Under the pieces are notes generated by a model. It did no database searches, was not told the origin of the DNA, and saw only the letters and a program-made list of their open reading frames with translations. A stretch of DNA of 59,606 bases, taken from positions 1 to 59,606 of the forward strand of contig CANFBW010000015.1 in NCBI GenBank assembly GCA_947444925.1, given 5' to 3'. The translations under genes and the position numbers were made by a program. Position 1 is the stretch's first letter; every line of letters starts with the position of its first letter. Source of the DNA: Flavobacteriales bacterium. GTDB lineage: Bacteria > Bacteroidota > Bacteroidia > Flavobacteriales_C > GCA-002722245. Positions 1 to 59,606 of the stretch are shown piece by piece.

Positions 1-2846
1 ATGCCCTTGTTGTTTTTGGTCCAAAAAGTTCCGCCAGTAGTATTGATCTCGATGGTGTCTAAGCTACCTTTTTTGCAATAGTTGTTTTTTGTTGAGGTGA
101 TACTGTAGTTCGCTGATGGATTTACAGTGATATTGATGGAGTCTTTTCCAGCGCAAACAGTATTGGAAGAGGCGTATTTTATTTTGTAGCTGCCCGCGGC
201 CAATCCGTTTGGACTGAAAGCGCCAGAAGCAACGTTGACATTGATTCCCGACCAAACGCCGCCCAATGTAGATCCGCCGGTGAGTTGCAAAGTAACAGGA
301 GCGATGTTGTTGCAGAAAGGTCCGGCAGCATTGATTTTCGCTGATTCTAAATCAATCACGGTGGTGGTGGTGGTGGTAGAGTCTTTACAGCCATTGTTGC
401 TTACTACTACTTTGTAGGTGTGTCCTGGTTTTGTAGTGAGGCCATTGATGACAGCGCCAACAGAAACCACGTCGCCACTCCAAGTATAGGTGATGGCACC
501 ATTTCCAACAATGGTGCTGAGTGCAGTAAGGGTATGTGCTTCTCCTAAACAAAAGGTTTTGTTTGGACTCACTGTCACCACTGGTTTTGTTGGTGATGGT
601 TTTACCACCACGATCGCCGAGTCATCGGCAATTTTAGCGCAGTTGTTGCCGATGTTGCCTGAGGTAGCAAAGATCAATTTGTATTTTCCGCTGCCAGAAA
701 TTGGTGATAGGGTTACTTTTCCGCTGATGCCCACAGTGCCCGATAGCGTGTCTTTGTATGACAATCCGTTGTTGTGGCTTACAATAAATTTATAATCGTA
801 ACCAATAGTTAGTGGAGCGAATACAACTTTAGCATCGGCTGGGTTACATACGTTGAGTACGCTGGATGGATCAATTTTAGGGTTGTCTACCGGTTTGTTG
901 CAGCACAACGATGTTAGTTTTACAGGAGCTGGGTCACAGGCAACCAAGGCACTAAAGTTCATGTCGGCATAATTGTTCCATTGGTTGTTGTTTGTAGCGT
1001 CTGCGTTCGTTATTTTTATTGCTGTGCCTCCAATAGAAGTATTTCCGATAGCTGGGCAAAAGCCGAGCTTTACAGAGGAACTTAAAGAGTAGCTTCCTGC
1101 AGGTAAGTTCCAGTTTGGTGTAACGGTTGTCAAGATGTTTCCACAAGGTAAAACAGGTATAGTATATGACAAATTAACTGTTCCCGATAAAGTGAAGGTG
1201 ACGGATATAGTTGATCCTGCTCCAGCACAGCCTTCTTCCCACAAAGGCTTTTGAACAACGAAAGAATTTAAAACAGTAGGTGTTGTGGTGGTAAACGTCA
1301 TGGGGGTGATCGTGCCTGAATAAGTTGTGAAAGAAGCAGCAGTTGGCCCTCCGACAGGAAGCGCAGAAAAATCAGCACTTTGCACCCAAATGGTTTGATC
1401 GGTGGCGGTGCCGTTTGGCACAAAAACATTGATGCTGGTGCCCGTGCTTAGCAAGGGAACTAAATTTTGGTTTTTCGACCAATTGTATTGCTTTCCGTCG
1501 GCCATGTCCAACAACAAAGTCGTGTCGGCACATTCTCTGAAACTTAGGTTTTTGGGAATATTCGCAGGCAAAGTGGAAGTGACATTGAAGGCATCAGAGA
1601 AATCACAATTCAAGCCAGGTGCACTGACAATGTTTAAATTGTGTATTCCTGCTGTTGTTACATCATAGGTTCTTTTAGTGCTTGAGCCCGAGGGGCCGCT
1701 CCAACTGATTGCTGAAATGGCGCCGTTGGGAATATTGAAGCCCGCATCCAAAGTATAAAATGAAGGTACGCAAAGGGCTAAATCAGCTTGAGGCAAACTC
1801 AATTTGTCTATGACCACAACATTGTCGTTGACAGAACAATTGTTGTCGGGATCATCGATACATACTCTGTACGAGCCACTGGATGTAACAATTTTCGACC
1901 ATGCTGATGGAAATATTTCAGTTTGTGGATTGCCTGCGCCGCTGTACCAATGAATGGTAGCATTGTTTTGCTGACCAATCAAAACATTTGGGTCAAGTGT
2001 GATGCTTCCGCTGTTGGTGCAAAGGTTCATGGTGTCGGCCATTTTGAAATCGGCAGTATAGGCGTTTTGCCCGTTTACATTTTGGCAAGTGTTGATAAAC
2101 GAAATATCATCGATGGCAACATCTAAACCAGTAGATCCGCCAGCGGTATTTACGAATTCAAAGCGAATCGTTACTTTATTGTAGGCTATTCCCGACGGGT
2201 CCCAGGCGGCACTCATATTTGTCCATTGCATTACACCGGCAGGTGAAATATTAATGCCCAAGGTTACCGGCGCATCAGGCAATCCGTCGGATACTTTATA
2301 TGGAATTACTACAACCTGCATGACAGGAGGTGTTCCGCCGTGGTAATTGGCTATCCAAGCTGAAAACCAGTATTTTTGATTGGGTGTGATGTCCATGGTT
2401 TGCTCCCAGGCAATGGGTAATCCCGATGTTTTTGGACTCACTGTTTGAGCAGCTAAGTCTACCACTAACGCGTAACCGTCACCAATAACTCCAGTGGTGT
2501 GGTCGGCAAAATTTTTATCGCCACCATATGCAACTCCCCAATAGTTGTTGTTGGTGTAAGCTACATTGTTCCATGTAAAGTTTTCGGCGTGCATTATAGC
2601 GTAATGGTCGGCCATATCAAAAGTAGGTTGCGCGGCAGGGTAGGTGCCCATGAAGCTCATGTCACTGTAGAAATCATAGTTGCTGCCTACCGTTGAAACG
2701 TGATTTTTTGCGGCGGGACCAGACAAATAGCCCAATTCAAAATCCCCGTTTCGCACGGCTTCTTTTACAGGGACTGCAGAGCACTGGCTGTAACCAATAT
2801 TGACAAGGCTTAGCAAAGCCAATGAGAGCAATACAATTGTTTTCAT
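1..2846 (-). CDS. Giant secreted repeat protein, N-terminal 948 codons (C-terminus off the window)
   Basis: The minus strand is open from an ATG at 2846-2844 to the window edge, so the C-terminus and stop are missing. The protein begins with a clear Sec signal peptide (MKTIVLLSLALLSLVNIGYS, then QC). Residues about 30-250 resemble the N-terminal carbohydrate-binding-like region of large Bacteroidota surface proteins (a 'NGDFELG' opening and later 'DVAIDDISF'). Further on come several Ig/PKD-like units of about 80 residues with paired cysteines and the usual 'GxY.v.v...C' ends. A run of six Thr codons (ACC repeats, about 361-378) lies in one linker. By analogy with such proteins, including the one at 49973-54784, a C-terminal T9SS sorting domain is expected outside the window; that is inference. 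Probable role: cell-surface adhesin or gliding-associated protein exported by T9SS. There are no frameshifts in the visible part. Confidence 0.85.
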   Translation of the reverse strand, partial: MKTIVLLSLALLSLVNIGYSQCSAVPVKEAVRNGDFELGYLSGPAAKNHVSTVGSNYDFYSDMSFMGTYPAAQPTFDMADHYAIMHAENFTWNNVAYTNNNYWGVAYGGDKNFADHTTGVIGDGYALVVDLAAQTVSPKTSGLPIAWEQTMDITPNQKYWFSAWIANYHGGTPPVMQVVVIPYKVSDGLPDAPVTLGINISPAGVMQWTNMSAAWDPSGIAYNKVTIRFEFVNTAGGSTGLDVAIDDISFINTCQNVNGQNAYTADFKMADTMNLCTNSGSITLDPNVLIGQQNNATIHWYSGAGNPQTEIFPSAWSKIVTSSGSYRVCIDDPDNNCSVNDNVVVIDKLSLPQADLALCVPSFYTLDAGFNIPNGAISAISWSGPSGSSTKRTYDVTTAGIHNLNIVSAPGLNCDFSDAFNVTSTLPANIPKNLSFRECADTTLLLDMADGKQYNWSKNQNLVPLLSTGTSINVFVPNGTATDQTIWVQSADFSALPVGGPTAASFTTYSGTITPMTFTTTTPTVLNSFVVQKPLWEEGCAGAGSTISVTFTLSGTVNLSYTIPVLPCGNILTTVTPNWNLPAGSYSLSSSVKLGFCPAIGNTSIGGTAIKITNADATNNNQWNNYADMNFSALVACDPAPVKLTSLCCNKPVDNPKIDPSSVLNVCNPADAKVVFAPLTIGYDYKFIVSHNNGLSYKDTLSGTVGISGKVTLSPISGSGKYKLIFATSGNIGNNCAKIADDSAIVVVKPSPTKPVVTVSPNKTFCLGEAHTLTALSTIVGNGAITYTWSGDVVSVGAVINGLTTKPGHTYKVVVSNNGCKDSTTTTTTVIDLESAKINAAGPFCNNIAPVTLQLTGGSTLGGVWSGINVNVASGAFSPNGLAAGSYKIKYASSNTVCAGKDSINITVNPSANYSITSTKNNYCKKGSLDTIEINTTGGTFWTKNNKG

Positions 2847-3122
2847 AATTCTAGTACAGTGTTAAACGACAGGGCTTTGGGCCTTGTGCGTTGTTTTGTT
2901 ACAAGCGTAAATTTCCTTACGGAAAGTGTAGATAGTCGTTTTTAAAAATAGGAAATTATTGCGAAACTCAAAACATTAGTTATCAATACGCTGTAGGTAA
3001 ATGCAGATGAAAGTCAACGCAATAGCAAAATAATGCTGCAATACAGGCTTTTCGCTTGATGGCTTTTCGCGAAATAGATGCCGGTCGCTAAGATTTTGGA
3101 TTACGTTTAAGTACGTATTGTC

Positions 3123-4109
3123 TTAAGAAATTAGAGAGGCGTTGTTTTTAAGTTTGTCAACAATTTGCTGCGCAACAAACAAGGCATCGTAGCCATCTTC
3201 AATAGTGACTACTGGATCATGATTGTTGATGATGGCAATAGCAAAATGAATCAATTCATCTTTGATCGCGTTGCTTTCCTTGATGTCAGGCGAGCTAAAA
3301 GTGATTTCTTTTTTTCCTTTGTTTTTTCCCAGATCAATTACGAGCGACATCGGATCAGCTTCGCCTTTGAGTTCGTTGAGTTGAAAGATGCTGGTTTTTT
3401 TTTCTAAGAAATCAACAGTGATGTATGCATCTTTTTGGAAGAAGCGTGTTTTACGCATGTTTTTGAGCGAGATGCGACTTGCCGTTAAATTGGCTACACA
3501 GCCGTTGTCAAATTCAATGCGCGCATTGGTAATGTCGGGCGTGTCACTCACTACAGCAACACCGCTGGCCGATATTTTTTTTACTGGTGAATTGACGATG
3601 CTTAGAATGATGTCGATGTCGTGTATCATTAAGTCGAGCACAACAGACACATCTGTGCCACGCGGATTGAATTCTGCCAAGCGGTGGCATTCAATAAACA
3701 TGGGTTGTGTGAAAAAAGGTTTTGCGGCGATGTACGCGGGGTTGAAACGCTCTACATGACCTACTTGTATTTTGACATTTGCCTCATGTGCGAGGTGCAT
3801 CAAGTTGCGCGCTTCCTCTAAAGTGTTGGTAATTGGTTTTTCAATGAACAAATGTTTTTGACTCTTTAAGGCCTTTACTGCGCATTCATAATGAGACAAC
3901 GTTGGTGTTACAATGTCAACAATATCGACAGCTTCAATTAATTCTTCTTGTGTTTCAAAGCATTTGATGTTAAATTGTTCGGCAACTTTTTTTTGTGTTT
4001 CAGGGTTGGGATCATAAAATCCAACGAGCTCAAAAGCAGGTATTTCCTTGATTAACTTGATATGGATGGAACCTAAATGGCCGGCACCAAGAACTCCTAT
4101 TTTTAACAT
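3123..4109 (-). CDS. Gfo/Idh/MocA family NAD(P)-dependent oxidoreductase
   Basis: A 328-residue protein of normal length for this family of sugar and cyclitol dehydrogenases. It opens with a Rossmann dinucleotide-binding motif (GVLGAGHLGS, residues 5-14). It carries the family signature EKPIT near residue 95, where the Lys is the usual catalytic residue. A GHVERFNPA motif follows near residue 137 at the start of the alpha/beta substrate domain. The GHVERFNPA form is typical of Bacteroidota members annotated only as oxidoreductases, some near UDP-sugar genes. The substrate cannot be told from sequence. It is divergent from pcm across 92 bp, and no operon partner is visible. Confidence 0.9.
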   Translation of the reverse strand: MLKIGVLGAGHLGSIHIKLIKEIPAFELVGFYDPNPETQKKVAEQFNIKCFETQEELIEAVDIVDIVTPTLSHYECAVKALKSQKHLFIEKPITNTLEEARNLMHLAHEANVKIQVGHVERFNPAYIAAKPFFTQPMFIECHRLAEFNPRGTDVSVVLDLMIHDIDIILSIVNSPVKKISASGVAVVSDTPDITNARIEFDNGCVANLTASRISLKNMRKTRFFQKDAYITVDFLEKKTSIFQLNELKGEADPMSLVIDLGKNKGKKEITFSSPDIKESNAIKDELIHFAIAIINNHDPVVTIEDGYDALFVAQQIVDKLKNNASLIS

Positions 4110-4201
4110 CGCGCTGTTTGTTTTTTGTAAAAGTAATTGAAATAGAAGGAGGCTTAATTTCTATCTTCACCAAAGAATCAACACACTTCGTTTAATAACT
4201 G

Positions 4202-4852
4202 ATGATAGATACATTTAAACACAAAGGATTGCGCAACAAGATGGTGGATGAACTGCGGGCGCTGGGAATTTCTGACGAACAAGTTTTAACGGCTATTAAC
4301 AATGTGCCGCGCCACTGGTTTCTTGACAATGCTTTTTTAGAGTATGCCTACCAAAACAAAGCTTTTCCTATTGGCAGCGGGCAAACCATTTCACATCCAT
4401 ACACGGTGGCCTATCAAACACAATTGCTGGAGATCAAGAAAGGAGAAAAGGTTTTGGAGGTAGGAACAGGTTGTGGTTATCAAACGTCGGTATTGGTGCA
4501 AATGGGGGCAAAGGTTTTTTCTATTGAACGACAACAAACACTGTTTGTAAAAACCAAACAGTTTATCAGTGATGCAAATATTCGTGCTAAATTATTTTAC
4601 GGCGACGGCTATCAGGGGCTTCCTGTTTTTGCGCCTTACGATAAAGTGATTGTTACGGCAGGCGCACCTTTTGTGCCAGAGGCCTTGATTGCGCAAATGG
4701 TAGAAGGTGGTCGATTGGTGATTCCTGTTGGTGAAGGTGAGAAACAAATCATGACCGTGATCGACAAACTAAAAGGCGGTGCGCTGAAAAAATACGAATT
4801 GGACGAATTTTCATTTGTGCCTTTGTTGGTGGATAAAAATTGGAAAAAGTAA
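4202..4852 (+). CDS. pcm: Protein-L-isoaspartate O-methyltransferase
   Basis: A 216-residue cytosolic repair enzyme that uses S-adenosylmethionine to methylate L-isoaspartyl residues in damaged proteins so that they can revert to aspartate. The family features are visible: an N-terminal helical part with 'VPRHWFL', the substrate-side 'GSGQTISHPYTVA' motif near residue 60, and SAM motif I (VLEVGTGCGYQTSVL) near residue 80. 'GAPFVPEALIAQM' and 'RLVIPVG' come near the C-terminus. Length is normal. It ends 4 bp from the convergent response regulator gene, so transcription of the two probably interferes or shares an end. The start ATG is the only plausible one, and its upstream region is shared with the divergent oxidoreductase. 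Confidence 0.95.
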   Translation: MIDTFKHKGLRNKMVDELRALGISDEQVLTAINNVPRHWFLDNAFLEYAYQNKAFPIGSGQTISHPYTVAYQTQLLEIKKGEKVLEVGTGCGYQTSVLVQMGAKVFSIERQQTLFVKTKQFISDANIRAKLFYGDGYQGLPVFAPYDKVIVTAGAPFVPEALIAQMVEGGRLVIPVGEGEKQIMTVIDKLKGGALKKYELDEFSFVPLLVDKNWKK

Positions 4853-4856
4853 GTGC

Positions 4857-5570
4857 TTAAAGTTTTTTTATTTCCACCATTTTTTTAAAATCTTCACGGT
4901 AACTTTCTCCTATTGTGATGCGTGTGTTTCCAATAAGCAAAGTGTTTCTTTCAATTTCATTGATCTTGTCGAAAGCAACAATGAACGATCGGTGGACACG
5001 CACAAATTTGTCTTTGGGCAATTCATTATCTACATAAGTGAGGCTCAATAACGAACTTATTTTTTCATTGTGTAAATGAAACACAACGTAGTCTTTCAAG
5101 CTTTCTATATATAGAATATCGTTCAAAATAATTTTCACTGTTTTGTATTCTGTTTTCACGAAGATGAAGTCGTTTGTGTTTTGTGCATTGCCGATGGCTA
5201 TGGGGAGCGATTCTGTTGTGTTTTTTTCTTTCACCTTAAGAATTGCTTTGAGCAGGCGTTCAAACGAAATGGGTTTTACCAAATAATCAATGGCATTTAG
5301 TTCATAGCTTTCTACTGCGTAATGTGGGTAAGCGGTGGTGAAGATAACGAGTGGTTTTTTGTGCAGAATTTTTAAAAATTCAATGCCGTTAAGTTCAGGC
5401 ATTTGGATGTCTAAAAAAATGAAATCAATGTTTTGATTGTTGATGATTTCAATGGCTTGCAATGGGTTTCGCACTTTCGCTACCAAATTAACGAAAGGTA
5501 TTTTGCTCAAATGATTTTCAATGACATCGAGTGCCAGGGGTTCGTCGTCAATGGCTATGCAGTTCATCAT
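4857..5570 (-). CDS. LytTR-family response regulator
   Basis: A 237-residue two-domain regulator. Residues 1-120 are a receiver domain with the acidic pair (IAIDDEP), phospho-acceptor Asp54 in FLDIQMPELNG, Thr in 'FTTAYP' and Lys in 'YLVKPI'. Residues about 135-235 are a LytTR DNA-binding domain ('DFIFVKTEYKTVKI', 'YIESLKDYVVFHL', 'FVRVHRSFIV'). It is the last gene of a three-gene minus-strand unit, overlapping the degenerate sensor gene upstream by 23 bp, so the three are almost certainly co-translated. The intact kinase partner is the gene at 6371-7384. LytTR regulators usually bind direct repeats; candidates lie upstream of the operon. Confidence 0.93.
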   Translation of the reverse strand: MMNCIAIDDEPLALDVIENHLSKIPFVNLVAKVRNPLQAIEIINNQNIDFIFLDIQMPELNGIEFLKILHKKPLVIFTTAYPHYAVESYELNAIDYLVKPISFERLLKAILKVKEKNTTESLPIAIGNAQNTNDFIFVKTEYKTVKIILNDILYIESLKDYVVFHLHNEKISSLLSLTYVDNELPKDKFVRVHRSFIVAFDKINEIERNTLLIGNTRITIGESYREDFKKMVEIKKL

Positions 5571-6387
5571 TGTGGATAAATTTAGAGATATTAATGCGCA
5601 CTTGAAAGTCGTTTGCTTTGGTATATGTAGAAATTTTTTCAGGTCGGTTTTGCTGCAAGAGTTCTAAAAAGTGCAGCTTGTCTGTTTCGTTGTTGAAGTG
5701 CAAAATAAGTTCCTCTGCATTTTCTGTATTTGTGAATGCAATGTTGTTTTGTTGGCAAAGTAAGGAACAAAAATCACTGGCGACCGAACCTTCGTCAATT
5801 GAACTGTTGAGCTGATATAGATTGTGTTTTAAAACATTGGAGAGTTTGAGTATGCTGTCTTGTGTTTGCTCAGGCGAAGTGCTGGCTTGCTTTTCAGCGA
5901 GTCGCAAAGAAGCCAGCATAAAAGGAATGTTTACAAAGGACCTCAGTGCAGTAAATTCATTGGTTCTTTTTTGTTGGGCGAGATCGGCGGTCTTTTTAAG
6001 ATTGATAAAATAGTCATAGGACAGTCGGCAGGCAAGGCATAGCGTAGCGTATTGAAAAGCAATATAAAAACCAACGCCATAAGAAAAGAGAATTTTTTTT
6101 ATTTGATGGTCTTCAAATCTGGCCCAGAAATACAATCCCAATGTTCCGTAAAAGCAAGTTAAAACGAATAGAAACTGAAAAACCCATAACGCATAGCGAC
6201 TCGTTTTTTTGTGCTTAAAAAAATAAGGAATCAGCGTGAAATAGTTCCAGTAAAATAAAGCCATCATAGGAAATTGCTCCAAGAGAGCAATTTCTATGGT
6301 GTAGCTTCTAAACAAAACATGATTGAGGAAGGTAAGCATCCAAAACAGGGTATGAAAAAATAGTGTTATTTTATTTACTCCTTTCAC
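5548..6387 (-). CDS. Degenerate LytS-like membrane protein lacking the phospho-acceptor His and the ATPase domain
   Basis: A 279-residue protein starting at GTG 6387-6385, overlapping the kinase gene upstream by 17 bp and the response regulator downstream by 23 bp. Residues 1-130 hold about four hydrophobic segments laid out like the LytS-type neighbour. After a short coiled linker, the sequence at residues 148-160 (ALRSFVNIPFMLASL) lines up with the His_kinase motif LKSQISPHFLFNTL of the neighbour, but the His is replaced by Pro155. The following 'SILKLSNVLKHNLYQL' still fits the dimerisation helix pattern. The HATPase_c N box (IENAFKHG) and G box are absent; the last 60 residues show no recognisable domain. 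It probably cannot phosphorylate. A scaffold, sensor subunit or inhibitor of the intact kinase is an inference. The reading frame is clean, so this is not simple decay. Confidence 0.8.
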   Translation of the reverse strand: MKGVNKITLFFHTLFWMLTFLNHVLFRSYTIEIALLEQFPMMALFYWNYFTLIPYFFKHKKTSRYALWVFQFLFVLTCFYGTLGLYFWARFEDHQIKKILFSYGVGFYIAFQYATLCLACRLSYDYFINLKKTADLAQQKRTNEFTALRSFVNIPFMLASLRLAEKQASTSPEQTQDSILKLSNVLKHNLYQLNSSIDEGSVASDFCSLLCQQNNIAFTNTENAEELILHFNNETDKLHFLELLQQNRPEKISTYTKANDFQVRINISKFIHNDELHSH

Positions 6388-7384
6388 TTAAATCAATGTT
6401 TAAAATTGTTTTGTAGCTTACTTTCTCTTTATGAATATCAAGAAGGTATTTTTTTTTGTAAATCAGGTCCAGTCGCCTTTTTACATTATTGATTCCAATT
6501 CCACCCACATCGTCGGTGCGTTTGTTTGCGTTAACTTCGTTCTCAACTGAAAACCAAAGAGAGTTGTTTTGAGCCCGCAATTCAATTTTAATTTCAGCAT
6601 CGTCATTGATGTTTCCGTGTTTAAAGGCATTTTCAATAAATGGCAAAAGAATCATTCCTTCAAACAAGGTGTTTTCCATTTTGTTTTCCATTTCAATTTT
6701 AAAACTCACTTTAACATTGCAACGCAATTGGTTGAGTTGAATGAAATTTTGTAATTGTTGTATTTCGCTTTTAATGGAAGATTTGCTGGAGGTTCCGTAC
6801 TCGTCAACTTTCATCATTAATTCTTTCAGTTGGCCAATGGCGGTAGCGGTTTTAGTGGATTTTGTCAAACACAATCCGTAAATGTTATTTAACGTATTAA
6901 AGAGGAAGTGTGGACTGATTTGTGATTTTAAATAAAGGAGTTCTGTTTGTTCAATTTCCTTTTCCAGGGTAATTTTATCTTTTTCACTTTTAAACCAAAA
7001 ATCAATAAAGGCCAGTGCGGTACTGGCAAAAATAACGTTTGTTGTTGATCCCACAAAATCACTAAACAGCTCTGCCCATAAAATAAATCGACCTTGCGCA
7101 TATCCTCCCCAGCACAATTCAATACCGATGGAATAGATGAAAATAACAGGAATTAGAAATCCAAAGTACTGAATGTATTTCCTACGCACCAAATATTTTG
7201 GCACCAGCCAGTAATAGTTCACATAAAAGAGAGCGATTTCAAAGAGTATGTTGAAGAAATTACTTCCATAAAAATTCCATTTTGTAGCTTCTTTATAATG
7301 GGGGAGCGCGAAAAGGATTTTACTGATTCCTTGTTCAAAAATCCAATAAAAAAGATGTATCCATATTCTTGTTTTTTTGTTCAT
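6371..7384 (-). CDS. LytS/AlgZ-family sensor histidine kinase
   Basis: A 337-residue membrane kinase. Hydrophobic segments occupy roughly residues 10-130. The His_kinase motif SQISPHFLFNTLNNIYGL carries phospho-acceptor His159. The ATPase domain shows the N box 'LLPFIENAFKHG' and a G-type box 'GGIGINNVKRRLDLIY'. ATG 7384-7382 was chosen over the TTG three codons upstream because it gives a normal MNKK start. It heads the operon that continues into the degenerate sensor and the LytTR regulator, and its promoter must lie in the 374-bp divergent region before the micro-ORF at 7588. The signal it senses is unknown. Confidence 0.92.
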   Translation of the reverse strand: MNKKTRIWIHLFYWIFEQGISKILFALPHYKEATKWNFYGSNFFNILFEIALFYVNYYWLVPKYLVRRKYIQYFGFLIPVIFIYSIGIELCWGGYAQGRFILWAELFSDFVGSTTNVIFASTALAFIDFWFKSEKDKITLEKEIEQTELLYLKSQISPHFLFNTLNNIYGLCLTKSTKTATAIGQLKELMMKVDEYGTSSKSSIKSEIQQLQNFIQLNQLRCNVKVSFKIEMENKMENTLFEGMILLPFIENAFKHGNINDDAEIKIELRAQNNSLWFSVENEVNANKRTDDVGGIGINNVKRRLDLIYKKKYLLDIHKEKVSYKTILNIDLSERSK

Positions 7385-7412
7385 TATAGCCAAATGTACA
7401 GAAAGGCTTTTT

Positions 7413-7531
7413 AGGTGTCAATAATTGTCGAGTCACACCTTTGTTTTGCTGATGAATAGGTCGGTTTTACCGACGAAGTATTTCGTTTGACAAAAGCATA
7501 GGAGTGTCACTGTTATTGAGGTGTTTGTCGA
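7413..7531. promoter_or_regulatory. Direct repeats in the divergent region upstream of the LytS operon
   Basis: AGGTGT followed by TTGTCGA occurs twice between the LytS start and the micro-ORF. The first copy is at 7413-7418 and 7425-7431 (6 bp between the parts); the second is at 7519-7524 and 7525-7531 (no gap). The first AGGTGT also pairs with ACACCT at 7435-7440 as an inverted repeat. A 5-bp stem GTCGG/CCGAC lies at 7460-7474. LytTR regulators commonly bind paired direct repeats in their own promoter region, so these are candidate operators; that link is inference. Confidence 0.3.
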
Positions 7532-7587
7532 TTGTGTTTTTCAAGTCGCTGTAATTTATTGTGTTTTGTTGCACTAAAAATTATGGT

Positions 7588-7701
7588 ATGAAAAATCGTT
7601 TATTCTTATTTCTATTTGCACTGCAAATAATACTGTCAATTCAATCTTCTGTTTTCGCTTATCCAATTGTTCATCTGGAAGTAAAAACATGGAGTAATTA
7701 A
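7588..7701 (+). CDS. Possible 37-residue secreted micro-peptide
   Basis: ATG at 7588 opens a 37-codon frame ending in TAA at 7699-7701. The product has a near-perfect Sec signal: MKNR, a hydrophobic core of about 16 residues, then 'SSVFA' with a good signal-peptidase site. That would leave a 13-residue mature peptide, YPIVHLEVKTWSN. It lies between the LytS operon (divergent) and the outer membrane protein gene (same strand, 57 bp downstream). It could be a secreted signal peptide, an upstream leader ORF, or the stub of a larger secreted protein cut short by the TAA. No Shine-Dalgarno sequence is obvious, but many Bacteroidota genes lack one. Confidence 0.35.
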   Translation: MKNRLFLFLFALQIILSIQSSVFAYPIVHLEVKTWSN

Positions 7702-7758
7702 ATTAATCATTATTATAGCGGCACTGACGAGTGCACTGAACTTAATTTTTAAATTTAA

Positions 7759-10161
7759 ATGAAAGTATTTTTATTTTTCGCAGTAATTTTTTTACTGCAT
7801 CAAAATATTTTTTCTCAGCAACTTTCTGGATTTGTATATGGCGATAGCAACAATACAGCGCTGGAGTTTGCTGCAGTGTCGTTGTATCAATCATCAGATT
7901 CATTGCCTTTGTTGGTAGTGACCACAGATGCTAGTGGTTTTTACAAGTTCAGCGCACTTGATGCGGGAAATTACCGATTGCAGGTGACCATGATGGGTTT
8001 TGAAAATGTAGAGCAGTTGCTTCAAATAAATTCGGTCAATGTATTGCGCTCTATAGTATTGCGTACAGAGTCCTCTAAAATAGAGGAAGTTGTGATACTC
8101 AAAAAGAAAAATGTCATTCAACAGGAAGCGGGAAAAACAACGGTGGATGTAAAGAGTATGAGTGCTGCAACAGGCTTGATGGCCATAGACCTGCTGCGTA
8201 AAATGCCAGGTGTTACGGTTGACAACGACGGAAATATTGCTTTGAAAGGGAAGCCGAATGTGGCGATTTTGCTGGATGGAAAAATGACCAATATGTCGGC
8301 CAAACAAATCACATCGATTTTGCAATCAATGTTGGCGTCAGAAATTGACAACATTGAAATTATCACTGCGCCATCGGCGAAATACGACGCGCAAGGGGAT
8401 GGAGGTATCATCAATATTAACCTCAATAAATCGACTAAAAAAGGCTTTTATGGAAATTTTCAAGCGACTTACGGTCAAGGGATTTTACCTAAATCGAACA
8501 GCGGAGTAAACTTGTCGTTCAATGCCGGTAATTGGAAGTTGCGAGCATCTTACAACATCAATGCAAATAAAAACAGAACCTATGGTTTTAACAATAGGAA
8601 TTTTGGCGCATTGAGTTCTGGTTTGTTGTACAATCAAAGTTATACCTATGTTGTGCCGAGTGTTAATCATTCGTATGCTGTAGGTGCCGATTACAAAGTG
8701 AATTCGAAACTGGATATCGGTGTTTCGCACAATGGGATGTTTATGCATGACATTTGGAATGGAGCTGTGGATGGAGCTGTTATTGATTCGTCGCAACAAG
8801 TGCAGCAGTTTTTTACAACCAAAGATCATGTTCCTTGGCAGGGTACTTCGTATTCAAACAATGTGGATTTTAAATACAAGTTAGATTCCACGGGAACGCT
8901 TTCGGGTGGCATAAACTACATGCATTACCATGATTTAAGCAATCAAAGTTTGCGTGTTTCTCGGAGTTCTTCAGGTGTGAATGCTGTTGCTGATCTGACG
9001 AGCACTCTGTCAGCCTTGAACAACAATGTAACGGGGAAAGTGGATTACGAAAAAGCTTTTTTAAAAAAATTAAAAATCGAGTCGGGTGCAAAATGGATGT
9101 ACAATGCATTCGACAATAGTGTTGATTTTACTGTGCTGCAAAGTGCAGTGGTGGTGCCTTCTACACCATCGAAAAAATTATTTTCATATCAGGAGCAGGT
9201 GAGCGCGGCTTATGTTCAAGGGAAATGGTCGGAGAAAAAATGGCAATTCCAAAGCGGTTTGCGCACTGAATATTGGCATGCGAAAGGAGAGGAGTTGTTG
9301 TCGAAAACCTTGTTCACCCGCGATTATCTACAGTTTTTCCCTTCTGCATTTGTGAGCTACCAAGCCGCCGAAAATCACTCATGGAGTTTTTCTTACAACC
9401 GTCGAATCCAGCGTCCAAATTCGCACATGCTGGCGCCAGTGAGTTATTTTGACGATCCGTATTTTTTGTATTCGGGCAATCCTAAATTGCTTCCGCAGCT
9501 GTCGCACAATGTAGAGTTGTCGCACAGTTTTAAAGAGGGGCGATTGATTAGTACCGTGAGTTATATGCACAGCGACAATTACATTCAGCAATGGTCGGTG
9601 AGTCAACGCGATTCTTCTAATATTTTAGACATGACCACCATCAATATTCCCTTGTATGAAAATTTAGCTTTGTCGCTGTCGTACTATCAAGCGGTGAAAA
9701 AATGGTGGACGATTCAGTTTTACGGCAACGTGTATCAAAACCATTTGGCGGGTTACCTCAGCAATTCTAAAGTCACTGTAGACAATAGATATACGAGCGC
9801 GAGTTTTTCTACCACTCATGTTTTTACTTTGCCCAAAACGTGGGTGATCGAGTTAACGGGCAATTACACAATGAAACAATTGGTGGGCTATACCATTAAT
9901 AATCCCATTGGCAGCGTGGGCCTGTCTGTTAAAAAAGATGTTTTTGGCGGACGAGGAAACTTGAAGCTGAACTGTCAGGATTTGTTTTTCACTTTTAAAT
10001 ATTCTGGTATCACTTCGTACAATGGTTTGCAAAGAACTTATTTGTACAGTTGGGACAATAGAGTGGTGTACCTCTCATTTAGCTGGAAATTGGGTGCAAA
10101 ATGGTTTGTTGAAAAAGAGGAGACTAAAAAAGAGCTGGAAATTATTGGAGGCGGAAGGTAG
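7759..10161 (+). CDS. TonB-receptor-like outer membrane beta-barrel protein
   Basis: An 800-residue outer membrane protein. A signal peptide ending 'NIFSQQ' is followed by a carboxypeptidase-regulatory-like beta-sandwich (residues about 22-100, 'GFYKFSALDAGNYRLQVTMMGF'). A plug domain comes next (about 115-225, 'LLRKMPGVTVDNDGNIALKG', 'IITAPSAKYDAQGDGGIINI'). The rest is barrel, rich in alternating aromatic strands, ending in 'LSFSWKLGAKWF'. This matches the Bacteroidota 'outer membrane beta-barrel family protein' group, related to TonB-dependent receptors. No SusD partner is adjacent, so a glycan role is not supported. It is the nearest downstream target of the divergent LytS/LytTR region. 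Confidence 0.9.
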   Translation: MKVFLFFAVIFLLHQNIFSQQLSGFVYGDSNNTALEFAAVSLYQSSDSLPLLVVTTDASGFYKFSALDAGNYRLQVTMMGFENVEQLLQINSVNVLRSIVLRTESSKIEEVVILKKKNVIQQEAGKTTVDVKSMSAATGLMAIDLLRKMPGVTVDNDGNIALKGKPNVAILLDGKMTNMSAKQITSILQSMLASEIDNIEIITAPSAKYDAQGDGGIININLNKSTKKGFYGNFQATYGQGILPKSNSGVNLSFNAGNWKLRASYNINANKNRTYGFNNRNFGALSSGLLYNQSYTYVVPSVNHSYAVGADYKVNSKLDIGVSHNGMFMHDIWNGAVDGAVIDSSQQVQQFFTTKDHVPWQGTSYSNNVDFKYKLDSTGTLSGGINYMHYHDLSNQSLRVSRSSSGVNAVADLTSTLSALNNNVTGKVDYEKAFLKKLKIESGAKWMYNAFDNSVDFTVLQSAVVVPSTPSKKLFSYQEQVSAAYVQGKWSEKKWQFQSGLRTEYWHAKGEELLSKTLFTRDYLQFFPSAFVSYQAAENHSWSFSYNRRIQRPNSHMLAPVSYFDDPYFLYSGNPKLLPQLSHNVELSHSFKEGRLISTVSYMHSDNYIQQWSVSQRDSSNILDMTTINIPLYENLALSLSYYQAVKKWWTIQFYGNVYQNHLAGYLSNSKVTVDNRYTSASFSTTHVFTLPKTWVIELTGNYTMKQLVGYTINNPIGSVGLSVKKDVFGGRGNLKLNCQDLFFTFKYSGITSYNGLQRTYLYSWDNRVVYLSFSWKLGAKWFVEKEETKKELEIIGGGR

Positions 10162-10179
10162 TTGCATTCTACCTTCCGC
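10151..10179. terminator. Perfect 11-bp hairpin spanning the stop codon, between convergent genes
   Basis: GCGGAAGGTAG (10151-10161) and CTACCTTCCGC (10169-10179) are exact inverted repeats with a 7-nt loop. The left arm includes the TAG stop of the outer membrane protein gene. The convergent MuiA-like gene ends 8 bp further at 10187. No long T run follows on either strand, so it may act as an mRNA end-stabilising or bidirectional termination hairpin rather than a classic terminator. Confidence 0.6.
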
Positions 10180-10186
10180 TATATTC

Positions 10187-11791
10187 TTACTCTAAAACCA
10201 CAACAAACTTTTTAGGGTATTTCACTTTGTAGCCAAAGCGGATGATTTTTTCATCGGCGGGATTAATGGTGCTTTCCCATTTCACGACACCGCTTTCTGC
10301 ATCCAACTGCCCGTCTTTAATGTCATTGCTTACTTCTATGTCGCGGTTGATTGACACAGGAATCTGGTCTTTTACTACAATTGTAATTGCCTTTTGTTTG
10401 GTGTTTCTTACTTTTATTTCCCAAGTAATTTCGGTTGTTTTGTCAGAACCAATAATTGCTTTTTTAGACAGTTCTGTTGATTTTGTTCTGCTGATCAAGA
10501 TGCTTTTGTCTCTGCCTAAGGAGACGTTCATTGTATCGCTTGCCGATGATGGATCAATGAAAGAGGTACCTACAAAGGCATCTTCAAAAAATATGCTGGC
10601 TTCTCCTGGCAATAAATTTAGTTTTTCCCATCCAGTGATTTCTGCTACTAAAAATGCAGTAGGATCGGATTTTGGTACAGCTAGGTATTTGTAGCTTGCG
10701 GCAACAGTGTGCTGAGCCACATCAATCTTATGGCTTTTGTTGTCGGAAACAATGGTGTAAGGTGTTGTAATTAAATATTGGTGGGTAGTGGTAGCTTCTT
10801 GTGCAACACTTGCGTTGTAATTGAAAGAAAGAGATTTGGCCACCGACATTTCACTCAATCCTTCTGTGTCATATGCAGGAGCGGCAGCATCGGCTCTTCG
10901 TAATTCATTTTTAAATTTTCTTTTGTGTTCAGGAAGCCTGTTGTCGATGGTCCATTTGTAAATGTCGGGAGCCTGTCCCGATACGCTTGGATTTCCAGTA
11001 GATAGGGTGAGTTGTACCTCTTTCCAATCTACGCCTGTGCTTTGTTGCACGTTGGCTTTGTAATTGAGATTGATAGGACTGTTGATGTCTTTGGCGCGCA
11101 CATCGTAGGTGGGTGTCCATGTTGCGCCGCCTGTATAATAAGTAACTTCAAAATCCATGTTTCCGCTTTGTGCAGCATATACTTCCATAATGATTTCACC
11201 TGTTTCTTTTGTCTGCGTGTGGTTAAGCGTATTTTTTTCGCTGTGCAGTCTGTCTATGTTTTTTTTGATGCCACGCACATGAATTTTGGCTTCTTGTATT
11301 TTATCGGCCAATTCGCGCAAGTGTTCTCTGAAATATTTTGAGGCATCTTGCAAGTCGGCAACATCAAGTGCTTCCTGACCTTTAATGCTTTTATTTGCAA
11401 GGATCATTGATTTTTCTTCTTCGTACACTTGGGCGTTCGCAACGCCTAAGTCAAATTGATCTTGCAGTAATTGCAGTGAGTCGTCAATTTGCAACAATCT
11501 GCGCGGCGCATTGGCTGCCTGAATATAGTTGATTTGAGACAGTACATTAATGAGCGTAATGTTTTCTGAAGTTTTAACGCTGATGCTGTTGTTTTGTATG
11601 AAAGGGGAGAGTCCGCTCAATTTCAAAAGGTGTTTTCCTTTGTTGAGATTCGCTGTTCCGCTTTGTGTGATTTGAGCACCTTGCAGAAAAACAGTTACTT
11701 TTTCAATGTTGGCTTTTATCGCTGTTTCTTCTTGTGCGAAAAGCGTTGTGCCGATACTCAATGCGAAAATGGAGAGCAGTATTTTTTTCAT
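10187..11791 (-). CDS. MuiA-like protein (DUF4140 and DUF4139 domains)
   Basis: A 534-residue secreted protein with a signal peptide (MKKILLSIFALSIGTTLFA). The N-terminal part (residues about 25-125) fits DUF4140: 'KVTVFLQGAQITQSGTANL'. A coiled-coil stretch follows at about 150-195 ('REHLRELADKIQEAKIHV'). The C-terminal half fits DUF4139: 'YYTGGATWTPTYDVRAKD', 'LSTGNPS', and the end 'IIRFGYKVKYPKKFV'. Such proteins are called mucoidy inhibitor MuiA-like from one named member; the biochemical function is not known. The hinge near residue 300 is long and low in complexity. The gene stands alone, convergent with the outer membrane protein gene. Confidence 0.85.
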   Translation of the reverse strand: MKKILLSIFALSIGTTLFAQEETAIKANIEKVTVFLQGAQITQSGTANLNKGKHLLKLSGLSPFIQNNSISVKTSENITLINVLSQINYIQAANAPRRLLQIDDSLQLLQDQFDLGVANAQVYEEEKSMILANKSIKGQEALDVADLQDASKYFREHLRELADKIQEAKIHVRGIKKNIDRLHSEKNTLNHTQTKETGEIIMEVYAAQSGNMDFEVTYYTGGATWTPTYDVRAKDINSPINLNYKANVQQSTGVDWKEVQLTLSTGNPSVSGQAPDIYKWTIDNRLPEHKRKFKNELRRADAAAPAYDTEGLSEMSVAKSLSFNYNASVAQEATTTHQYLITTPYTIVSDNKSHKIDVAQHTVAASYKYLAVPKSDPTAFLVAEITGWEKLNLLPGEASIFFEDAFVGTSFIDPSSASDTMNVSLGRDKSILISRTKSTELSKKAIIGSDKTTEITWEIKVRNTKQKAITIVVKDQIPVSINRDIEVSNDIKDGQLDAESGVVKWESTINPADEKIIRFGYKVKYPKKFVVVLE

Positions 11792-11956
11792 CGTCTTTTT
11801 AATTTGTGTTTAAAAGTACGCGATAACGATTGTATTAATAGACTATTGCGCAGGACTTTTACATATTTTTTTAACAAACACTGGTTTATGCTTTCAATTT
11901 AATAATGAAAGGGATTTGTATTAAACTTTATACCTTAGACGTCTTACGGAAATAGT

Positions 11957-12733
11957 ATGGCTAAAAAGCGACCATTAATATTGGTGACCAACGATGATGG
12001 AGTGACTGCCCCGGGCATTCGCTCACTGATTGAATGGATGAAAGAGTTGGGTGATGTGGTGGTGGTGGCACCCAATCAAGGAATGTCGGGTATGGGGCAT
12101 GCCATAACAATCAACTCCACTTTGCGTTTGTTTGAAAAACACAAGGAAGAAGGTTTGGTTGAATACAGCTGTTCAGGTACGCCTGTTGATTGTGTGAAAT
12201 TTGGCGTAAAGGTAGTTGCTGATCGCGCTTTTGATTTATTGGTATCTGGCATCAACCATGGCTCCAATTCGTCAATCAATGTAATATACTCAGGCACTAT
12301 GTCTGCTGCAATAGAAGGGGCAATTGAAGGAATACCTTCGTTGGGTTTTTCTTTGAACAACCATTCCATGGATGCTGATTTTTCTGCTTGTAAAATTTAC
12401 GTGCAGCAATTGGCTAGAAAAGTATTGGAAAAAGGCTTGCCTAAAGGAGTTTGCTTAAATGTGAACTTTCCGAATCTACCGAAAGAGGAGTTGAAAGGAA
12501 TAAAAGTTTGTCGACAAGCAAATGCTTATTGGGATGAGAATTTTGATGAGCGCAAGGATCCGTTTGGTAATTCATACTATTGGTTGAGCGGCGTATTTGT
12601 CAATATGGATGGCGGTGAAAGCACCGATGAAGAGGCATTGAAGAACGGGTTTGTATCAGTGGTACCTACAAAATTTGATTTAACTGCACATGAATTTAGG
12701 TCGGAATTGGAAAGTTGGTTCGCCAACGCATAA
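11957..12733 (+). CDS. surE: 5'/3'-nucleotidase SurE
   Basis: A 258-residue stationary-phase survival phosphatase that removes phosphate from nucleoside monophosphates. The metal-binding motif LVTNDDGVTAPGI lies at residues 9-21, followed by 'VAPNQGMSGMGHAIT' near 45, 'YSCSGTPVDCVKFG' near 75 and 'LVSGINHGSN' near 98, all standard for SurE. The length is typical. It heads a five-gene cluster continuing to the small membrane protein, lpxB, spoIID and comEC; the pairing of surE with lpxB is a recurring Bacteroidota arrangement. Confidence 0.96.
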   Translation: MAKKRPLILVTNDDGVTAPGIRSLIEWMKELGDVVVVAPNQGMSGMGHAITINSTLRLFEKHKEEGLVEYSCSGTPVDCVKFGVKVVADRAFDLLVSGINHGSNSSINVIYSGTMSAAIEGAIEGIPSLGFSLNNHSMDADFSACKIYVQQLARKVLEKGLPKGVCLNVNFPNLPKEELKGIKVCRQANAYWDENFDERKDPFGNSYYWLSGVFVNMDGGESTDEEALKNGFVSVVPTKFDLTAHEFRSELESWFANA

Positions 12734-12752
12734 GATAAAAAAAAACAAGGGA

Positions 12753-13043
12753 ATGCTTTTAGGAGCATTGCTGCCATTGGTGATTTTGCCATTGGTGATT
12801 TATGTTTTTTACCTCGACAGTACCAGGCGAATTGATGTTGGGTTTCAGCAATATTTCATGAAAATAGTGCAGAACATCCATAATTTCTCGAATGTCATTA
12901 GTTTAAGTGTGCTGGGCAACTTAGTGCTTTTTTCATTGCTCTTGCGTCGTAATAATGAATGGGCTGCGCGCGGTGTATTGATCTCTACACTTTGTTATGT
13001 GGTTTTGGTATTTGTATTGAAATTTTTTGAAGGTAATATTTAA
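12753..13043 (+). CDS. Small hypothetical membrane protein
   Basis: A 96-residue product from ATG 12753 (MLLGALLPLVILPL). An in-frame earlier start inside surE would give an unlikely charged leader. There are three hydrophobic segments: residues about 4-22, 47-67 and 75-92. The loop 'TRRIDVGFQQYFMKIVQNIHNF' between the first and second is amphipathic. It sits 19 bp after surE, and its TAA overlaps the lpxB ATG by 1 bp (TAATG), so it is translationally coupled to lpxB. Similar unnamed small membrane proteins occur between surE and lpxB in other Bacteroidota (recalled, not searched). Function unknown; an envelope role is suggested by the neighbours. Confidence 0.8.
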   Translation: MLLGALLPLVILPLVIYVFYLDSTRRIDVGFQQYFMKIVQNIHNFSNVISLSVLGNLVLFSLLLRRNNEWAARGVLISTLCYVVLVFVLKFFEGNI

Positions 13044-14161
13044 TGCGTTATTATATTATAGCCGGTGAGGCATCGGGCGATTTGCATGCAGCCAATTTAA
13101 TGAAGCAGTTGTTGCTGCTGGATCCTAAAGCGGACTTTCGTTTTTGGGGAGGCGACCGCATGCAAGCTGTAGGCGGTGAACTCGTGGTGCATTACAAAAC
13201 CATTTCTTTCATGGGGTTTATAGAAGTGGTGCTCAATTTGAAAGCCATCTTGAAAAACATTTCTTTTTGCAAAAAGGATATTGAAGATTATCATCCCGAT
13301 GCATTGATATTGGTGGATTATCCGGGCTTTAATTTGCGCATCGCTAAATGGGCAAAACCAAAAGGATTAAAGGTTTTTTACTACATCTCTCCACAAATAT
13401 GGGCTTGGAAACAGTCACGTGTGCATGCCATCAACCGCAATGTTGATCGTATGTTTGCCATTCTTCCCTTTGAAAAAGATTTTTATAAAAAATTCAATTA
13501 CGATATTGATTTCGTTGGCCATCCTTTGTTAGACGCTATTGCCGACGATTTAGTGGAGGAACCTTCGGTAATTCGTCATCGTCACGACTTTGGCGATAAA
13601 AAAGTAGTGTTGCTAATGCCTGGCAGTAGAAAGCAGGAAATACGATCTATGCTTCCTGTGATGCTTGAGGCTGCTGCTATAAATAAGGGATATAAATATG
13701 TGTTGGCAGGAGTAAAGTCGATACCCATTGATTTGTATGCAAACATCCTGGGTAGTGCTGATGTAAAGATTGTGACGGGACAAACCTACAGTTTGCTGTC
13801 GGTTTCCAATGCGGCAATGGTTACGTCGGGAACGGCCACTTTGGAAACGGCTTTGTTTGAAGTGCCTGAAGTGGTTTGTTACAAGGGTAGTGCCATTTCG
13901 TATCAAATTGCAAAGCGTTTGATTAAAGTGAAATACATTTCTTTGGTCAATTTAATTTTGGATAGAGTGGTGGTGAAAGAATTGATTCAGTCGGAAATGA
14001 CTGCTGAGCGCCTAAGTGATGAATTGCGCAAGGTACTTTCGGATGAAGCAACAATTGCTAAAATGAAAGCCGATTACAAAGAGTTGAAACAGGTGTTGGG
14101 TGGTGGCGGTGCATCGCGCAAGGTGGCTCAGGGAATTTTCAATGCTTTAGATCATGTCTAA
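13043..14161 (+). CDS. lpxB: Lipid-A-disaccharide synthase
   Basis: A 372-residue GT19 enzyme that joins UDP-2,3-diacylglucosamine and lipid X to make the lipid A disaccharide at the inner membrane. Motifs: 'IAGEASGDLHAANLM' at the N-terminus, 'LVDYPGFNLRIAKWAK' near 92, 'YYISPQIWAWKQSR' near 115, 'GHPLLDAI' near 160, 'LMPGSRKQEIRSMLP' near 190, and 'TSGTATLETALFEVP' near 258. The length is normal. It overlaps the gene before by 1 bp and spoIID after by 8 bp, indicating a coupled operon. This shows that the organism makes lipid A. Confidence 0.96.
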   Translation: MRYYIIAGEASGDLHAANLMKQLLLLDPKADFRFWGGDRMQAVGGELVVHYKTISFMGFIEVVLNLKAILKNISFCKKDIEDYHPDALILVDYPGFNLRIAKWAKPKGLKVFYYISPQIWAWKQSRVHAINRNVDRMFAILPFEKDFYKKFNYDIDFVGHPLLDAIADDLVEEPSVIRHRHDFGDKKVVLLMPGSRKQEIRSMLPVMLEAAAINKGYKYVLAGVKSIPIDLYANILGSADVKIVTGQTYSLLSVSNAAMVTSGTATLETALFEVPEVVCYKGSAISYQIAKRLIKVKYISLVNLILDRVVVKELIQSEMTAERLSDELRKVLSDEATIAKMKADYKELKQVLGGGGASRKVAQGIFNALDHV

Positions 14162-15314
14162 TTGTTTTAGAAAAGCATTTTGTTTTATTGCATTGTTTTT
14201 TGCAGTGCACACACTCTGCGCACATCAAGTGCTGATTCATGTGTTTTCGTTAAAAACCGTACATTCTGCCACAGTGAACTTTAGCAGAGGGGCGTATTCT
14301 TTGTGGGCCGAAGGTGCTGAAGTGGCGCACTTTGCGCAAGGTGAAACAGTGAAGATTTTAATGGAAGGCACAAAGATGCGCGTTTCGTTTCAAGGTACTT
14401 CCAAACTACTTTCGCACTTTAAGTTTGTGGGGGAGGAGTATCTCAATAATTTTAAAGTTGGCGTTGCCGGGGAGTTGCGCACCTATGAAGACAATTTGGA
14501 GTGCAAGGTCGAAGGCAAATCTTTTGTATTGTTGAACAGAGTGGAGCTGGAACGATATATAGCAGGAGTAGTGGAGTCGGAAGCGGGATTGCGCGCCGCG
14601 CCGGAGTATTTTAAGTTGCAGGCGATTTTGTGCCGAACCTATGCTTTGAGAAATCTTGATCGTCACGCCGTTGATGGCTATAACCTTTGTGACAACGTGC
14701 ATTGTCAAGCCTATTACAGCAAGAGTTATAAAATTCCGGCAATACTGAAAGCAACGGTAGCTACAAATGGCTTGGTGATAACCGACGATAAATTTGACTT
14801 GATCAATGCTACGTTTCATTCTAACTGTGGCGGTGAAACTTGTAATTCAGAAGATGTTTGGCTTACGCCGCTGCCTTATTTGCGCGCGGTGAAAGATACT
14901 TTTTGTATCAAAAGCAAGAATGCCAGATGGAAGAAGGTGATGACCCAGCAACAGTGGGCAAAATACCTCAGCAATTTGGGTGTCGATAAGTCACTTGATA
15001 GTGTTGTGAATGAGGAAGTAGTGTATTATTCTCCGGCCAACAGGCAGTTTTCTTTTTATTTTCCGGGCAAGTCGGTGAAAACTACTCAGATGAGAAATGA
15101 CTTAAAGTTAAAATCGGCCTATTTTAAAGTAGAGTGTCGCAACGATTCGGTGTATCTTCAGGGAAAAGGATATGGGCATGGCGTTGGTTTGTGTCAGGAA
15201 GGCGCAATTCAAATGGCCAAGCAGGGCTATGCCTACAATCAAATTATCCGCTATTATTTTACTGGAGTTTTTTTAGTGAATTTAAACGCACTGGAGTTTT
15301 TTAAGGAAGAATAG
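14154..15314 (+). CDS. SpoIID/LytB domain protein
   Basis: A 386-residue secreted protein with an N-terminal signal ('CFIALFFAVHTLCAH'). The SpoIID core runs from about residue 120: 'ERYIAGVVESEAGLRAAPEY' (with a candidate catalytic Glu), then 'FKLQAILCRTYAL'. The typical C-terminal 'GKGYGHGVGLCQEGAIQMAK' and 'IIRYYFTG' follow. In spore formers SpoIID is a lytic transglycosylase acting on denuded glycan strands; in non-sporulating bacteria the family is thought to modify peptidoglycan. It overlaps lpxB by 8 bp. 'FHSNCGGETCNSEDVW' holds conserved residues of the family. Confidence 0.9.
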   Translation: MSNCFRKAFCFIALFFAVHTLCAHQVLIHVFSLKTVHSATVNFSRGAYSLWAEGAEVAHFAQGETVKILMEGTKMRVSFQGTSKLLSHFKFVGEEYLNNFKVGVAGELRTYEDNLECKVEGKSFVLLNRVELERYIAGVVESEAGLRAAPEYFKLQAILCRTYALRNLDRHAVDGYNLCDNVHCQAYYSKSYKIPAILKATVATNGLVITDDKFDLINATFHSNCGGETCNSEDVWLTPLPYLRAVKDTFCIKSKNARWKKVMTQQQWAKYLSNLGVDKSLDSVVNEEVVYYSPANRQFSFYFPGKSVKTTQMRNDLKLKSAYFKVECRNDSVYLQGKGYGHGVGLCQEGAIQMAKQGYAYNQIIRYYFTGVFLVNLNALEFFKEE

Positions 15315-15404
15315 CAATCGCAATTGTTTTTTTCTTTTGTTTATTTTTTGTGCATTTTTTGAGTTGATTTTCAATAAGCGTAGCGCAATTTTCCTTTATA
15401 TTTA

Positions 15405-16937
15405 TTGTCCTGCAGCAGATATTTTCTTTTGAAGATTCCCTATTCTCCAATGGCATTGCCTCTCATTTTTTTTGTGATAGGGATTGGTGTTGATCAGCGC
15501 TGTTCGGTTGCTATACTTGTGCTTTTGTTTCTTACTTATTTTGTATTGTTTATTTCGAGAAAGTTAGCGCTTGTTAACTTAAAAATGCTTTGTTATTCAT
15601 CGCTTATTTGGGTTTCTTTTTTTCTTTTGGGAAGAGCATGCATGCTTGTGTATGGAGATGCTTTTGAGATGGGGGAGTTAAAGCCTGTTTACTTGGCTAA
15701 AGTGGAAGTGGTTTGTACTGATGTACCTCGGTTTACGTCGCGTGGTGCTTGGTTGACGGCTCCTGCTACTATTGGTGATACTACGTTCGACTTGCTTTTG
15801 TCTATGGATTCGTTGCAGGCTGCTCGACTGGAAAAGGGAGATACTTTGTATTTGCGGGGCGCGGCAATTTGGCCTTTACTTTTAAAAGGAAAGGAGGTGT
15901 CGGCTTGGGAAAAATACTTGTTGCGCCAAGGGGTGAATTACAAAAGTGCGTTGCAAAAAAGTCGGTCATGGACCTTGCGCAAAAACAAAAGTTGGTATTA
16001 CGGGGCTTACAATTTCGCGCACCAAAAAATTGTGCGTTCGGCATTGTCGTCTAAATCAAAAGCGCTCTTGCTTTCACTTTTGATTGGTGATCGTGGGTAT
16101 ATTGATAAAAAAACCAAGGAAGATTACGCTGTTTTGGGTGTTTCGCATATCTTGTCGGTGTCGGGCTTGCATGTTGGAATTGTTTATTTTGTGGTGGCGT
16201 GGCTTTTGTCGCTGCTGTTTTACAAGCGTTCATCAATTGCGGTTTTTTTAGTGTTGCTCGTTATTTGGTTTTATTGCTGGATGGTTGGCTTTTCGCCACC
16301 CGTGTTGCGATCGGCGCTTATGTTTAGTTTATTTGTTTTGGCTTCGGTCGTAGGGCGTGGTGCCTCATTGTGGCATAGCACGTGTTGGTCGGCTTTTGTT
16401 ATATTGCTTTTGCAGCCACAGTGTTTGTATGACATTGGATTTCAATTGTCGTACGGCGCTATGTTGGGGATAGTTTTTGTAATGCCGGTGTTTTCTTCTT
16501 GGGTCAAGGTCAAGGGTTTGCTGTGGAAGTCTATTGTTGATTTGCTACTGCTGAGTGTTGCCGTGCAATTAACTTTGCTCCCATTTTTGGTATACTATTT
16601 TGAATACGTGTCGCTGTATTTTTTATTGGCCAACATAGTGATTGTTCCGGCTGTGGCGCTGCTGATGTATTTGGGGATAGTTTTTTTGTTGGCGAGCGGA
16701 CGCGCTCTGCAGTTTTTAATTTTTTTACTAGATCAACTAGTGTGCTTCATGGATTGGGTTTGCGGCTTGCTGCGTGACGCTCCGTATACCGTGATTTCTT
16801 TGGTGTTGCCAGATTTAATATTTTGGATATGTTACACGCTAGTGTTAATCTTTGTCATTTATTTTAAATACAGTCGACTCAATTGGTTTTTGTATTTGGC
16901 GCTATTCTTCTTCGTGTTCGCCATATTGAGTATTTGA
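15405..16937 (+). CDS. ComEC/Rec2-type competence channel protein, short form
   Basis: A 510-residue inner-membrane protein from TTG 15405. The frame is closed upstream by a TAG at 15381 and holds no earlier ATG; the in-frame ATG at 15450 would cut the conserved 'LKIPYSP' opening. An N-terminal DUF4131-like region is followed by the Competence domain, with 'LLIGDRGYIDKKTKEDYAVLGVSHILSVSGLHVGIV' features near residue 225-260, and many transmembrane segments. It ends after the last helices, without the C-terminal metallo-beta-lactamase domain of Bacillus-type ComEC. Homologues move single-stranded DNA across the inner membrane. It is the last gene of the surE-lpxB cluster, and its end lies 4 bp from a convergent gene. 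Confidence 0.88.
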   Translation: MSCSRYFLLKIPYSPMALPLIFFVIGIGVDQRCSVAILVLLFLTYFVLFISRKLALVNLKMLCYSSLIWVSFFLLGRACMLVYGDAFEMGELKPVYLAKVEVVCTDVPRFTSRGAWLTAPATIGDTTFDLLLSMDSLQAARLEKGDTLYLRGAAIWPLLLKGKEVSAWEKYLLRQGVNYKSALQKSRSWTLRKNKSWYYGAYNFAHQKIVRSALSSKSKALLLSLLIGDRGYIDKKTKEDYAVLGVSHILSVSGLHVGIVYFVVAWLLSLLFYKRSSIAVFLVLLVIWFYCWMVGFSPPVLRSALMFSLFVLASVVGRGASLWHSTCWSAFVILLLQPQCLYDIGFQLSYGAMLGIVFVMPVFSSWVKVKGLLWKSIVDLLLLSVAVQLTLLPFLVYYFEYVSLYFLLANIVIVPAVALLMYLGIVFLLASGRALQFLIFLLDQLVCFMDWVCGLLRDAPYTVISLVLPDLIFWICYTLVLIFVIYFKYSRLNWFLYLALFFFVFAILSI

Positions 16938-16941
16938 GTTG

Positions 16942-17337
16942 TCAATCGTGAAAAGCAAATTTCAAATGATCGGAAGTATGGTCGCTATTGTTGATTGCTT
17001 TTAAGTAGAGCGTGTCGTTTTCGAGTCCGCCAGAAAATTGCATTTTCCCTGTTTTGCCAAAGACATTGATGCTTACATTGCATTTTCCAAAAGAATAGCT
17101 GCCTGCCAACACGCTTTTTGCATGCGTTTTGTTGAAGTATTTGGAGACTTCGTCAATTTTTTCGATTGATGTAGTGTGAAGTACACTTCCGTCGGCATAA
17201 AACTTAAGGTACGCGTTTGTTGTTGAGTCAAGGGGGGCGAAATACAAGCCTTCGTAGTTCAGTTTGCAGTTTTCTTTGGGACTGCTAAAACCCATTGCTA
17301 TTGCTGCTATGGCGCAAAGAAGTAATGTTCTTTTCAT
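16942..17337 (-). CDS. Small secreted hypothetical protein
   Basis: A 131-residue product with a plausible signal peptide (MKRTLLLCAIAAIAMGFSS). The mature part is small and probably all-beta: 'YEGLYFAPLDSTTNAYLKFY', 'GSVLHTTSIEK', 'LAGSYSFGKCNVSINVFG', 'SGGLENDTLYLKAI'. Two Cys residues could form a disulfide. The pattern 'YLKFYADGSVL...YSFGKCNVSI' is like small Bacteroidota lipocalin-like or calycin proteins that compare a value against a form, but I recognise no named family. It is monocistronic, convergent with comEC and divergent from ispH. Confidence 0.75.
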   Translation of the reverse strand: MKRTLLLCAIAAIAMGFSSPKENCKLNYEGLYFAPLDSTTNAYLKFYADGSVLHTTSIEKIDEVSKYFNKTHAKSVLAGSYSFGKCNVSINVFGKTGKMQFSGGLENDTLYLKAINNSDHTSDHLKFAFHD

Positions 17338-17391
17338 CTTGATATTTTGTTTTCAGGTATACTCTTAATAAATATAGAAGGTTTCTTTTTC

Positions 17392-17420
17392 TTTTCATGG
17401 CTGCTTTATCGTTATTTTTG
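17392..17420 (+). promoter_or_regulatory. Candidate ispH promoter
   Basis: TATTTTTG at 17413-17420 is an exact match to the Bacteroidota -7 element TAnnTTTG. TTTC at 17392-17395 is a one-mismatch -33 element 17 bp before it. The predicted start near 17426 gives a leader of about 13 nt to the ATG at 17439. Confidence 0.5.
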
Positions 17421-17438
17421 CTGACGATTTATTAGAAA

Positions 17439-18686
17439 ATGAAAAAATTTGATGTCCCAGAGTTTTATAGGAGTCCAATTATCTCTCGAATAAAAGATTT
17501 GAGAAAGGACGCAGATCCACGCAAGAAGGATTATACGCCGACTATTTTGGATTTTGGCCCTGTACGCTTTTTTATTGCCCGGCATTTTGGTTTCTGCTAT
17601 GGTGTTGAAAATGCTATTGAGATTGCTTACCGCGCTGTAGAGGAAAATCCTGATAAACGTATTTTTCTACTGTCGGAAATGATACATAATCCCGAAGTGA
17701 ATAAAGATTTGGTGAGCAGAGGTGTTCGTTTTTTGATGGACACGCTTGGCAATCATATCGTGGAGTGGAGTGAATTAAATTCCAATGATATTGTAGTGAT
17801 ACCTGCATTTGGCACTACTTTAGAGATTGAAGAGAAATTGAAAAGTTTGTGCATTGACCCCTATCGTTACAATACTACCTGTCCGTTTGTTGAAAGGGTT
17901 TGGAAGATGTCGAAGCGTTTGGGTGACGAAAAATACACGATCTTGATCCATGGAAAACACAACCACGAAGAAACGAGAGCGACTTTTTCGCATGCCGCTA
18001 AATATGGTCCTTCACTAATATTAAGAGATTTTGAAGAAGCGGAAATATTAGCGAAAATAATATCAGGAGAAATTCCTAGGTCGGAATTCTATCATTTGTT
18101 TAAAGGAAAGTACTCTTTAGATTTTGATGTTGAGCAGCATTTGCAGCGCATTGGTGTAGTCAATCAAACGACGATGCTTGCCACTGAAACAAAGGAAATT
18201 GCTGCATATCTAAAAACAGTAATGGAGCAAGTATTTGAGGTGCAGGATTTTACGGAGGTTTTTGCCGACACCCGTGATTCTTTATGTTATGCTACCAATG
18301 ACAATCAAAGTGCAACTTATGCGCTTTTGGAGTTGCCTGCTCACATTGCAATAGTGGTGGGGGGGTACAATAGTTCAAATACGACGCACTTGGTGGAGCT
18401 TTGTGAAACCAAGTTTCCAACCTATTTCATTTCTTCTGAAAAGGAGATGGTGAGTAAAAACGAAATTCATCATTTTTTGTACCACAGCAAAGAGCACAAG
18501 GTGACTAAAGATTTTTTACCTGCAAACGAGGTGTTGAATGTGATACTTACTTCAGGGGCTTCTTGTCCTGATTCAACAGTTGATAAAGTGTTGCAATTGC
18601 TGTTGTCGTATTTTGAAGATACATTGCCTGTACAAGAAGTAATGACTAAGTTTGAACTGGCTGTAAAGGCCTCTAAAGTAGACTAA
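17439..18686 (+). CDS. ispH: 4-hydroxy-3-methylbut-2-enyl diphosphate reductase
   Basis: A 415-residue [4Fe-4S] enzyme of the last MEP-pathway step, making IPP and DMAPP. The three cluster cysteines are visible in '[13 protein letters not shown]' (about residue 54), '[12 protein letters not shown]' (about 148) and '[14 protein letters not shown]' (about 373). Other family motifs: '[12 protein letters not shown]' and '[16 protein letters not shown]'. It belongs to the long IspH form of about 400 residues found in Bacteroidota and cyanobacteria, rather than the E. coli length of about 315. It overlaps pyrD by 1 bp. Confidence 0.95.
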
Positions 18687-19720
18687 TGTATAAGAGATTA
18701 ATTAAGCCCTTTCTGTTTTCTTTTCCTCCAGAAAAGGCGCACAACATTGCCTTTACTTCAATTAAATTGTTGAGTTCTATACCTTTTGTAAAGAGCGGTA
18801 TTAAAATGATTTATAGGTATAATGATAAAAGTCTTGAGCGCAAGGTTTTTGGACTAACTTTTCCTAATCCTGTGGGTTTGGCTGCAGGTTTTGATAAAGA
18901 TGCAAAGCTCTATAATGAATTGTCGTGTTTTGGTTTTGGTTTCGTTGAAATTGGAACTTTAACGCCGGTTGCTCAGCCGGGCAATCCACAGCCACGTTCA
19001 TTTAGGTTGCCTAAAGATGCTGGGTTAATCAATCGAATGGGTTTTAACAACGAAGGTGTTTTTGCTGCTGTTCAGCGACTTAAGAATAGGAATCCTGATT
19101 TAATTATTGGTGGGAACATTGGTAAAAATAAAATAACAACCAATGAAGATGCGGTGTTGGATTATGAAAAATGCTTCAATGCTTTATTTGATTATGTGGA
19201 TTATTTTGTAGTCAATGTGAGTTCTCCTAATACACCAGGATTGCGTGAGTTACAAGATAAAGATGCTTTAAAAAACATATTGCTTAAACTGCAGATTAAT
19301 AATAATTTACGGCCAAAAAGAAAGCCCTTGCTTTTGAAAATAGCTCCCGACTTAAGCAATACCCAATTGGATGATATTGTAGCTATCGCTCAGGATGTGA
19401 AATTAGATGGTATAATTGCAACCAATACCACAATTAGTAGGGAAGGATTGATAACGCCCAAGCCTGTAGTTGATGCCATTGGTGCTGGTGGATTAAGTGG
19501 ACAGCCTGTTAGGAAACGTTCTACTGAAGTGGTGGCTTATTTGTGCGCCCGCCTCGGTAAAGAAATACCCGTTATTGCTGTTGGTGGAATTCACTCGGCA
19601 GCAGATGCGATAGAAAAAATAAAGGCAGGTGCGGCTCTAGTGCAGCTTTATACTGGATTTATTTATGAAGGACCGGCCCTAATTAAAAAAATCAACAAGG
19701 CCTTGGCTAAGCACAAGTAA
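18686..19720 (+). CDS. pyrD: Dihydroorotate dehydrogenase (quinone), class 2
   Basis: A 344-residue flavoenzyme oxidising dihydroorotate to orotate in pyrimidine synthesis, tied to the membrane quinone pool. The class 2 N-terminal helical segment '[17 protein letters not shown]' is present. FMN and substrate motifs: '[14 protein letters not shown]' (about 62), '[20 protein letters not shown]', 'NRMGFNN', '[15 protein letters not shown]' (with the catalytic Ser of class 2), 'GGLSGQPV' and '[13 protein letters not shown]'. The length is typical. It is coupled to ispH by a 1-bp overlap and lies 2 bp before the HMG-CoA lyase gene. Confidence 0.96.
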
Positions 19721-19722
19721 AC

Positions 19723-20577
19723 ATGGAAAAAGTAACACTCATCGAATGCCCTAGAGATGCCATGCAAGGCATTCATGATTTTATACCTACAGCAATAAAA
19801 GTAGATTATTTGAATTTGCTTTTAAAGGTGGGATTTGATGTGTTGGATTTCGGTAGTTTCGTTTCCCCAAAAGCCATTCCGCAGCTAAGGGATACATCTG
19901 AAGTATTGGCGCAATTGGATCTCGCGTCTTCTAAAACCAAGTTATTGGCGATTGTTGCCAACCAGCGTGGTGCTGAAGATGCTTGTCGTTTTAATGAGAT
20001 CGCTTATTTGGGATTTCCTTTTTCTGTTTCTGAGCAATTTCAATTGCGCAATACGAATTCAACGCGTGAACAGTCTTTGGATCGGGTGAAGGGAATTGTT
20101 GATTTGTGTGCAAAACACAACAAGAAAGCAGTGATTTATCTGTCGATGGCCTTTGGAAATCCTTACGAAGAAGAATGGAGTATCGCCATTGTTTTGGAGT
20201 GGGCTTCTAAGCTAAAGGCTTTAGGAGTTGACTTGATGGCGGTGTCAGACACCATCGGAAGTTCTGATGCACAATCGATTCATGCGTTGATGGGGGTTTT
20301 GGTGCAGAATTTGCCAAACACCGAACTTGGGGTGCATTTGCACAGTCATCCTTTGTTTTGGCAAGAAAAAATGGAGGCGGCATATGCGGCTGGAGTTCGA
20401 CGATTCGACGGTGCTATCAAAGGATTTGGCGGTTGTCCGATGGCAAAAGATGATCTTGTAGGAAATATGGCCACTGAGAATATTGTGTCTTTTTTAGAGA
20501 CAAAGAATCTTGTTTTGCCGCTTAATGCCGAGCTTTTTTTACAAGCTCAACAAAGGGCTGTTCAAATAATGTCGTAA
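19723..20577 (+). CDS. Hydroxymethylglutaryl-CoA lyase
   Basis: A 284-residue TIM-barrel lyase of the HMGL-like family, cleaving HMG-CoA to acetyl-CoA and acetoacetate in leucine breakdown. It starts with the family opening 'LIECPRDAMQGI' (residues 6-17), where Arg11 and Asp12 correspond to catalytic residues. 'DFGSFVSPKAIPQLRD' follows near 40, 'DTIGSSD' near 185, a metal-site 'HLHSHPLFWQEK' near 206, and the loop 'GFGGCPMAKDDLVGNMATE' near 235 with the catalytic Cys. An HMG-CoA lyase is favoured over other barrel members by the GFGGCP loop. It follows pyrD by 2 bp, although the pathways are unrelated. Confidence 0.9.
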   Translation: MEKVTLIECPRDAMQGIHDFIPTAIKVDYLNLLLKVGFDVLDFGSFVSPKAIPQLRDTSEVLAQLDLASSKTKLLAIVANQRGAEDACRFNEIAYLGFPFSVSEQFQLRNTNSTREQSLDRVKGIVDLCAKHNKKAVIYLSMAFGNPYEEEWSIAIVLEWASKLKALGVDLMAVSDTIGSSDAQSIHALMGVLVQNLPNTELGVHLHSHPLFWQEKMEAAYAAGVRRFDGAIKGFGGCPMAKDDLVGNMATENIVSFLETKNLVLPLNAELFLQAQQRAVQIMS

Positions 20578-20585
20578 GCTTTTCG

Positions 20586-20613
20586 TTTGCTTGAACTGAT
20601 TTACCTATTTTTG
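20586..20613 (+). promoter_or_regulatory. Candidate bamD promoter, nearly leaderless
   Basis: TTTG at 20586-20589 and TATTTTTG at 20606-20613 match both Bacteroidota promoter elements exactly, 16 bp apart. The -7 element ends 4 bp before the bamD ATG at 20618, so the transcript would start at or within a few bases of the start codon. Confidence 0.5.
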
Positions 20614-20617
20614 CCAA

Positions 20618-22333
20618 ATGATTTTTAAGAAAGTTATATTCCTTTTTCTGGTGCTCACTGTTTTAGGCGCTTGCGACAATTACAAGAAAGTTCAGCAAAG
20701 CACCAATTACGACTACAAGTACGAGATGGCCGTTAAGTATTATGGTAAGAAGGATTATGAAAAGGCATCTGAGCTGTTCAAAGAGCTGCTTCAGGCTTTT
20801 CGCGGTACTGGCAAAACCGAACAAATATTTTACTACTGGGTGTATTGTGATTATTATTTAGAAGATTATTTAACGGCGGCCTATTCTTTTCGTCGTTTCC
20901 TTCAATCTTTTCCGCGCAGCGATAAAGCAGAAGAGTTGCAGTATATGATTGGTGTTTGCTATAAAAATTATTCTCCAGCATATACGTTAGATCAAGAATA
21001 TACTTTGAAAGCGATAGAGGAGTATCAATTGTTTTTAGATAAATATCCTAAGGGTATATATGCTGCTGACGCAAATAAAAGCGTTGATGAGTTACAATAT
21101 AAGTTGGAGCGAAAGTCATACGAAACAGCCAAGCTTTATTTTAAAATCAGCGAGTTTAGGTCTAGCGTTGTGGCGGGAGAGAATTTTTGTCGAGAATTCC
21201 CCGATTCTAAACATGCCGAAGAAGTGCGCTATACGATGGTTGTTGCAAGTTTTGATTATGCTGAAAAAAGTATGGAAGAAAAGCAAATTGAGCGCTATAA
21301 GCAGGTAGCGGTCTATGCTGATAAATTTGCGAAAAACCATTCAAAATCTGATAGAGCTGCTGAAGTTTTAAGCATTAAAAATAGCAGTCTTGCCCGTATT
21401 AAAGAATTGCAGTACAAGTTGCCCTTGTATTATTTCAACCGGGGAGATTTCGATTTGGCTTCTTCTAGTTTTGACAAGTTGTTGAGTACTGGCGAATTTG
21501 CTGAAAGGAGCAATCAAATGATTTATTATAAATTGAAGGCGCAATATTTAAACGCATTTACGGTAGAGCCTGATCGTAGATCTGCTGAGTTTGCTAAGTA
21601 CAAAACTTTTGTTGATCAGTACAGAGCAAATGAATCTTTCGTTAATTCTGAATACTACAAGGAATTGAATGCTAAATATGCGACAGCCGACAAGGCGATT
21701 GCTGCTTTGCCATCGAGTTTAGGAGATGAGTATTTTAATCTTTTGAATTTTGAAAAGGCAGCTAAATATTATTACGCTTATGCTGATCAAAGCAAAGTAT
21801 TGACAGTGCAGCAACAGTATATTTTAAAAGGCTTAGATGCTGAAGTAAGAGCTGCAGCTAAAACCTTTGTATTGTTGCGTTTAGATAGCTATGATAAAAT
21901 AACTGTTGGTTTTCCTGCAAGAACTCTTGCGTTAAAAGGGAGCAAGGAAGATGCAAAGGCTACAGAATTGCTGGCTTTTGTGCAAGATAAAATAACTTCT
22001 CAAGTGCAGTGGTTATTCAAAGAGCAATTTGATCAGAAGCAATATGCCTGGGTAAAACGCAATGGGCAAAAGTATTTATTGGAAAACAAGTTGGGTAAAT
22101 ATCAGGATGAAATTGTATATTTGTGGGCTGTATCTGAGTATAAGTTAGCAAAAGCATCTGAGAAATACGAGCGATTGGGTTTGTATAATCAAGCTGTACA
22201 GCGCATTACGGAACTTGAAAAAATGAATTTTACAGATCCGCTCTACGCTCAAAAAGTGAGCAAAGTGAAGATTGAGGTGAATAAAAAAATTGAAAAATTA
22301 ACAAAACGTAGCCATGGATTACAAAAAAACTAA
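20618..22333 (+). CDS. bamD: BamD-type outer membrane assembly lipoprotein, double length
   Basis: A 571-residue lipoprotein. The signal ends in a lipobox, 'VLTVLGAC', with lipidated Cys near residue 19. The N-terminal 250 residues carry TPR-like repeats typical of BamD/YfiO: 'EMAVKYYGKKDYEKASELF', 'YLEDYLTAAYSFRRFLQSFP' and 'KAEELQYMIGVCYKNYSPA'. Usual BamD is about 250-280 residues; here a second helical half of about 300 residues follows, also TPR-like in places ('LPLYYFNRGDFDLASSSFDKLL', 'DEYFNLLNFEKAAKYYYAYA'). The reading frame is clean, so the extension looks real. It overlaps rpoZ by 20 bp. BamD helps BamA fold beta-barrels into the outer membrane. Confidence 0.85.
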   Translation: MIFKKVIFLFLVLTVLGACDNYKKVQQSTNYDYKYEMAVKYYGKKDYEKASELFKELLQAFRGTGKTEQIFYYWVYCDYYLEDYLTAAYSFRRFLQSFPRSDKAEELQYMIGVCYKNYSPAYTLDQEYTLKAIEEYQLFLDKYPKGIYAADANKSVDELQYKLERKSYETAKLYFKISEFRSSVVAGENFCREFPDSKHAEEVRYTMVVASFDYAEKSMEEKQIERYKQVAVYADKFAKNHSKSDRAAEVLSIKNSSLARIKELQYKLPLYYFNRGDFDLASSSFDKLLSTGEFAERSNQMIYYKLKAQYLNAFTVEPDRRSAEFAKYKTFVDQYRANESFVNSEYYKELNAKYATADKAIAALPSSLGDEYFNLLNFEKAAKYYYAYADQSKVLTVQQQYILKGLDAEVRAAAKTFVLLRLDSYDKITVGFPARTLALKGSKEDAKATELLAFVQDKITSQVQWLFKEQFDQKQYAWVKRNGQKYLLENKLGKYQDEIVYLWAVSEYKLAKASEKYERLGLYNQAVQRITELEKMNFTDPLYAQKVSKVKIEVNKKIEKLTKRSHGLQKN

Positions 22334-22670
22334 AGCCGCCAATTCTACCATTACAAGAGATGTAAATGCTTTCTCTAAAGAAGGTAACATCTATGAAGTA
22401 ATCAATGTTCTTGCTAAAAGAGCAAATCAAGTGGGTGTAGATTTGAAAACAGAATTGAACCAAAAACTGGAGGAGTTTGCTACTTCTTCTGATAGTTTGG
22501 AAGAGGTTTTTGAAAATCGTGAGCAAATAGAAATCTCTAAATTTTACGAGCGTTTGCCGAAACCAGTGTTGATCGCTTCTAAAGAGTGGGAAGATGGTGA
22601 GATTTATTTCAGAAATCCATCTAACGACGTTAAAGTGGAGACAGAAAGAGAAAAAGAAAGCAACGATTAA
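22314..22670 (+). CDS. rpoZ: RNA polymerase omega subunit, Rpb6 type
   Basis: A 118-residue small RNA polymerase subunit helping assembly and stability of beta prime. The Bacteroidota form aligns with Rpb6/omega through 'GNIYEVINVLAKRANQVG' (residues about 25-42), followed by 'LEEVFENREQIEISKFYERLPKP' features and an acidic tail. It overlaps bamD by 20 bp in another frame; bamD-rpoZ-coaBC-DUF4835 is a conserved Bacteroidota order. The tail after residue 85 is charged and probably disordered. Confidence 0.85.
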   Translation: MDYKKTKAANSTITRDVNAFSKEGNIYEVINVLAKRANQVGVDLKTELNQKLEEFATSSDSLEEVFENREQIEISKFYERLPKPVLIASKEWEDGEIYFRNPSNDVKVETEREKESND

Positions 22671-22693
22671 CAAAACACCTTTTTGTCTTTTTT

Positions 22694-23905
22694 ATGCTCA
22701 AAGGCAAAAAAATAGTGATCGGTGTGACAGGAAGTATAGCTGCTTACAAAGTAGCTTTTCTGATTAGAATATTAAAAAAAGAAAATGCGGAAGTGAAAGT
22801 TGTAACGACTCCTTCCGCATTTTCTTTTATATCCCCCTTGACCTTATCGGTCCTTTCTGAAAACCCAGTTTGGTCGGAATTTTCAAATCCTGTGGATGGC
22901 ACTTGGAACAATCACGTTGATTTGGCTTTGTGGGCCGATGTTTTTGTGATTGCGCCCGCTAGTGCGAATACACTAAGCAAAATGGCACACGGCGCCTGTG
23001 ACAATTTACTAATGGCTGTTTACCTTTCTGCCAAATGTCCTGTGCTTTTCGCGCCTGCAATGGATTTAGATATGTACAAACATCCTGCTACGCAAGAAAA
23101 TATTTGCAAGTTGAAATCTTTCGGTAATGTATTTGTTCCTCCAGGAAAAGGAGCGCTGGCTAGTGGACTAGTTGGCGAGGGACGAATGGCTGAACCTGAA
23201 GAAATTGTTGAATTTATCCGAACACAAGTCACCGAGAAAACGCTTTTAGGTAAGCGCGCTCTTGTGAATGCAGGTCCCACTCAAGAAGCAATTGATCCCG
23301 TACGCTTTATTGGCAATCGTTCTTCTGGAAAAATGGGTATTGCGATAGCTGAAGAATTGGCGCGTTGTGGTGCCGCGGTTACTTTGGTGATGGGGCCGTC
23401 TGAACTTCAGAGTTTGGCACCGGGTATTGAACGGATCAACGTGGTTTCTGCTGAAGAGATGCATCAGCAATGCGTTCAAGTTTTTAATGATTGTGACATT
23501 GCGGTGATGGCTGCTGCTGTTGCTGATTATACGCCAGTGCACAGTGCTCAGCAAAAAATCAAGAAACAACAAGATGATTTGCTGTTGTCGCTCACTAAAA
23601 CGAAAGATATTTTAGCGCATTTAGGCACAGTCAAAGGTGCTAAGCAGGTTCTTGTTGGCTTTGCTTTGGAGACCGAGCACGGTATTGATTACGCGAAGGA
23701 AAAGGTGCAAAGGAAGAATGCCGATTTCATTGTGCTAAATTCCCTTTCTGCCACCAATATTGGTTTTGGTGCAGAGATCAATCAGGTACACTTTATTGAC
23801 AATAATTTGAAAGTGGAGTCGTTTGCTTCGAAGTTGAAAAGTGAAGTGGCTGCAGATATTGTGCGCAAGATTGTGGAAATTGTGAAATCCAAAACTGAGA
23901 AATGA
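22694..23905 (+). CDS. coaBC: Bifunctional phosphopantothenoylcysteine decarboxylase/synthetase
   Basis: A 403-residue coenzyme A pathway enzyme. CoaC half (1-180): flavoprotein opening 'IVIGVTGSIAAYKVAFL', catalytic His in 'NHVDLALWADV', and 'APAMDLDMY'. The last has Asp where E. coli has Asn of PxMNxxMW; I recall this as a common Bacteroidota variant. CoaB half (190-400): 'VNAGPTQEAIDPVRFIGNRSSG' and 'MAAAVADYTP', then a Lys-rich stretch 'QQKIKKQ'. It lies 23 bp after rpoZ and overlaps DUF4835 by 4 bp (ATGA). A long perfect inverted repeat sits inside codons 28-45 (listed separately). Confidence 0.95.
   Translation: MLKGKKIVIGVTGSIAAYKVAFLIRILKKENAEVKVVTTPSAFSFISPLTLSVLSENPVWSEFSNPVDGTWNNHVDLALWADVFVIAPASANTLSKMAHGACDNLLMAVYLSAKCPVLFAPAMDLDMYKHPATQENICKLKSFGNVFVPPGKGALASGLVGEGRMAEPEEIVEFIRTQVTEKTLLGKRALVNAGPTQEAIDPVRFIGNRSSGKMGIAIAEELARCGAAVTLVMGPSELQSLAPGIERINVVSAEEMHQQCVQVFNDCDIAVMAAAVADYTPVHSAQQKIKKQQDDLLLSLTKTKDILAHLGTVKGAKQVLVGFALETEHGIDYAKEKVQRKNADFIVLNSLSATNIGFGAEINQVHFIDNNLKVESFASKLKSEVAADIVRKIVEIVKSKTEK
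22777..22828 (+). promoter_or_regulatory. 17-bp perfect inverted repeat inside coaBC, terminator-like
   Basis: AAAAGAAAATGCGGAAG (22777-22793) and CTTCCGCATTTTCTTTT (22812-22828) are exact inverted repeats with an 18-nt loop. They start 83 nt into coaBC, and the 3' arm is T-rich, so the RNA could fold like an intrinsic terminator or attenuator. Transcription or translation control of coaBC is inference; active translation would melt it. Confidence 0.5.
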
Positions 23906-24792
23906 AAAACTTCCTAGTGCTTTTTGTTTTGTTTGTGAGTCCAGCGCTTTTTGCTCAAGAGCTGAATTGTAAAGTTGAGCTGAATTCTGCCCAAGTGCAA
24001 GGCGTTGATGCTTCTGTATTTCAAAAGTTGAAGAAAGATATTTACGATTTCATGAATTCGCGTAAATGGACGTCGGACGCGTATGCTGTTGAAGAAAAAA
24101 TTGAATGTAGTTTTTTTATTACGGTTAAAAGTGCAACGGTCGACCGCTACGAGGCGACGTTGCAAGTACAATCGTTTAGACCTGTGTTTGGCAGTACTTA
24201 TAAGTCCATGTTGCTTGATATTAACGACAACGATTTTAATTTCAGCTACACTCCTTCGCAAACCCTTGATTTTTCTGATAATGAATACATTTCTAATCTG
24301 ACTTCGGTGTTGGCTTTTTATGCCAATGTAATTTTAGCTTTCGACTACGACAGTTTTGCTTTGAAGGGTGGGGCAGACTATTTCGCAAAGGCGCAAAACA
24401 TCATTAACAACGCACAAAACATTGCTGAAATTGGTTGGCGGTCAACCGATGGATCTAAAAATCGCTATTGGCTGATGGAGAATTTGATGAATGAGGTGTA
24501 TGAGCCTATTCGTGTGTGTACCTTTAAATACCATCGTTTGGGATTAGATGTGATGTCGAAAGAAACCGATAAAGGTCGCCAGGCTTTAGGGGAAGGCTTG
24601 TTGTTGCTGGAGCAAGTGACCAAGCGCAAGCCAAACTCTTATTCTATAAAAGTGTTTTTTGATGCGAAAAATCAAGAAATCATCAATATTTATAGAGATG
24701 AGAGTGTGTCAGACAAAAAGACGATGATGGATTATCTTTCAAGGATTGATCCTGGAAACAGCAGTCGTTACGCAAAGATCATGCAGAAATAA
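23902..24792 (+). CDS. DUF4835 family secreted protein
   Basis: A 296-residue protein with signal peptide (MKNFLVLFVLFVSPALFA, then QELNC). The pattern is characteristic of DUF4835: 'CKVELNSAQVQGVD', 'LKKDIYDFMNSRKWTSD', 'CSFFITV', 'YEATLQVQSFRPVFGSTYKS', 'SVLAFYANVILAFDYDSFA', and later 'GWRSTDGSKNRYWLMENLMN'. The function is unknown and it is restricted to Bacteroidota as far as I recall. It overlaps coaBC by 4 bp (ATGA), a usual neighbourhood in this phylum. The usual follower recN is absent here. Confidence 0.85.
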   Translation: MKNFLVLFVLFVSPALFAQELNCKVELNSAQVQGVDASVFQKLKKDIYDFMNSRKWTSDAYAVEEKIECSFFITVKSATVDRYEATLQVQSFRPVFGSTYKSMLLDINDNDFNFSYTPSQTLDFSDNEYISNLTSVLAFYANVILAFDYDSFALKGGADYFAKAQNIINNAQNIAEIGWRSTDGSKNRYWLMENLMNEVYEPIRVCTFKYHRLGLDVMSKETDKGRQALGEGLLLLEQVTKRKPNSYSIKVFFDAKNQEIINIYRDESVSDKKTMMDYLSRIDPGNSSRYAKIMQK

Positions 24793-24880
24793 GTTTTTTT
24801 TGTGTTTACTAAGTGCAGCTTTTTTTGCGCTTCAGCACAGTTTTTCGAAGAAAGGCATTTGTGGAGTTTCGTTCAAAATG

Positions 24881-25501
24881 CTAAATAAACTGGTGGATAT
24901 TGCCGCTTCCTTCTCTAATAATGATTGGATTTCCGTTTGAGCAGTCGATCACTGTCGATGGCTCATTGTTTCCGTAACCACCGTTGATAACGAGTTTTAC
25001 TAGTTTTTCGTACTTGTCATGGATCAAGTCGGGGTCGGTAAGGTATTCTATAATTTCATCGTCGGCTTTGAGTGAGGCGCTCATAATTGGATTGCCAAGA
25101 AGCGCAGTAATTTCAGCGCAAATGTTATTTTTTGGTACGCGAATGCCAATGGTTTTCTTTTTGACTTTAAATATTTTTGGTACTTCTCCGCTGGCTTCAA
25201 GAATGAAAGTGAAGGGACCAGGTAAGGCTTTTTTCATCAAACGAAAAGTAGTGGTATCAATGTGTGTGGCGTATTTTGCCAATTGGCTAAGGTCGTGACA
25301 GACAAAGGAGAAATTTGCCTTTTCGGGTTTCATGTTTCTCAACTGGCAAATTTTCTCAACGGCATTTTTGTTCATGATGTCGCAGCCAAAGGCGTATACC
25401 GTATCAGTAGGATAAATGATAACGCCACCCGACTTCAAACAATCTACAACAGCTTGAATGTTTTTCTGTTGCGGATTGTCTGGGTGGATGTGTATAAGCA
25501 T
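24881..25501 (-). CDS. L-threonylcarbamoyladenylate synthase (YrdC/Sua5 family)
   Basis: A 206-residue enzyme making threonylcarbamoyl-AMP from threonine, bicarbonate and ATP for the t6A37 modification of ANN-decoding tRNAs. Signatures: 'GGVIIYPTDTVYAFGCD' (residues about 25-41), 'KPEKANFSFVCHDLSQLAKYA' near 60, 'KALPGPFTFIL' near 88 and 'GIRVPKNNI' near 112. The C-terminal 'EPSTVIDCSNGNPIIIREGSG' is the usual closing motif. The length is that of the single-domain YrdC/TsaC type, not the long Sua5. It starts 3 bp after the stop of the transaldolase-like gene, so the two form an operon. Confidence 0.92.
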   Translation of the reverse strand: MLIHIHPDNPQQKNIQAVVDCLKSGGVIIYPTDTVYAFGCDIMNKNAVEKICQLRNMKPEKANFSFVCHDLSQLAKYATHIDTTTFRLMKKALPGPFTFILEASGEVPKIFKVKKKTIGIRVPKNNICAEITALLGNPIMSASLKADDEIIEYLTDPDLIHDKYEKLVKLVINGGYGNNEPSTVIDCSNGNPIIIREGSGNIHQFI

Positions 25502-25504
25502 AAA

Positions 25505-26161
25505 TTACGCGTTAACCTTTGCGTGATCTGCCAAGAAAGTTTTCAATCCTGAATCAGTCAATGGATGATTTAGCAATGCAGTGATTACACTCAACGGACA
25601 CGTTACTACATCGGCGCCAATTTGAGCGCATTTCAATAGGTGTGTGCTGTGGCGAACTGAAGCTGCTAATATTTGAGTGGCAAATCCGTAGTTGTCAAAA
25701 ATCAAACGAATTTCTTCAATCAACAACATTCCGTCTTGTGAAATATCGTCGAGTCTTCCAATGAAAGGAGAAACGTACGTAGCTCCTGCTTTAGCAGCCA
25801 ACAAAGCTTGTCCCGAAGAAAATATTAAAGTACAATTGGTTTTGATGCCTTTAGATGAAAAGTATTTAATGGCTTTAATGCCTTCTTTGATCATTGGCAC
25901 TTTTACAACGATGTTAGGGTGAAGGGCAGCTAAAACAGTTCCTTCTTTAATCATTCCTTCGTAGTCAGTTGCGATCACTTCTGCGCTAATTGCGCCGTCA
26001 ACAATTTCACAAATCTTTTTGTAGTGCTCTAAAACAGCAGCATCTCCTTTAATGCCTTCTTTGGCCATTAAAGAAGGATTGGTGGTTACACCATCAAGAA
26101 TACCTAAATCATTGGCTTCTTTTATTTGTGCAAGGTTCGCGGTGTCGATAAAAAATTTCAT
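25505..26161 (-). CDS. Transaldolase / fructose-6-phosphate aldolase family protein
   Basis: A 218-residue class I aldolase of the small MipB/TalC group. Motifs: '[17 protein letters not shown]' at the N-terminus, '[13 protein letters not shown]' near 25, the Schiff-base Lys in 'IVVKVPMI' near 87, '[20 protein letters not shown]' near 109, and 'SPFIGRLDD'. It acts in the pentose phosphate pathway (transaldolase) or as F6P aldolase; members of this short group are split between the two and cannot be told apart by eye. Its promoter matches the Bacteroidota consensus, and it precedes the YrdC gene by 3 bp. Confidence 0.92.
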
Positions 26162-26202
26162 GAGGGATATTTTATAAGATTGTTTTCAATTGAATTCCTC
26201 GA

Positions 26203-26234
26203 CAAATGTACTTGAGCGCAACGGCTTATTCAAA
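26203..26234 (-). promoter_or_regulatory. Candidate promoter of the transaldolase-YrdC operon
   Basis: Read on the minus strand, TTTG (26234-26231) is followed after 20 bp by TACATTTG (26210-26203), an exact fit to the Bacteroidota TTTG / TAnnTTTG pair. The predicted start near 26197 gives a leader of about 36 nt to the ATG at 26161. Confidence 0.6.
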
Positions 26235-26260
26235 TATTTTAATGAACAAGCTTTTAACAT

Positions 26261-26292
26261 TTTGCACTTTGCAAGTGAATCTTTTATATTCA
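26261..26292 (+). promoter_or_regulatory. Candidate promoter of the esterase gene
   Basis: TTTG (26261-26264) and TATATTCA (26285-26292) are 20 bp apart; the -7 element has two mismatches to TAnnTTTG. The transcript would start close to the chosen ATG at 26301. Confidence 0.3.
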
Positions 26293-26300
26293 ACAAAATT

Positions 26301-27341
26301 ATGAGCTTTCGTTTTGCAGTTATTTTAAGCGGAGTATTTTGGCTTTGTGGGCTGAACGCGCAGCAAAGCAATTTGACTAATGATATAGTCTGTCGCAAAG
26401 ATTTGCTTTTTTCTGTAGCAGGCGATTGGAAAGGAAGGGTCGATTCGTTGAAGGTTGATTTGGTTTATCCTGTAAATTATGACAGTGCAGAATTGTTGCA
26501 TCCCCTAATTTTGTTTTTTCACGGTGGTTCGTTGCTGACAGGAAATAAAAAAGACTATTTTGAGCATTGTATTTTGCTGGCGCAACAGGGTTGTGTGGCA
26601 GCGAGTGTGAACTACCGCCTGGGCTATTTGCAAAAAGCGGGAGTTACCTGCAAAGACGCTTTGCATCCCTCGTATTTTATGGCGGAGTACCGCGCGCAAC
26701 AAGATGTGTGCTCAGCAATTCGCTTTTTTGTGCTTCATGCCAAAGAATATCATGTTGATACCAATCAAATAGTTATTGCAGGCTTTAGCTCAGGTGCTGA
26801 CGCTTGTTTACTGGCGGCCTTTTGTGGTCAAGACGATTGGCAAAAAAAAGCACCTTGGGTAGAAAATGTTTTGGGAAAAGTTGATGCTTTTGGGATGCAG
26901 CACAAGGTTAAGGTGGTGGCTTCTTTGTGGGGTGCTGTTACTGACTTGGCTTTTATAACTCCTGATGAAGCGCAGCGAACGGCTGCTATTTTTTACCAAG
27001 GCACTTTGGATCCTGCAGTGCCTTATGATAAAACAGCGGTTGAGTATGGTACTGCTTTTTATGGGGCGCATGCTATGGCCGGACAATACAAACGTTTTCA
27101 GGGCTGCTATCAGTTGAATACCCATCTCAATGGGGGGCACATGGATGGCTATTCAAAAGCTGAGCTCACTCGAAGCGTTTTTGATTTTGCCAAAGCTGCT
27201 TTTGCGGGGAATTGTGTGTCAAGTGAAAAAGTGCTGGTGCGTGACGTGGATCGCAGCAAAATCAATGGTTTTATTGTGATCTTCATTGCTGTTACGCTGT
27301 TGGTTTTAGTAGCGTTTTATAAAAAAATATTTTACCGATGA
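26301..27341 (+). CDS. Secreted, membrane-anchored alpha/beta-hydrolase (esterase)
   Basis: A 346-residue product from ATG 26301, chosen because it begins a signal peptide ('MSFRFAVILSGVFWLCGLNA'); the frame extends upstream to 26190 but across the presumed promoters. The hydrolase core shows the oxyanion motif 'LILFFHGGSL' near 75, 'SVNYRLGYL' near 105, the nucleophile elbow 'GFSSGADA' (GxSxG) near 163, and a late His in 'NGGHMDGYS'. A C-terminal hydrophobic segment ('GFIVIFIAVTLLVLVAFY') followed by 'KKIFYR' is a stop-transfer anchor. Probable periplasmic carboxylesterase or BD-FAE-like esterase tethered to the inner membrane; substrate unknown. The C-terminal anchor is unusual for this family. 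Confidence 0.85.
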   Translation: MSFRFAVILSGVFWLCGLNAQQSNLTNDIVCRKDLLFSVAGDWKGRVDSLKVDLVYPVNYDSAELLHPLILFFHGGSLLTGNKKDYFEHCILLAQQGCVAASVNYRLGYLQKAGVTCKDALHPSYFMAEYRAQQDVCSAIRFFVLHAKEYHVDTNQIVIAGFSSGADACLLAAFCGQDDWQKKAPWVENVLGKVDAFGMQHKVKVVASLWGAVTDLAFITPDEAQRTAAIFYQGTLDPAVPYDKTAVEYGTAFYGAHAMAGQYKRFQGCYQLNTHLNGGHMDGYSKAELTRSVFDFAKAAFAGNCVSSEKVLVRDVDRSKINGFIVIFIAVTLLVLVAFYKKIFYR

Positions 27342-27563
27342 TGGTGATTGCAGTGCGCTTGCCTGGCGCACTTGGGTGAATCGGCAACGCTTTTGTCTTT
27401 GAATTTAGGAGGCAAGCTGTTTTATTGCAAATTGTTGGCACTCGCACACGAACCAGTTGTAAAGGCTCTGGAGTTGTTCTATCAACATCTCGTGTTGATA
27501 AAAAACAAGCTTCGACTTTCAAAGTCGCTCTGATCTTCCTATTTTTAAGCTCCTCAATAGATT
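27342..27563. other. 222-bp intergenic region with three hairpins upstream of parE
   Basis: No convincing gene is seen. Three perfect small inverted repeats lie in it: AGTGCGC/GCGCACT at 27352-27372 (7-nt loop), TATCAACA/TGTTGATA at 27480-27500 (5-nt loop) and CGACTTT/AAAGTCG at 27513-27527 (1-nt centre). The end (TATTTTTA at 27540-27547 with TTTC at 27517-27520) could be a parE promoter with a short leader. The hairpins could end the esterase transcript or form a structured RNA. Confidence 0.4.
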
Positions 27564-29390
27564 ATGGCTGAAGATCCCGAATATACCGAAGACAACATAC
27601 GATCCCTCGATTGGAAGGAACACATGCGTTTGCGTCCCGGCATGTACATTGGTAAGTTGGGTGATGGTTCCGCTGCCGATGATGGTATTTATATATTGGT
27701 GAAAGAGGTCATTGACAACAGTATCGATGAGTTCGTGATGGGCAATGGCAAGAGCATTGAGATTAAAATAAAAGACAGAAAAGTAACGGTGCGCGATTAT
27801 GGACGCGGTATTCCTTTGGGTAAAGTAATCGACTGCGTGTCTATCATCAACACAGGTGGAAAGTATGATTCACGGGCTTTCAAGAAATCAGTTGGTTTAA
27901 ATGGGGTGGGTACCAAAGCGGTGAATGCCTTGTCGAGTTATTTCGAAGTCATTTCCTATAGAGACGACAAAGTCAAAAGGGCTGAATTTGAAAAGGGAAA
28001 CATTACCCACGATCATAAAATAGAAGCGTCTACTCAAAGAAAGGGAACATTGACTTCCTTTATTCCTGACGAAAAAATATTTCCGCATTTCCAGTTTCGT
28101 GCGCAACACGTGGAGCGCATGCTTTGGAACTATGTGTTTTTGAATCCGGGATTGGCAATTTATTTCAATGGTCAAAAGTTTTTCTCGGAAAACGGATTAT
28201 TGGATTTACTTAATGCCAATTTATCGGCAGAGCCCATTTATCCAATCATTCATTTGAAAGGTGAAGATATTGAAGTAGCGGTGTGTCACGCTAAGAAATA
28301 CGGAGAGGAATATTATTCTTTCGTGAACGGACAGCACACCACACAAGGAGGAACGCATCAAGGTGTGTTTCGCGAAATGTATGTTAAAACCATTCGTGAA
28401 TTTTTTGGTAAAGAGTTTGAAGCGGTTGATGTGCGCCAATCTTTGGTGGCCGCCATCAGTATTAAAGTCATAGAACCTATTTTTGAATCGCAAACCAAAA
28501 CCAAGTTAGGGTCACAAGAAATTGAGCCAGGCGGAATGTCGATCAAAGCTTTTATTGGTGATTTTTTGAAAAGAGAATTAGACAATTTTCTGCACAAAAA
28601 TCCTGAAGTAGCTGAAGCTGTTCATCGCAAAATCATTCAGTCGGAAAGAGAACGCAAGGAAATGGCCGGCATTCGCAAGATTGCCAAAGAGCATGCCCGA
28701 AAAGCAAGTTTGCACAATAAGAAACTGAGAGATTGTAAAATACATTATACAGATAATGACGAAAGGGCTGCAGCCAGTACATTATTCATTACAGAGGGAG
28801 ATTCAGCCAGTGGATCAATCACAAAGTCGAGAGATGTTAAGTCGCAAGCCGTTTTCTCTCTTAGAGGAAAGCCTTTGAATTGTCATGGTCTCACTAAAAA
28901 AGTGGTGTACGAAAATGAAGAGTTCAACCTTTTGCAATCGGCACTCAACATTGAAGAAAGTTTGGATGCATTGCGCTACAACAATATTGTAGTGGCAACC
29001 GATGCCGACGTTGATGGCATGCATATTCGATTGTTGCTCGTTACTTTCTTTTTGCAGTTTTTTCCTGAATTGGTGACGAATGGTCATTTGTATATTTTAC
29101 AAACGCCTTTGTTTCGTGTGCGCAACAAAAAAGAAACACGCTACTGCTACAGTGAAGAAGAGCGAATACTTGCCATGGAAGAGTTGAAAGGTCACGAGAT
29201 CACGCGGTTTAAGGGTTTGGGGGAGATTTCGCCTGATGAATTTAAAAATTTCATCAACGAAAACATTCGCCTGGAGCAGGTGGTGTTGGGCAAAGATTCT
29301 AAGTTGAACGACATGCTTGATTTTTACATGGGTAAAAATACGCCCGATCGTCAGCTCTTTATTATGGATAATTTGAGAGTAGAATTATAA
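27564..29390 (+). CDS. parE: DNA topoisomerase IV subunit B
   Basis: A 608-residue ATPase subunit. The GHKL ATPase domain shows '[12 protein letters not shown]' (residues 22-33), '[11 protein letters not shown]' (about 49, with the ATP-binding Asn) and 'DYGRGIPLG'. It is followed by '[14 protein letters not shown]'. The TOPRIM domain near residue 410 has '[13 protein letters not shown]' and '[12 protein letters not shown]', and the C-terminus has '[13 protein letters not shown]'. A length near 610 and pairing with an 870-residue A subunit distinguish it from gyrB, which is longer. It lies 9 bp upstream of parC. Confidence 0.93.
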
Positions 29391-29399
29391 TAGAAAAGA

Positions 29400-32018
29400 A
29401 TGTCCAAAAAGATAAACGACAACGAACCCAACGAAGACGACTACCAAGAATTATCTGGTGATGGCGGCGAATCAGGTGGACTAGAAAACGTGCTCGCTGT
29501 TGGTGGGATGTACCAAAATTGGTTTTTGGACTACGCTTCGTACGTTATTTTAGAGCGTGCTGTGCCCCATGTCAACGATGGATTGAAACCCGTTCAACGT
29601 CGTATTCTGCATTCCATGTGGGAACTCGAGGATGGCCGCTACAATAAGGTGGCTAATGTTGTTGGAAATACCATGAAATACCATCCCCATGGCGACATGT
29701 CGATAGGTGATGCGATGGTGAATATTGGACAAAAAGATTTGCTCATTGATTGCCAGGGTAACTGGGGCAATATACATACCGGTGACCGCGCCGCTGCGTC
29801 GCGATATATTGAAGCGCGCCTTACTAAGTTTGCTTTAGAAGTAGTATTCAATCCGAAAACAACAGAATGGACCAACTCGTACGATGGTCGCAATAAAGAG
29901 CCGGTTACTTTGCCTATCAAGTTTCCATTGCTACTTGCGCAAGGGGTCGAAGGTATAGCGGTTGGCTTGGCATGTAAATTATTGCCCCACAATTTCAACG
30001 AAATTATAGATGCTTCCATTGCGCGTTTGCGCGGCAGAAACATTCAGTTGTTTCCCGATTTCCCCGCTGGTGGTTTGGTAGATGTCACCAACTACAACGA
30101 TGGATTGCGTGGTGGTAAAATTCGTGTAAGGGCTAAGGTCACAAAGTTAGATAAAAAGACCTTGGTGATTTCAGAACTTCCATTTGGTAGTACGACAAGT
30201 TCGCTTATCGAAACCATTGTGAAGGCGACTGAAAAAGGGAAAATTAAAATCAAACACATCGAAGACAATACCGCGGAAAACGTAGAAATTATTTTGCATC
30301 TTCCTCCCGGTATTTCCCCCGATACCACCATGGATGCTTTATATGCTTTCACCGATTGTGAGATGTCAATTTCTCCCAATTCGTGCGTCATTCATGAGGA
30401 TAAACCTAAGTTTTTAGGAGTTGCTGAGATCTTGAAAAGATCTACCGAACAAACACTCGCTCTGCTCACCCGCGAACTTGAAATCAGAAAAGAAGAACTC
30501 GAAGCACTGTGGCATTTTGCTTCTCTTGAAAAAATATTTATTGAAAAACGCATCTACCGTGACATTGAAGAATGTGAAACGTGGGAAGATGTGATCAAAG
30601 CCATTCACAAGGGATTGAAACCGCATTTGAAAAAGCTGCGTCGTCCGGTGAGCGATGAAGACGTTGCTAAATTGACCGAGATTAAAATCAAAAGAATATC
30701 AAAATTCGACAGTAAAAAAGCCGATGATGATATTTTGAAGATAGAAGAGCAATTGGCGCAAATCATTCACCATTTGGCGAACATTATCGACTATGCTGTT
30801 GACTATTTTAAAAATTTAAAAAAGAAATACGGCGAAGGTAGAGAGCGCAAAACCGAGATCCGCACTTTTGAAAATATACAGGCTACTGATGTTATTGTGG
30901 CGAACAAAAAATTGTATGTCGATACCGAAGAAGGCTTTATTGGTTGGGGTATCAAGAAAGACGACAACTACATTTGCGACTGTTCTGAAATTGACGACAT
31001 CATTGTTTTTCTCGAAGATGGAACACTCAAGGTGGTGAAAATAGCCACAAAGGTTTTCGTTGGAAAGGGAATTATATACTGCAATGTTTGGAAGAAAAAT
31101 GACCAGCGAACAGTGTATAACGCCATTTATCAAGATGGCTCAAAAGGGCATGCCATGATCAAGCGTTTTCCGGTGACAGGCGTAACGCGCGACAAAGAAT
31201 ACAATATCACCAAGGGTACTAATGGATCAAAGGTGCTATATCTGTCGGCAAATCCCAACGGTGAAGCCGAAATTGTAAACATTCAGTTGAAGCCGATTCC
31301 GGGGATTAAAAAATTTACTTGGGATTACGACTTTAAGACATTGGCCATCAAAGGAAGAAATTCAGTGGGCAATATTTTGAGTAAATATCCGGTGAAAAAA
31401 ATTCAGTTGAAAGAAGCCGGCGTGTCTACTTTATCCGCCCGAAAAATCTGGTACGATGATACGGTGCGCCGCTTGAATACAGAGGAACGTGGACAGTTTT
31501 TGGGGGAATTTAGAGGAGAGGATAAAATACTGGTCATCACCCAGTCGGGACATTATATGTTGTATCCGTATAAACTTGATACGCATTTTGATGAAGACAT
31601 GATTATCATTGAAAAGTGCTTGCCTAAAAAGCCGATTTCTTGTGTTTACTGGGATCCGGCTAAAAAGGTGTTCAATGTGAAACGCTTCTTGGTAGAGCCT
31701 ACTGAAAGAAAAGTTTTATTCATCGGTGAAGACGAGGGTTCGTATATGGAATATGTTTCTACCGATTGGCGCCCCTTTGTTGAACTGGTATTTTCAAAAG
31801 AAGGCGGAAAAGAGCGTGAAGCCGAGCAAGTGGTGCTTGATGAATTCATTACGGTTAAAGGACTGAAGGCTATTGGAAATCGAATTTCTACCCACAAAAT
31901 AAAGCACATCAATCGCCTTGATTCATTGGAACCTCCTGCAGAAGCTTTTGAAGTCGAGGAAGAAGTAGAAAATGACGACGATATTCAACCTGAATTGGAT
32001 TTTGAAGAAGGAGAGTAG
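29400..32018 (+). CDS. parC: DNA topoisomerase IV subunit A
   Basis: An 872-residue DNA cleavage subunit. The breakage-reunion domain has 'LDYASYVILERAVPHVNDGL', 'YHPHGDMSIGDAM' (the quinolone-region equivalent) and catalytic Tyr136 in 'AAASRYIEARLTKF'. The C-terminal beta-pinwheel region from about residue 500 has repeated 'GWGIKKDDNY', 'GKGIIYCNVWKKND' and 'GRNSVGNILSKYPV'. The acidic N-terminal 30 residues and acidic tail ('EVENDDDIQPELDF') are usual for Bacteroidota ParC. Together with parE it decatenates replicated chromosomes. It is 9 bp after parE and 47 bp before the glycosyltransferase gene. Confidence 0.93.
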   Translation: MSKKINDNEPNEDDYQELSGDGGESGGLENVLAVGGMYQNWFLDYASYVILERAVPHVNDGLKPVQRRILHSMWELEDGRYNKVANVVGNTMKYHPHGDMSIGDAMVNIGQKDLLIDCQGNWGNIHTGDRAAASRYIEARLTKFALEVVFNPKTTEWTNSYDGRNKEPVTLPIKFPLLLAQGVEGIAVGLACKLLPHNFNEIIDASIARLRGRNIQLFPDFPAGGLVDVTNYNDGLRGGKIRVRAKVTKLDKKTLVISELPFGSTTSSLIETIVKATEKGKIKIKHIEDNTAENVEIILHLPPGISPDTTMDALYAFTDCEMSISPNSCVIHEDKPKFLGVAEILKRSTEQTLALLTRELEIRKEELEALWHFASLEKIFIEKRIYRDIEECETWEDVIKAIHKGLKPHLKKLRRPVSDEDVAKLTEIKIKRISKFDSKKADDDILKIEEQLAQIIHHLANIIDYAVDYFKNLKKKYGEGRERKTEIRTFENIQATDVIVANKKLYVDTEEGFIGWGIKKDDNYICDCSEIDDIIVFLEDGTLKVVKIATKVFVGKGIIYCNVWKKNDQRTVYNAIYQDGSKGHAMIKRFPVTGVTRDKEYNITKGTNGSKVLYLSANPNGEAEIVNIQLKPIPGIKKFTWDYDFKTLAIKGRNSVGNILSKYPVKKIQLKEAGVSTLSARKIWYDDTVRRLNTEERGQFLGEFRGEDKILVITQSGHYMLYPYKLDTHFDEDMIIIEKCLPKKPISCVYWDPAKKVFNVKRFLVEPTERKVLFIGEDEGSYMEYVSTDWRPFVELVFSKEGGKEREAEQVVLDEFITVKGLKAIGNRISTHKIKHINRLDSLEPPAEAFEVEEEVENDDDIQPELDFEEGE

Positions 32019-32065
32019 TCGATCGTGTCTGGTGAAATGATTTGTCTTAAAGATTTTCAATATTT

Positions 32066-33124
32066 ATGTCTACGCAAAAGAAGAAAATTGTTTTTCCCGT
32101 GTATGGTCGTGCCCTTCCTTTCTTTAATATTGGTGCAGATGTTTCACGCAACAATCTGGCTTACCTTTTAGCAGAAAAAAATTATCATGTTTCTTGTATT
32201 GCTTCTTATGGCGGAAGTAGAACGACTTATTTGAAAGCGATGGCTTTTTGTATTGCTTTCCTTAATAAGTGGGGTGTTTCTTGGGAAATTAAAGAGCAAT
32301 TTGATTTGCATTATAGCTACAAAGGAGTGCATTGTGTGATGACTTGTCTCGATCGTTTTTACGATTTGTTGGAAAAGAATATTCAGAAGGACGATGTTGT
32401 TTTTGTGGTGAATAAAAAATCGGTTGAAATTCTTAAAATAGCCAAAATAAAGCAAGCTGTGGTAGTGGCCTACATCACTGATGCTATAAAAGAAAGAAGA
32501 TCTTTGTATGCTGCAAAACCTCATTATATTTTTTACGATTCGGAAGTATTGGCTTCTTTTGGAAAGCAATTTCACCAGCAAGAGTACCATATTTTGCCAG
32601 CACCTTTTATGCCCACTGAAAAGATCTTGTTTCCTATAGAGCAGAAAAAGTGTGTGACTTTGATTAATCCCATTCCTATGAAAGGATTGCATACTTTTTT
32701 GGCGCTTTCAAAGAGATTTCCGAATTACATTTTTCAGGCCGTAGAAGGATGGGAAGCCGTGGTGCTGGAGGAAGAATATTTGCAGGCGAATGTTCGCTAC
32801 TTTGGTCGTCAATACGACATGGCACCAATTTACCGCGCCACGGGAATATTACTTTGTCCTTCTCACTACAGCGAAGGTTTTGGTCGCACGGTGATTGAAG
32901 CGGCATTGTATGGCGTTCCATCTATTGTTTCAACAAATGGTGCATTGCCTGTTGTGCTTGGCGATGGAGGGTTGGCCTTGGATTCTTTTGATATTGAAAA
33001 ATGGACCGACGCTCTACTTGAAATTGAAAAAAAATACGACGAATATTCGGCCAAGGCTTATCAAAATGCACAACATCACCTCATTGATTTTGAAGCGAAA
33101 CTTCGTGAAATAGGTGTTTTGTAG
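32066..33124 (+). CDS. GT4-type glycosyltransferase
   Basis: A 352-residue cytosolic glycosyltransferase of the GT-B fold. The C-terminal GT4 signature is clear: 'ILLCPSHYSEGFGRTVIEAALYGVPSIVS' pattern near residues 262-290, with the conserved EGFG...E donor-binding motif. The N-terminal acceptor half is not conserved enough to name an acceptor. It follows parC by 47 bp on the same strand, although no functional link is evident. The following kilobase is decayed sequence. Confidence 0.82.
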   Translation: MSTQKKKIVFPVYGRALPFFNIGADVSRNNLAYLLAEKNYHVSCIASYGGSRTTYLKAMAFCIAFLNKWGVSWEIKEQFDLHYSYKGVHCVMTCLDRFYDLLEKNIQKDDVVFVVNKKSVEILKIAKIKQAVVVAYITDAIKERRSLYAAKPHYIFYDSEVLASFGKQFHQQEYHILPAPFMPTEKILFPIEQKKCVTLINPIPMKGLHTFLALSKRFPNYIFQAVEGWEAVVLEEEYLQANVRYFGRQYDMAPIYRATGILLCPSHYSEGFGRTVIEAALYGVPSIVSTNGALPVVLGDGGLALDSFDIEKWTDALLEIEKKYDEYSAKAYQNAQHHLIDFEAKLREIGVL

Positions 33125-33334
33125 TTGTTGCAATGAACATGCGTAATTGTACCAAGCAGTTAATTTGTTAGCATTAAGATCGGATCAACTCCGTTAGAAG
33201 ATTGATAAAGAATCGGTGAGTAATCCGTGTCGGTATTGTAAAATCTAAGAATGTCCAACACATCAGGCCGCCGATGTGAATGAACTCGAGCGAGAAAACT
33301 TCGACATTCAGTGCATTGTGTTTTATGATATGGC

Positions 33335-33541
33335 TACAATTATGCGGGCATCGCGCCGTATATAGAAAATTTTATCCTCGAAAAGGCGAGTGACGAAACA
33401 GTGAATTTCACTTTAAAGTGGGTGCGTATTACTAAGCACAATGCTAAATGAACTTTGCGGGAGATTTATCCTGAAATTCAAGGTGTATTTGTGCAGAATT
33501 AAATTAACGAATTCCTCTATAAACGCAATAATTGGCGTTAA
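33335..33541 (+). pseudogene. Remnant of an IS1595-type transposase C-terminus
   Basis: One plus-strand frame reads 'LKWVRITKHNAK', stop, 'TLREIYPEIQGVFVQN', stop, 'INEFLYKRNNWR', stop. From memory, IS1595-type transposases end with a pattern like 'KWVHI..SNAK..I.GTYHG....LQ.YLNEF.YRFNRR'; the matches KWV.I...NAK, the Y, LQ/VQ and NEF.Y..N are in order and correctly spaced. Two in-frame stops interrupt it, and no terminal inverted repeats or N-terminal half were found. The assignment is from motif memory only. Confidence 0.35.
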
Positions 33542-33624
33542 GTAAGTCAATTTTTCGGGTGTCTTAAAAGTACTTAATAGGATAATGCATTGACGAGTAC
33601 GTGTTTTTTACTTCTTATTGCACC

Positions 33625-33903
33625 ATGAAAAATAGCGACACAACAAAAAAAATGTGGGTAAGTCCTACTATTGACTTTTCTAATTTAAGCAATACCGACA
33701 GCCATTCGTTTAAATTTCGCGCTAGTGATAGGGGGGAAATTACTGCAGCATACCTGTCATAACATTCAGAGGTAGCGCGAAGTCTGAAGATCGCTCCAAA
33801 AAAAAACATGCAAACAGGTGTGCTTATTTTTGAAATGGTTGAAATCAATCCGACATTAGACATAAAGGCAATAAAATGGCTGAGAGGGTTTTCGATATTG
33901 TGA
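33625..33903 (+). pseudogene. Interrupted frame; first part could be a 45-residue peptide
   Basis: ATG 33625 opens 45 codons ending in TAA at 33760-33762 (peptide begins 'MKNSDTTKKMWVSPTIDF'). The same frame then stays open for another 46 codons to a TGA at 33901-33903 ('KNMQTGVLIFEMVEINPTL' within it). It may be one decayed gene with a single stop, or a genuine small peptide gene followed by unrelated sequence. The 'WVSPTI' piece resembles the YxxPxL leader motif of some RiPP precursors, but no maturation genes are nearby. Confidence 0.25.
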
Positions 33904-34173
33904 AAATCGCTGTGCATCCAATCAAAAGAACTAAGGCATTGCTTAGAAAATCATTGTTGATTTTTCACATCCTTCTTAATGAAGTCGTATTTTTGCCTAC
34001 TAAGCTATGTGCTACGGCGACGGATGCAATTAATAAACTAAGAGAAGCTTTAAAAGTTTCTTTCGACAATGTACCGCTGAACCTATATATTTGGGAGTTT
34101 AGCTGAAAGATTAGGTGCTGTGTCTTAAAAGCTAAAACAGAGGTTCTCCGAACGGTTTTCCCAGACTACATAC

Positions 34174-35067
34174 TTACTTTCTTATCAAAAACACTATTCC
34201 TGCAATAACCACAATAGTTCCTGCTATTTGCGCTACAGTTATTGGTTCACCTAAAACGAAATAGGCAATAAAGATTACTGAAACCGGTCCGGCGGTAGAA
34301 AGTATGGAGGTGCTCGATGCGCCAATTCTTTTAATGGCTTCGCCTATCATATAGGTAGGAAGCACGGTGCAGAAAATAGATAGAATGAAGCCGAGACCAT
34401 ATACTTCAGCGGGTAAGGTCAATAAATTACTGGGTTGCTCCACAGCGAAATGAATAATCACGATGATGCACGAAACAATCATGCAATAGGAAGTAAAACG
34501 TATGGCGCCGTATTTGGGAATGAGTTTGTCGGCGCCTACAAGATAAAAAGCGTAAGTGAGTGCGCTTAAAAAAATAAGCAAAGCGCCCATCCAAATGTTG
34601 TCGTTGTGCGCTGTATTGTCTTGAAAAGAAATGAAAATACCGAGATATGCAATGGCGATCGCAATAATTTGTTTGCTTGTGATTTTTTGTTTTAAAATTA
34701 GTGCTGCCAAAATGGTGGTAATGGTAGGGTATACAAAGAGAATGAGTCGTTCGAGTCCGGCGCTAATGTATTGTAAGCCCCAAAAGTCAAGGTAGCTGGA
34801 GATGTAGTATCCTATGAATCCTAAAAAAACAATAAGGCCCCAATCTTTTGCGCTCACGGCAACGCGATCTTCTTTTTTTGACCGAAAGGTGTTGATGAGC
34901 AAATAAATAGGGAAAGCAAAGCCAAGGCGCAAAGTAAGTATGGTGAGTCGGTCAATGTCATATTGATAACTCAATTTTATCAGCACTGCTTTAGATGAAA
35001 ACATTACTGCAGCGCAAAGCGCCAAAAAATAAGCGATTGATTTATTTTCTTTAAAAAAGGAATTCAA
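34174..35067 (-). CDS. EamA/DMT-superfamily transporter
   Basis: A 297-residue inner-membrane protein with about ten transmembrane helices in two EamA repeats: 'FLALCAAVMFSSKAVLIKLSY' opening the first half and 'MGALLIFLSALTYAFYLVGAD' opening the second near residue 155. The end 'GEPITVAQIAGTIVVIAGIVFL' is typical of DMT exporters. The start TTG 35067 lies 1 bp after the stop of the YcxB-like gene, and no ATG fits before the first helix, so TTG is accepted and the two genes are coupled. The substrate is unknown; the family includes metabolite exporters. Confidence 0.88.
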   Translation of the reverse strand: MNSFFKENKSIAYFLALCAAVMFSSKAVLIKLSYQYDIDRLTILTLRLGFAFPIYLLINTFRSKKEDRVAVSAKDWGLIVFLGFIGYYISSYLDFWGLQYISAGLERLILFVYPTITTILAALILKQKITSKQIIAIAIAYLGIFISFQDNTAHNDNIWMGALLIFLSALTYAFYLVGADKLIPKYGAIRFTSYCMIVSCIIVIIHFAVEQPSNLLTLPAEVYGLGFILSIFCTVLPTYMIGEAIKRIGASSTSILSTAGPVSVIFIAYFVLGEPITVAQIAGTIVVIAGIVFLIRK

Positions 35068-35068
35068 C

Positions 35069-35542
35069 CTACAATAAATTCTTTCTGCTCATGATAGTTT
35101 CCATGAGTTTAAGATCGTTTTGAGTTCTGAAAATATCAAAAGGCAAGTAGAAGAATTGTGCTTTAGAAAAAGAAAGAATGAAAGCTTCTTTGGTTTTCGC
35201 TACTTTTTTGATGGTGTTCCACTGCATTGGCATACCGCGTTGGGCATCAAACTTCATGATGATTTGCTTGCTGTCAATATCATAATTTACATTGTAAAAC
35301 ATGATTTTCCCCATTTCGTGTTGGGTGAGACCAGCAAATTGAATGAGCCAAAACAAAATGTATCCAATTGGGATGAGGAGACCTATGATGAGGAAAGTCC
35401 AGAAGTACGGTGTTATAAAGGCCAATGAGATGATTGCAAGCGGACCAAAGCCGTACCACCATTCCTTACGGAGCAGCATTCCTAACGCCAATTTGATGTA
35501 TTTAGAGTGGGTGAGTTGGTGTTTTCTAGTTTTAATGACCAT
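35069..35542 (-). CDS. YcxB-like membrane protein
   Basis: A 157-residue protein from ATG 35542; a TTG 24 codons upstream is less likely. Two adjacent hydrophobic segments lie at about 32-70 ('PLAIISLAFITPYFWTFLIIG'), then a cytosolic C-terminal domain of the YcxB kind: 'NVNYDIDSKQIIMKFD', 'WNTIKKVAKTKEAFILSFS', 'QFFYLPFDIF'. This PH-like fold domain is common, and its function is unknown. It is immediately followed on the same strand by the EamA transporter, 1 bp apart. Confidence 0.75.
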   Translation of the reverse strand: MVIKTRKHQLTHSKYIKLALGMLLRKEWWYGFGPLAIISLAFITPYFWTFLIIGLLIPIGYILFWLIQFAGLTQHEMGKIMFYNVNYDIDSKQIIMKFDAQRGMPMQWNTIKKVAKTKEAFILSFSKAQFFYLPFDIFRTQNDLKLMETIMSRKNLL

Positions 35543-35693
35543 GCGAACTAAGTTTATGAGCGCGAATTTAAGTAATAAATTTGTTTGTAGATCGTCCTTT
35601 TTGTTCTTTGTCAATAATTAAACGACCGCCGCGTTTTGATTTTCAAACACTCATTGAAATAACTATCTTCGTTTTAAAGCAGCTTTGAATTGA

Positions 35694-36776
35694 ATGCACA
35701 GTACTAAAAAACATATTTTTTCATTTGTATTTCTGATGACATTGGGCTTTGCATTGCTGGCTCAAATAGGAGGACAAGGCACTTATCAGTTTTTGAATTT
35801 ACCAACGTCGCCGAGGGCTGCAGCTACGGGGGGCTACTTTGTGCCAGTAAAAGACAACGATGAAAGTCAGGTCAATGCCAATCCTTCTTTGTTGTCAAAA
35901 CAAATGGACGGGCGTGTAGTGGTTAATTTCGTGAAGTACATCGGCGATGTCAATTATGGCTACACAGGCTATATTAAAGATTACGATAAACTGGGTACTT
36001 TCAGTTTAGGTATCAACTATTTTAATTACGGTACTTTTATACAAGCCGATGAAACGGCTGCTATATTGGGATCATTTAGCGCCAGTGAAACAGCTTTGAA
36101 TTTGGGTTGGGGATACAAATTAAGGGAGCGTATTTCGGTAGGAAGTAATTTGAAATTGGTGTATTCTCAGCTTTTTCAATACAGATCGGTTGGGGCAGCT
36201 ATGGATTTTGCTGGAACGTACTTTAATCCTGAAAAAGAATTTGGCGCTTCTTTGGTGGTGCGCAATGTAGGCACTCAATTTACAACTTATGCAGGAGTAT
36301 ATGAGCCTTTGCCCTTTGACTTGCAATTGGCTTTTTCAAAAAAACTCGCGCACGCCCCATTTCGTGTGGTTATAGTAGGACACAATCTAACGAACAAAAA
36401 TGTATGGTTTCAAAATAGGGGAGACGTGAGTCAAAAAGCATCTTTGTTCAATACCGATTCTGTGATTGCTGGACCAACGGGCAATTGGGGTGAAGAAATA
36501 GCGCGCCGAATTACTGTGGGTGTTGAGTTTGTGCCCGTGGAAAGCTTTACACTTCGCGCAGGATACAACTACCAACGCCAACAAGAGTTGAAGTTAGGTG
36601 GTGACAGTAAATTGGGTATGGTTGGTTTTTCATTGGGTATGCAGGTCAAAATAAAGATGTTGACTTTTCAATATGCTTACGCCAGTTACAGCGTTGCTGG
36701 TGGAGCGCACTTGTTTTCGGTGTCGGCAAAACTGGTGGAATTAAAAAGAAGCAAAAAAGCCGAAACAGAGAAATAG
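35694..36776 (+). CDS. porQ: Type IX secretion system protein PorQ
   Basis: A 360-residue outer-membrane beta-barrel with a signal peptide ('FVFLMTLGFALLAQIGG'). The opening after cleavage, 'GTYQFLNLPTSPRAAATGGY', is the PorQ hallmark. It is followed by 'QVNANPSLLS', 'VNFVKYIGDVNYGY', 'LGINYFNYGTF', 'YAG' strands and 'GYNYQRQQELKL'. In Porphyromonas, PorQ works with PorU, PorV and PorZ in the cell-surface attachment complex that cuts and anchors T9SS cargo. It lies 75 bp before cmk, a neighbour pairing often seen in this phylum. T9SS cargo genes in this window fit. Confidence 0.88.
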   Translation: MHSTKKHIFSFVFLMTLGFALLAQIGGQGTYQFLNLPTSPRAAATGGYFVPVKDNDESQVNANPSLLSKQMDGRVVVNFVKYIGDVNYGYTGYIKDYDKLGTFSLGINYFNYGTFIQADETAAILGSFSASETALNLGWGYKLRERISVGSNLKLVYSQLFQYRSVGAAMDFAGTYFNPEKEFGASLVVRNVGTQFTTYAGVYEPLPFDLQLAFSKKLAHAPFRVVIVGHNLTNKNVWFQNRGDVSQKASLFNTDSVIAGPTGNWGEEIARRITVGVEFVPVESFTLRAGYNYQRQQELKLGGDSKLGMVGFSLGMQVKIKMLTFQYAYASYSVAGGAHLFSVSAKLVELKRSKKAETEK

Positions 36777-36851
36777 GTCGGAGAGTCTTTCACTTGCTAT
36801 TTTTTTTCAACAAAAATCTTCCTCCTTTGTAGAAAATTGTAAATTGGTCGC

Positions 36852-37556
36852 ATGAACAAAATCACGGTGGCCATTGACGGCTATTCTTCTTGTGGTAAAA
36901 GTACTTTGGCGAAGGATATTGCGCACCGCTTGGATTATATTTACATTGACACTGGTGCGATGTATAGAGCGGTAACACTGTATTGTTTGAAAAATAATTT
37001 GATTACCGCCGACGGCAAAGAGGTATATAAAATTGAGGAATTCCTTGACGATATCAACATAAATTTTCAATGTGATCCCGTCAGTAAAAAGTGCGAAGTG
37101 TTTTTGAATGGCGAAAAAGTGGAGAATGAGATACGCAGCATGACGGTGGCAAACAATGTTAGTTTGGTGTCGAGTATCAAAGAGGTACGCGAAAAATTAG
37201 TGTCGATACAACGCGAATTGGGTAAGGCCAAAGGCGTGGTCATGGACGGAAGAGATATTGGTTCTGTTGTTTTTCCTGACGCTGAATTGAAATTGTTTGT
37301 TACAGCCGATGCGGAAGTACGCGCCAAACGTCGTTACAATGAATTGCGCGGCAAGGGCGATAAAGTGTCACTAGAAGAAATTAAGCACAATCTGGAGCAG
37401 AGAGATCATATTGATTCGAACCGTAAGGAGAGTCCACTCGTACAAGCTGAAGATGCTATTATTATTGATACTACTGATCTTACCAGAGCTATTCAAGCTG
37501 ATATGGCTTACGACTTAGTGATGGAAAGGGTGCAGCTAAAAGGGCGCAAAGCCTAA
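36852..37556 (+). CDS. cmk: (d)CMP kinase
   Basis: A 234-residue nucleoside monophosphate kinase. The P-loop is 'IDGYSSCGKSTLAKDIA' (residues 7-23). 'YIDTGAMYRAVTLY' follows near 32, then the CMP-specific insert with 'CDPVSKKCEVFLNG', 'MDGRDIGSVVFPDAELKLFV' features near 132, and 'RAKRRYNE' in the lid. It phosphorylates CMP and dCMP for nucleotide and lipid synthesis. It follows porQ and precedes the mannosyltransferase gene by 16 bp. Confidence 0.95.
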   Translation: MNKITVAIDGYSSCGKSTLAKDIAHRLDYIYIDTGAMYRAVTLYCLKNNLITADGKEVYKIEEFLDDININFQCDPVSKKCEVFLNGEKVENEIRSMTVANNVSLVSSIKEVREKLVSIQRELGKAKGVVMDGRDIGSVVFPDAELKLFVTADAEVRAKRRYNELRGKGDKVSLEEIKHNLEQRDHIDSNRKESPLVQAEDAIIIDTTDLTRAIQADMAYDLVMERVQLKGRKA

Positions 37557-37572
37557 TTTTTAGTAAACAAGG

Positions 37573-39024
37573 GTGACGAAAATTCAAAAGATATATTTAT
37601 TCAGTGCGCTCATTTTTATAGTGGCGGCGTATTTTTCAGTTGGGTTTTATCAATTTGATGAGCACACGCAGGTGATGGAGTTTGCGGGAATGAAGTTGGG
37701 TTTGACGGAGAAAGCCAACTTGTCGTGGGAATATGCAACGCACATGCGGGCGGGACTGCAACCCTTGATGGTGTGTTGTGCGCATGAAATGCTTGCGCCT
37801 GTGGGTTTTGACGATCCTTTTTCTGTAGCTTTTGCTTTGCGTCTTTTTTCGGCCGCACTTTCATTTTTGAGTATCCATTTGCTGATCAAAGCTTTTCTTC
37901 ATAAAATACAGGGAGAGCGATTGCAGATGAGTTTTGTATTGCTGTCTTTTTTGCTCTGGTTTTTAGTGTTTAATAGTGTGCGCTTTTCCGCAGAGAACCT
38001 TGGGGGACGAATTTTTGTAATCGCTTTTGCGCTGTTTTATATATGGAAGGACGATAGTGCTAAAAAGTATTTTGTGCTGGGTACTTTGCTTGGACTCTCT
38101 TTTCTTTTTCGATATCAAAATGCTTTTCTGATGCTCGGTTTTTTTGCGTGGTTGGGGCTGGTGCATAAAAGCAAAATCAGTCATCTTGCGCTGTTGGTAG
38201 CTGGAATTGTATTTTTGTTTGCTTGTGGATTGCTCGTTGATCGTTGGTTTTATGGAGAATGGGTGCTGAGTACTTGGCATTATTTTGAGCAAAATATATT
38301 AATGGACAAGATGTCGGGCTTTGGCATTGAGCCTTGGTATTACTACTTCACGCAAATAATTACTGTTGGCGTTCCTCCTTTTAGTTTGCTATATATTTTA
38401 CCACTGTTGTTGTTGGTGGTGCATCAGCGCAGAAATCCATTGGTGTGGATAGCGCTTCCTTTTTTGTTGCTGCACAGCGCTTTGGGGCACAAGGAGCTTC
38501 GTTTTCTTTTTCCTATGCTAGGTTTTGTTCCGCTAATCATAGTGCAAGCGGGAGAGGTGATCAATGAAAAGTGGCCGCAAATTTTTAAGTACAAAGCATA
38601 TCAGGTTGCAGTTGTTTTGTTTTGGATACACAATGGCTTGTTCTTGTGTTTTGTGTCGCTAAAAGCCGCTGATTCACAAGTGAATTTGTATCAGGTAGTA
38701 TACCATAATTACCAGCAGCCAACATTGTTCTACTACACTGAACACAATCCTTATTCAAGGGCGATGGATGTGCATTATTACAAGCGTAAAAAATTGCAAG
38801 TGCTGCAAATTAAATCGCTGCAAGAGTTGTCGGTACCGAGAGATAGTGTGGTTTTATTCGCTACCAACAACAACGATGAAGTGGCTTTGGTAGAAAAAAA
38901 CAATGTTTTGATTTATACTTCATTGCCCGAGTGGGTGAAGATGTTCAATGTTTTTCATTGGGTGGAACGCACACATTTCTGGAGGGTTTATGAAATCAAA
39001 AAACCACTTCCTGTGAATAAATAA
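37573..39024 (+). CDS. GT22-like membrane mannosyltransferase
   Basis: A 483-residue polytopic protein from GTG 37573, with about ten transmembrane segments and a C-terminal soluble tail. It has the GT-C features of the Alg9/PIG-B (GT22) family: 'EFAGMKLGLTEKANLSWEYA' in the first loop, with acidic residues before it ('QFDEHTQVMEF'), and the signature 'HSALGHKELRFLFPMLGF' near residue 300 (HKE.RF). These enzymes use polyprenyl-linked mannose in eukaryotes; bacterial members are less studied and the acceptor is unknown. It lies 16 bp after cmk and 8 bp before the convergent PorP/SprF gene. Confidence 0.78.
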   Translation: MTKIQKIYLFSALIFIVAAYFSVGFYQFDEHTQVMEFAGMKLGLTEKANLSWEYATHMRAGLQPLMVCCAHEMLAPVGFDDPFSVAFALRLFSAALSFLSIHLLIKAFLHKIQGERLQMSFVLLSFLLWFLVFNSVRFSAENLGGRIFVIAFALFYIWKDDSAKKYFVLGTLLGLSFLFRYQNAFLMLGFFAWLGLVHKSKISHLALLVAGIVFLFACGLLVDRWFYGEWVLSTWHYFEQNILMDKMSGFGIEPWYYYFTQIITVGVPPFSLLYILPLLLLVVHQRRNPLVWIALPFLLLHSALGHKELRFLFPMLGFVPLIIVQAGEVINEKWPQIFKYKAYQVAVVLFWIHNGLFLCFVSLKAADSQVNLYQVVYHNYQQPTLFYYTEHNPYSRAMDVHYYKRKKLQVLQIKSLQELSVPRDSVVLFATNNNDEVALVEKNNVLIYTSLPEWVKMFNVFHWVERTHFWRVYEIKKPLPVNK

Positions 39025-39032
39025 ATACCCGA

Positions 39033-39962
39033 CTAAAAAGCGACGAAGCCTTTGTCATTGTAATCTTTTTTGGCTCCAAAACGAAAGTAAAAGGCCAATT
39101 CATGCGCTCCGCCAGTGGCGTTTGTCAGTTTTGAAATGGTGAATTCGTAAAGATAATTCAGTCCGAAGCGTGGAAAGGAAATTCCTGCACCACTCAAAAC
39201 AGCATTTGCGTTGGAATAGCCCACACAGAACTTGAACCATTTGTGTTGGGTGGTAACGTAGCTCATAAGAGAATTGAAGTCGGCTTGATGATTGACAATA
39301 ATGGTGTGCGAAAGCGTCCAGTCCAAGGTTTTGCTTAAAGTGTAATCGTTGGTGTTGTGGATGGTAATGCGATTGGGGAGAGGAGAATTTCCGTCGAAAA
39401 AACTTTCGTTGGGTTGAAGAATATTACTGAAGGCGATCCCTGTATTTCCAAAGGGATACTTTACAACAAGACCACTGGACAAATTGAAGTTACTGACGGA
39501 TGTGTTCATGTTTGGAGAACTATTAGAAACAAAGCCGTATTTGGGATCAATGCTGTTTCCGAAACTCAAACTGTTTGGATCTATAGATTTTTGGCGGTAC
39601 GCTGCATTGACTCCTATGGATAAGCTTACTTTTTCTGAAAGGTTAAATGATTTTGAAAAGAGTAAGCCTGCGGTGGCTGTGTTTATGGTATTGTGTCCCT
39701 CTGCGTGGCTCACAAGGTAGACGCCAATTCCTGAGTTGATCGAATTTATCTTTTTTTGAACACCGACCATTGAAGTGACGAAATTGCCGGCGATCAAAGG
39801 CCACTGATTGCGGTAATTGATATTTACTTTGTATCCTTTGTCTTGTCCGGTCAATGCCGGATTCATGTATATGGACGAAGAATAGCCCATAGAAAAGAAG
39901 GGGTCTTGAGCTTTCGCTGCGACAACAGATATTAGGAAAATAAAAAGGAGTGTTTTTTTCAT
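39033..39962 (-). CDS. PorP/SprF family T9SS outer-membrane protein
   Basis: A 309-residue outer membrane barrel from ATG 39962 (MKKTLLFIFLISVVAAKAQ signal). The signature just after the signal, 'DPFFSMGYSSSIYMNPALTG' with 'NYRNQWP' at about residue 55, is the PorP/SprF hallmark. SprF helps deliver the gliding adhesin SprB, and PorP is a T9SS accessory protein; the family tends to multiply, each member next to a particular type B cargo protein. No such cargo gene is adjacent here, although two large candidates lie elsewhere in the window. Confidence 0.9.
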   Translation of the reverse strand: MKKTLLFIFLISVVAAKAQDPFFSMGYSSSIYMNPALTGQDKGYKVNINYRNQWPLIAGNFVTSMVGVQKKINSINSGIGVYLVSHAEGHNTINTATAGLLFSKSFNLSEKVSLSIGVNAAYRQKSIDPNSLSFGNSIDPKYGFVSNSSPNMNTSVSNFNLSSGLVVKYPFGNTGIAFSNILQPNESFFDGNSPLPNRITIHNTNDYTLSKTLDWTLSHTIIVNHQADFNSLMSYVTTQHKWFKFCVGYSNANAVLSGAGISFPRFGLNYLYEFTISKLTNATGGAHELAFYFRFGAKKDYNDKGFVAF

Positions 39963-40072
39963 GCTGTTTTTAGTAGTGGAATTCAGCAAAGGTGCACTTT
40001 TATTCTAAATATTTTGACGCACTAAAAAACACTAAGTCACCACGCAAGCGACTAAATTTTTGGCTCTCAGCT

Positions 40073-40119
40073 TTTGATTTTCAACTTTTTGTCTTATCTT
40101 TACCCTCCCGAAAATCGGG
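40073..40119 (+). promoter_or_regulatory. rpsA promoter and 5'-terminal hairpin
   Basis: TTTG (40073-40076) and TATCTTTA (40095-40102) are 18 bp apart, the latter one base off TAnnTTTG. Transcription is predicted to start near 40107. A hairpin CCCGA/TCGGG (40107-40119, AAA loop) would then sit at the very 5' end of the message, before a leader of about 105 nt. This promoter lies after the longest possible upstream start of the frame and so rules it out. Confidence 0.5.
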
Positions 40120-40214
40120 GTGGTTGTGAAAAGGTAATGGCAAATTACACAGCCGAAAACAATTTAAACGTCTATCCAGCGGCTATTACACGACGGATAT
40201 ACAAGTACAATACA

Positions 40215-42080
40215 ATGGCTAAAAAAGCTGATCAAGAGGTTGAAGTGCTCGAATCACGTGCAGCTCAATCAATCCCAAACGTTTCTCCATCACTTGAAGG
40301 TTTCGACTGGAAAGGATTAGGTAAAGGTGAAGACATTTACACTAAGGAGGACAGAACTAAAATGGAAACTGAGTATTCTGACACTGTTAATTCAGTTTCT
40401 GAAAACACTGTGGTTTTAGGTGAAGTAGTATTGAAAACAAAAAGAGAAGTGGTGATCAACATCGGCTACAAGTCGGAAGGTATCATTTCTATTTCTGAGT
40501 TTCGTTACAATCCTGAGCTTAAAGCAGGTGATCAAGTTGACGTTTATGTAGAAAGCAAAGAAAACAAAGTAGGTCAATTGTCTCTTTCTCACCACAAAGC
40601 TCGCGCTTTGACGGCTTGGAACAGAGTGAACTCTGCGTTGGAAAACGACGAAATCATCAAAGGTTATGTGAAATGCAGAACTAAAGGTGGTTTGATTGTA
40701 GATGTATTCGGTATCGAAGCATTCTTGCCAGGTTCTCAAATTGATGTTAAACCTATTCGTGATTACGATGTGTATGTAGCTAAAACGATGGAATTCAAAG
40801 TTGTAAAAATCAACCACGAATTTAAAAACGTTGTAGTTTCTCACAAAGCTTTGATCGAAGCGGAATTGGAACAACAGAAAAAAGAAATCATCAGCAAACT
40901 TGAAAAAGGTCAAGTATTGGAAGGTACTGTTAAGAATATTACTTCTTACGGTGTATTCATTGACTTAGGTGGTGTTGATGGTTTGATTCATATTACTGAC
41001 TTGTCTTGGGGTCGTATCAACCACCCAGAAGAAATTGTTAAGTTGGATCAAAAATTAAACGTAGTAATTCTTGATTTCGACAACGATAAGAAAAGAATTG
41101 CTTTGGGCTTGAAACAATTGCAATCTCATCCTTGGGATCAATTGAGCACTGAATTAAAAGTAGGTGACAAAGTAAATGGAAAAGTGGTTGTTTTAGCTGA
41201 TTACGGTGCTTTCGTTGAGATTGCTGCTGGTGTTGAAGGCTTGATTCACGTTTCTGAAATGTCTTGGTCACAACATTTGCGTTCTGCTCAAGATTTCTTG
41301 AAAGTAGGTGATACTGTTGAAGCTGAAGTTTTGACATTGAACAGAGAAGAAAGAAAAATGTCGTTGGGTATCAAACAATTGAACGAAGATCCTTGGCAAA
41401 AAGTAGAGACTAAGTTCCCACTTGGTTCTAAACATTCTGCAACAATCAGAAACTTTACCAACTTCGGTATATTTGTTGAAATGCAAGAAGGAATTGATGG
41501 TTTGATTCATATCTCTGACTTGTCATGGTCTAAAAAAATCAAACATCCTTCAGAGTTCGCTAAATTGGGCGACAAAATTGATGTTGTTGTTTTAGAAATC
41601 GACAAAGAAAATAGAAAATTGAGCTTGGGTCACAAACAGTTGGAAGAGAATCCATGGGATGTATTTGAAACATTGTTTACAATGGATTCAGTGCACTCAG
41701 GAACGATCATCGACTTGCAAGACAAAGGTGCTATTGTTTCAATGACATACGGTGTTGAAGCATTTGCTCCTAAAGCGCACTTGGTGAAAGAAGATGGTTC
41801 TACGGCGAAAGCTGAAGAGACTTTGGATTTCAAAGTAATTGAATTCAGTAAAGAAGCTAAAAAAATCGTTGTGTCACATACACGTGTGTACAAAGAGGAA
41901 AGCGCTGAGGAGAAAAAAGACAGAAAGTCTGACGCTCCTGCTGCCAAAGCTGCTGCTAAGCCTAAAAAGGCCGCAACTAAAGAAACATCTACTTCAAACC
42001 AAGAGAAATCGACATTGGGTGACCTTGATGTACTCTCTAACTTGAGAGATGCTATGGACAAAGCAGAGAAAAACAAATAG
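40215..42080 (+). CDS. rpsA: 30S ribosomal protein S1
   Basis: A 621-residue protein from ATG 40215 (MAKKADQEVE). An ATG at 40138 and the frame back to 40074 would place the start in the promoter or add a non-conserved leader. It contains six S1 (OB-fold) repeats: clear ones have 'GTVKNITSYGVFIDLGGVDG', 'GKVVVLADYGAFVEIAAGVEG' and 'ATIRNFTNFGIFVEMQEGIDG', each followed by 'LIHI..LSW'. The two N-terminal repeats are more divergent, as usual for ribosome-binding ones. The C-terminus is Lys/Ala-rich and probably disordered. It binds mRNA and brings it to the 30S subunit. In Bacteroidota, which often lack strong Shine-Dalgarno sequences, S1 is thought to matter more. Confidence 0.96.
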   Translation: MAKKADQEVEVLESRAAQSIPNVSPSLEGFDWKGLGKGEDIYTKEDRTKMETEYSDTVNSVSENTVVLGEVVLKTKREVVINIGYKSEGIISISEFRYNPELKAGDQVDVYVESKENKVGQLSLSHHKARALTAWNRVNSALENDEIIKGYVKCRTKGGLIVDVFGIEAFLPGSQIDVKPIRDYDVYVAKTMEFKVVKINHEFKNVVVSHKALIEAELEQQKKEIISKLEKGQVLEGTVKNITSYGVFIDLGGVDGLIHITDLSWGRINHPEEIVKLDQKLNVVILDFDNDKKRIALGLKQLQSHPWDQLSTELKVGDKVNGKVVVLADYGAFVEIAAGVEGLIHVSEMSWSQHLRSAQDFLKVGDTVEAEVLTLNREERKMSLGIKQLNEDPWQKVETKFPLGSKHSATIRNFTNFGIFVEMQEGIDGLIHISDLSWSKKIKHPSEFAKLGDKIDVVVLEIDKENRKLSLGHKQLEENPWDVFETLFTMDSVHSGTIIDLQDKGAIVSMTYGVEAFAPKAHLVKEDGSTAKAEETLDFKVIEFSKEAKKIVVSHTRVYKEESAEEKKDRKSDAPAAKAAAKPKKAATKETSTSNQEKSTLGDLDVLSNLRDAMDKAEKNK

Positions 42081-42096
42081 TTCAAAATTTGAAATG

Positions 42097-42127
42097 AAGC
42101 CCCCGAAATTTCGGGGGCTTTTTTTTT
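42097..42127 (+). terminator. Strong intrinsic terminator of rpsA
   Basis: A 24-base self-complementary stretch, AAGCCCCCGAAA followed by TTTCGGGGGCTT (42097-42120), runs into T residues through 42127. It is 16 bp after the rpsA stop and 29 bp before pyrR. Confidence 0.95.
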
Positions 42128-42155
42128 GTGTCAACTTATTTATAATTTAGGCTTC

Positions 42156-42704
42156 ATGCAGCCAAAAGTGATCATCAATAGCAAAGCCTTTAAGCTCATC
42201 TTAAAGCGGCTGTGTTACGAGCTTATAGAGCAACACGGAGATTTTTCTGACACGGTTTTATTGGGTGTTCAGCCTCGTGGTTCTGAACTCGGAGAGCGAA
42301 TTCAACAGGAATTAAAGGCTATTACAGGCAAAAAAGTGCCTTTCGGTAAATTAGATATCACTTTTTTTCGAGATGATTTTCGACGCACAGAAAAACTGCT
42401 GCTTGCAAATTCTACAGAAATTGATTTTGTTATCGAAAACAAGAAAGTTGTTTTGGTAGACGATGTATTGTACACTGGAAGAACCATTCGTGCAGCAATG
42501 GATGCAATGCTGGTATATGGCCGTCCTGCTGCGGTGGAGCTGCTTGTATTTGTAGACCGTCGTTTCAGTAGACATCTTCCTGTACAGGCGACATATGTAG
42601 GTAAGCGTGTAGATTCTATAGACTCACAGCGCGTATCGGTAGAGTGGGATAAAATTGAAGGAGAAGATAAAGTATTGATGTTTTCAACAGATAAAGAAAA
42701 GTGA
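42156..42704 (+). CDS. pyrR: PyrR bifunctional regulator / uracil phosphoribosyltransferase family protein
   Basis: A 182-residue phosphoribosyltransferase-fold protein from ATG 42156; the earlier TTG lies in the rpsA terminator T run. PRPP-loop motif 'VVLVDDVLYTGRTIRAAMDA' at about 95-114, 'LLGVQPRGSELGERI' near 35, and 'RRFSRHLPVQATYVG' near 145. In Firmicutes PyrR binds pyr mRNA and represses it when UMP is high. Here it directly precedes pyrB (1-bp overlap), which supports a pyrimidine role. No PyrR RNA anti-terminator structure was seen. Confidence 0.9.
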   Translation: MQPKVIINSKAFKLILKRLCYELIEQHGDFSDTVLLGVQPRGSELGERIQQELKAITGKKVPFGKLDITFFRDDFRRTEKLLLANSTEIDFVIENKKVVLVDDVLYTGRTIRAAMDAMLVYGRPAAVELLVFVDRRFSRHLPVQATYVGKRVDSIDSQRVSVEWDKIEGEDKVLMFSTDKEK

Positions 42705-43633
42705 TGGATCAAATCAGCGTACAGCATCTTCTGGGGATAAAAGATTTAAATAAAAAGGACATTGAGCTGATTTTTAGTGCAGCCGACAATTTTAAAGACG
42801 TCATCAATCGTCCAATCAAAAAAGTTCCTTCCCTTAGAGACATTACGGTAGCGAATTTGTTTTTTGAAAATTCAACGCGCACTAAGTTGTCGTTTGAACT
42901 CGCGCAAAAGCGCTTGTCTGCCGACATTATCAATTTTGCCTCGGGCTCGTCGTCGGTTAAAAAAGGGGAAACGTTAATTGATACCGTGAACAATATTTTG
43001 GCGATGAAAGTGGATATGGTGGTGATGCGTCATCCCAATGCTGGTGCGGCCAAATTTTTGTCGGAAAATGTAAATGCGGTGATTGTGAATGCGGGAGATG
43101 GCGCGCACGAGCATCCAACGCAAGCTTTGTTAGATGCTTTTTCAATTAGAGAGAAGCTGGGTGAGGTCAAAGGAAAAAAAGTAGTAATTATCGGTGATAT
43201 TTTGCACAGTAGGGTCGCCTTGTCGAATATCTTTTGTTTGAAGAAATTAGGCGCTGAAGTGATGGTTTGCGGTCCCACCACGTTGATTCCAAAATACATT
43301 GGTGAATTGGGTGTTAAGGTGGAGCACGATCTTCAAAAGGCGCTTCAGTGGTGTGATGTAGCGAACGTGTTGCGTATACAGTTTGAACGTCAGGACACTA
43401 AATTTTTTCCATCGGTGCGAGAATATGTGATGATGTATGGTTTAACTCGTGAGCGTCTTGATGGACTTAAGAAAAACATTGTGATTATGCATCCTGGGCC
43501 GATCAATAGAGGGGTCGAGCTTTCGTCGGAAATAGCTGATTCAGAGCATTCTATTATATTGGATCAAGTAGAGAATGGTGTTGCGGTGCGCATGGCAGTA
43601 ATGTATTTACTGGCCAGTAAAATCAAAAGATAG
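42704..43633 (+). CDS. pyrB: Aspartate carbamoyltransferase catalytic subunit
   Basis: A 309-residue catalytic subunit from ATG 42704, with the pyrR stop TGA overlapping it by 1 bp. The carbamoyl-phosphate site 'FFENSTRTKLSFELAQ' is near residue 50. 'HPTQALLDAFSI' follows near 135, 'IGDILHSRVALSN' near 163, and the aspartate-side 'MHPGPINRGVEL' near 263. It transfers a carbamoyl group to aspartate, the committed pyrimidine step. No pyrI regulatory subunit is adjacent. Confidence 0.95.
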   Translation: MDQISVQHLLGIKDLNKKDIELIFSAADNFKDVINRPIKKVPSLRDITVANLFFENSTRTKLSFELAQKRLSADIINFASGSSSVKKGETLIDTVNNILAMKVDMVVMRHPNAGAAKFLSENVNAVIVNAGDGAHEHPTQALLDAFSIREKLGEVKGKKVVIIGDILHSRVALSNIFCLKKLGAEVMVCGPTTLIPKYIGELGVKVEHDLQKALQWCDVANVLRIQFERQDTKFFPSVREYVMMYGLTRERLDGLKKNIVIMHPGPINRGVELSSEIADSEHSIILDQVENGVAVRMAVMYLLASKIKR

Positions 43634-43652
43634 AAACGTTTTTAAATTTCGA

Positions 43653-43683
43653 TTTTAAAAACAAGATTAATCTCGTATATTTG
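43653..43683 (+). promoter_or_regulatory. Candidate promoter of the STAS gene
   Basis: TATATTTG (43676-43683) matches the -7 element exactly. TTTT at 43653-43656 is a one-mismatch -33 element 19 bp upstream. A Shine-Dalgarno-like AAAGGA lies shortly before the ATG at 43707. Confidence 0.45.
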
Positions 43684-43706
43684 TTAAGCACATAATCAAA
43701 GGAACT

Positions 43707-44069
43707 ATGAATTTTACGGTTGACAAACAAGAAAAATATACTGCAATTAAGTTGCATGTTGAGAAGTTGGATACTACTATCGCTCCTTCATTAAAGTCGG
43801 AGTTGGTCATGATGAATGCCAATGGTACAAGGAATATCATCATCAATTTGGCAGAAACTAGATACTGTGACTCATCAGGTTTAAGCGCAATATTGGTTGC
43901 CAATCGTTTGTGCAAAAATGTAGGAGGTACCTTTGTGCTGACTGGTTTACAAGACTCAGTAAAAAAATTGGTGTCTATTTCACAGTTGGATACTATATTA
44001 AATATCACACCAAGTTTTCTAGAAGCTGTGGATTTCTTGTTTATGGATGAAGTTGAAAAGGGTTTATAG
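43707..44069 (+). CDS. STAS-domain protein (anti-sigma factor antagonist-like)
   Basis: A 120-residue single STAS domain. 'AIKLHVEKLDTTIAPSLKSEL' opens the fold, and the phosphorylatable-Ser region is 'YCDSSGLSAILVANRL' near residue 52-67 (the Ser corresponds to the one phosphorylated in SpoIIAA/RsbV). 'VKKLVSISQLDTILNI' closes it. In Bacillus, such proteins switch partner anti-sigma kinases. No RsbW-type kinase or PP2C phosphatase is adjacent, so the partner must be elsewhere. It has its own promoter, and a small T9SS protein follows 30 bp later. Confidence 0.88.
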   Translation: MNFTVDKQEKYTAIKLHVEKLDTTIAPSLKSELVMMNANGTRNIIINLAETRYCDSSGLSAILVANRLCKNVGGTFVLTGLQDSVKKLVSISQLDTILNITPSFLEAVDFLFMDEVEKGL

Positions 44070-44099
44070 TTTACTACAACACGCTTTAAAATCTATTGT

Positions 44100-44822
44100 A
44101 TGATGAAAAAATTACCTTTCCTAATTGCCTTTGTAATTTTAGTGAAATTGTCGGTAGCGCAATGTACGCCGGATCAGAATATGGGATATGGTTTTAGTCC
44201 GATGTCACTGACTGATGGAATGGTAGGTGTTTCGTATTCACAAGTGATTCTTTTTAAGATTCCAGTTGATACCACCGTAGGAGGATACAGCGGAACGATT
44301 TCGTCTGGTTCATTTAATAGTATTTTAGATTTACCTGCAGGGTTGAGTTATACGTGTAATAAATCACCAGGTGCATGCACTTATACTGGTGGAGAAGCGG
44401 GTTGTATCACTGTGTCTGGAGTTCCAACGCAGGTGTATGATAAGTCCATGACCTTGAAATTAACAGTTAGTGGTATTTTACATGGGCCAGGTCAGCTTGA
44501 AACACCTCTTTCTAATATGCCTTTGGAACCCACTGTTGCATTCAAGGTTGTTGCCAGCAATGGCTTAAGCGTTGTGAAAGCTCCTTTTTTTGCAGTAAGT
44601 CAAAGAGAAGATAATTTGGTGGTATTAAATGCTGCTAGCGGAAAGTTGTCGGTTGAAATTTATGATATGTTGGGTCGCGAAGTAAAAAGTGCTGTTTTTC
44701 AATCTTTCAAGGGAGAGTCCTCTTCTATGAATATTTCTACTTTGGAAAAAGGAATCTATTTCGTGAATTTGCAGTTGAACGGAAAACAAGAAACCATCAA
44801 GATCTCTAAAGGGTTTTACTAG
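44100..44822 (+). CDS. Small secreted protein with T9SS type A sorting domain
   Basis: A 240-residue protein with signal peptide (MMKKLPFLIAFVILVKLSVA, then QC). The middle is a small beta domain with three or four cysteines in 'SYTCNKSPGACTYTGGEAGC', so disulfides are likely. The last 75 residues form a T9SS type A domain: 'FFAVSQREDNLVVLNAASG', 'VEIYDMLGREV' and 'STLEKGIYFVNLQLNGKQ', ending 'IKISKGFY'. Exported by T9SS and anchored or released at the surface; the cargo function is unknown. The following rnz start TTG directly abuts its TAG. Confidence 0.85.
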   Translation: MMKKLPFLIAFVILVKLSVAQCTPDQNMGYGFSPMSLTDGMVGVSYSQVILFKIPVDTTVGGYSGTISSGSFNSILDLPAGLSYTCNKSPGACTYTGGEAGCITVSGVPTQVYDKSMTLKLTVSGILHGPGQLETPLSNMPLEPTVAFKVVASNGLSVVKAPFFAVSQREDNLVVLNAASGKLSVEIYDMLGREVKSAVFQSFKGESSSMNISTLEKGIYFVNLQLNGKQETIKISKGFY

Positions 44823-45734
44823 TTGATTTCTATTCTTATTCTGGGTTCAGGGTCTGCTACGCCAAAGGTCAATAGAAATCCTGCGGGTGTGCTGGTAAAC
44901 AGCAATAATTCTTATTTCTTGGTTGATTGCGGAGAAGGAACGCAACTTCAGTTGCGCCGTTACAAGCAGTCATTGCAAAGAATTCATCAAATTTTTATTT
45001 CGCATTTACACGCCGATCATTTTTTGGGCTTGTTTGGATTGTTGTCAACGCAATCTTTACTTGGTCGCGAGAAAGCGCTCGATGTTTTTGCGCCGAAAGG
45101 CCTTCAGGAGATCATTGAAGTGCAAATGAAAATCACTAAAACCTATTGGGGTTTTCCTTTGAATTTTCACGACATCGACTGTAAAAAAGAAGCAGTGCTA
45201 TGGCAAGATGAGGAAATGGAAGTGCACAGTATTCCTTTGAATCACAAAATTGATTGTGTTGGATTTTCTTTTAGGCAAAAAACAAAACCGCGCAACATAC
45301 TTCAGTCTAAAATAGAGTTTTACAAAATTCCTGTTTTTGCGAGGAGAGCGATTAAAAATGGGGCGGATTTTACCGATGAGAATGGACGGGTAATTCCTAA
45401 TAAGGAACTCACCACTGCGGCGCCACGCGTATTTTCATTTACTTATATTTCTGACACAAGAGTTTTGAAAGAAGTGCCTGTTGCAGTTTTAGGAACTGAT
45501 TTGTTGTACCATGAGGCGACTTTTCTGTCTGATATGATTGAGCGGGCGAAGGCTACCCATCATTGTACAGCGCAGCAGGCGGCTCAATTTGCTGCACTGG
45601 CTGAAGTTAAAAAGCTTGTGCTTGGTCATTTTTCTGCACGTTACGATGAGTTGGATGAATTTATTGCTGAAGCGAAACCGTACTTTGCTAATGTGGATGT
45701 GGCGCAAGATGGTCAATGGTTTTCTACAGAATGA
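44823..45734 (+). CDS. rnz: Ribonuclease Z
   Basis: A 303-residue metallo-beta-lactamase fold nuclease that cuts the 3' trailer of tRNA precursors. The TTG start abuts the previous stop (TAGTTG), and the first motif 'LGSGSATPKVNRNPAG' begins at residue 7, so it cannot start later. The zinc motif 'FISHLHADHFLGLFGL' (HxHxDH) lies at about 60. Further ligands are in 'LGTDLLYHEATFL' and 'LGHFSARYDELDEF', both standard for RNase Z. The length fits the short form. Confidence 0.94.
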   Translation: MISILILGSGSATPKVNRNPAGVLVNSNNSYFLVDCGEGTQLQLRRYKQSLQRIHQIFISHLHADHFLGLFGLLSTQSLLGREKALDVFAPKGLQEIIEVQMKITKTYWGFPLNFHDIDCKKEAVLWQDEEMEVHSIPLNHKIDCVGFSFRQKTKPRNILQSKIEFYKIPVFARRAIKNGADFTDENGRVIPNKELTTAAPRVFSFTYISDTRVLKEVPVAVLGTDLLYHEATFLSDMIERAKATHHCTAQQAAQFAALAEVKKLVLGHFSARYDELDEFIAEAKPYFANVDVAQDGQWFSTE

Positions 45735-45773
45735 ATTGTTCCTTATTTAGAATCTTTCTAAATTTACCGCTGC

Positions 45774-46463
45774 TTGAAAAGTAAAATCTCCATAGCCATA
45801 GCATTTGATGAGTTTCTATTAGAAGCTGGATTGCGCTATGTACTTAGTCAGAATAGTGAATTAGAGCTGCATTCACAGGTTCATTTTCAGGCGGAAGTTG
45901 CCGACCTCTTTCAAAGTAAAAAACCACCAGTAATATTATTGATCGACGTTTTTTCTTCGCATTTTGATTTAGATAAAATATTGGCCTATGCTTCATTTTC
46001 AAGTAAAACGAAGGTGATTCCAATGACTAACCTGCGATCGAAGCACGACTATTTAAAATTAATGAAGGCAGGGATTAACAGTTGTGTATTGAAAGTATGC
46101 GATGAGAAGGAATTGTTGGAGTGTATCAAAAAAACTGCCAGCGGCAAAAACTACATTTGTGCACAGGTATTAGATGTGCTCACTGACGGTGCGCAATCAA
46201 CAGAAGGTGATGCTCCGTATAAAAAAACATGTGCGGGTTTAAATATTTCAGAGCGCGAAACTGAAATCATTAAGCTCATTGCTGAAGGCCGTATCAACAA
46301 GGAGATTGCCGATACTTTGTTTTTAAGCAACCACACCATCAATACCCACCGTAAAAACATTATGCAGAAATTGGGCATCAACAATACTGCGGGAATTGTG
46401 CTGTTTGCCGTGAAGGAACAGATTGTGAGTGCGAATGACTTTTTGTTTTCTTCTAAGGAATAG
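45774..46463 (+). CDS. LuxR-family response regulator
   Basis: A 229-residue two-domain regulator from TTG 45774; no ATG lies near the start. The receiver has an acidic patch 'AIAFDE', a candidate phospho-Asp in 'VILLIDVFSSH' (near 58), Thr in 'IPMTN' and Lys in 'CVLKVCDEKEL'. The C-terminal LuxR helix-turn-helix is clear: 'ISERETEIIKLIAEGRINKEIAD' and 'SNHTINTHRKNIMQKLG'. The acidic pair is weaker than usual (one Asp-Glu), so it could be a low-activity receiver. No kinase is adjacent. It ends 53 bp before a REPIN-like element. Confidence 0.9.
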   Translation: MKSKISIAIAFDEFLLEAGLRYVLSQNSELELHSQVHFQAEVADLFQSKKPPVILLIDVFSSHFDLDKILAYASFSSKTKVIPMTNLRSKHDYLKLMKAGINSCVLKVCDEKELLECIKKTASGKNYICAQVLDVLTDGAQSTEGDAPYKKTCAGLNISERETEIIKLIAEGRINKEIADTLFLSNHTINTHRKNIMQKLGINNTAGIVLFAVKEQIVSANDFLFSSKE

Positions 46464-46516
46464 TGTCTGTTTTGAACGACTGGCCAATGTTGTAAGTATT
46501 TCTTCTTTGCGCTCTT

Positions 46517-46628
46517 CCTCGCGCGCGTCTGCGACGCGTGCGGATCTATCTTCGCAATTGTATTGCTTTTGTGATCTGGCGTTATAAACGCCACTATAAA
46601 TGCGCACGCGTCAAAGACGCGCGCGAGG
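46517..46628. repeat. REPIN-like palindromic element
   Basis: A 112-bp structure between convergent genes. Outer 26-bp arms (46517-46542 and 46603-46628) are inverted repeats with 24 of 26 bases matching. Each arm holds its own small hairpin (GCGTC-TGC-GACGC on the left, CGCGTC-AAA-GACGCG on the right). Between them are GCAAT-TGT-ATTGC (46554-46566) and TGGCGTT-ATA-AACGCCA (46577-46593). The GC-rich arms stand out from the AT-rich surroundings. Paired REP hairpins in mirror arrangement are the form of REPINs, which RAYT transposases mobilise; no RAYT gene is in this window. Confidence 0.65.
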
Positions 46629-46680
46629 TGGGGGCTGCAGTTTCACTGCGTAAAATTTAAACTACAGCGTGAGGATAAGC

Positions 46681-46914
46681 TTAATTACAGGCATCATAAA
46701 CTGATCGAATAAGCACTACAATTAAAAATCCTCCAATTAAGATGCCTAGTGTTATTCCAACGGAATTCAGCATTATTGCTTCACCTGCTAATTTATACTT
46801 TCCGTTGTATTCGTTTATTAACGCAATTTCTATTTTTTTCTTATTTCGAAATTTTACCCACAGAAATAACCAACCAATTCCAGAAAAAATAAAATCGAAA
46901 ATCAAAAATTCCAT
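46681..46914 (-). CDS. Small hypothetical membrane protein after trmD
   Basis: A 77-residue product from ATG 46914, starting 9 bp after the trmD stop on the same strand. Two hydrophobic segments (residues about 3-20 and 50-70) flank a charged middle ('KFRNKKKIEIALINEYNGKY'). I do not recognise a family. Position and clean composition favour a real gene; its short length makes this uncertain. The REPIN-like element lies 52 bp beyond its stop. Confidence 0.55.
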   Translation of the reverse strand: MEFLIFDFIFSGIGWLFLWVKFRNKKKIEIALINEYNGKYKLAGEAIMLNSVGITLGILIGGFLIVVLIRSVYDACN

Positions 46915-46923
46915 TTTTTTAAA

Positions 46924-47601
46924 TTACTCAATCAATAAATCCGGTCGCTTTTCTGCGGTAATTTTCTCTGCCATGTCCATTCTCCATTTTTCAATGTTCT
47001 CGGTGTGTCCCGATAACAATATCTCAGGAACTTTCAATCCTTTGAATTCTGGCGGACGCGTGTAAACAGGAGGCGACAGTAGACCATCTTGAAAAGAATC
47101 GGTCAATGCTGATGTTTCATCGGACATGGCGCCAGGAATCAGGCGAATGATAGAGTCGGCGATAACCGCCGCAGCCAATTCGCCACCTGAAAGTACGTAA
47201 TCGCCAATTGAAATTTCTTTGGTGACATAGAGATCGCGAATGCGCTGGTCAATGCCTTTGTAGTGTCCACAAATCATCATGATGTTTTGGGCCAGAGACA
47301 ATCGATTGGCGGTTTTTTGATCGTAGCGTTCTCCATCCGGTGTGAGGTAGATGATTTCGTTGTATTTTCTTTCGCTCTGCAGTTTTTCAATGGCATCGGA
47401 AATGGGTTGACAGGTCATCACCATTCCTGCGCCGCCACCGTATTGGTAGTCGTCTACACTTTTGTGTTTGTCACTTGAAAAAAGGCGAATGTCGTGCAGG
47501 TGAATTTCAACGACTTTATTTTCAATGGCTCTTTTTAAGATGGAATGCTGGAAAGGACTTTCTAACAAATGGGGCAATATGGTTAATATGTCGATGCGCA
47601 T
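46924..47601 (-). CDS. trmD: tRNA (guanine37-N1)-methyltransferase
   Basis: A 225-residue SPOUT enzyme with a trefoil knot, methylating G37 next to the anticodon of several tRNAs to prevent +1 frameshifts. Motifs: 'MRIDILTILPHLLESPFQ' start, 'VDDYQYGGGAGMVM' near 48, 'MMICGHYKGIDQRIRDL' near 110 and 'EISIGDYVLSGGELAA' near 128, containing the SAM-binding knot. It is divergent from bioB, sharing a 52-bp region; rpsP and rimM, its usual partners in other bacteria, are absent here. Confidence 0.95.
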   Translation of the reverse strand: MRIDILTILPHLLESPFQHSILKRAIENKVVEIHLHDIRLFSSDKHKSVDDYQYGGGAGMVMTCQPISDAIEKLQSERKYNEIIYLTPDGERYDQKTANRLSLAQNIMMICGHYKGIDQRIRDLYVTKEISIGDYVLSGGELAAAVIADSIIRLIPGAMSDETSALTDSFQDGLLSPPVYTRPPEFKGLKVPEILLSGHTENIEKWRMDMAEKITAEKRPDLLIE

Positions 47602-47606
47602 AACTC

Positions 47607-47637
47607 TTTTAATCAGAAAGTAAATGTTCTATATTTG
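47607..47637 (+). promoter_or_regulatory. Candidate bioB promoter
   Basis: TATATTTG (47630-47637) is an exact -7 element; TTTT at 47607-47610 is a one-mismatch -33 element 19 bp upstream. The predicted start near 47643 gives a leader of about 11 nt, which supports ATG 47654 as the bioB start over an upstream in-frame codon. Confidence 0.55.
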
Positions 47638-47653
47638 CTCAAAATTAGCATTT

Positions 47654-48721
47654 ATGTCTGACATCAGGAACAATTGGACGAAATCGGAAGTCCTCGAAAT
47701 ATTCAACAAACCCTTATTGGAATTGGTTTTTGAGGCAGCTACCGTGCATAGGAGATACCACAACCCTCGGGAAGTACAGGTTTCATCGCTGATATCCATT
47801 AAAACAGGTGGTTGCTCAGAAGACTGCGGTTACTGTCCACAATCGGCAAAATACCACACCGATGTAAAAGTGCATAAGTTATTAGAGGTTGAAGAAGTGC
47901 TATCTCAAGCCAAAAATGCGCAGGCCGGTGGTGCTTCACGTATGTGTTTGGGCGCTGCATGGAGAGAGGTGAGAGACAACAGTGATTTCGATAGAGTGTT
48001 GGAAATGGTGCGTGGCATCAATGAAATGAATATGGAAGTGTGCTGTACTTTAGGTATGGTTACGGGAGAGCAGGCGCAACGTTTGGCCGATGCCGGATTG
48101 TATGCCTACAACCACAATGTAGATACGTCGGAAGAACATTACGGCGACGTTATTTCAACGCGTACTTATCAAGATCGCTTGGACACTCATCAGCACGTGC
48201 GTAAGGCCGGTGTTTCACTGTGCTCAGGAGGAATCATTGGTTTGGGCGAAACAGAGCAAGACAGAATTGGTATGTTGTTGACGTTGGCAAATCAGGAAAA
48301 ACATCCTGAATCAGTGCCTATCAACGCTTTGGTACCTGTTGCGGGTACGCCGATGGAAAATCAAGAAAGAATTTCAATTTGGGAAATGGTGCGCATGATA
48401 GCCACCACCAGAATAGTGATGCCTAAAAGCACGGTGCGCTTGTCGGCTGGACGTTTAGAGATGTCGAAGGAAGGACAAGCACTTTGTTTTATGGCCGGCG
48501 CAGGATCTATATTTGCTGGAGATAAATTGTTGACAACGCCCAATCCGGCAGAAAATGAAGACAAAGAATTGTTTTCAATTTTAGGTTTGGTACCTACGGA
48601 GCCTTTCACTAAAGGCGGAAAACCGGAAGTGAAAATGTCGTACAAAGAGAGTAGTAAAAAAACCGAAATGGAAGGCAAGGTGCAAGCTTGGAAAGAGGAG
48701 ATGGCGTCTAGCAAGAAATAA
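47654..48721 (+). CDS. bioB: Biotin synthase
   Basis: A 355-residue radical SAM enzyme inserting sulfur into dethiobiotin. ATG 47654 is chosen because an earlier start would lie upstream of the promoter. The radical SAM motif 'GGCSEDCGYCPQSA' (CxxxCxxC) is near residue 60. 'CCTLGMVTGEQAQRLADAGL' follows near 135, then 'YNHNVDTSEE', 'CSGGIIGLGE' and 'ALVPVAGTP' near 225, all BioB signatures. The C-terminal 30 residues are charged and extend past the E. coli end. It lies 3 bp before the bioF-like gene. Confidence 0.95.
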   Translation: MSDIRNNWTKSEVLEIFNKPLLELVFEAATVHRRYHNPREVQVSSLISIKTGGCSEDCGYCPQSAKYHTDVKVHKLLEVEEVLSQAKNAQAGGASRMCLGAAWREVRDNSDFDRVLEMVRGINEMNMEVCCTLGMVTGEQAQRLADAGLYAYNHNVDTSEEHYGDVISTRTYQDRLDTHQHVRKAGVSLCSGGIIGLGETEQDRIGMLLTLANQEKHPESVPINALVPVAGTPMENQERISIWEMVRMIATTRIVMPKSTVRLSAGRLEMSKEGQALCFMAGAGSIFAGDKLLTTPNPAENEDKELFSILGLVPTEPFTKGGKPEVKMSYKESSKKTEMEGKVQAWKEEMASSKK

Positions 48722-48724
48722 TTC

Positions 48725-49852
48725 ATGCAGTCGCTGGAGGATAGATTGCGGATTGATTTGCTGCAAAGGGAAGCGTCGGGTTTGTTGCGCGAGCTTCCCG
48801 ACAACAGAGCACTCATTGATTTTTGCTCCAACGATTATTTAGGATTTGCACGGGATGAACACTTGAAAAAGATCATTCTGCAAAATTTCCACAACAAACA
48901 ATTTCATATTGGTGCATCGGGATCACGTTTGATTTCAGGTAATTCAACTTTTGCTGAAAAGCTTGAAAAAAAAATAGCCATCTTTCACCACGCTGAATCG
49001 GCATTGCTCTTCAACTCGGGCTACGATGCCAATGTTGGTTTTTTTTCGTGCGTGCCCAAACGCGGTGATACGGTATTGTACGATGATTTGGTGCATGCGT
49101 CGATACGCGACGGTATTCGACTGGGCCTGGCAAAGTCTTTTTCTTTTGCGCACAACAATATAGAGGATTTGAAAAGAAAAATGTCGCTTGCTGAAGGCAA
49201 TGTTTTTGTGGCGGTAGAAGCGGTGTATTCCATGGATGGTGATGCGGCTCCTTTAAAGGAACTTGCAAAAATAAACGGAATTCATTTGGTTGTTGATGAG
49301 GCGCATTCTGCCGGATTGTGCGGAACCAATGGTGAAGGTAAAGTAGTAGAGGAGGGGCTTGAAGAAAGGGTTTTTGCGCGTTTGATTACCTATGGAAAGG
49401 CTTTTGGCGTGCATGGTGCCGCGGTCATTGGATCGGATGTACTTATAAGATATTTGATCAATTACGCCCGCTCTTTTATTTATAGCACCTTCAGTTCTGA
49501 TTTTAATTTAGTGGCGATAGCGGCGGTTTACGACAGTGTAGAAGAAATGCGCAAAAGGCGAGCGAGGGCATTTCAATTGAAAACGTATTTCACAAAACGC
49601 ATCGAAGAGAAAGAATTGAAATCTTCATTTATACAAAGCGATAGTTTGATTCAAAGTTTTGTAGTTGGTGAAAATCACGGCTGTAAAAATTTAGAAAAGA
49701 TTCTAAAACAAAGGGGTTTTGCGGTAAAGGCAATCGTAAGTCCTACCGTGCCAAAGGGTGCCGAGCGACTGCGCATCTCACTGCACTCCTCTAACAGTGA
49801 ATTAGAAATCGATGAATTGTGTGAAATTATCGCTGAAAACAGAAAGAGTTGA
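48725..49852 (+). CDS. 8-amino-7-oxononanoate synthase-like PLP enzyme
   Basis: A 375-residue alpha-oxoamine synthase. PLP-site motifs: 'DFCSNDYLGFARDEHLK' near 35, 'GASGSRLISGNSTFAEKLE' near 66, 'VDEAHSAGLCG' near 190, and the Schiff-base Lys in 'ITYGKAFGVHGAAVIG' near 224. BioF condenses pimeloyl-ACP/CoA with alanine in biotin synthesis; position directly after bioB strongly supports that role over related enzymes (KBL, serine palmitoyltransferase). No bioA, bioD or bioC is present here. Confidence 0.88.
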   Translation: MQSLEDRLRIDLLQREASGLLRELPDNRALIDFCSNDYLGFARDEHLKKIILQNFHNKQFHIGASGSRLISGNSTFAEKLEKKIAIFHHAESALLFNSGYDANVGFFSCVPKRGDTVLYDDLVHASIRDGIRLGLAKSFSFAHNNIEDLKRKMSLAEGNVFVAVEAVYSMDGDAAPLKELAKINGIHLVVDEAHSAGLCGTNGEGKVVEEGLEERVFARLITYGKAFGVHGAAVIGSDVLIRYLINYARSFIYSTFSSDFNLVAIAAVYDSVEEMRKRRARAFQLKTYFTKRIEEKELKSSFIQSDSLIQSFVVGENHGCKNLEKILKQRGFAVKAIVSPTVPKGAERLRISLHSSNSELEIDELCEIIAENRKS

Positions 49853-49972
49853 TTGAATTTTATTAATTTAGAAACCATTAGTTTTCGAAGTGAATTTGAA
49901 TAGTGCTGTAACAAATAACGGGGACTAATTGTTTTGCTTGTATTAAGGGGAATTTATACTACTAACATTACT

Positions 49973-52900
49973 ATGAAAAAAGTCGTCTTTTTGTGCATTG
50001 TATTTATATACAATTCAAACGCGCTATTCTCTCAATCCCAAATCTGTCCTACATCTCTAAATCCATGGCAATGGAAAACCCATTCTAAGTGGTTTCACGG
50101 TGAAGGAAATATCATTACTTTTCCTGGCGGAACCGGTGCACCTGTTGGCTCTGCAACACCAACAGCGGGTACCTATGATGCAGGTTCTTATGAATCCACT
50201 GCCTCGGTGTGCGATGAAAATGGAAATTTATTATTCTATACCAACGGTGAAAGGGCATTTGACAAAACGGGGGCAACACTTTCAAGTGGACTATTAACAG
50301 GAAATGAAAATGGTGGTCAGCGTGGTAGTGCAGTGCAGGGCGTGATGATCGTAAAACATCCTTTGAACATCAACGAATATTATGTTTTTACCACTGATGA
50401 TGCGGTGACCGCCACGACTAAAGGTTTTAATTATTTTATATACAACAAGCTGACCAATACTATGAGTGGGGCTACTCGTTTGGGGAATTACAGATGTACT
50501 GAACAAGTGGCTGCAACATGGCATGCTAATGGTATTGATATTTGGGTCACTACACATAAATCTGGGAGCGCTGATTTGTATTCCTATTTGCTAAAATGCA
50601 GTGGTATCAGCAATCCAGCGGCACCTGTGATTTCAAGTAATGTTGTGCTGAATGCAAAGGCAAATTCAGACAATGAAAGGTCTTGTTTGAAATTCTCATG
50701 GGGAGGTACAAAGGCTGCTGCAACAGCACATTTGGGCAGTGGTACATGGGATCCGACAAATGCCATCGTACTATTGGATTTTAATAAAACAACAGGCGCA
50801 TTTACAAAAAGTGCAGCAGCGGGAGTTGGAACTGGTGGTAATGTTTGTATTGATCCATACGCTTGCGAATTCTCAACCGACGACAGTAAATTATACGTTG
50901 ATCATGTTACCAGTGCAACTGCTTTTTATTTAAGCATGGCTGGATGGGGCAACGGTACAACAATAGCCAATTCAAAAACTACTGTCACTGGGGTAGCGGG
51001 TTTAGGTGGACATCTAAAAATAGGGGGTGATGGTAGAATGTATAAATCAGGTGTTATTGGAACTATTGGCGTTATCAGTGGAACGACTTACACGGCCAGC
51101 GCGGTAACATCACCGCAAACGGTGACTTACTCTTTGCCAAATATGTTTGTGCCTCCACAAGATTATTTGAAAGTGCGTGATACCACCGTAAAAAAATGCC
51201 ATAATTTAAATATGGGTGTGATGTGGAAGTGCAAGGGTACCGATGCGGAAGATCTTACCACGGCTAATTGGAGCACGGTGAATCCTGCACATTCGGCCTA
51301 TATCACCGATAAAAAAACGGGAGCCATTAGTGCTTCTACTCCGGCGGGAACGGTGATGAAAGTGATTTACACCATTTGTACTATTTCAGATACCGCTGAT
51401 GTAACGATTACTGCCTGTGGTTGCCCTTTGGATGTAAAAAATGAAAGTCTAAAAATTTGCATTGGCAACAAAGTAAAAATGGATACTACTGTTTTGGTAG
51501 GGCCTGGTATTTGGACGATTGATTCAGTGCCAACAACTACTGGCACAACGCCTACTTTGGTGATTGCCGGCGGAGATACCACTTTTACCACCGTGACCGG
51601 AAATAAAATAGGAAAGTACAAATTGTTGTTGAAAGACGCCGGCGATGCCACTTGCCGCGATTCAATATACATTACCGTAAATCCATTGCCTGTTCCTGTG
51701 ATTACGCCTGCAACAAAAACCATTTGTCAGGGAGATAACGCAGTGACCTTTGACGCTGGAACATTTGCGTCGTATTTATGGTCAGTAAATGGTAGCGGCA
51801 TCATTCAAACAACCTCTGGTAAAACGGCGGGACGTTATAAGGTGCAAGTGACGGATGCCAATGGTTGTTCAGATACCACAAGTGCTGTGCTCACTGTTAA
51901 AACAAAGCCTGTTGTATCATTTATAAATGACTCTATTTGTGCCGGTGGCAGTGCTGCTATTTTTGATGCAGGTACAAGTTATTTGGGAACCAATTTTCAA
52001 AGCTATAACTGGGACAACGGTTTTGCTTCATCGCAAAAACTATCCACTACAGCTGCAGGCAAGCACGAAGTGTTTGTTAGCGATGTTAACGGTTGTAAGG
52101 ATACTGCCAGCGCTTTCTTGATCATTAAAAATTTACCTGTTGCTAAAGTGGCCAATCAATCTATTTGCATTGGCAAAAGCGCAACGTTTGATGGTGTTTC
52201 GGGAACAGGGCGCACTTTCACATGGACAGGTCCTTCTGCTTTTTCAAGCAGCAGTCAACAAATCACAGTTTTCACTGCTGGTACTTATACTTTGAAAGTA
52301 GATAGTAATAAATGTTCTGCAACAGTTGCGCCCATTTTAACGGTAAATGCATTGCCTACTCCAGTTATTGCTCCGGCCACCAAAACAATTTGTCAAGGCG
52401 ATAATGCCGCTAGTTTTGACGCGGGATCTTACGTTTCTTACGTGTGGAGTGTTAATGGTACAGGTACTTTGCAAACGACTTCGGGTAAAACTGCAGGTAG
52501 ATACAAGGTCGCTGTAACGGATGCCAATGGTTGTTCTGATACGACGAGTGCATTGCTCGTTGTAAAAACAAAGCCTGTGGTGACTTTTGGCAATGATTCA
52601 ATTTGTCCGGGTGATCCATCTGCAACTTTTGATGCGGGAACAAGTTACCTTTCAACAAATTTTGTAAGTTACAATTGGGACAATGGTTTTGCGGCATCGC
52701 AAAAGTTGCAAACCACTGCTGCGGGTAAACATGAAGTTTTTGTGAGCGACGTTAATGGTTGCAAAGACACAGCCAGTGCGTTTTTAATCATCAAGAGTTT
52801 GCCTGTTGCCAAGGTTGCCAATCAAATTATATGTAAGGGACAAACTGCAACTTTTAATGGAGTGGCGGGAACTGGGAGAACGTTCAGTTGGACTGGTCCA

Positions 52901-54784
52901 TCGGCTTTTGCAAGCACTGCCCAACAAATTACAGTGTCGGGCGCAGGAACCTACACATTGAAAGTGGATAGCAATAAATGTTCGGCAACTGTTGCGCCTA
53001 TTCTTACGGTGAACAATCACGCCAAGCCTGCCGTGAAAGATACCACTGTTTGTTTAACAGACCTGCCTGTGGTATTGGATGCCACAGCCGGATATACTAC
53101 TTATAATTGGGACAATGGAACTGGTGCCTTGCAAACATACAGTACGTCGGTTGCGGGCAGTCACAGCATTTATGTGACCGACGGGAATGGGTGTAAAGAC
53201 ACGGCTTCTATTAAGATCACAACCATTGGTCAATTTGTTCCTGCGATATCGGTGACGCTATTGCAACAAACGGTTTGTCAAAATGCTGCGCCTTTTGCAA
53301 TAACGAAAGGCGTTGGGACTTCTGCTGGCGGAAAGTTTTTTGCTACCTGTGGATCTTGTGTAGATCAAAATACAGGAATATTCAATCCTGCATTGGGCCG
53401 CGTAATCAAGCCTGACACGATCAGTTATGGATTGCAAAGTCACTGTGGTGATACGGCATCGGTTTACATTCAAGTATTGCCTGTTTTTACTTCGGTATTA
53501 TCGGCAAACAAAAGTTTGTGTCCCAATGAAAAATATACCATTCCGGCAACAGGATGGAGTCCTGTAGATCCGCAAACATTAAGCGTAAATGTTGTGGGTT
53601 CATGGAAATTTGTGGGTGCTGGTTCGGGTTTGAATGCCGCTACAGGAGTTTTTGACGCAGCGATTGCGGGAGTTGGTGTTTATAAAATAACTTATGGATT
53701 GGATGCGCCGATTTATCCGTGCTATGTTCCTGATACGATGACCATCTCCGTAGTGGCTTTGCCAACGGCTACGATTACAGGTGATTCAACAGTGTGTGCC
53801 AATGTTGCCGGAGTGCAGTTGGCGGCGACGGGGGGTACGTGGTGGGATGCTCAAGGAAAAATAAATTCATCTGGTTATTTTTCTGCAAATGGTGCAACAG
53901 TGTCGACCTATCCTATTGAATATAGACTTGATAATGGTACTTGTAAAGACACCGTTTTATATCAGGTGCGTGTAAAGAAAGTGCCACTGACAGATTTTTC
54001 TGGCGATAAATTGCAAGGTTGTGCACCAATGACTACTTTGTTTACCGATGAATCTGAAGAAGTGCCATCAACATCGTTCTGGACTTTGGCGCCAAACAGC
54101 ACCGCGGCCACTAAAGGTCCGGCAAGTCATACTTATGGCACTCCTGGTAAGTATAATGTTTCATTGCAAAATACATACAGCAATGGTTGTGTTTCCGCTG
54201 AAACAAAAACCGACTACCTCAATGTTTTGGCTATCCCAACGGTTGATTTCACATCGACTCCAGCAGTGTTGAGTACAATGAATCCTTTGGCGAGCTTCAG
54301 CAGTTCTACATCGTCAGACGTGACTTCAATGCTTTGGAATTTTTCTACTAAAGGAATTTCGGTTGATGCGACGATTGCCAATCCAGATGCAATTTTCAGT
54401 TCTTTGGTTGACGATACCATTCCGGTACAGTTGATGGTTAGTAATGGTTTTTGTGCCGACTCCATTAAGCACAATGTTATTTTGCGCACTGGAACAACGA
54501 TTTTTGTGCCGAATGCATTTTCACCAAATGGCGATGACATCAACGAAGAGTTTTTGCCTCGAGGAATCAATATGGGTGATAATGGCTATGAGTTCATGGT
54601 CTTCGACAGATGGGGCGAAGTAATTTTTAAAACCAACAACGCTACAGAAGGATGGAAAGGCAAGCGCGACAACAATATGCATGATGCGCAAATTGATGTT
54701 TATATTTGGCGAGTAACCTATGTGGATCACTTCACTGGCATCAAACAAGAGCCACTTGTTGGTCATGTTGCGTTGTTGCGATAA
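49973..54784 (+). CDS. Giant T9SS type B (CHU_C) secreted adhesin-like protein
   Basis: A 1603-residue protein from ATG 49973 (signal peptide MKKVVFLCIVFIYNSNALFS); the TTG 13 codons upstream lies before it and is rejected. Residues about 25-420 resemble the seven-bladed propeller-like N-terminus of Bacteroidota surface proteins ('CDENGNLLFYTNGERAF', 'YYVFTTDD', 'CTEQVAATWHANGIDIWVTTH'). Then come about ten Ig-like or PKD-like units with repeated 'VTDANGCSDTTS' and 'VSDVNGCKDTAS'. Two consecutive 222-residue blocks are about 80% identical. A PKD domain follows near 1345 ('CAPMTTLFTDES', 'HTYGTPGKYNVSL'). The last 95 residues are the gliding-associated C-terminal domain ('FVPNAFSPNGDDINEEF', 'MVFDRWGEVIFKT', 'WRVTYVDHFTG'), the type B T9SS signal. 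Probably surface-exposed. Confidence 0.92.
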   Translation: MKKVVFLCIVFIYNSNALFSQSQICPTSLNPWQWKTHSKWFHGEGNIITFPGGTGAPVGSATPTAGTYDAGSYESTASVCDENGNLLFYTNGERAFDKTGATLSSGLLTGNENGGQRGSAVQGVMIVKHPLNINEYYVFTTDDAVTATTKGFNYFIYNKLTNTMSGATRLGNYRCTEQVAATWHANGIDIWVTTHKSGSADLYSYLLKCSGISNPAAPVISSNVVLNAKANSDNERSCLKFSWGGTKAAATAHLGSGTWDPTNAIVLLDFNKTTGAFTKSAAAGVGTGGNVCIDPYACEFSTDDSKLYVDHVTSATAFYLSMAGWGNGTTIANSKTTVTGVAGLGGHLKIGGDGRMYKSGVIGTIGVISGTTYTASAVTSPQTVTYSLPNMFVPPQDYLKVRDTTVKKCHNLNMGVMWKCKGTDAEDLTTANWSTVNPAHSAYITDKKTGAISASTPAGTVMKVIYTICTISDTADVTITACGCPLDVKNESLKICIGNKVKMDTTVLVGPGIWTIDSVPTTTGTTPTLVIAGGDTTFTTVTGNKIGKYKLLLKDAGDATCRDSIYITVNPLPVPVITPATKTICQGDNAVTFDAGTFASYLWSVNGSGIIQTTSGKTAGRYKVQVTDANGCSDTTSAVLTVKTKPVVSFINDSICAGGSAAIFDAGTSYLGTNFQSYNWDNGFASSQKLSTTAAGKHEVFVSDVNGCKDTASAFLIIKNLPVAKVANQSICIGKSATFDGVSGTGRTFTWTGPSAFSSSSQQITVFTAGTYTLKVDSNKCSATVAPILTVNALPTPVIAPATKTICQGDNAASFDAGSYVSYVWSVNGTGTLQTTSGKTAGRYKVAVTDANGCSDTTSALLVVKTKPVVTFGNDSICPGDPSATFDAGTSYLSTNFVSYNWDNGFAASQKLQTTAAGKHEVFVSDVNGCKDTASAFLIIKSLPVAKVANQIICKGQTATFNGVAGTGRTFSWTGPSAFASTAQQITVSGAGTYTLKVDSNKCSATVAPILTVNNHAKPAVKDTTVCLTDLPVVLDATAGYTTYNWDNGTGALQTYSTSVAGSHSIYVTDGNGCKDTASIKITTIGQFVPAISVTLLQQTVCQNAAPFAITKGVGTSAGGKFFATCGSCVDQNTGIFNPALGRVIKPDTISYGLQSHCGDTASVYIQVLPVFTSVLSANKSLCPNEKYTIPATGWSPVDPQTLSVNVVGSWKFVGAGSGLNAATGVFDAAIAGVGVYKITYGLDAPIYPCYVPDTMTISVVALPTATITGDSTVCANVAGVQLAATGGTWWDAQGKINSSGYFSANGATVSTYPIEYRLDNGTCKDTVLYQVRVKKVPLTDFSGDKLQGCAPMTTLFTDESEEVPSTSFWTLAPNSTAATKGPASHTYGTPGKYNVSLQNTYSNGCVSAETKTDYLNVLAIPTVDFTSTPAVLSTMNPLASFSSSTSSDVTSMLWNFSTKGISVDATIANPDAIFSSLVDDTIPVQLMVSNGFCADSIKHNVILRTGTTIFVPNAFSPNGDDINEEFLPRGINMGDNGYEFMVFDRWGEVIFKTNNATEGWKGKRDNNMHDAQIDVYIWRVTYVDHFTGIKQEPLVGHVALLR
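51686..53017 (+). repeat. Tandem 666-bp internal duplication in the type B adhesin
   Basis: Two equal blocks, 51686-52351 and 52352-53017, each encode 222 residues and three Ig-like units ('ITPATKTICQGDN', 'TKPVV', 'LPVAKVANQ'). They agree at roughly 183 of 222 positions by hand comparison. Many synonymous positions differ, so the copies are old and kept at the protein level. Confidence 0.85.
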
Positions 54785-54801
54785 GCGAAATAAATAAATG
54801 G

Positions 54802-54837
54802 AAAAGCCAAAAGAGAAGTCTCTTTTGGCTTTTTTTA
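54802..54837. terminator. Bidirectional intrinsic terminator between convergent genes
   Basis: Exact 15-bp stem AAAAGCCAAAAGAGA/TCTCTTTTGGCTTTT (54802-54833) with an AG loop, followed by T residues through 54836. It ends the giant adhesin transcript; on the other strand the stem itself ends in T4. The stop codon of the convergent 93-residue gene overlaps its T run (TTA at 54835-54837). Confidence 0.9.
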
Positions 54838-55116
54838 TGCTGCAATTCTCGACAAAACAAGGTCGGCGAAAGTGGCGCTGTTCGCGGTAAAATTAGTATC
54901 GTCCCACTCAATAAATTGGGTATGGGTAATGTCCATCAAACTCAAGTATTTGTTGAATAGGAGAGCCAACGGGCATTTTCCTATCTCTGTTTCTGCTCGA
55001 CATTCTACGAGCATTTTGACCAATTGCACTTGTACGCAAGAGTTTTTGCATTCAACGGAATTGGCGGTAATTTTTACTGCTTCGTCGTTTAATTTGAACT
55101 GAATGATAGTTTTCAT
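54835..55116 (-). CDS. Small hypothetical protein with four cysteines
   Basis: A 93-residue product from ATG 55116 (MKTIIQFKLNDEAVKI); a longer frame upstream lacks a better start. Composition is soluble and acidic. Four Cys lie in the middle third ('ECKNSCVQVQLVKMLVECRA' and 'GKCPLALLF'). No signal peptide. It resembles small proteins that have a beta-hairpin then a helix, but no family was recognised. It has hairpins on both sides: a shared terminator at its end and a plus-oriented hairpin upstream of its start. Confidence 0.65.
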   Translation of the reverse strand: MKTIIQFKLNDEAVKITANSVECKNSCVQVQLVKMLVECRAETEIGKCPLALLFNKYLSLMDITHTQFIEWDDTNFTANSATFADLVLSRIAA

Positions 55117-55147
55117 GGCTATAGGTTTATATAACAATGATACAAGG

Positions 55148-55181
55148 GCAAACCGTAACGTATTTACGGTTTGCTTTTTTT
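55148..55181 (+). terminator. Plus-oriented terminator-like hairpin upstream of the 93-residue gene
   Basis: GCAAACCGTAA (55148-55158) and TTACGGTTTGC (55164-55174) are exact inverted repeats, 5-nt loop, followed by seven T residues (55175-55181). No plus-strand gene lies just upstream: the region from 54838 is antisense to the minus-strand gene. So it may end an antisense or read-through RNA, or form a leader stem in the minus transcript. Confidence 0.65.
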
Positions 55182-55185
55182 CAAA

Positions 55186-55213
55186 AAAAAATCCTCCACA
55201 AGGAAGGATTTTT
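55186..55213 (-). terminator. Terminator of the 78-residue gene
   Basis: AAAAATCC (55187-55194) and GGATTTTT (55206-55213) form a stem, extended by TCC/GGA with one bulged base, and the minus-strand reading ends in a T run. It follows the stop of the 78-residue minus-strand gene by 24 bp. Confidence 0.6.
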
Positions 55214-55236
55214 ATCGTAAGTAAAAATAGGGGATG

Positions 55237-55473
55237 TCATTTGCCAATGACTTCTGCGAAAATAACCTCGTTTAAGTCGAGCTTGTAAATCGCATATAGT
55301 GCACTTTGTAAGCGGTTTTTTAATCGTTGGTAGTCGCTAGAACTGCTGAAATAGTAATTGAAATTATTTCCAGTTTCATTTTCTTCCCAGATGATGCCAT
55401 ACACTTCTTTTCCCGATTTCATTTTGAATCGGCAGTGTTGTTTTTCAAATCTTTTAAAAATAGATCTTTCCAT
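55237..55473 (-). CDS. Small hypothetical protein
   Basis: A 78-residue soluble product from ATG 55473. 'HCRFKMKSGKEVYGIIWEENE' is followed by a Ser/Tyr-rich turn and 'RLQSALYAIYKLDLNEVIFAEVIGK'. The strand pattern with 'GKEVYGIIWEE' is reminiscent of small barrel folds such as Sm/LSM-like proteins, but this is only an impression; no family was recognised. It has its own downstream hairpin. It lies between PIN-PhoH (upstream, same strand, with its own terminator) and the 93-residue gene. Confidence 0.6.
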   Translation of the reverse strand: MERSIFKRFEKQHCRFKMKSGKEVYGIIWEENETGNNFNYYFSSSSDYQRLKNRLQSALYAIYKLDLNEVIFAEVIGK

Positions 55474-55513
55474 AACGCAAATCAGTAGTCTGTTTTTTTT
55501 GTACGGGAATGTA

Positions 55514-55563
55514 CCTAAAAAAGTTAGCCTTATTTTTCAACAGTGTGTTGAAAAATAAGGCTA
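55514..55563 (-). terminator. Terminator of the phoH-like gene, 18-bp perfect stem
   Basis: TAGCCTTATTTTTCAACA (55525-55542) and its exact complement (55546-55563) flank a 3-nt loop. On the minus strand this is followed, after a few bases, by six T residues (55520-55515). It begins 23 bp after the PhoH-like stop. Confidence 0.85.
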
Positions 55564-55586
55564 CTTATATTTGAGCTCTTTATGAC

Positions 55587-56924
55587 TTACAAGAAGTCGT
55601 TGGCGAGGTTTGCAAGCTCAGAACGTTCTCCCTTTTCCAATGCGATGTGCGCACAAAGAGGGTGGCCTTTGACCTTGTCTATCAAGTATGATAAACCGTT
55701 GCTTAAATGATCCAAGTAGGGGGTGTCAATTTGGTAGACGTCTCCAGTGAAAACAATTTTTGTGTTTTCTCCAGCTCTACTAATGATGGTTTTTACTTCG
55801 TGCGGCGTTAAGTTTTGTGCTTCGTCAATGATGAAAAAGATATTGGATAAACTTCTGCCGCGAATGTATGCCAATGGCGTTACCACCATTTTTTCATTGG
55901 CAACCATTTCCTCTATGGCTTTGTATTCTTTGTCTTGCTGACTGTACTGGCTTTTGATCAATTTTAAATTGTCCCAAAGTGGTTCCATGTAAGGATTTAA
56001 TTTTGATTTTATATCGCCCGGAAGGTAGCCAATGTCTTTATTGCTCAAAGGAACGATGGGACGCGCCAAATATATTTGGTGGAAATCTCTCCTTTGTGCC
56101 AAGGCGCCAGCCAATGAGAGGAGTGTTTTTCCTGTTCCGGCAGCACCTTGAATGGTGACTAATTTTATCTTTGGATTCATTAACGCGTGCAAAGCAAAAG
56201 CTTGTTCAGAATTGCGTGGACCGATGCCATAGGCAGCTACTTTGTCAACGCGTTCAAAAGTTTTGTCAGCTGAATTGTAATACGAAAGCACCGATTTTTT
56301 TCCGTTTTTCAGGATGTAAAAATGGTTGTTCTTTTTCGACGGTGGAATGACTCCTTCCGCAGAAACCACTTTCTCTTCGTACAATTTGTCGATGATAGCA
56401 GTGTCAACGCCTTCGATAAATGCTCGGCCTGTAGGGGTAGAGCCTTCTTCAAGTACTTCGTCGGTCATCTTTCCTGTTTCATAATCCTCGGCAATCATGT
56501 CGAGTGATTTGGCTTTTATGCGCAGGTTGATGTCTTTCGTAACGAAAATTACTTTTCGTTTTGGAAACTTCTCACTTAAATAAAGTGCCGCATTTAATAT
56601 TTTATGATCGGCCTTGTCTCTGCCAAAGATGTCTTCTGCATTCAAGGTGCTGGGCATCGCCATTACAATGGAGAAAAGTCCTTTATTGCGGTCGCCAATC
56701 GGTATCCATTTCTTTAAAGAGTTGGTGCCTGATGCAGCATCCACAAAACGAGTGAATTCGCGGGCAGCAAAATTTTTGCTGTCGTTTCCTTTTTTGAAGT
56801 TGTCGAGTTCCTCCAATACAGTGATCGGAATCGCTACGTCGTTGTCTCCAAAGTTTTTAATAGCATCGTGATCGTAAATGATTACGGATGTGTCTAGGAC
56901 GAATATTTTTCTGCTTTTTCCCAC
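55587..56924 (-). CDS. PIN-PhoH family ATPase
   Basis: A 445-residue two-domain protein from GTG 56924. Residues about 1-130 are a PIN domain ('FVLDTSVIIYDHDAIKNF', 'TVLEELDNFKKG', and later 'DKADHKILNAAL' and 'IFVTKDINLRIKA' with acidic residues). Residues about 230-440 are a PhoH domain: Walker A 'TIQGAAGTGKTLLSL' near 262, 'IYLARPIVPLSNKDIGYLPGD', and Walker B 'IFFIIDEAQNLTPHE' near 365, then 'TGDVYQID'. PhoH is an NTPase, and PIN-PhoH proteins are proposed RNA helicase/RNases; function in this phylum is not established. Confidence 0.9.
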   Translation of the reverse strand: MGKSRKIFVLDTSVIIYDHDAIKNFGDNDVAIPITVLEELDNFKKGNDSKNFAAREFTRFVDAASGTNSLKKWIPIGDRNKGLFSIVMAMPSTLNAEDIFGRDKADHKILNAALYLSEKFPKRKVIFVTKDINLRIKAKSLDMIAEDYETGKMTDEVLEEGSTPTGRAFIEGVDTAIIDKLYEEKVVSAEGVIPPSKKNNHFYILKNGKKSVLSYYNSADKTFERVDKVAAYGIGPRNSEQAFALHALMNPKIKLVTIQGAAGTGKTLLSLAGALAQRRDFHQIYLARPIVPLSNKDIGYLPGDIKSKLNPYMEPLWDNLKLIKSQYSQQDKEYKAIEEMVANEKMVVTPLAYIRGRSLSNIFFIIDEAQNLTPHEVKTIISRAGENTKIVFTGDVYQIDTPYLDHLSNGLSYLIDKVKGHPLCAHIALEKGERSELANLANDFL

Positions 56925-57081
56925 GAGTATAATTTTTTAGTTAATCTACGTCTTCTACCTCAATTTTTTTATTTTGTTTGGATTTGTTTCCAAGAGATTT
57001 CAACAATGCAATAGTGAAAGAAAATTAGTTGGAATTCAGGACTAAATCTGCTGTGTTGTAAGTCAACAAAAAACAAGCCAC

Positions 57082-58053
57082 TTAGCGGTTGAACTCTGTT
57101 TTTTTGAGTTTGATGTCTTCGTCGGCCTGCGGACTATAAGGCTGCGCTTTAATGATTTTGTTGTTGCGAACATCAATGTCGCTGCTGAAATACCAAACGT
57201 TATTTTTATAATAGTACGCATCGAGACTGAAGTCGGGCGCATAAAACATAAACATGTTTTTGTAAGCAGGATCACTGGGTGCGAGGTGGTCAAATACAAT
57301 CATTTTCATTGGCTTGTTATAGCTTAAAGTCATACTGGCTCGGGCTGCATATTCAAAAACAATGCGTTGTTTTTCTTTGCCTTTTTCTTTGCGTGGCGCA
57401 GCTTTTCCAATGGGCCCTTTGCCTTTGGTGACTGGTACAAAAACTTCTTCTTTGTCTTTGAGTATTTTTTGTCCAAAGTGAATTTTTCCATTGCTGTTAA
57501 AAGAAATAGGTTCAATCAATTTCTTTTTCGACATCCAATTGTTACCGTCCCAGCCGAGCAATAGGTAGCACGTGTCTTTTTTAGCGTGAAGAGGAACGAT
57601 TTCGTAATATACGGCGCCATACCAGGTAGAGTCGCCATAACTGGCGTATTCGTCGGTGCCATTGGTTTTGTCATGCAACTCGCGCAATACCACTGTCTTT
57701 GTTTTTTTGTTGTAGTGTTGGGTAAAGCCGTAGTAGTGGTAAAGGCCCTCTGATGTAGCGAAGGCCCAAGTGAAGATTTTAAACTTTTTGTCGGGAGCAG
57801 TAAGTATTGAAATGCTTTTCAATCGGGTGAAGCGGTAATTGAACGAAGCCGTTGATTGAAGGGCGCTACGCAAGGTGTTGTTGAACAATTGATTGATTTG
57901 CAGTTTGTCAGCATCATCGCTTTGAGGAGCTTCAAGTTGTTCAAAAATCGACACTAAAGAATCTTCCATGGATTTGAGGTCGTGTGCTACTTTGTTCTGC
58001 GCAAACATTGACAATGCAAACAAAAACAATCCTATGGTAAAAGTGGATTTCAA
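57082..58053 (-). CDS. Secreted hypothetical protein
   Basis: A 323-residue product from TTG 58053, directly before a signal peptide (MKSTFTIGLFLFALSMFAQ). The mature part looks globular, with 'TLRSALQSTASFNYRFTRL', 'IFTWAFATSEGLYHYYGFTQ', 'TWYGAVYYEIVPL', 'YLLLGWDGNNWMSKKK' and 'MIVFDHLAPSDPAYKN'. A basic Gly/Lys-rich stretch occurs near 208-225. These motifs recur in an unnamed Bacteroidota family; no function is known to me. No cysteine lipobox is present. It lies 29 bp beyond the ferredoxin terminator on the same strand. Confidence 0.75.
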   Translation of the reverse strand: MKSTFTIGLFLFALSMFAQNKVAHDLKSMEDSLVSIFEQLEAPQSDDADKLQINQLFNNTLRSALQSTASFNYRFTRLKSISILTAPDKKFKIFTWAFATSEGLYHYYGFTQHYNKKTKTVVLRELHDKTNGTDEYASYGDSTWYGAVYYEIVPLHAKKDTCYLLLGWDGNNWMSKKKLIEPISFNSNGKIHFGQKILKDKEEVFVPVTKGKGPIGKAAPRKEKGKEKQRIVFEYAARASMTLSYNKPMKMIVFDHLAPSDPAYKNMFMFYAPDFSLDAYYYKNNVWYFSSDIDVRNNKIIKAQPYSPQADEDIKLKKTEFNR

Positions 58054-58084
58054 ATATTGAATATTAGATGCCTACAAGTATAAA

Positions 58085-58117
58085 GCAAAAACCCCGTCCG
58101 TATTGCGGAGCGGGGTT
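58085..58117 (-). terminator. Terminator of the ferredoxin gene
   Basis: AACCCCG (58090-58096) and CGGGGTT (58111-58117) form a stem, extended inward by CCG/CGG (58098-58100 and 58106-58108). Minus-strand reading ends in five T residues. It lies 22 bp after the ferredoxin stop. Confidence 0.85.
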
Positions 58118-58139
58118 AATTTTTATCAACAGCAAAGAT

Positions 58140-58487
58140 TTACAAATGCAAGAAATCTTTTTTCGCTAAAAGTAATTCTTCAGATTCTCTGTGCGCCGGA
58201 TCGTCAACGCAGCAGTCTACAGGGCAAACAGATGCACACTGCGGTTCATCGTGAAAACCTTTGCACTCCGTACATTTATCAGAAACGATATAATATACAT
58301 CTGTAGCATTTGGTTCATTCGTTGAATCGGCATCGTAAGAATTCCCTGTTGGGGTAGTTACCTTGCCTTTAATAGAGGTGCCGTCGGATAATCTCCATTC
58401 AACACCGCCTTCATATATTGCGTTATTTGGGCATTCTGGTTCGCATGCACCGCAATTAATACATTCTTCTGTGATGATTATAGCCAT
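58140..58487 (-). CDS. 2[4Fe-4S] ferredoxin
   Basis: A 115-residue electron carrier. The first cluster motif '[12 protein letters not shown]' starts near residue 9. The second is '[20 protein letters not shown]', near residue 73, with a CxxC...CxxxCP arrangement and a longer loop. Both clusters are complete. An insert of about 45 residues separates them. It is divergent from the acyl-CoA reductase gene across 55 bp, an arrangement I recall from other Bacteroidota; a functional link is inference. Confidence 0.92.
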
Positions 58488-58542
58488 GAGTCAATTATTA
58501 TTGTGTTAATTTAGAGGCGAAAATACAAATAGTTTTCAATAA

Positions 58543-59598
58543 ATGAATTTAGAAAATAGAATATCTGCATTTGAAAAACTTGGACTTTCCCTCGACAAAA
58601 TCATTTTGAACTTGCAGGGAGCCGACTTGGCATTGACTGCAGAGGAGGAAAAGTTTTGGGATATGGTGCATCTTGCGAAAAGCTACAATGGCTGGTTTTC
58701 GTTGGATAGCGTGCGCAATGCCTGTGAGGGAATTCGCTACTTTTTAGAGTCTGCAAATTTAAACGAGTGGATCGCTCCTTACAAAAAAGGAATACTAGAC
58801 TTAAAAAATAAAAAAAATGTGTTGATCGTCATGGCTGGAAATATTCCCATGGTTGGTTTTCACGATGTGCTGTGTGTTTTGATTTGTGGACAAAAAGCGA
58901 CTCTTAAATTTTCATCCGACGACCATAAATTACTCCCTGCTTTACTGGATGTGCTTATGTCTGTTGAGCCTCGTTTTAAAGAGGAAATTGAATTTGTAGA
59001 AAGACCCACCAAAGGATTCAATGTGGTTATCGCCACTGGTAGCGACAACACGGCGCGTTATTTTGAATACTATTTTGGCAAGCATCCCAACATCATTCGC
59101 AAAAATCGTATTTCGGTGGCAGTGCTGAGTGGCAAAGAAAGTGCCGACGAATTAAAAGCCTTGGCCAAAGATGTGTTTCAATATTATGGACTCGGTTGCC
59201 GCAATGTTTCTAAAATATTTGTGCCGAAAAATTATTCTTTCAATGCATTGATGGAAGCGTTTAAAAGCTTTTTGCCTTATCTTGAAAACAACAAATACCA
59301 AAACAACCTTGAATATCAAAAGGCAGTCATGCTTCTCAATAAAGATCCTTTTATTGACGGTGGTTTCATCTTTTTAAAAGAAGCGGAAACGCCATTTACG
59401 GCGGTGTCGGTGTTGAATTACGAACAGTATAGCGACGTGTCTGAATTAAAACCTTTCTTTGAGAAATACAAAGATAAAATTCAATGCGTTATCGGTGCTT
59501 ATGAAAATGCTTTGCTTTTTGGTACAGCTCAATCGCCGCAACTTTGTGATTACGCCGATGGAATAGATACCATGCAATTTTTAGTAGAATTAAATTAA
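58543..59598 (+). CDS. Acyl-CoA reductase (LuxC-like)
   Basis: A 351-residue protein of the LuxC / acyl-CoA reductase family, converting acyl-CoA to aldehyde with NAD(P)H. Motifs: 'VLIVMAGNIPMVGFHDVLCV' near 93, 'LKFSSDDHKLLPALLD' near 124, 'VIATGSDNTARYFEYYF' near 162, 'RKNRISVAVLSG' near 187, and catalytic Cys in 'YYGLGCRNVSKIFVP' near 220. The length is shorter than LuxC (about 480), as usual for Bacteroidota members. The gene is complete, ending 8 bp before the window edge. Confidence 0.88.
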   Translation: MNLENRISAFEKLGLSLDKIILNLQGADLALTAEEEKFWDMVHLAKSYNGWFSLDSVRNACEGIRYFLESANLNEWIAPYKKGILDLKNKKNVLIVMAGNIPMVGFHDVLCVLICGQKATLKFSSDDHKLLPALLDVLMSVEPRFKEEIEFVERPTKGFNVVIATGSDNTARYFEYYFGKHPNIIRKNRISVAVLSGKESADELKALAKDVFQYYGLGCRNVSKIFVPKNYSFNALMEAFKSFLPYLENNKYQNNLEYQKAVMLLNKDPFIDGGFIFLKEAETPFTAVSVLNYEQYSDVSELKPFFEKYKDKIQCVIGAYENALLFGTAQSPQLCDYADGIDTMQFLVELN

Positions 59599-59606
59599 TA
59601 AAGAAT

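Follow-up and report, generated by a model that had tools for sequence, protein, structure and literature searches.

Reciprocal motif losses in a LytS-like kinase and its His-less partner encoded in a LytTR operon of Flavobacteriales

Gene content and conservation of the locus

The window analysed here is the whole of a 59,606-nt stretch (positions 1 to 59,606, forward strand) of contig CANFBW010000015.1 from a Flavobacteriales bacterium (GCA_947444925.1). It contains a LytS-like histidine kinase gene (KIN), a gene for a His-less, kinase-like protein (DEG), a LytTR regulator gene, and two genes that are divergent from these:

4857–5570 (−): LytTR response regulator, with a receiver domain, a LytTR DNA-binding domain and an intact phospho-acceptor motif (LDIQMPE)
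5548–6387 (−): DEG, His-less partner (pseudokinase), 279 aa, GTG start, four predicted TM helices, Pro155
6371–7384 (−): KIN, LytS-like histidine kinase, PF06580, four predicted TM helices, H-, N- and G-boxes intact, helix-2 motif LSxLLRYxLY lost
7448–7477 (+): LytTR-type direct repeat, candidate operator, GCTGATGAA-12 bp-ACCGACGAA, at 54 bp from the start of the KIN ORF
7588–7701 (+): short secreted peptide gene, 37 aa, MKNRLFLFLFALQIILSIQSSVFAYPIVHLEVKTWSN, conserved C-terminus KTW[N/S]N
7759–10161 (+): outer-membrane beta-barrel protein, divergent from KIN, with domains PF14905, CarbopepD_reg and Plug

The DEG reading frame sits between those of KIN and the regulator and is open throughout 5548–6387 (−); it overlaps KIN by 17 bp and the regulator by 23 bp, exactly as described in the initial annotation, which had reported a clean 279-residue ORF with these overlaps. 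Both regulator domains are recognised by Pfam (receiver domain PF00072 and LytTR). The mechanically called ORF of KIN opens at TTG 7393 (6371–7393), but the ATG at 7384 is the likelier start because the TTG falls within a promoter-like box, TACATTTG. This box (TACATTTG or TACTTTTG) is found directly 5′ of the KIN ATG at all four loci (7391–7398 (−) in the window, and the equivalents in L042, L043 and L044), and resembles the Bacteroidota −7 element, TAnnTTTG. Its position just before the ATG suggests that the KIN transcript is nearly leaderless.

DEG orthologues (21–57% identity) are encoded after the same kinase gene in five genomes from two genera. Searches, in 40 relatives and then in 395 genomes of the class, returned five strong DEG members including that of the window, below which there was a sharp drop to normal-length LytS proteins; those retrieved were ordinary His-bearing kinases. 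A pattern-based scan of ~85,000 species genomes identified the same four DEG proteins besides that of the window, all from metagenome-assembled genomes labelled Flavobacteriales, and one ordinary kinase. Within the order, DEG was present in 5 of the 10 genomes sampled (two genera). A third gene of this kind thus does occur in other LytS-LytTR operons, where the initial annotation had proposed to look for it, but only in one small order: in the genomes searched, the KIN-DEG system is confined to this order and is not general to Bacteroidota. In other families, the apparent candidates for degenerate LytS proteins proved to be ordinary kinases with PHFFFN, which the search pattern had missed.

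The order KIN-DEG-LytTR, with genes overlapping or abutting, is shared by four genomes (G000, G002, G003 and G005), and the overlap between KIN and DEG is 17, 17, 11, 23 and 11 bp in the five genomes. The fifth genome, G006, carries the KIN-DEG pair with neither the regulator nor the outer-membrane gene adjacent. Conservation of the gene order in four genomes of two genera, with the pair in a fifth, supports the three-part signalling unit that had been proposed from the window. In a phylogeny, the DEG proteins form one clade (support 100/99), as do the KIN proteins (100/98), which indicates that the pair is old; the deep forks of the tree are weak and its branches long, and an origin of DEG by duplication of KIN cannot be read from it. 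All these comparisons refer to five pairs in draft genomes of one order, with partial genome sampling. In G006, the pair (L159, 4796–6587) and two unrelated genes upstream of it seem to form an operon.

Ancestry of DEG and selection on its sequence

Residue 155 of DEG is Pro, and in an alignment of 100 proteins the same column is His in 90/90 ordinary LytS proteins, a reference set that consists of intact kinases by design, having been gathered with a pattern that includes the H-box. This agrees with the initial assignment of Pro155 to the phospho-acceptor site. Across the five DEG proteins, the residue at this site is Pro in four and Asn in one, and never His (0/5); the N-box and the G-box are unrecognisable in all five. 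The window DEG sequence alone matched no Pfam or NCBIfam domain. PF06580 was detected in 3 of the 5 DEG proteins (best E = 1.2e-8), and comparison of a five-member DEG profile with 16 ordinary LytS proteins using hhalign yielded a probability of 99.8% (E = 7.7e-30, residues 8–239). Judged from these alignments, DEG shares common ancestry with the LytS kinases.

The AlphaFold2 model of DEG (mean pLDDT 83.9, pTM 0.52) consists of four long N-terminal helices, which we took as membrane helices, two dimerisation helices, in which the helix-2 motif is present as LSNVLKHNLY in the window protein, and, at residues ~199–271, a small alpha/beta remnant. Both the profile alignment and the predicted helices bear out the LytS-like membrane half and dimerisation-helix pattern recognised initially. 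The remnant is short, without the ATP-lid and the G-box part; the G005 orthologue is longer (302 aa), with a longer eroded ATPase remnant. The suggestion that DEG has no ATP-binding domain needs correction: the predicted remnant suggests that the ATPase domain shrank instead. Against the PDB, the model had no match at E 0.001 or better, and the VIA comparison gave a middling Z < 7, so that we base no fold claim on these weak matches. Comparison of the DEG profile with the sequences of solved structures returned nothing relevant, and a search for a phage homologue of DEG found none.

To estimate selection, we compared G000 with G002. In DEG, synonymous sites differ at 0.61 and nonsynonymous sites at 0.26 (pN/pS = 0.43), and differences at the three codon positions are 0.32, 0.23 and 0.47, the third position being the most variable. 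The corresponding pN/pS values are 0.17 for KIN, 0.18 for the regulator, 0.28 for the outer-membrane protein and 0.05 for the downstream methyltransferase, so that DEG evolves faster than all four of these neighbouring protein genes. Among simulated copies carrying 0.2 neutral substitutions per site, ~0.3% were without internal stops. A decaying duplicate that is retained by chance could account for the missing catalytic motifs, the shrinking C-terminus and the fastest divergence in the operon; however, the frame is open in two genera at a synonymous divergence >1, the changes are biased by codon position and the LSxxL motif is fully kept, so that this reading, already disfavoured, appears very improbable. 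These substitution patterns indicate that DEG is under purifying selection rather than in strain decay. The view that the gene is kept is upheld, given that orthologues in five genomes share the loss; strain-specific decay, which homologues with a normal His and ATPase domain would have favoured, does not apply, the homologues carrying the same loss of the His and the boxes.

Reciprocal losses in KIN and DEG

In contrast to DEG, the KIN proteins retain their catalytic parts. PF06580 was detected in 5/5 KIN proteins (best E = 2.9e-19), and PHF of the H-box (PHFLFN) is present in all five. The N-box (ENAFKHG) and the G-box are both present in the window protein and three orthologues; in the G006 KIN, the N-box is kept as ENVFKCG and the G-box glycines are lost. 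For KIN, the AlphaFold2 model (mean pLDDT 77.2) is similar to GanS, a LytS-type kinase (6swk, E = 2e-8).

Two helices mark the dimerisation region of the LytS family: the His helix, with QxxPHFLFN, and a second one that carries the motif LSxLLRYxLY. We scored this helix-2 motif, a usual LytS feature rather than a formal family criterion, at five positions. Of the 90 ordinary LytS proteins, 81 scored 5, eight scored 4 and one scored 3; all five DEG proteins scored 5, whereas the five KIN proteins scored 1, 1, 2, 2 and 1. On the catalytic side, KIN keeps the H-box and N-box in 5/5 proteins and the G-box in 4/5, whereas DEG is without all of them. The losses are reciprocal: each protein lacks a conserved part that the other retains. 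Ordinary LytS proteins are presumed to be homodimers, and a homodimer should retain both helices; hence, KIN and DEG each look adapted to a single role within a mixed dimer. The sequence patterns point to a required KIN-DEG heterodimer, rather than to mere inhibition by DEG.

Seven ordinary solo LytS proteins are without the helix-2 Arg and keep the remaining motif positions, and beside ordinary LytS proteins without this Arg no second kinase-like neighbour was seen, so that loss of the Arg alone does not require a partner. In the LytS ORFs of L203, L215 and L226, Asp replaces the near-invariant helix-2 Arg (LSEILDHVLY type), and these proteins are perhaps a separate subgroup.

The same gene facts could also be explained if DEG were an inhibitor or anti-kinase that forms an inactive dimer with KIN and is released by a signal, the KIN homodimer being the active form; RetS acts in this manner on GacS (as summarised in PMC12675982). 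Under this reading, the loss from KIN of a motif of ordinary LytS proteins is unexpected, as it is the KIN homodimer that would have to work, and we consider it unlikely. Of the partner or inhibitor role originally suggested for DEG, the helix-2 loss in KIN favours the partner, as one that the heterodimer requires, over a silent bystander or pure inhibitor.

Heterodimeric sensor kinases have seldom been reported in bacteria, the homodimer being the normal form (PMC12675982). A conserved operon with reciprocal losses offers a natural dissection of a kinase dimer, with a hint as to the face of the dimerisation bundle that can come from a catalytically dead partner.

The divergent operon and the proposed circuit

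Each of the four complete loci carries, divergent from the operon, a PF14905 outer-membrane gene together with a short ORF whose start resembles a signal peptide. The encoded peptides are 37, 34, 35 and 57 aa long; EVKTWSN, EVKTWNN and EEKTWNN are the C-termini of the first three, whose genes also show synonymous differences. The C-terminus of the G005 peptide differs from KTW[N/S]N. The peptide gene (7588–7701 (+), with equivalents in L042, L043 and L044) is shorter than the usual ORF length thresholds. A KTW-type peptide was found at none of 43 other PF14905 loci (0/43), and the short ORFs flagged there by a crude signal-peptide filter are unlike one another. Across 295 genomes, no match to KTW[N/S]N beyond those in G000, G002 and G003 ends a short secreted ORF, and the matches are near the control level. 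In G006, the KTW peptide was not found.

The four complete loci also share a direct repeat of 9-12-9 layout, whose distance to the start of the KIN ORF is 54, 54, 54 and 55 bp; it lies 110, 110, 110 and 95 bp upstream of the peptide ATG. Shuffled sequences gave 0.002 repeat matches in the four regions, for a repeat pattern that was fitted post hoc to these sequences. Published operators of LytTR regulators contain 9-bp direct repeats in the 9-12-9 layout (PMC6193735), and the repeat is probably a LytTR-type operator shared by both divergent operons; its orientation would suit the peptide promoter. In G092 (L148) and G069 (L151), ordinary LytS-LytTR pairs without the pseudokinase are likewise divergent from PF14905 genes, a recurring pairing that makes the outer-membrane gene a plausible regulated target, and here a probable target of the LytTR regulator. 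The kinase, partner and regulator unit of the initial annotation stands, but the functional unit probably extends beyond it to the divergent secreted peptide and outer-membrane protein.

Taken together, we somewhat favour the explanation that KIN and DEG, two diverged sensor kinases, depend on each other as an obligate pair and feed the LytTR regulator. The two proteins would be produced together through coupled translation and would form a heterodimer in the inner membrane via the four-helix dimerisation region. In this dimer, the phosphorylated His and the ATPase domain would come from KIN; DEG would bring a membrane sensor half of its own as well as the LSxLLRYxLY surface of helix 2, absent from KIN. 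The dimer would phosphorylate the LytTR regulator encoded downstream; by binding the direct repeat of the divergent promoter region, the regulator would then control the peptide/outer-membrane operon, and possibly its own operon too. The G006 pair, which stands apart from any regulator or outer-membrane gene and whose KIN is without the G-box glycines, counts against this explanation, as do the fast evolution of DEG and the solo LytS proteins without the helix-2 Arg.

Compatible with this heterodimer, the main role of DEG may be to sense or bind the secreted peptide, or some other ligand, while KIN serves as the output module. The peptide gene lies 5′ of the outer-membrane gene at all four complete loci, the KTW type is absent from the 43 other PF14905 loci, and DEG and the peptide are both fast-evolving; however, the divergent C-terminus in G005 and the G006 pair, with no adjacent outer-membrane gene and no KTW peptide found, argue against this role, which we regard as possible but doubtful. 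That the peptide is a signal is a hypothesis drawn from its position and conservation only. A complete Bacteroidota peptide circuit, in which a short Sec-exported peptide, encoded beside a transporter-like outer-membrane protein, is sensed by an obligate heterodimeric LytS with reciprocal losses in its halves and the LytTR regulator feeds back on the peptide and outer-membrane genes via the shared operator, is a rather doubtful proposition. If the peptide is a signal, Gram-negative Bacteroidota would here have a peptide-communication system, a kind of which we found no example in the literature (open-access papers).

The nearest precedent is FasBCA of group A Streptococcus, in which FasB and FasC form a heterodimer, not homodimers, and act upstream of the ComE-like FasA; one kinase, FasC, is a proposed pseudokinase that would carry the phosphorylated His, the kinase activity being ascribed to FasB (PMC12675982). 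Likened from the genes alone, KIN-DEG-LytTR appears Fas-like in outline: two kinase-like genes and a LytTR/ComE-like regulator gene form an operon, here at four loci, with an operator of the same kind. It differs in that the His and the ATPase domain are both on KIN, with DEG lacking the His in all five genomes, and in belonging to another kinase family and phylum; Fas moreover has an sRNA output. In CheA3/CheA4 of Rhodobacter sphaeroides, separate proteins handle ATP-binding and phosphotransfer (PMC3591291). There, as is proposed here, two diverged kinase proteins complement each other, but here the split is between catalysis and the helix-2 motif and, since KIN has both the His and the ATPase domain and DEG neither, this is not a split kinase in the CheA3/CheA4 sense.

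In GacS/RetS and DivL, a kinase-like partner alters kinase activity, and DivL functions without its ATPase domain (PMC12675982, PMC9491836). The combination of a kinase with a kinase-like partner is that proposed for KIN-DEG. Neither GacS/RetS nor DivL is known to be encoded as a conserved overlapping kinase/partner/regulator operon. The HdrRM and BrsRM LytTR regulatory systems, in which the regulator is co-encoded with a membrane partner and autoregulates through a 9-12-9 direct repeat with no kinase (PMC6193735), share with this locus the LytTR regulator beside a membrane partner gene and the repeat layout, but the presence of a kinase and of receiver domain PF00072 sets the locus apart from kinase-free systems. 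BtsS/BtsR and YpdA/YpdB also combine a LytS-type kinase with a LytTR regulator, but have a single kinase with a 5TMR-LYT sensor domain (PMC10653868), a domain to which neither DEG nor KIN had a Pfam match, so that neither is a LytS protein sensu stricto. KIN-DEG is best placed as a probable variant of heterodimeric, pseudokinase-assisted two-component systems; what is new here are the reciprocal losses in KIN and DEG and the divergent peptide and PF14905 operon with its direct repeat.

Elsewhere in the window, a large secreted adhesin-like protein is encoded at 3–2846 (−), of which the N-terminal 948 aa are present and which continues past the window edge.
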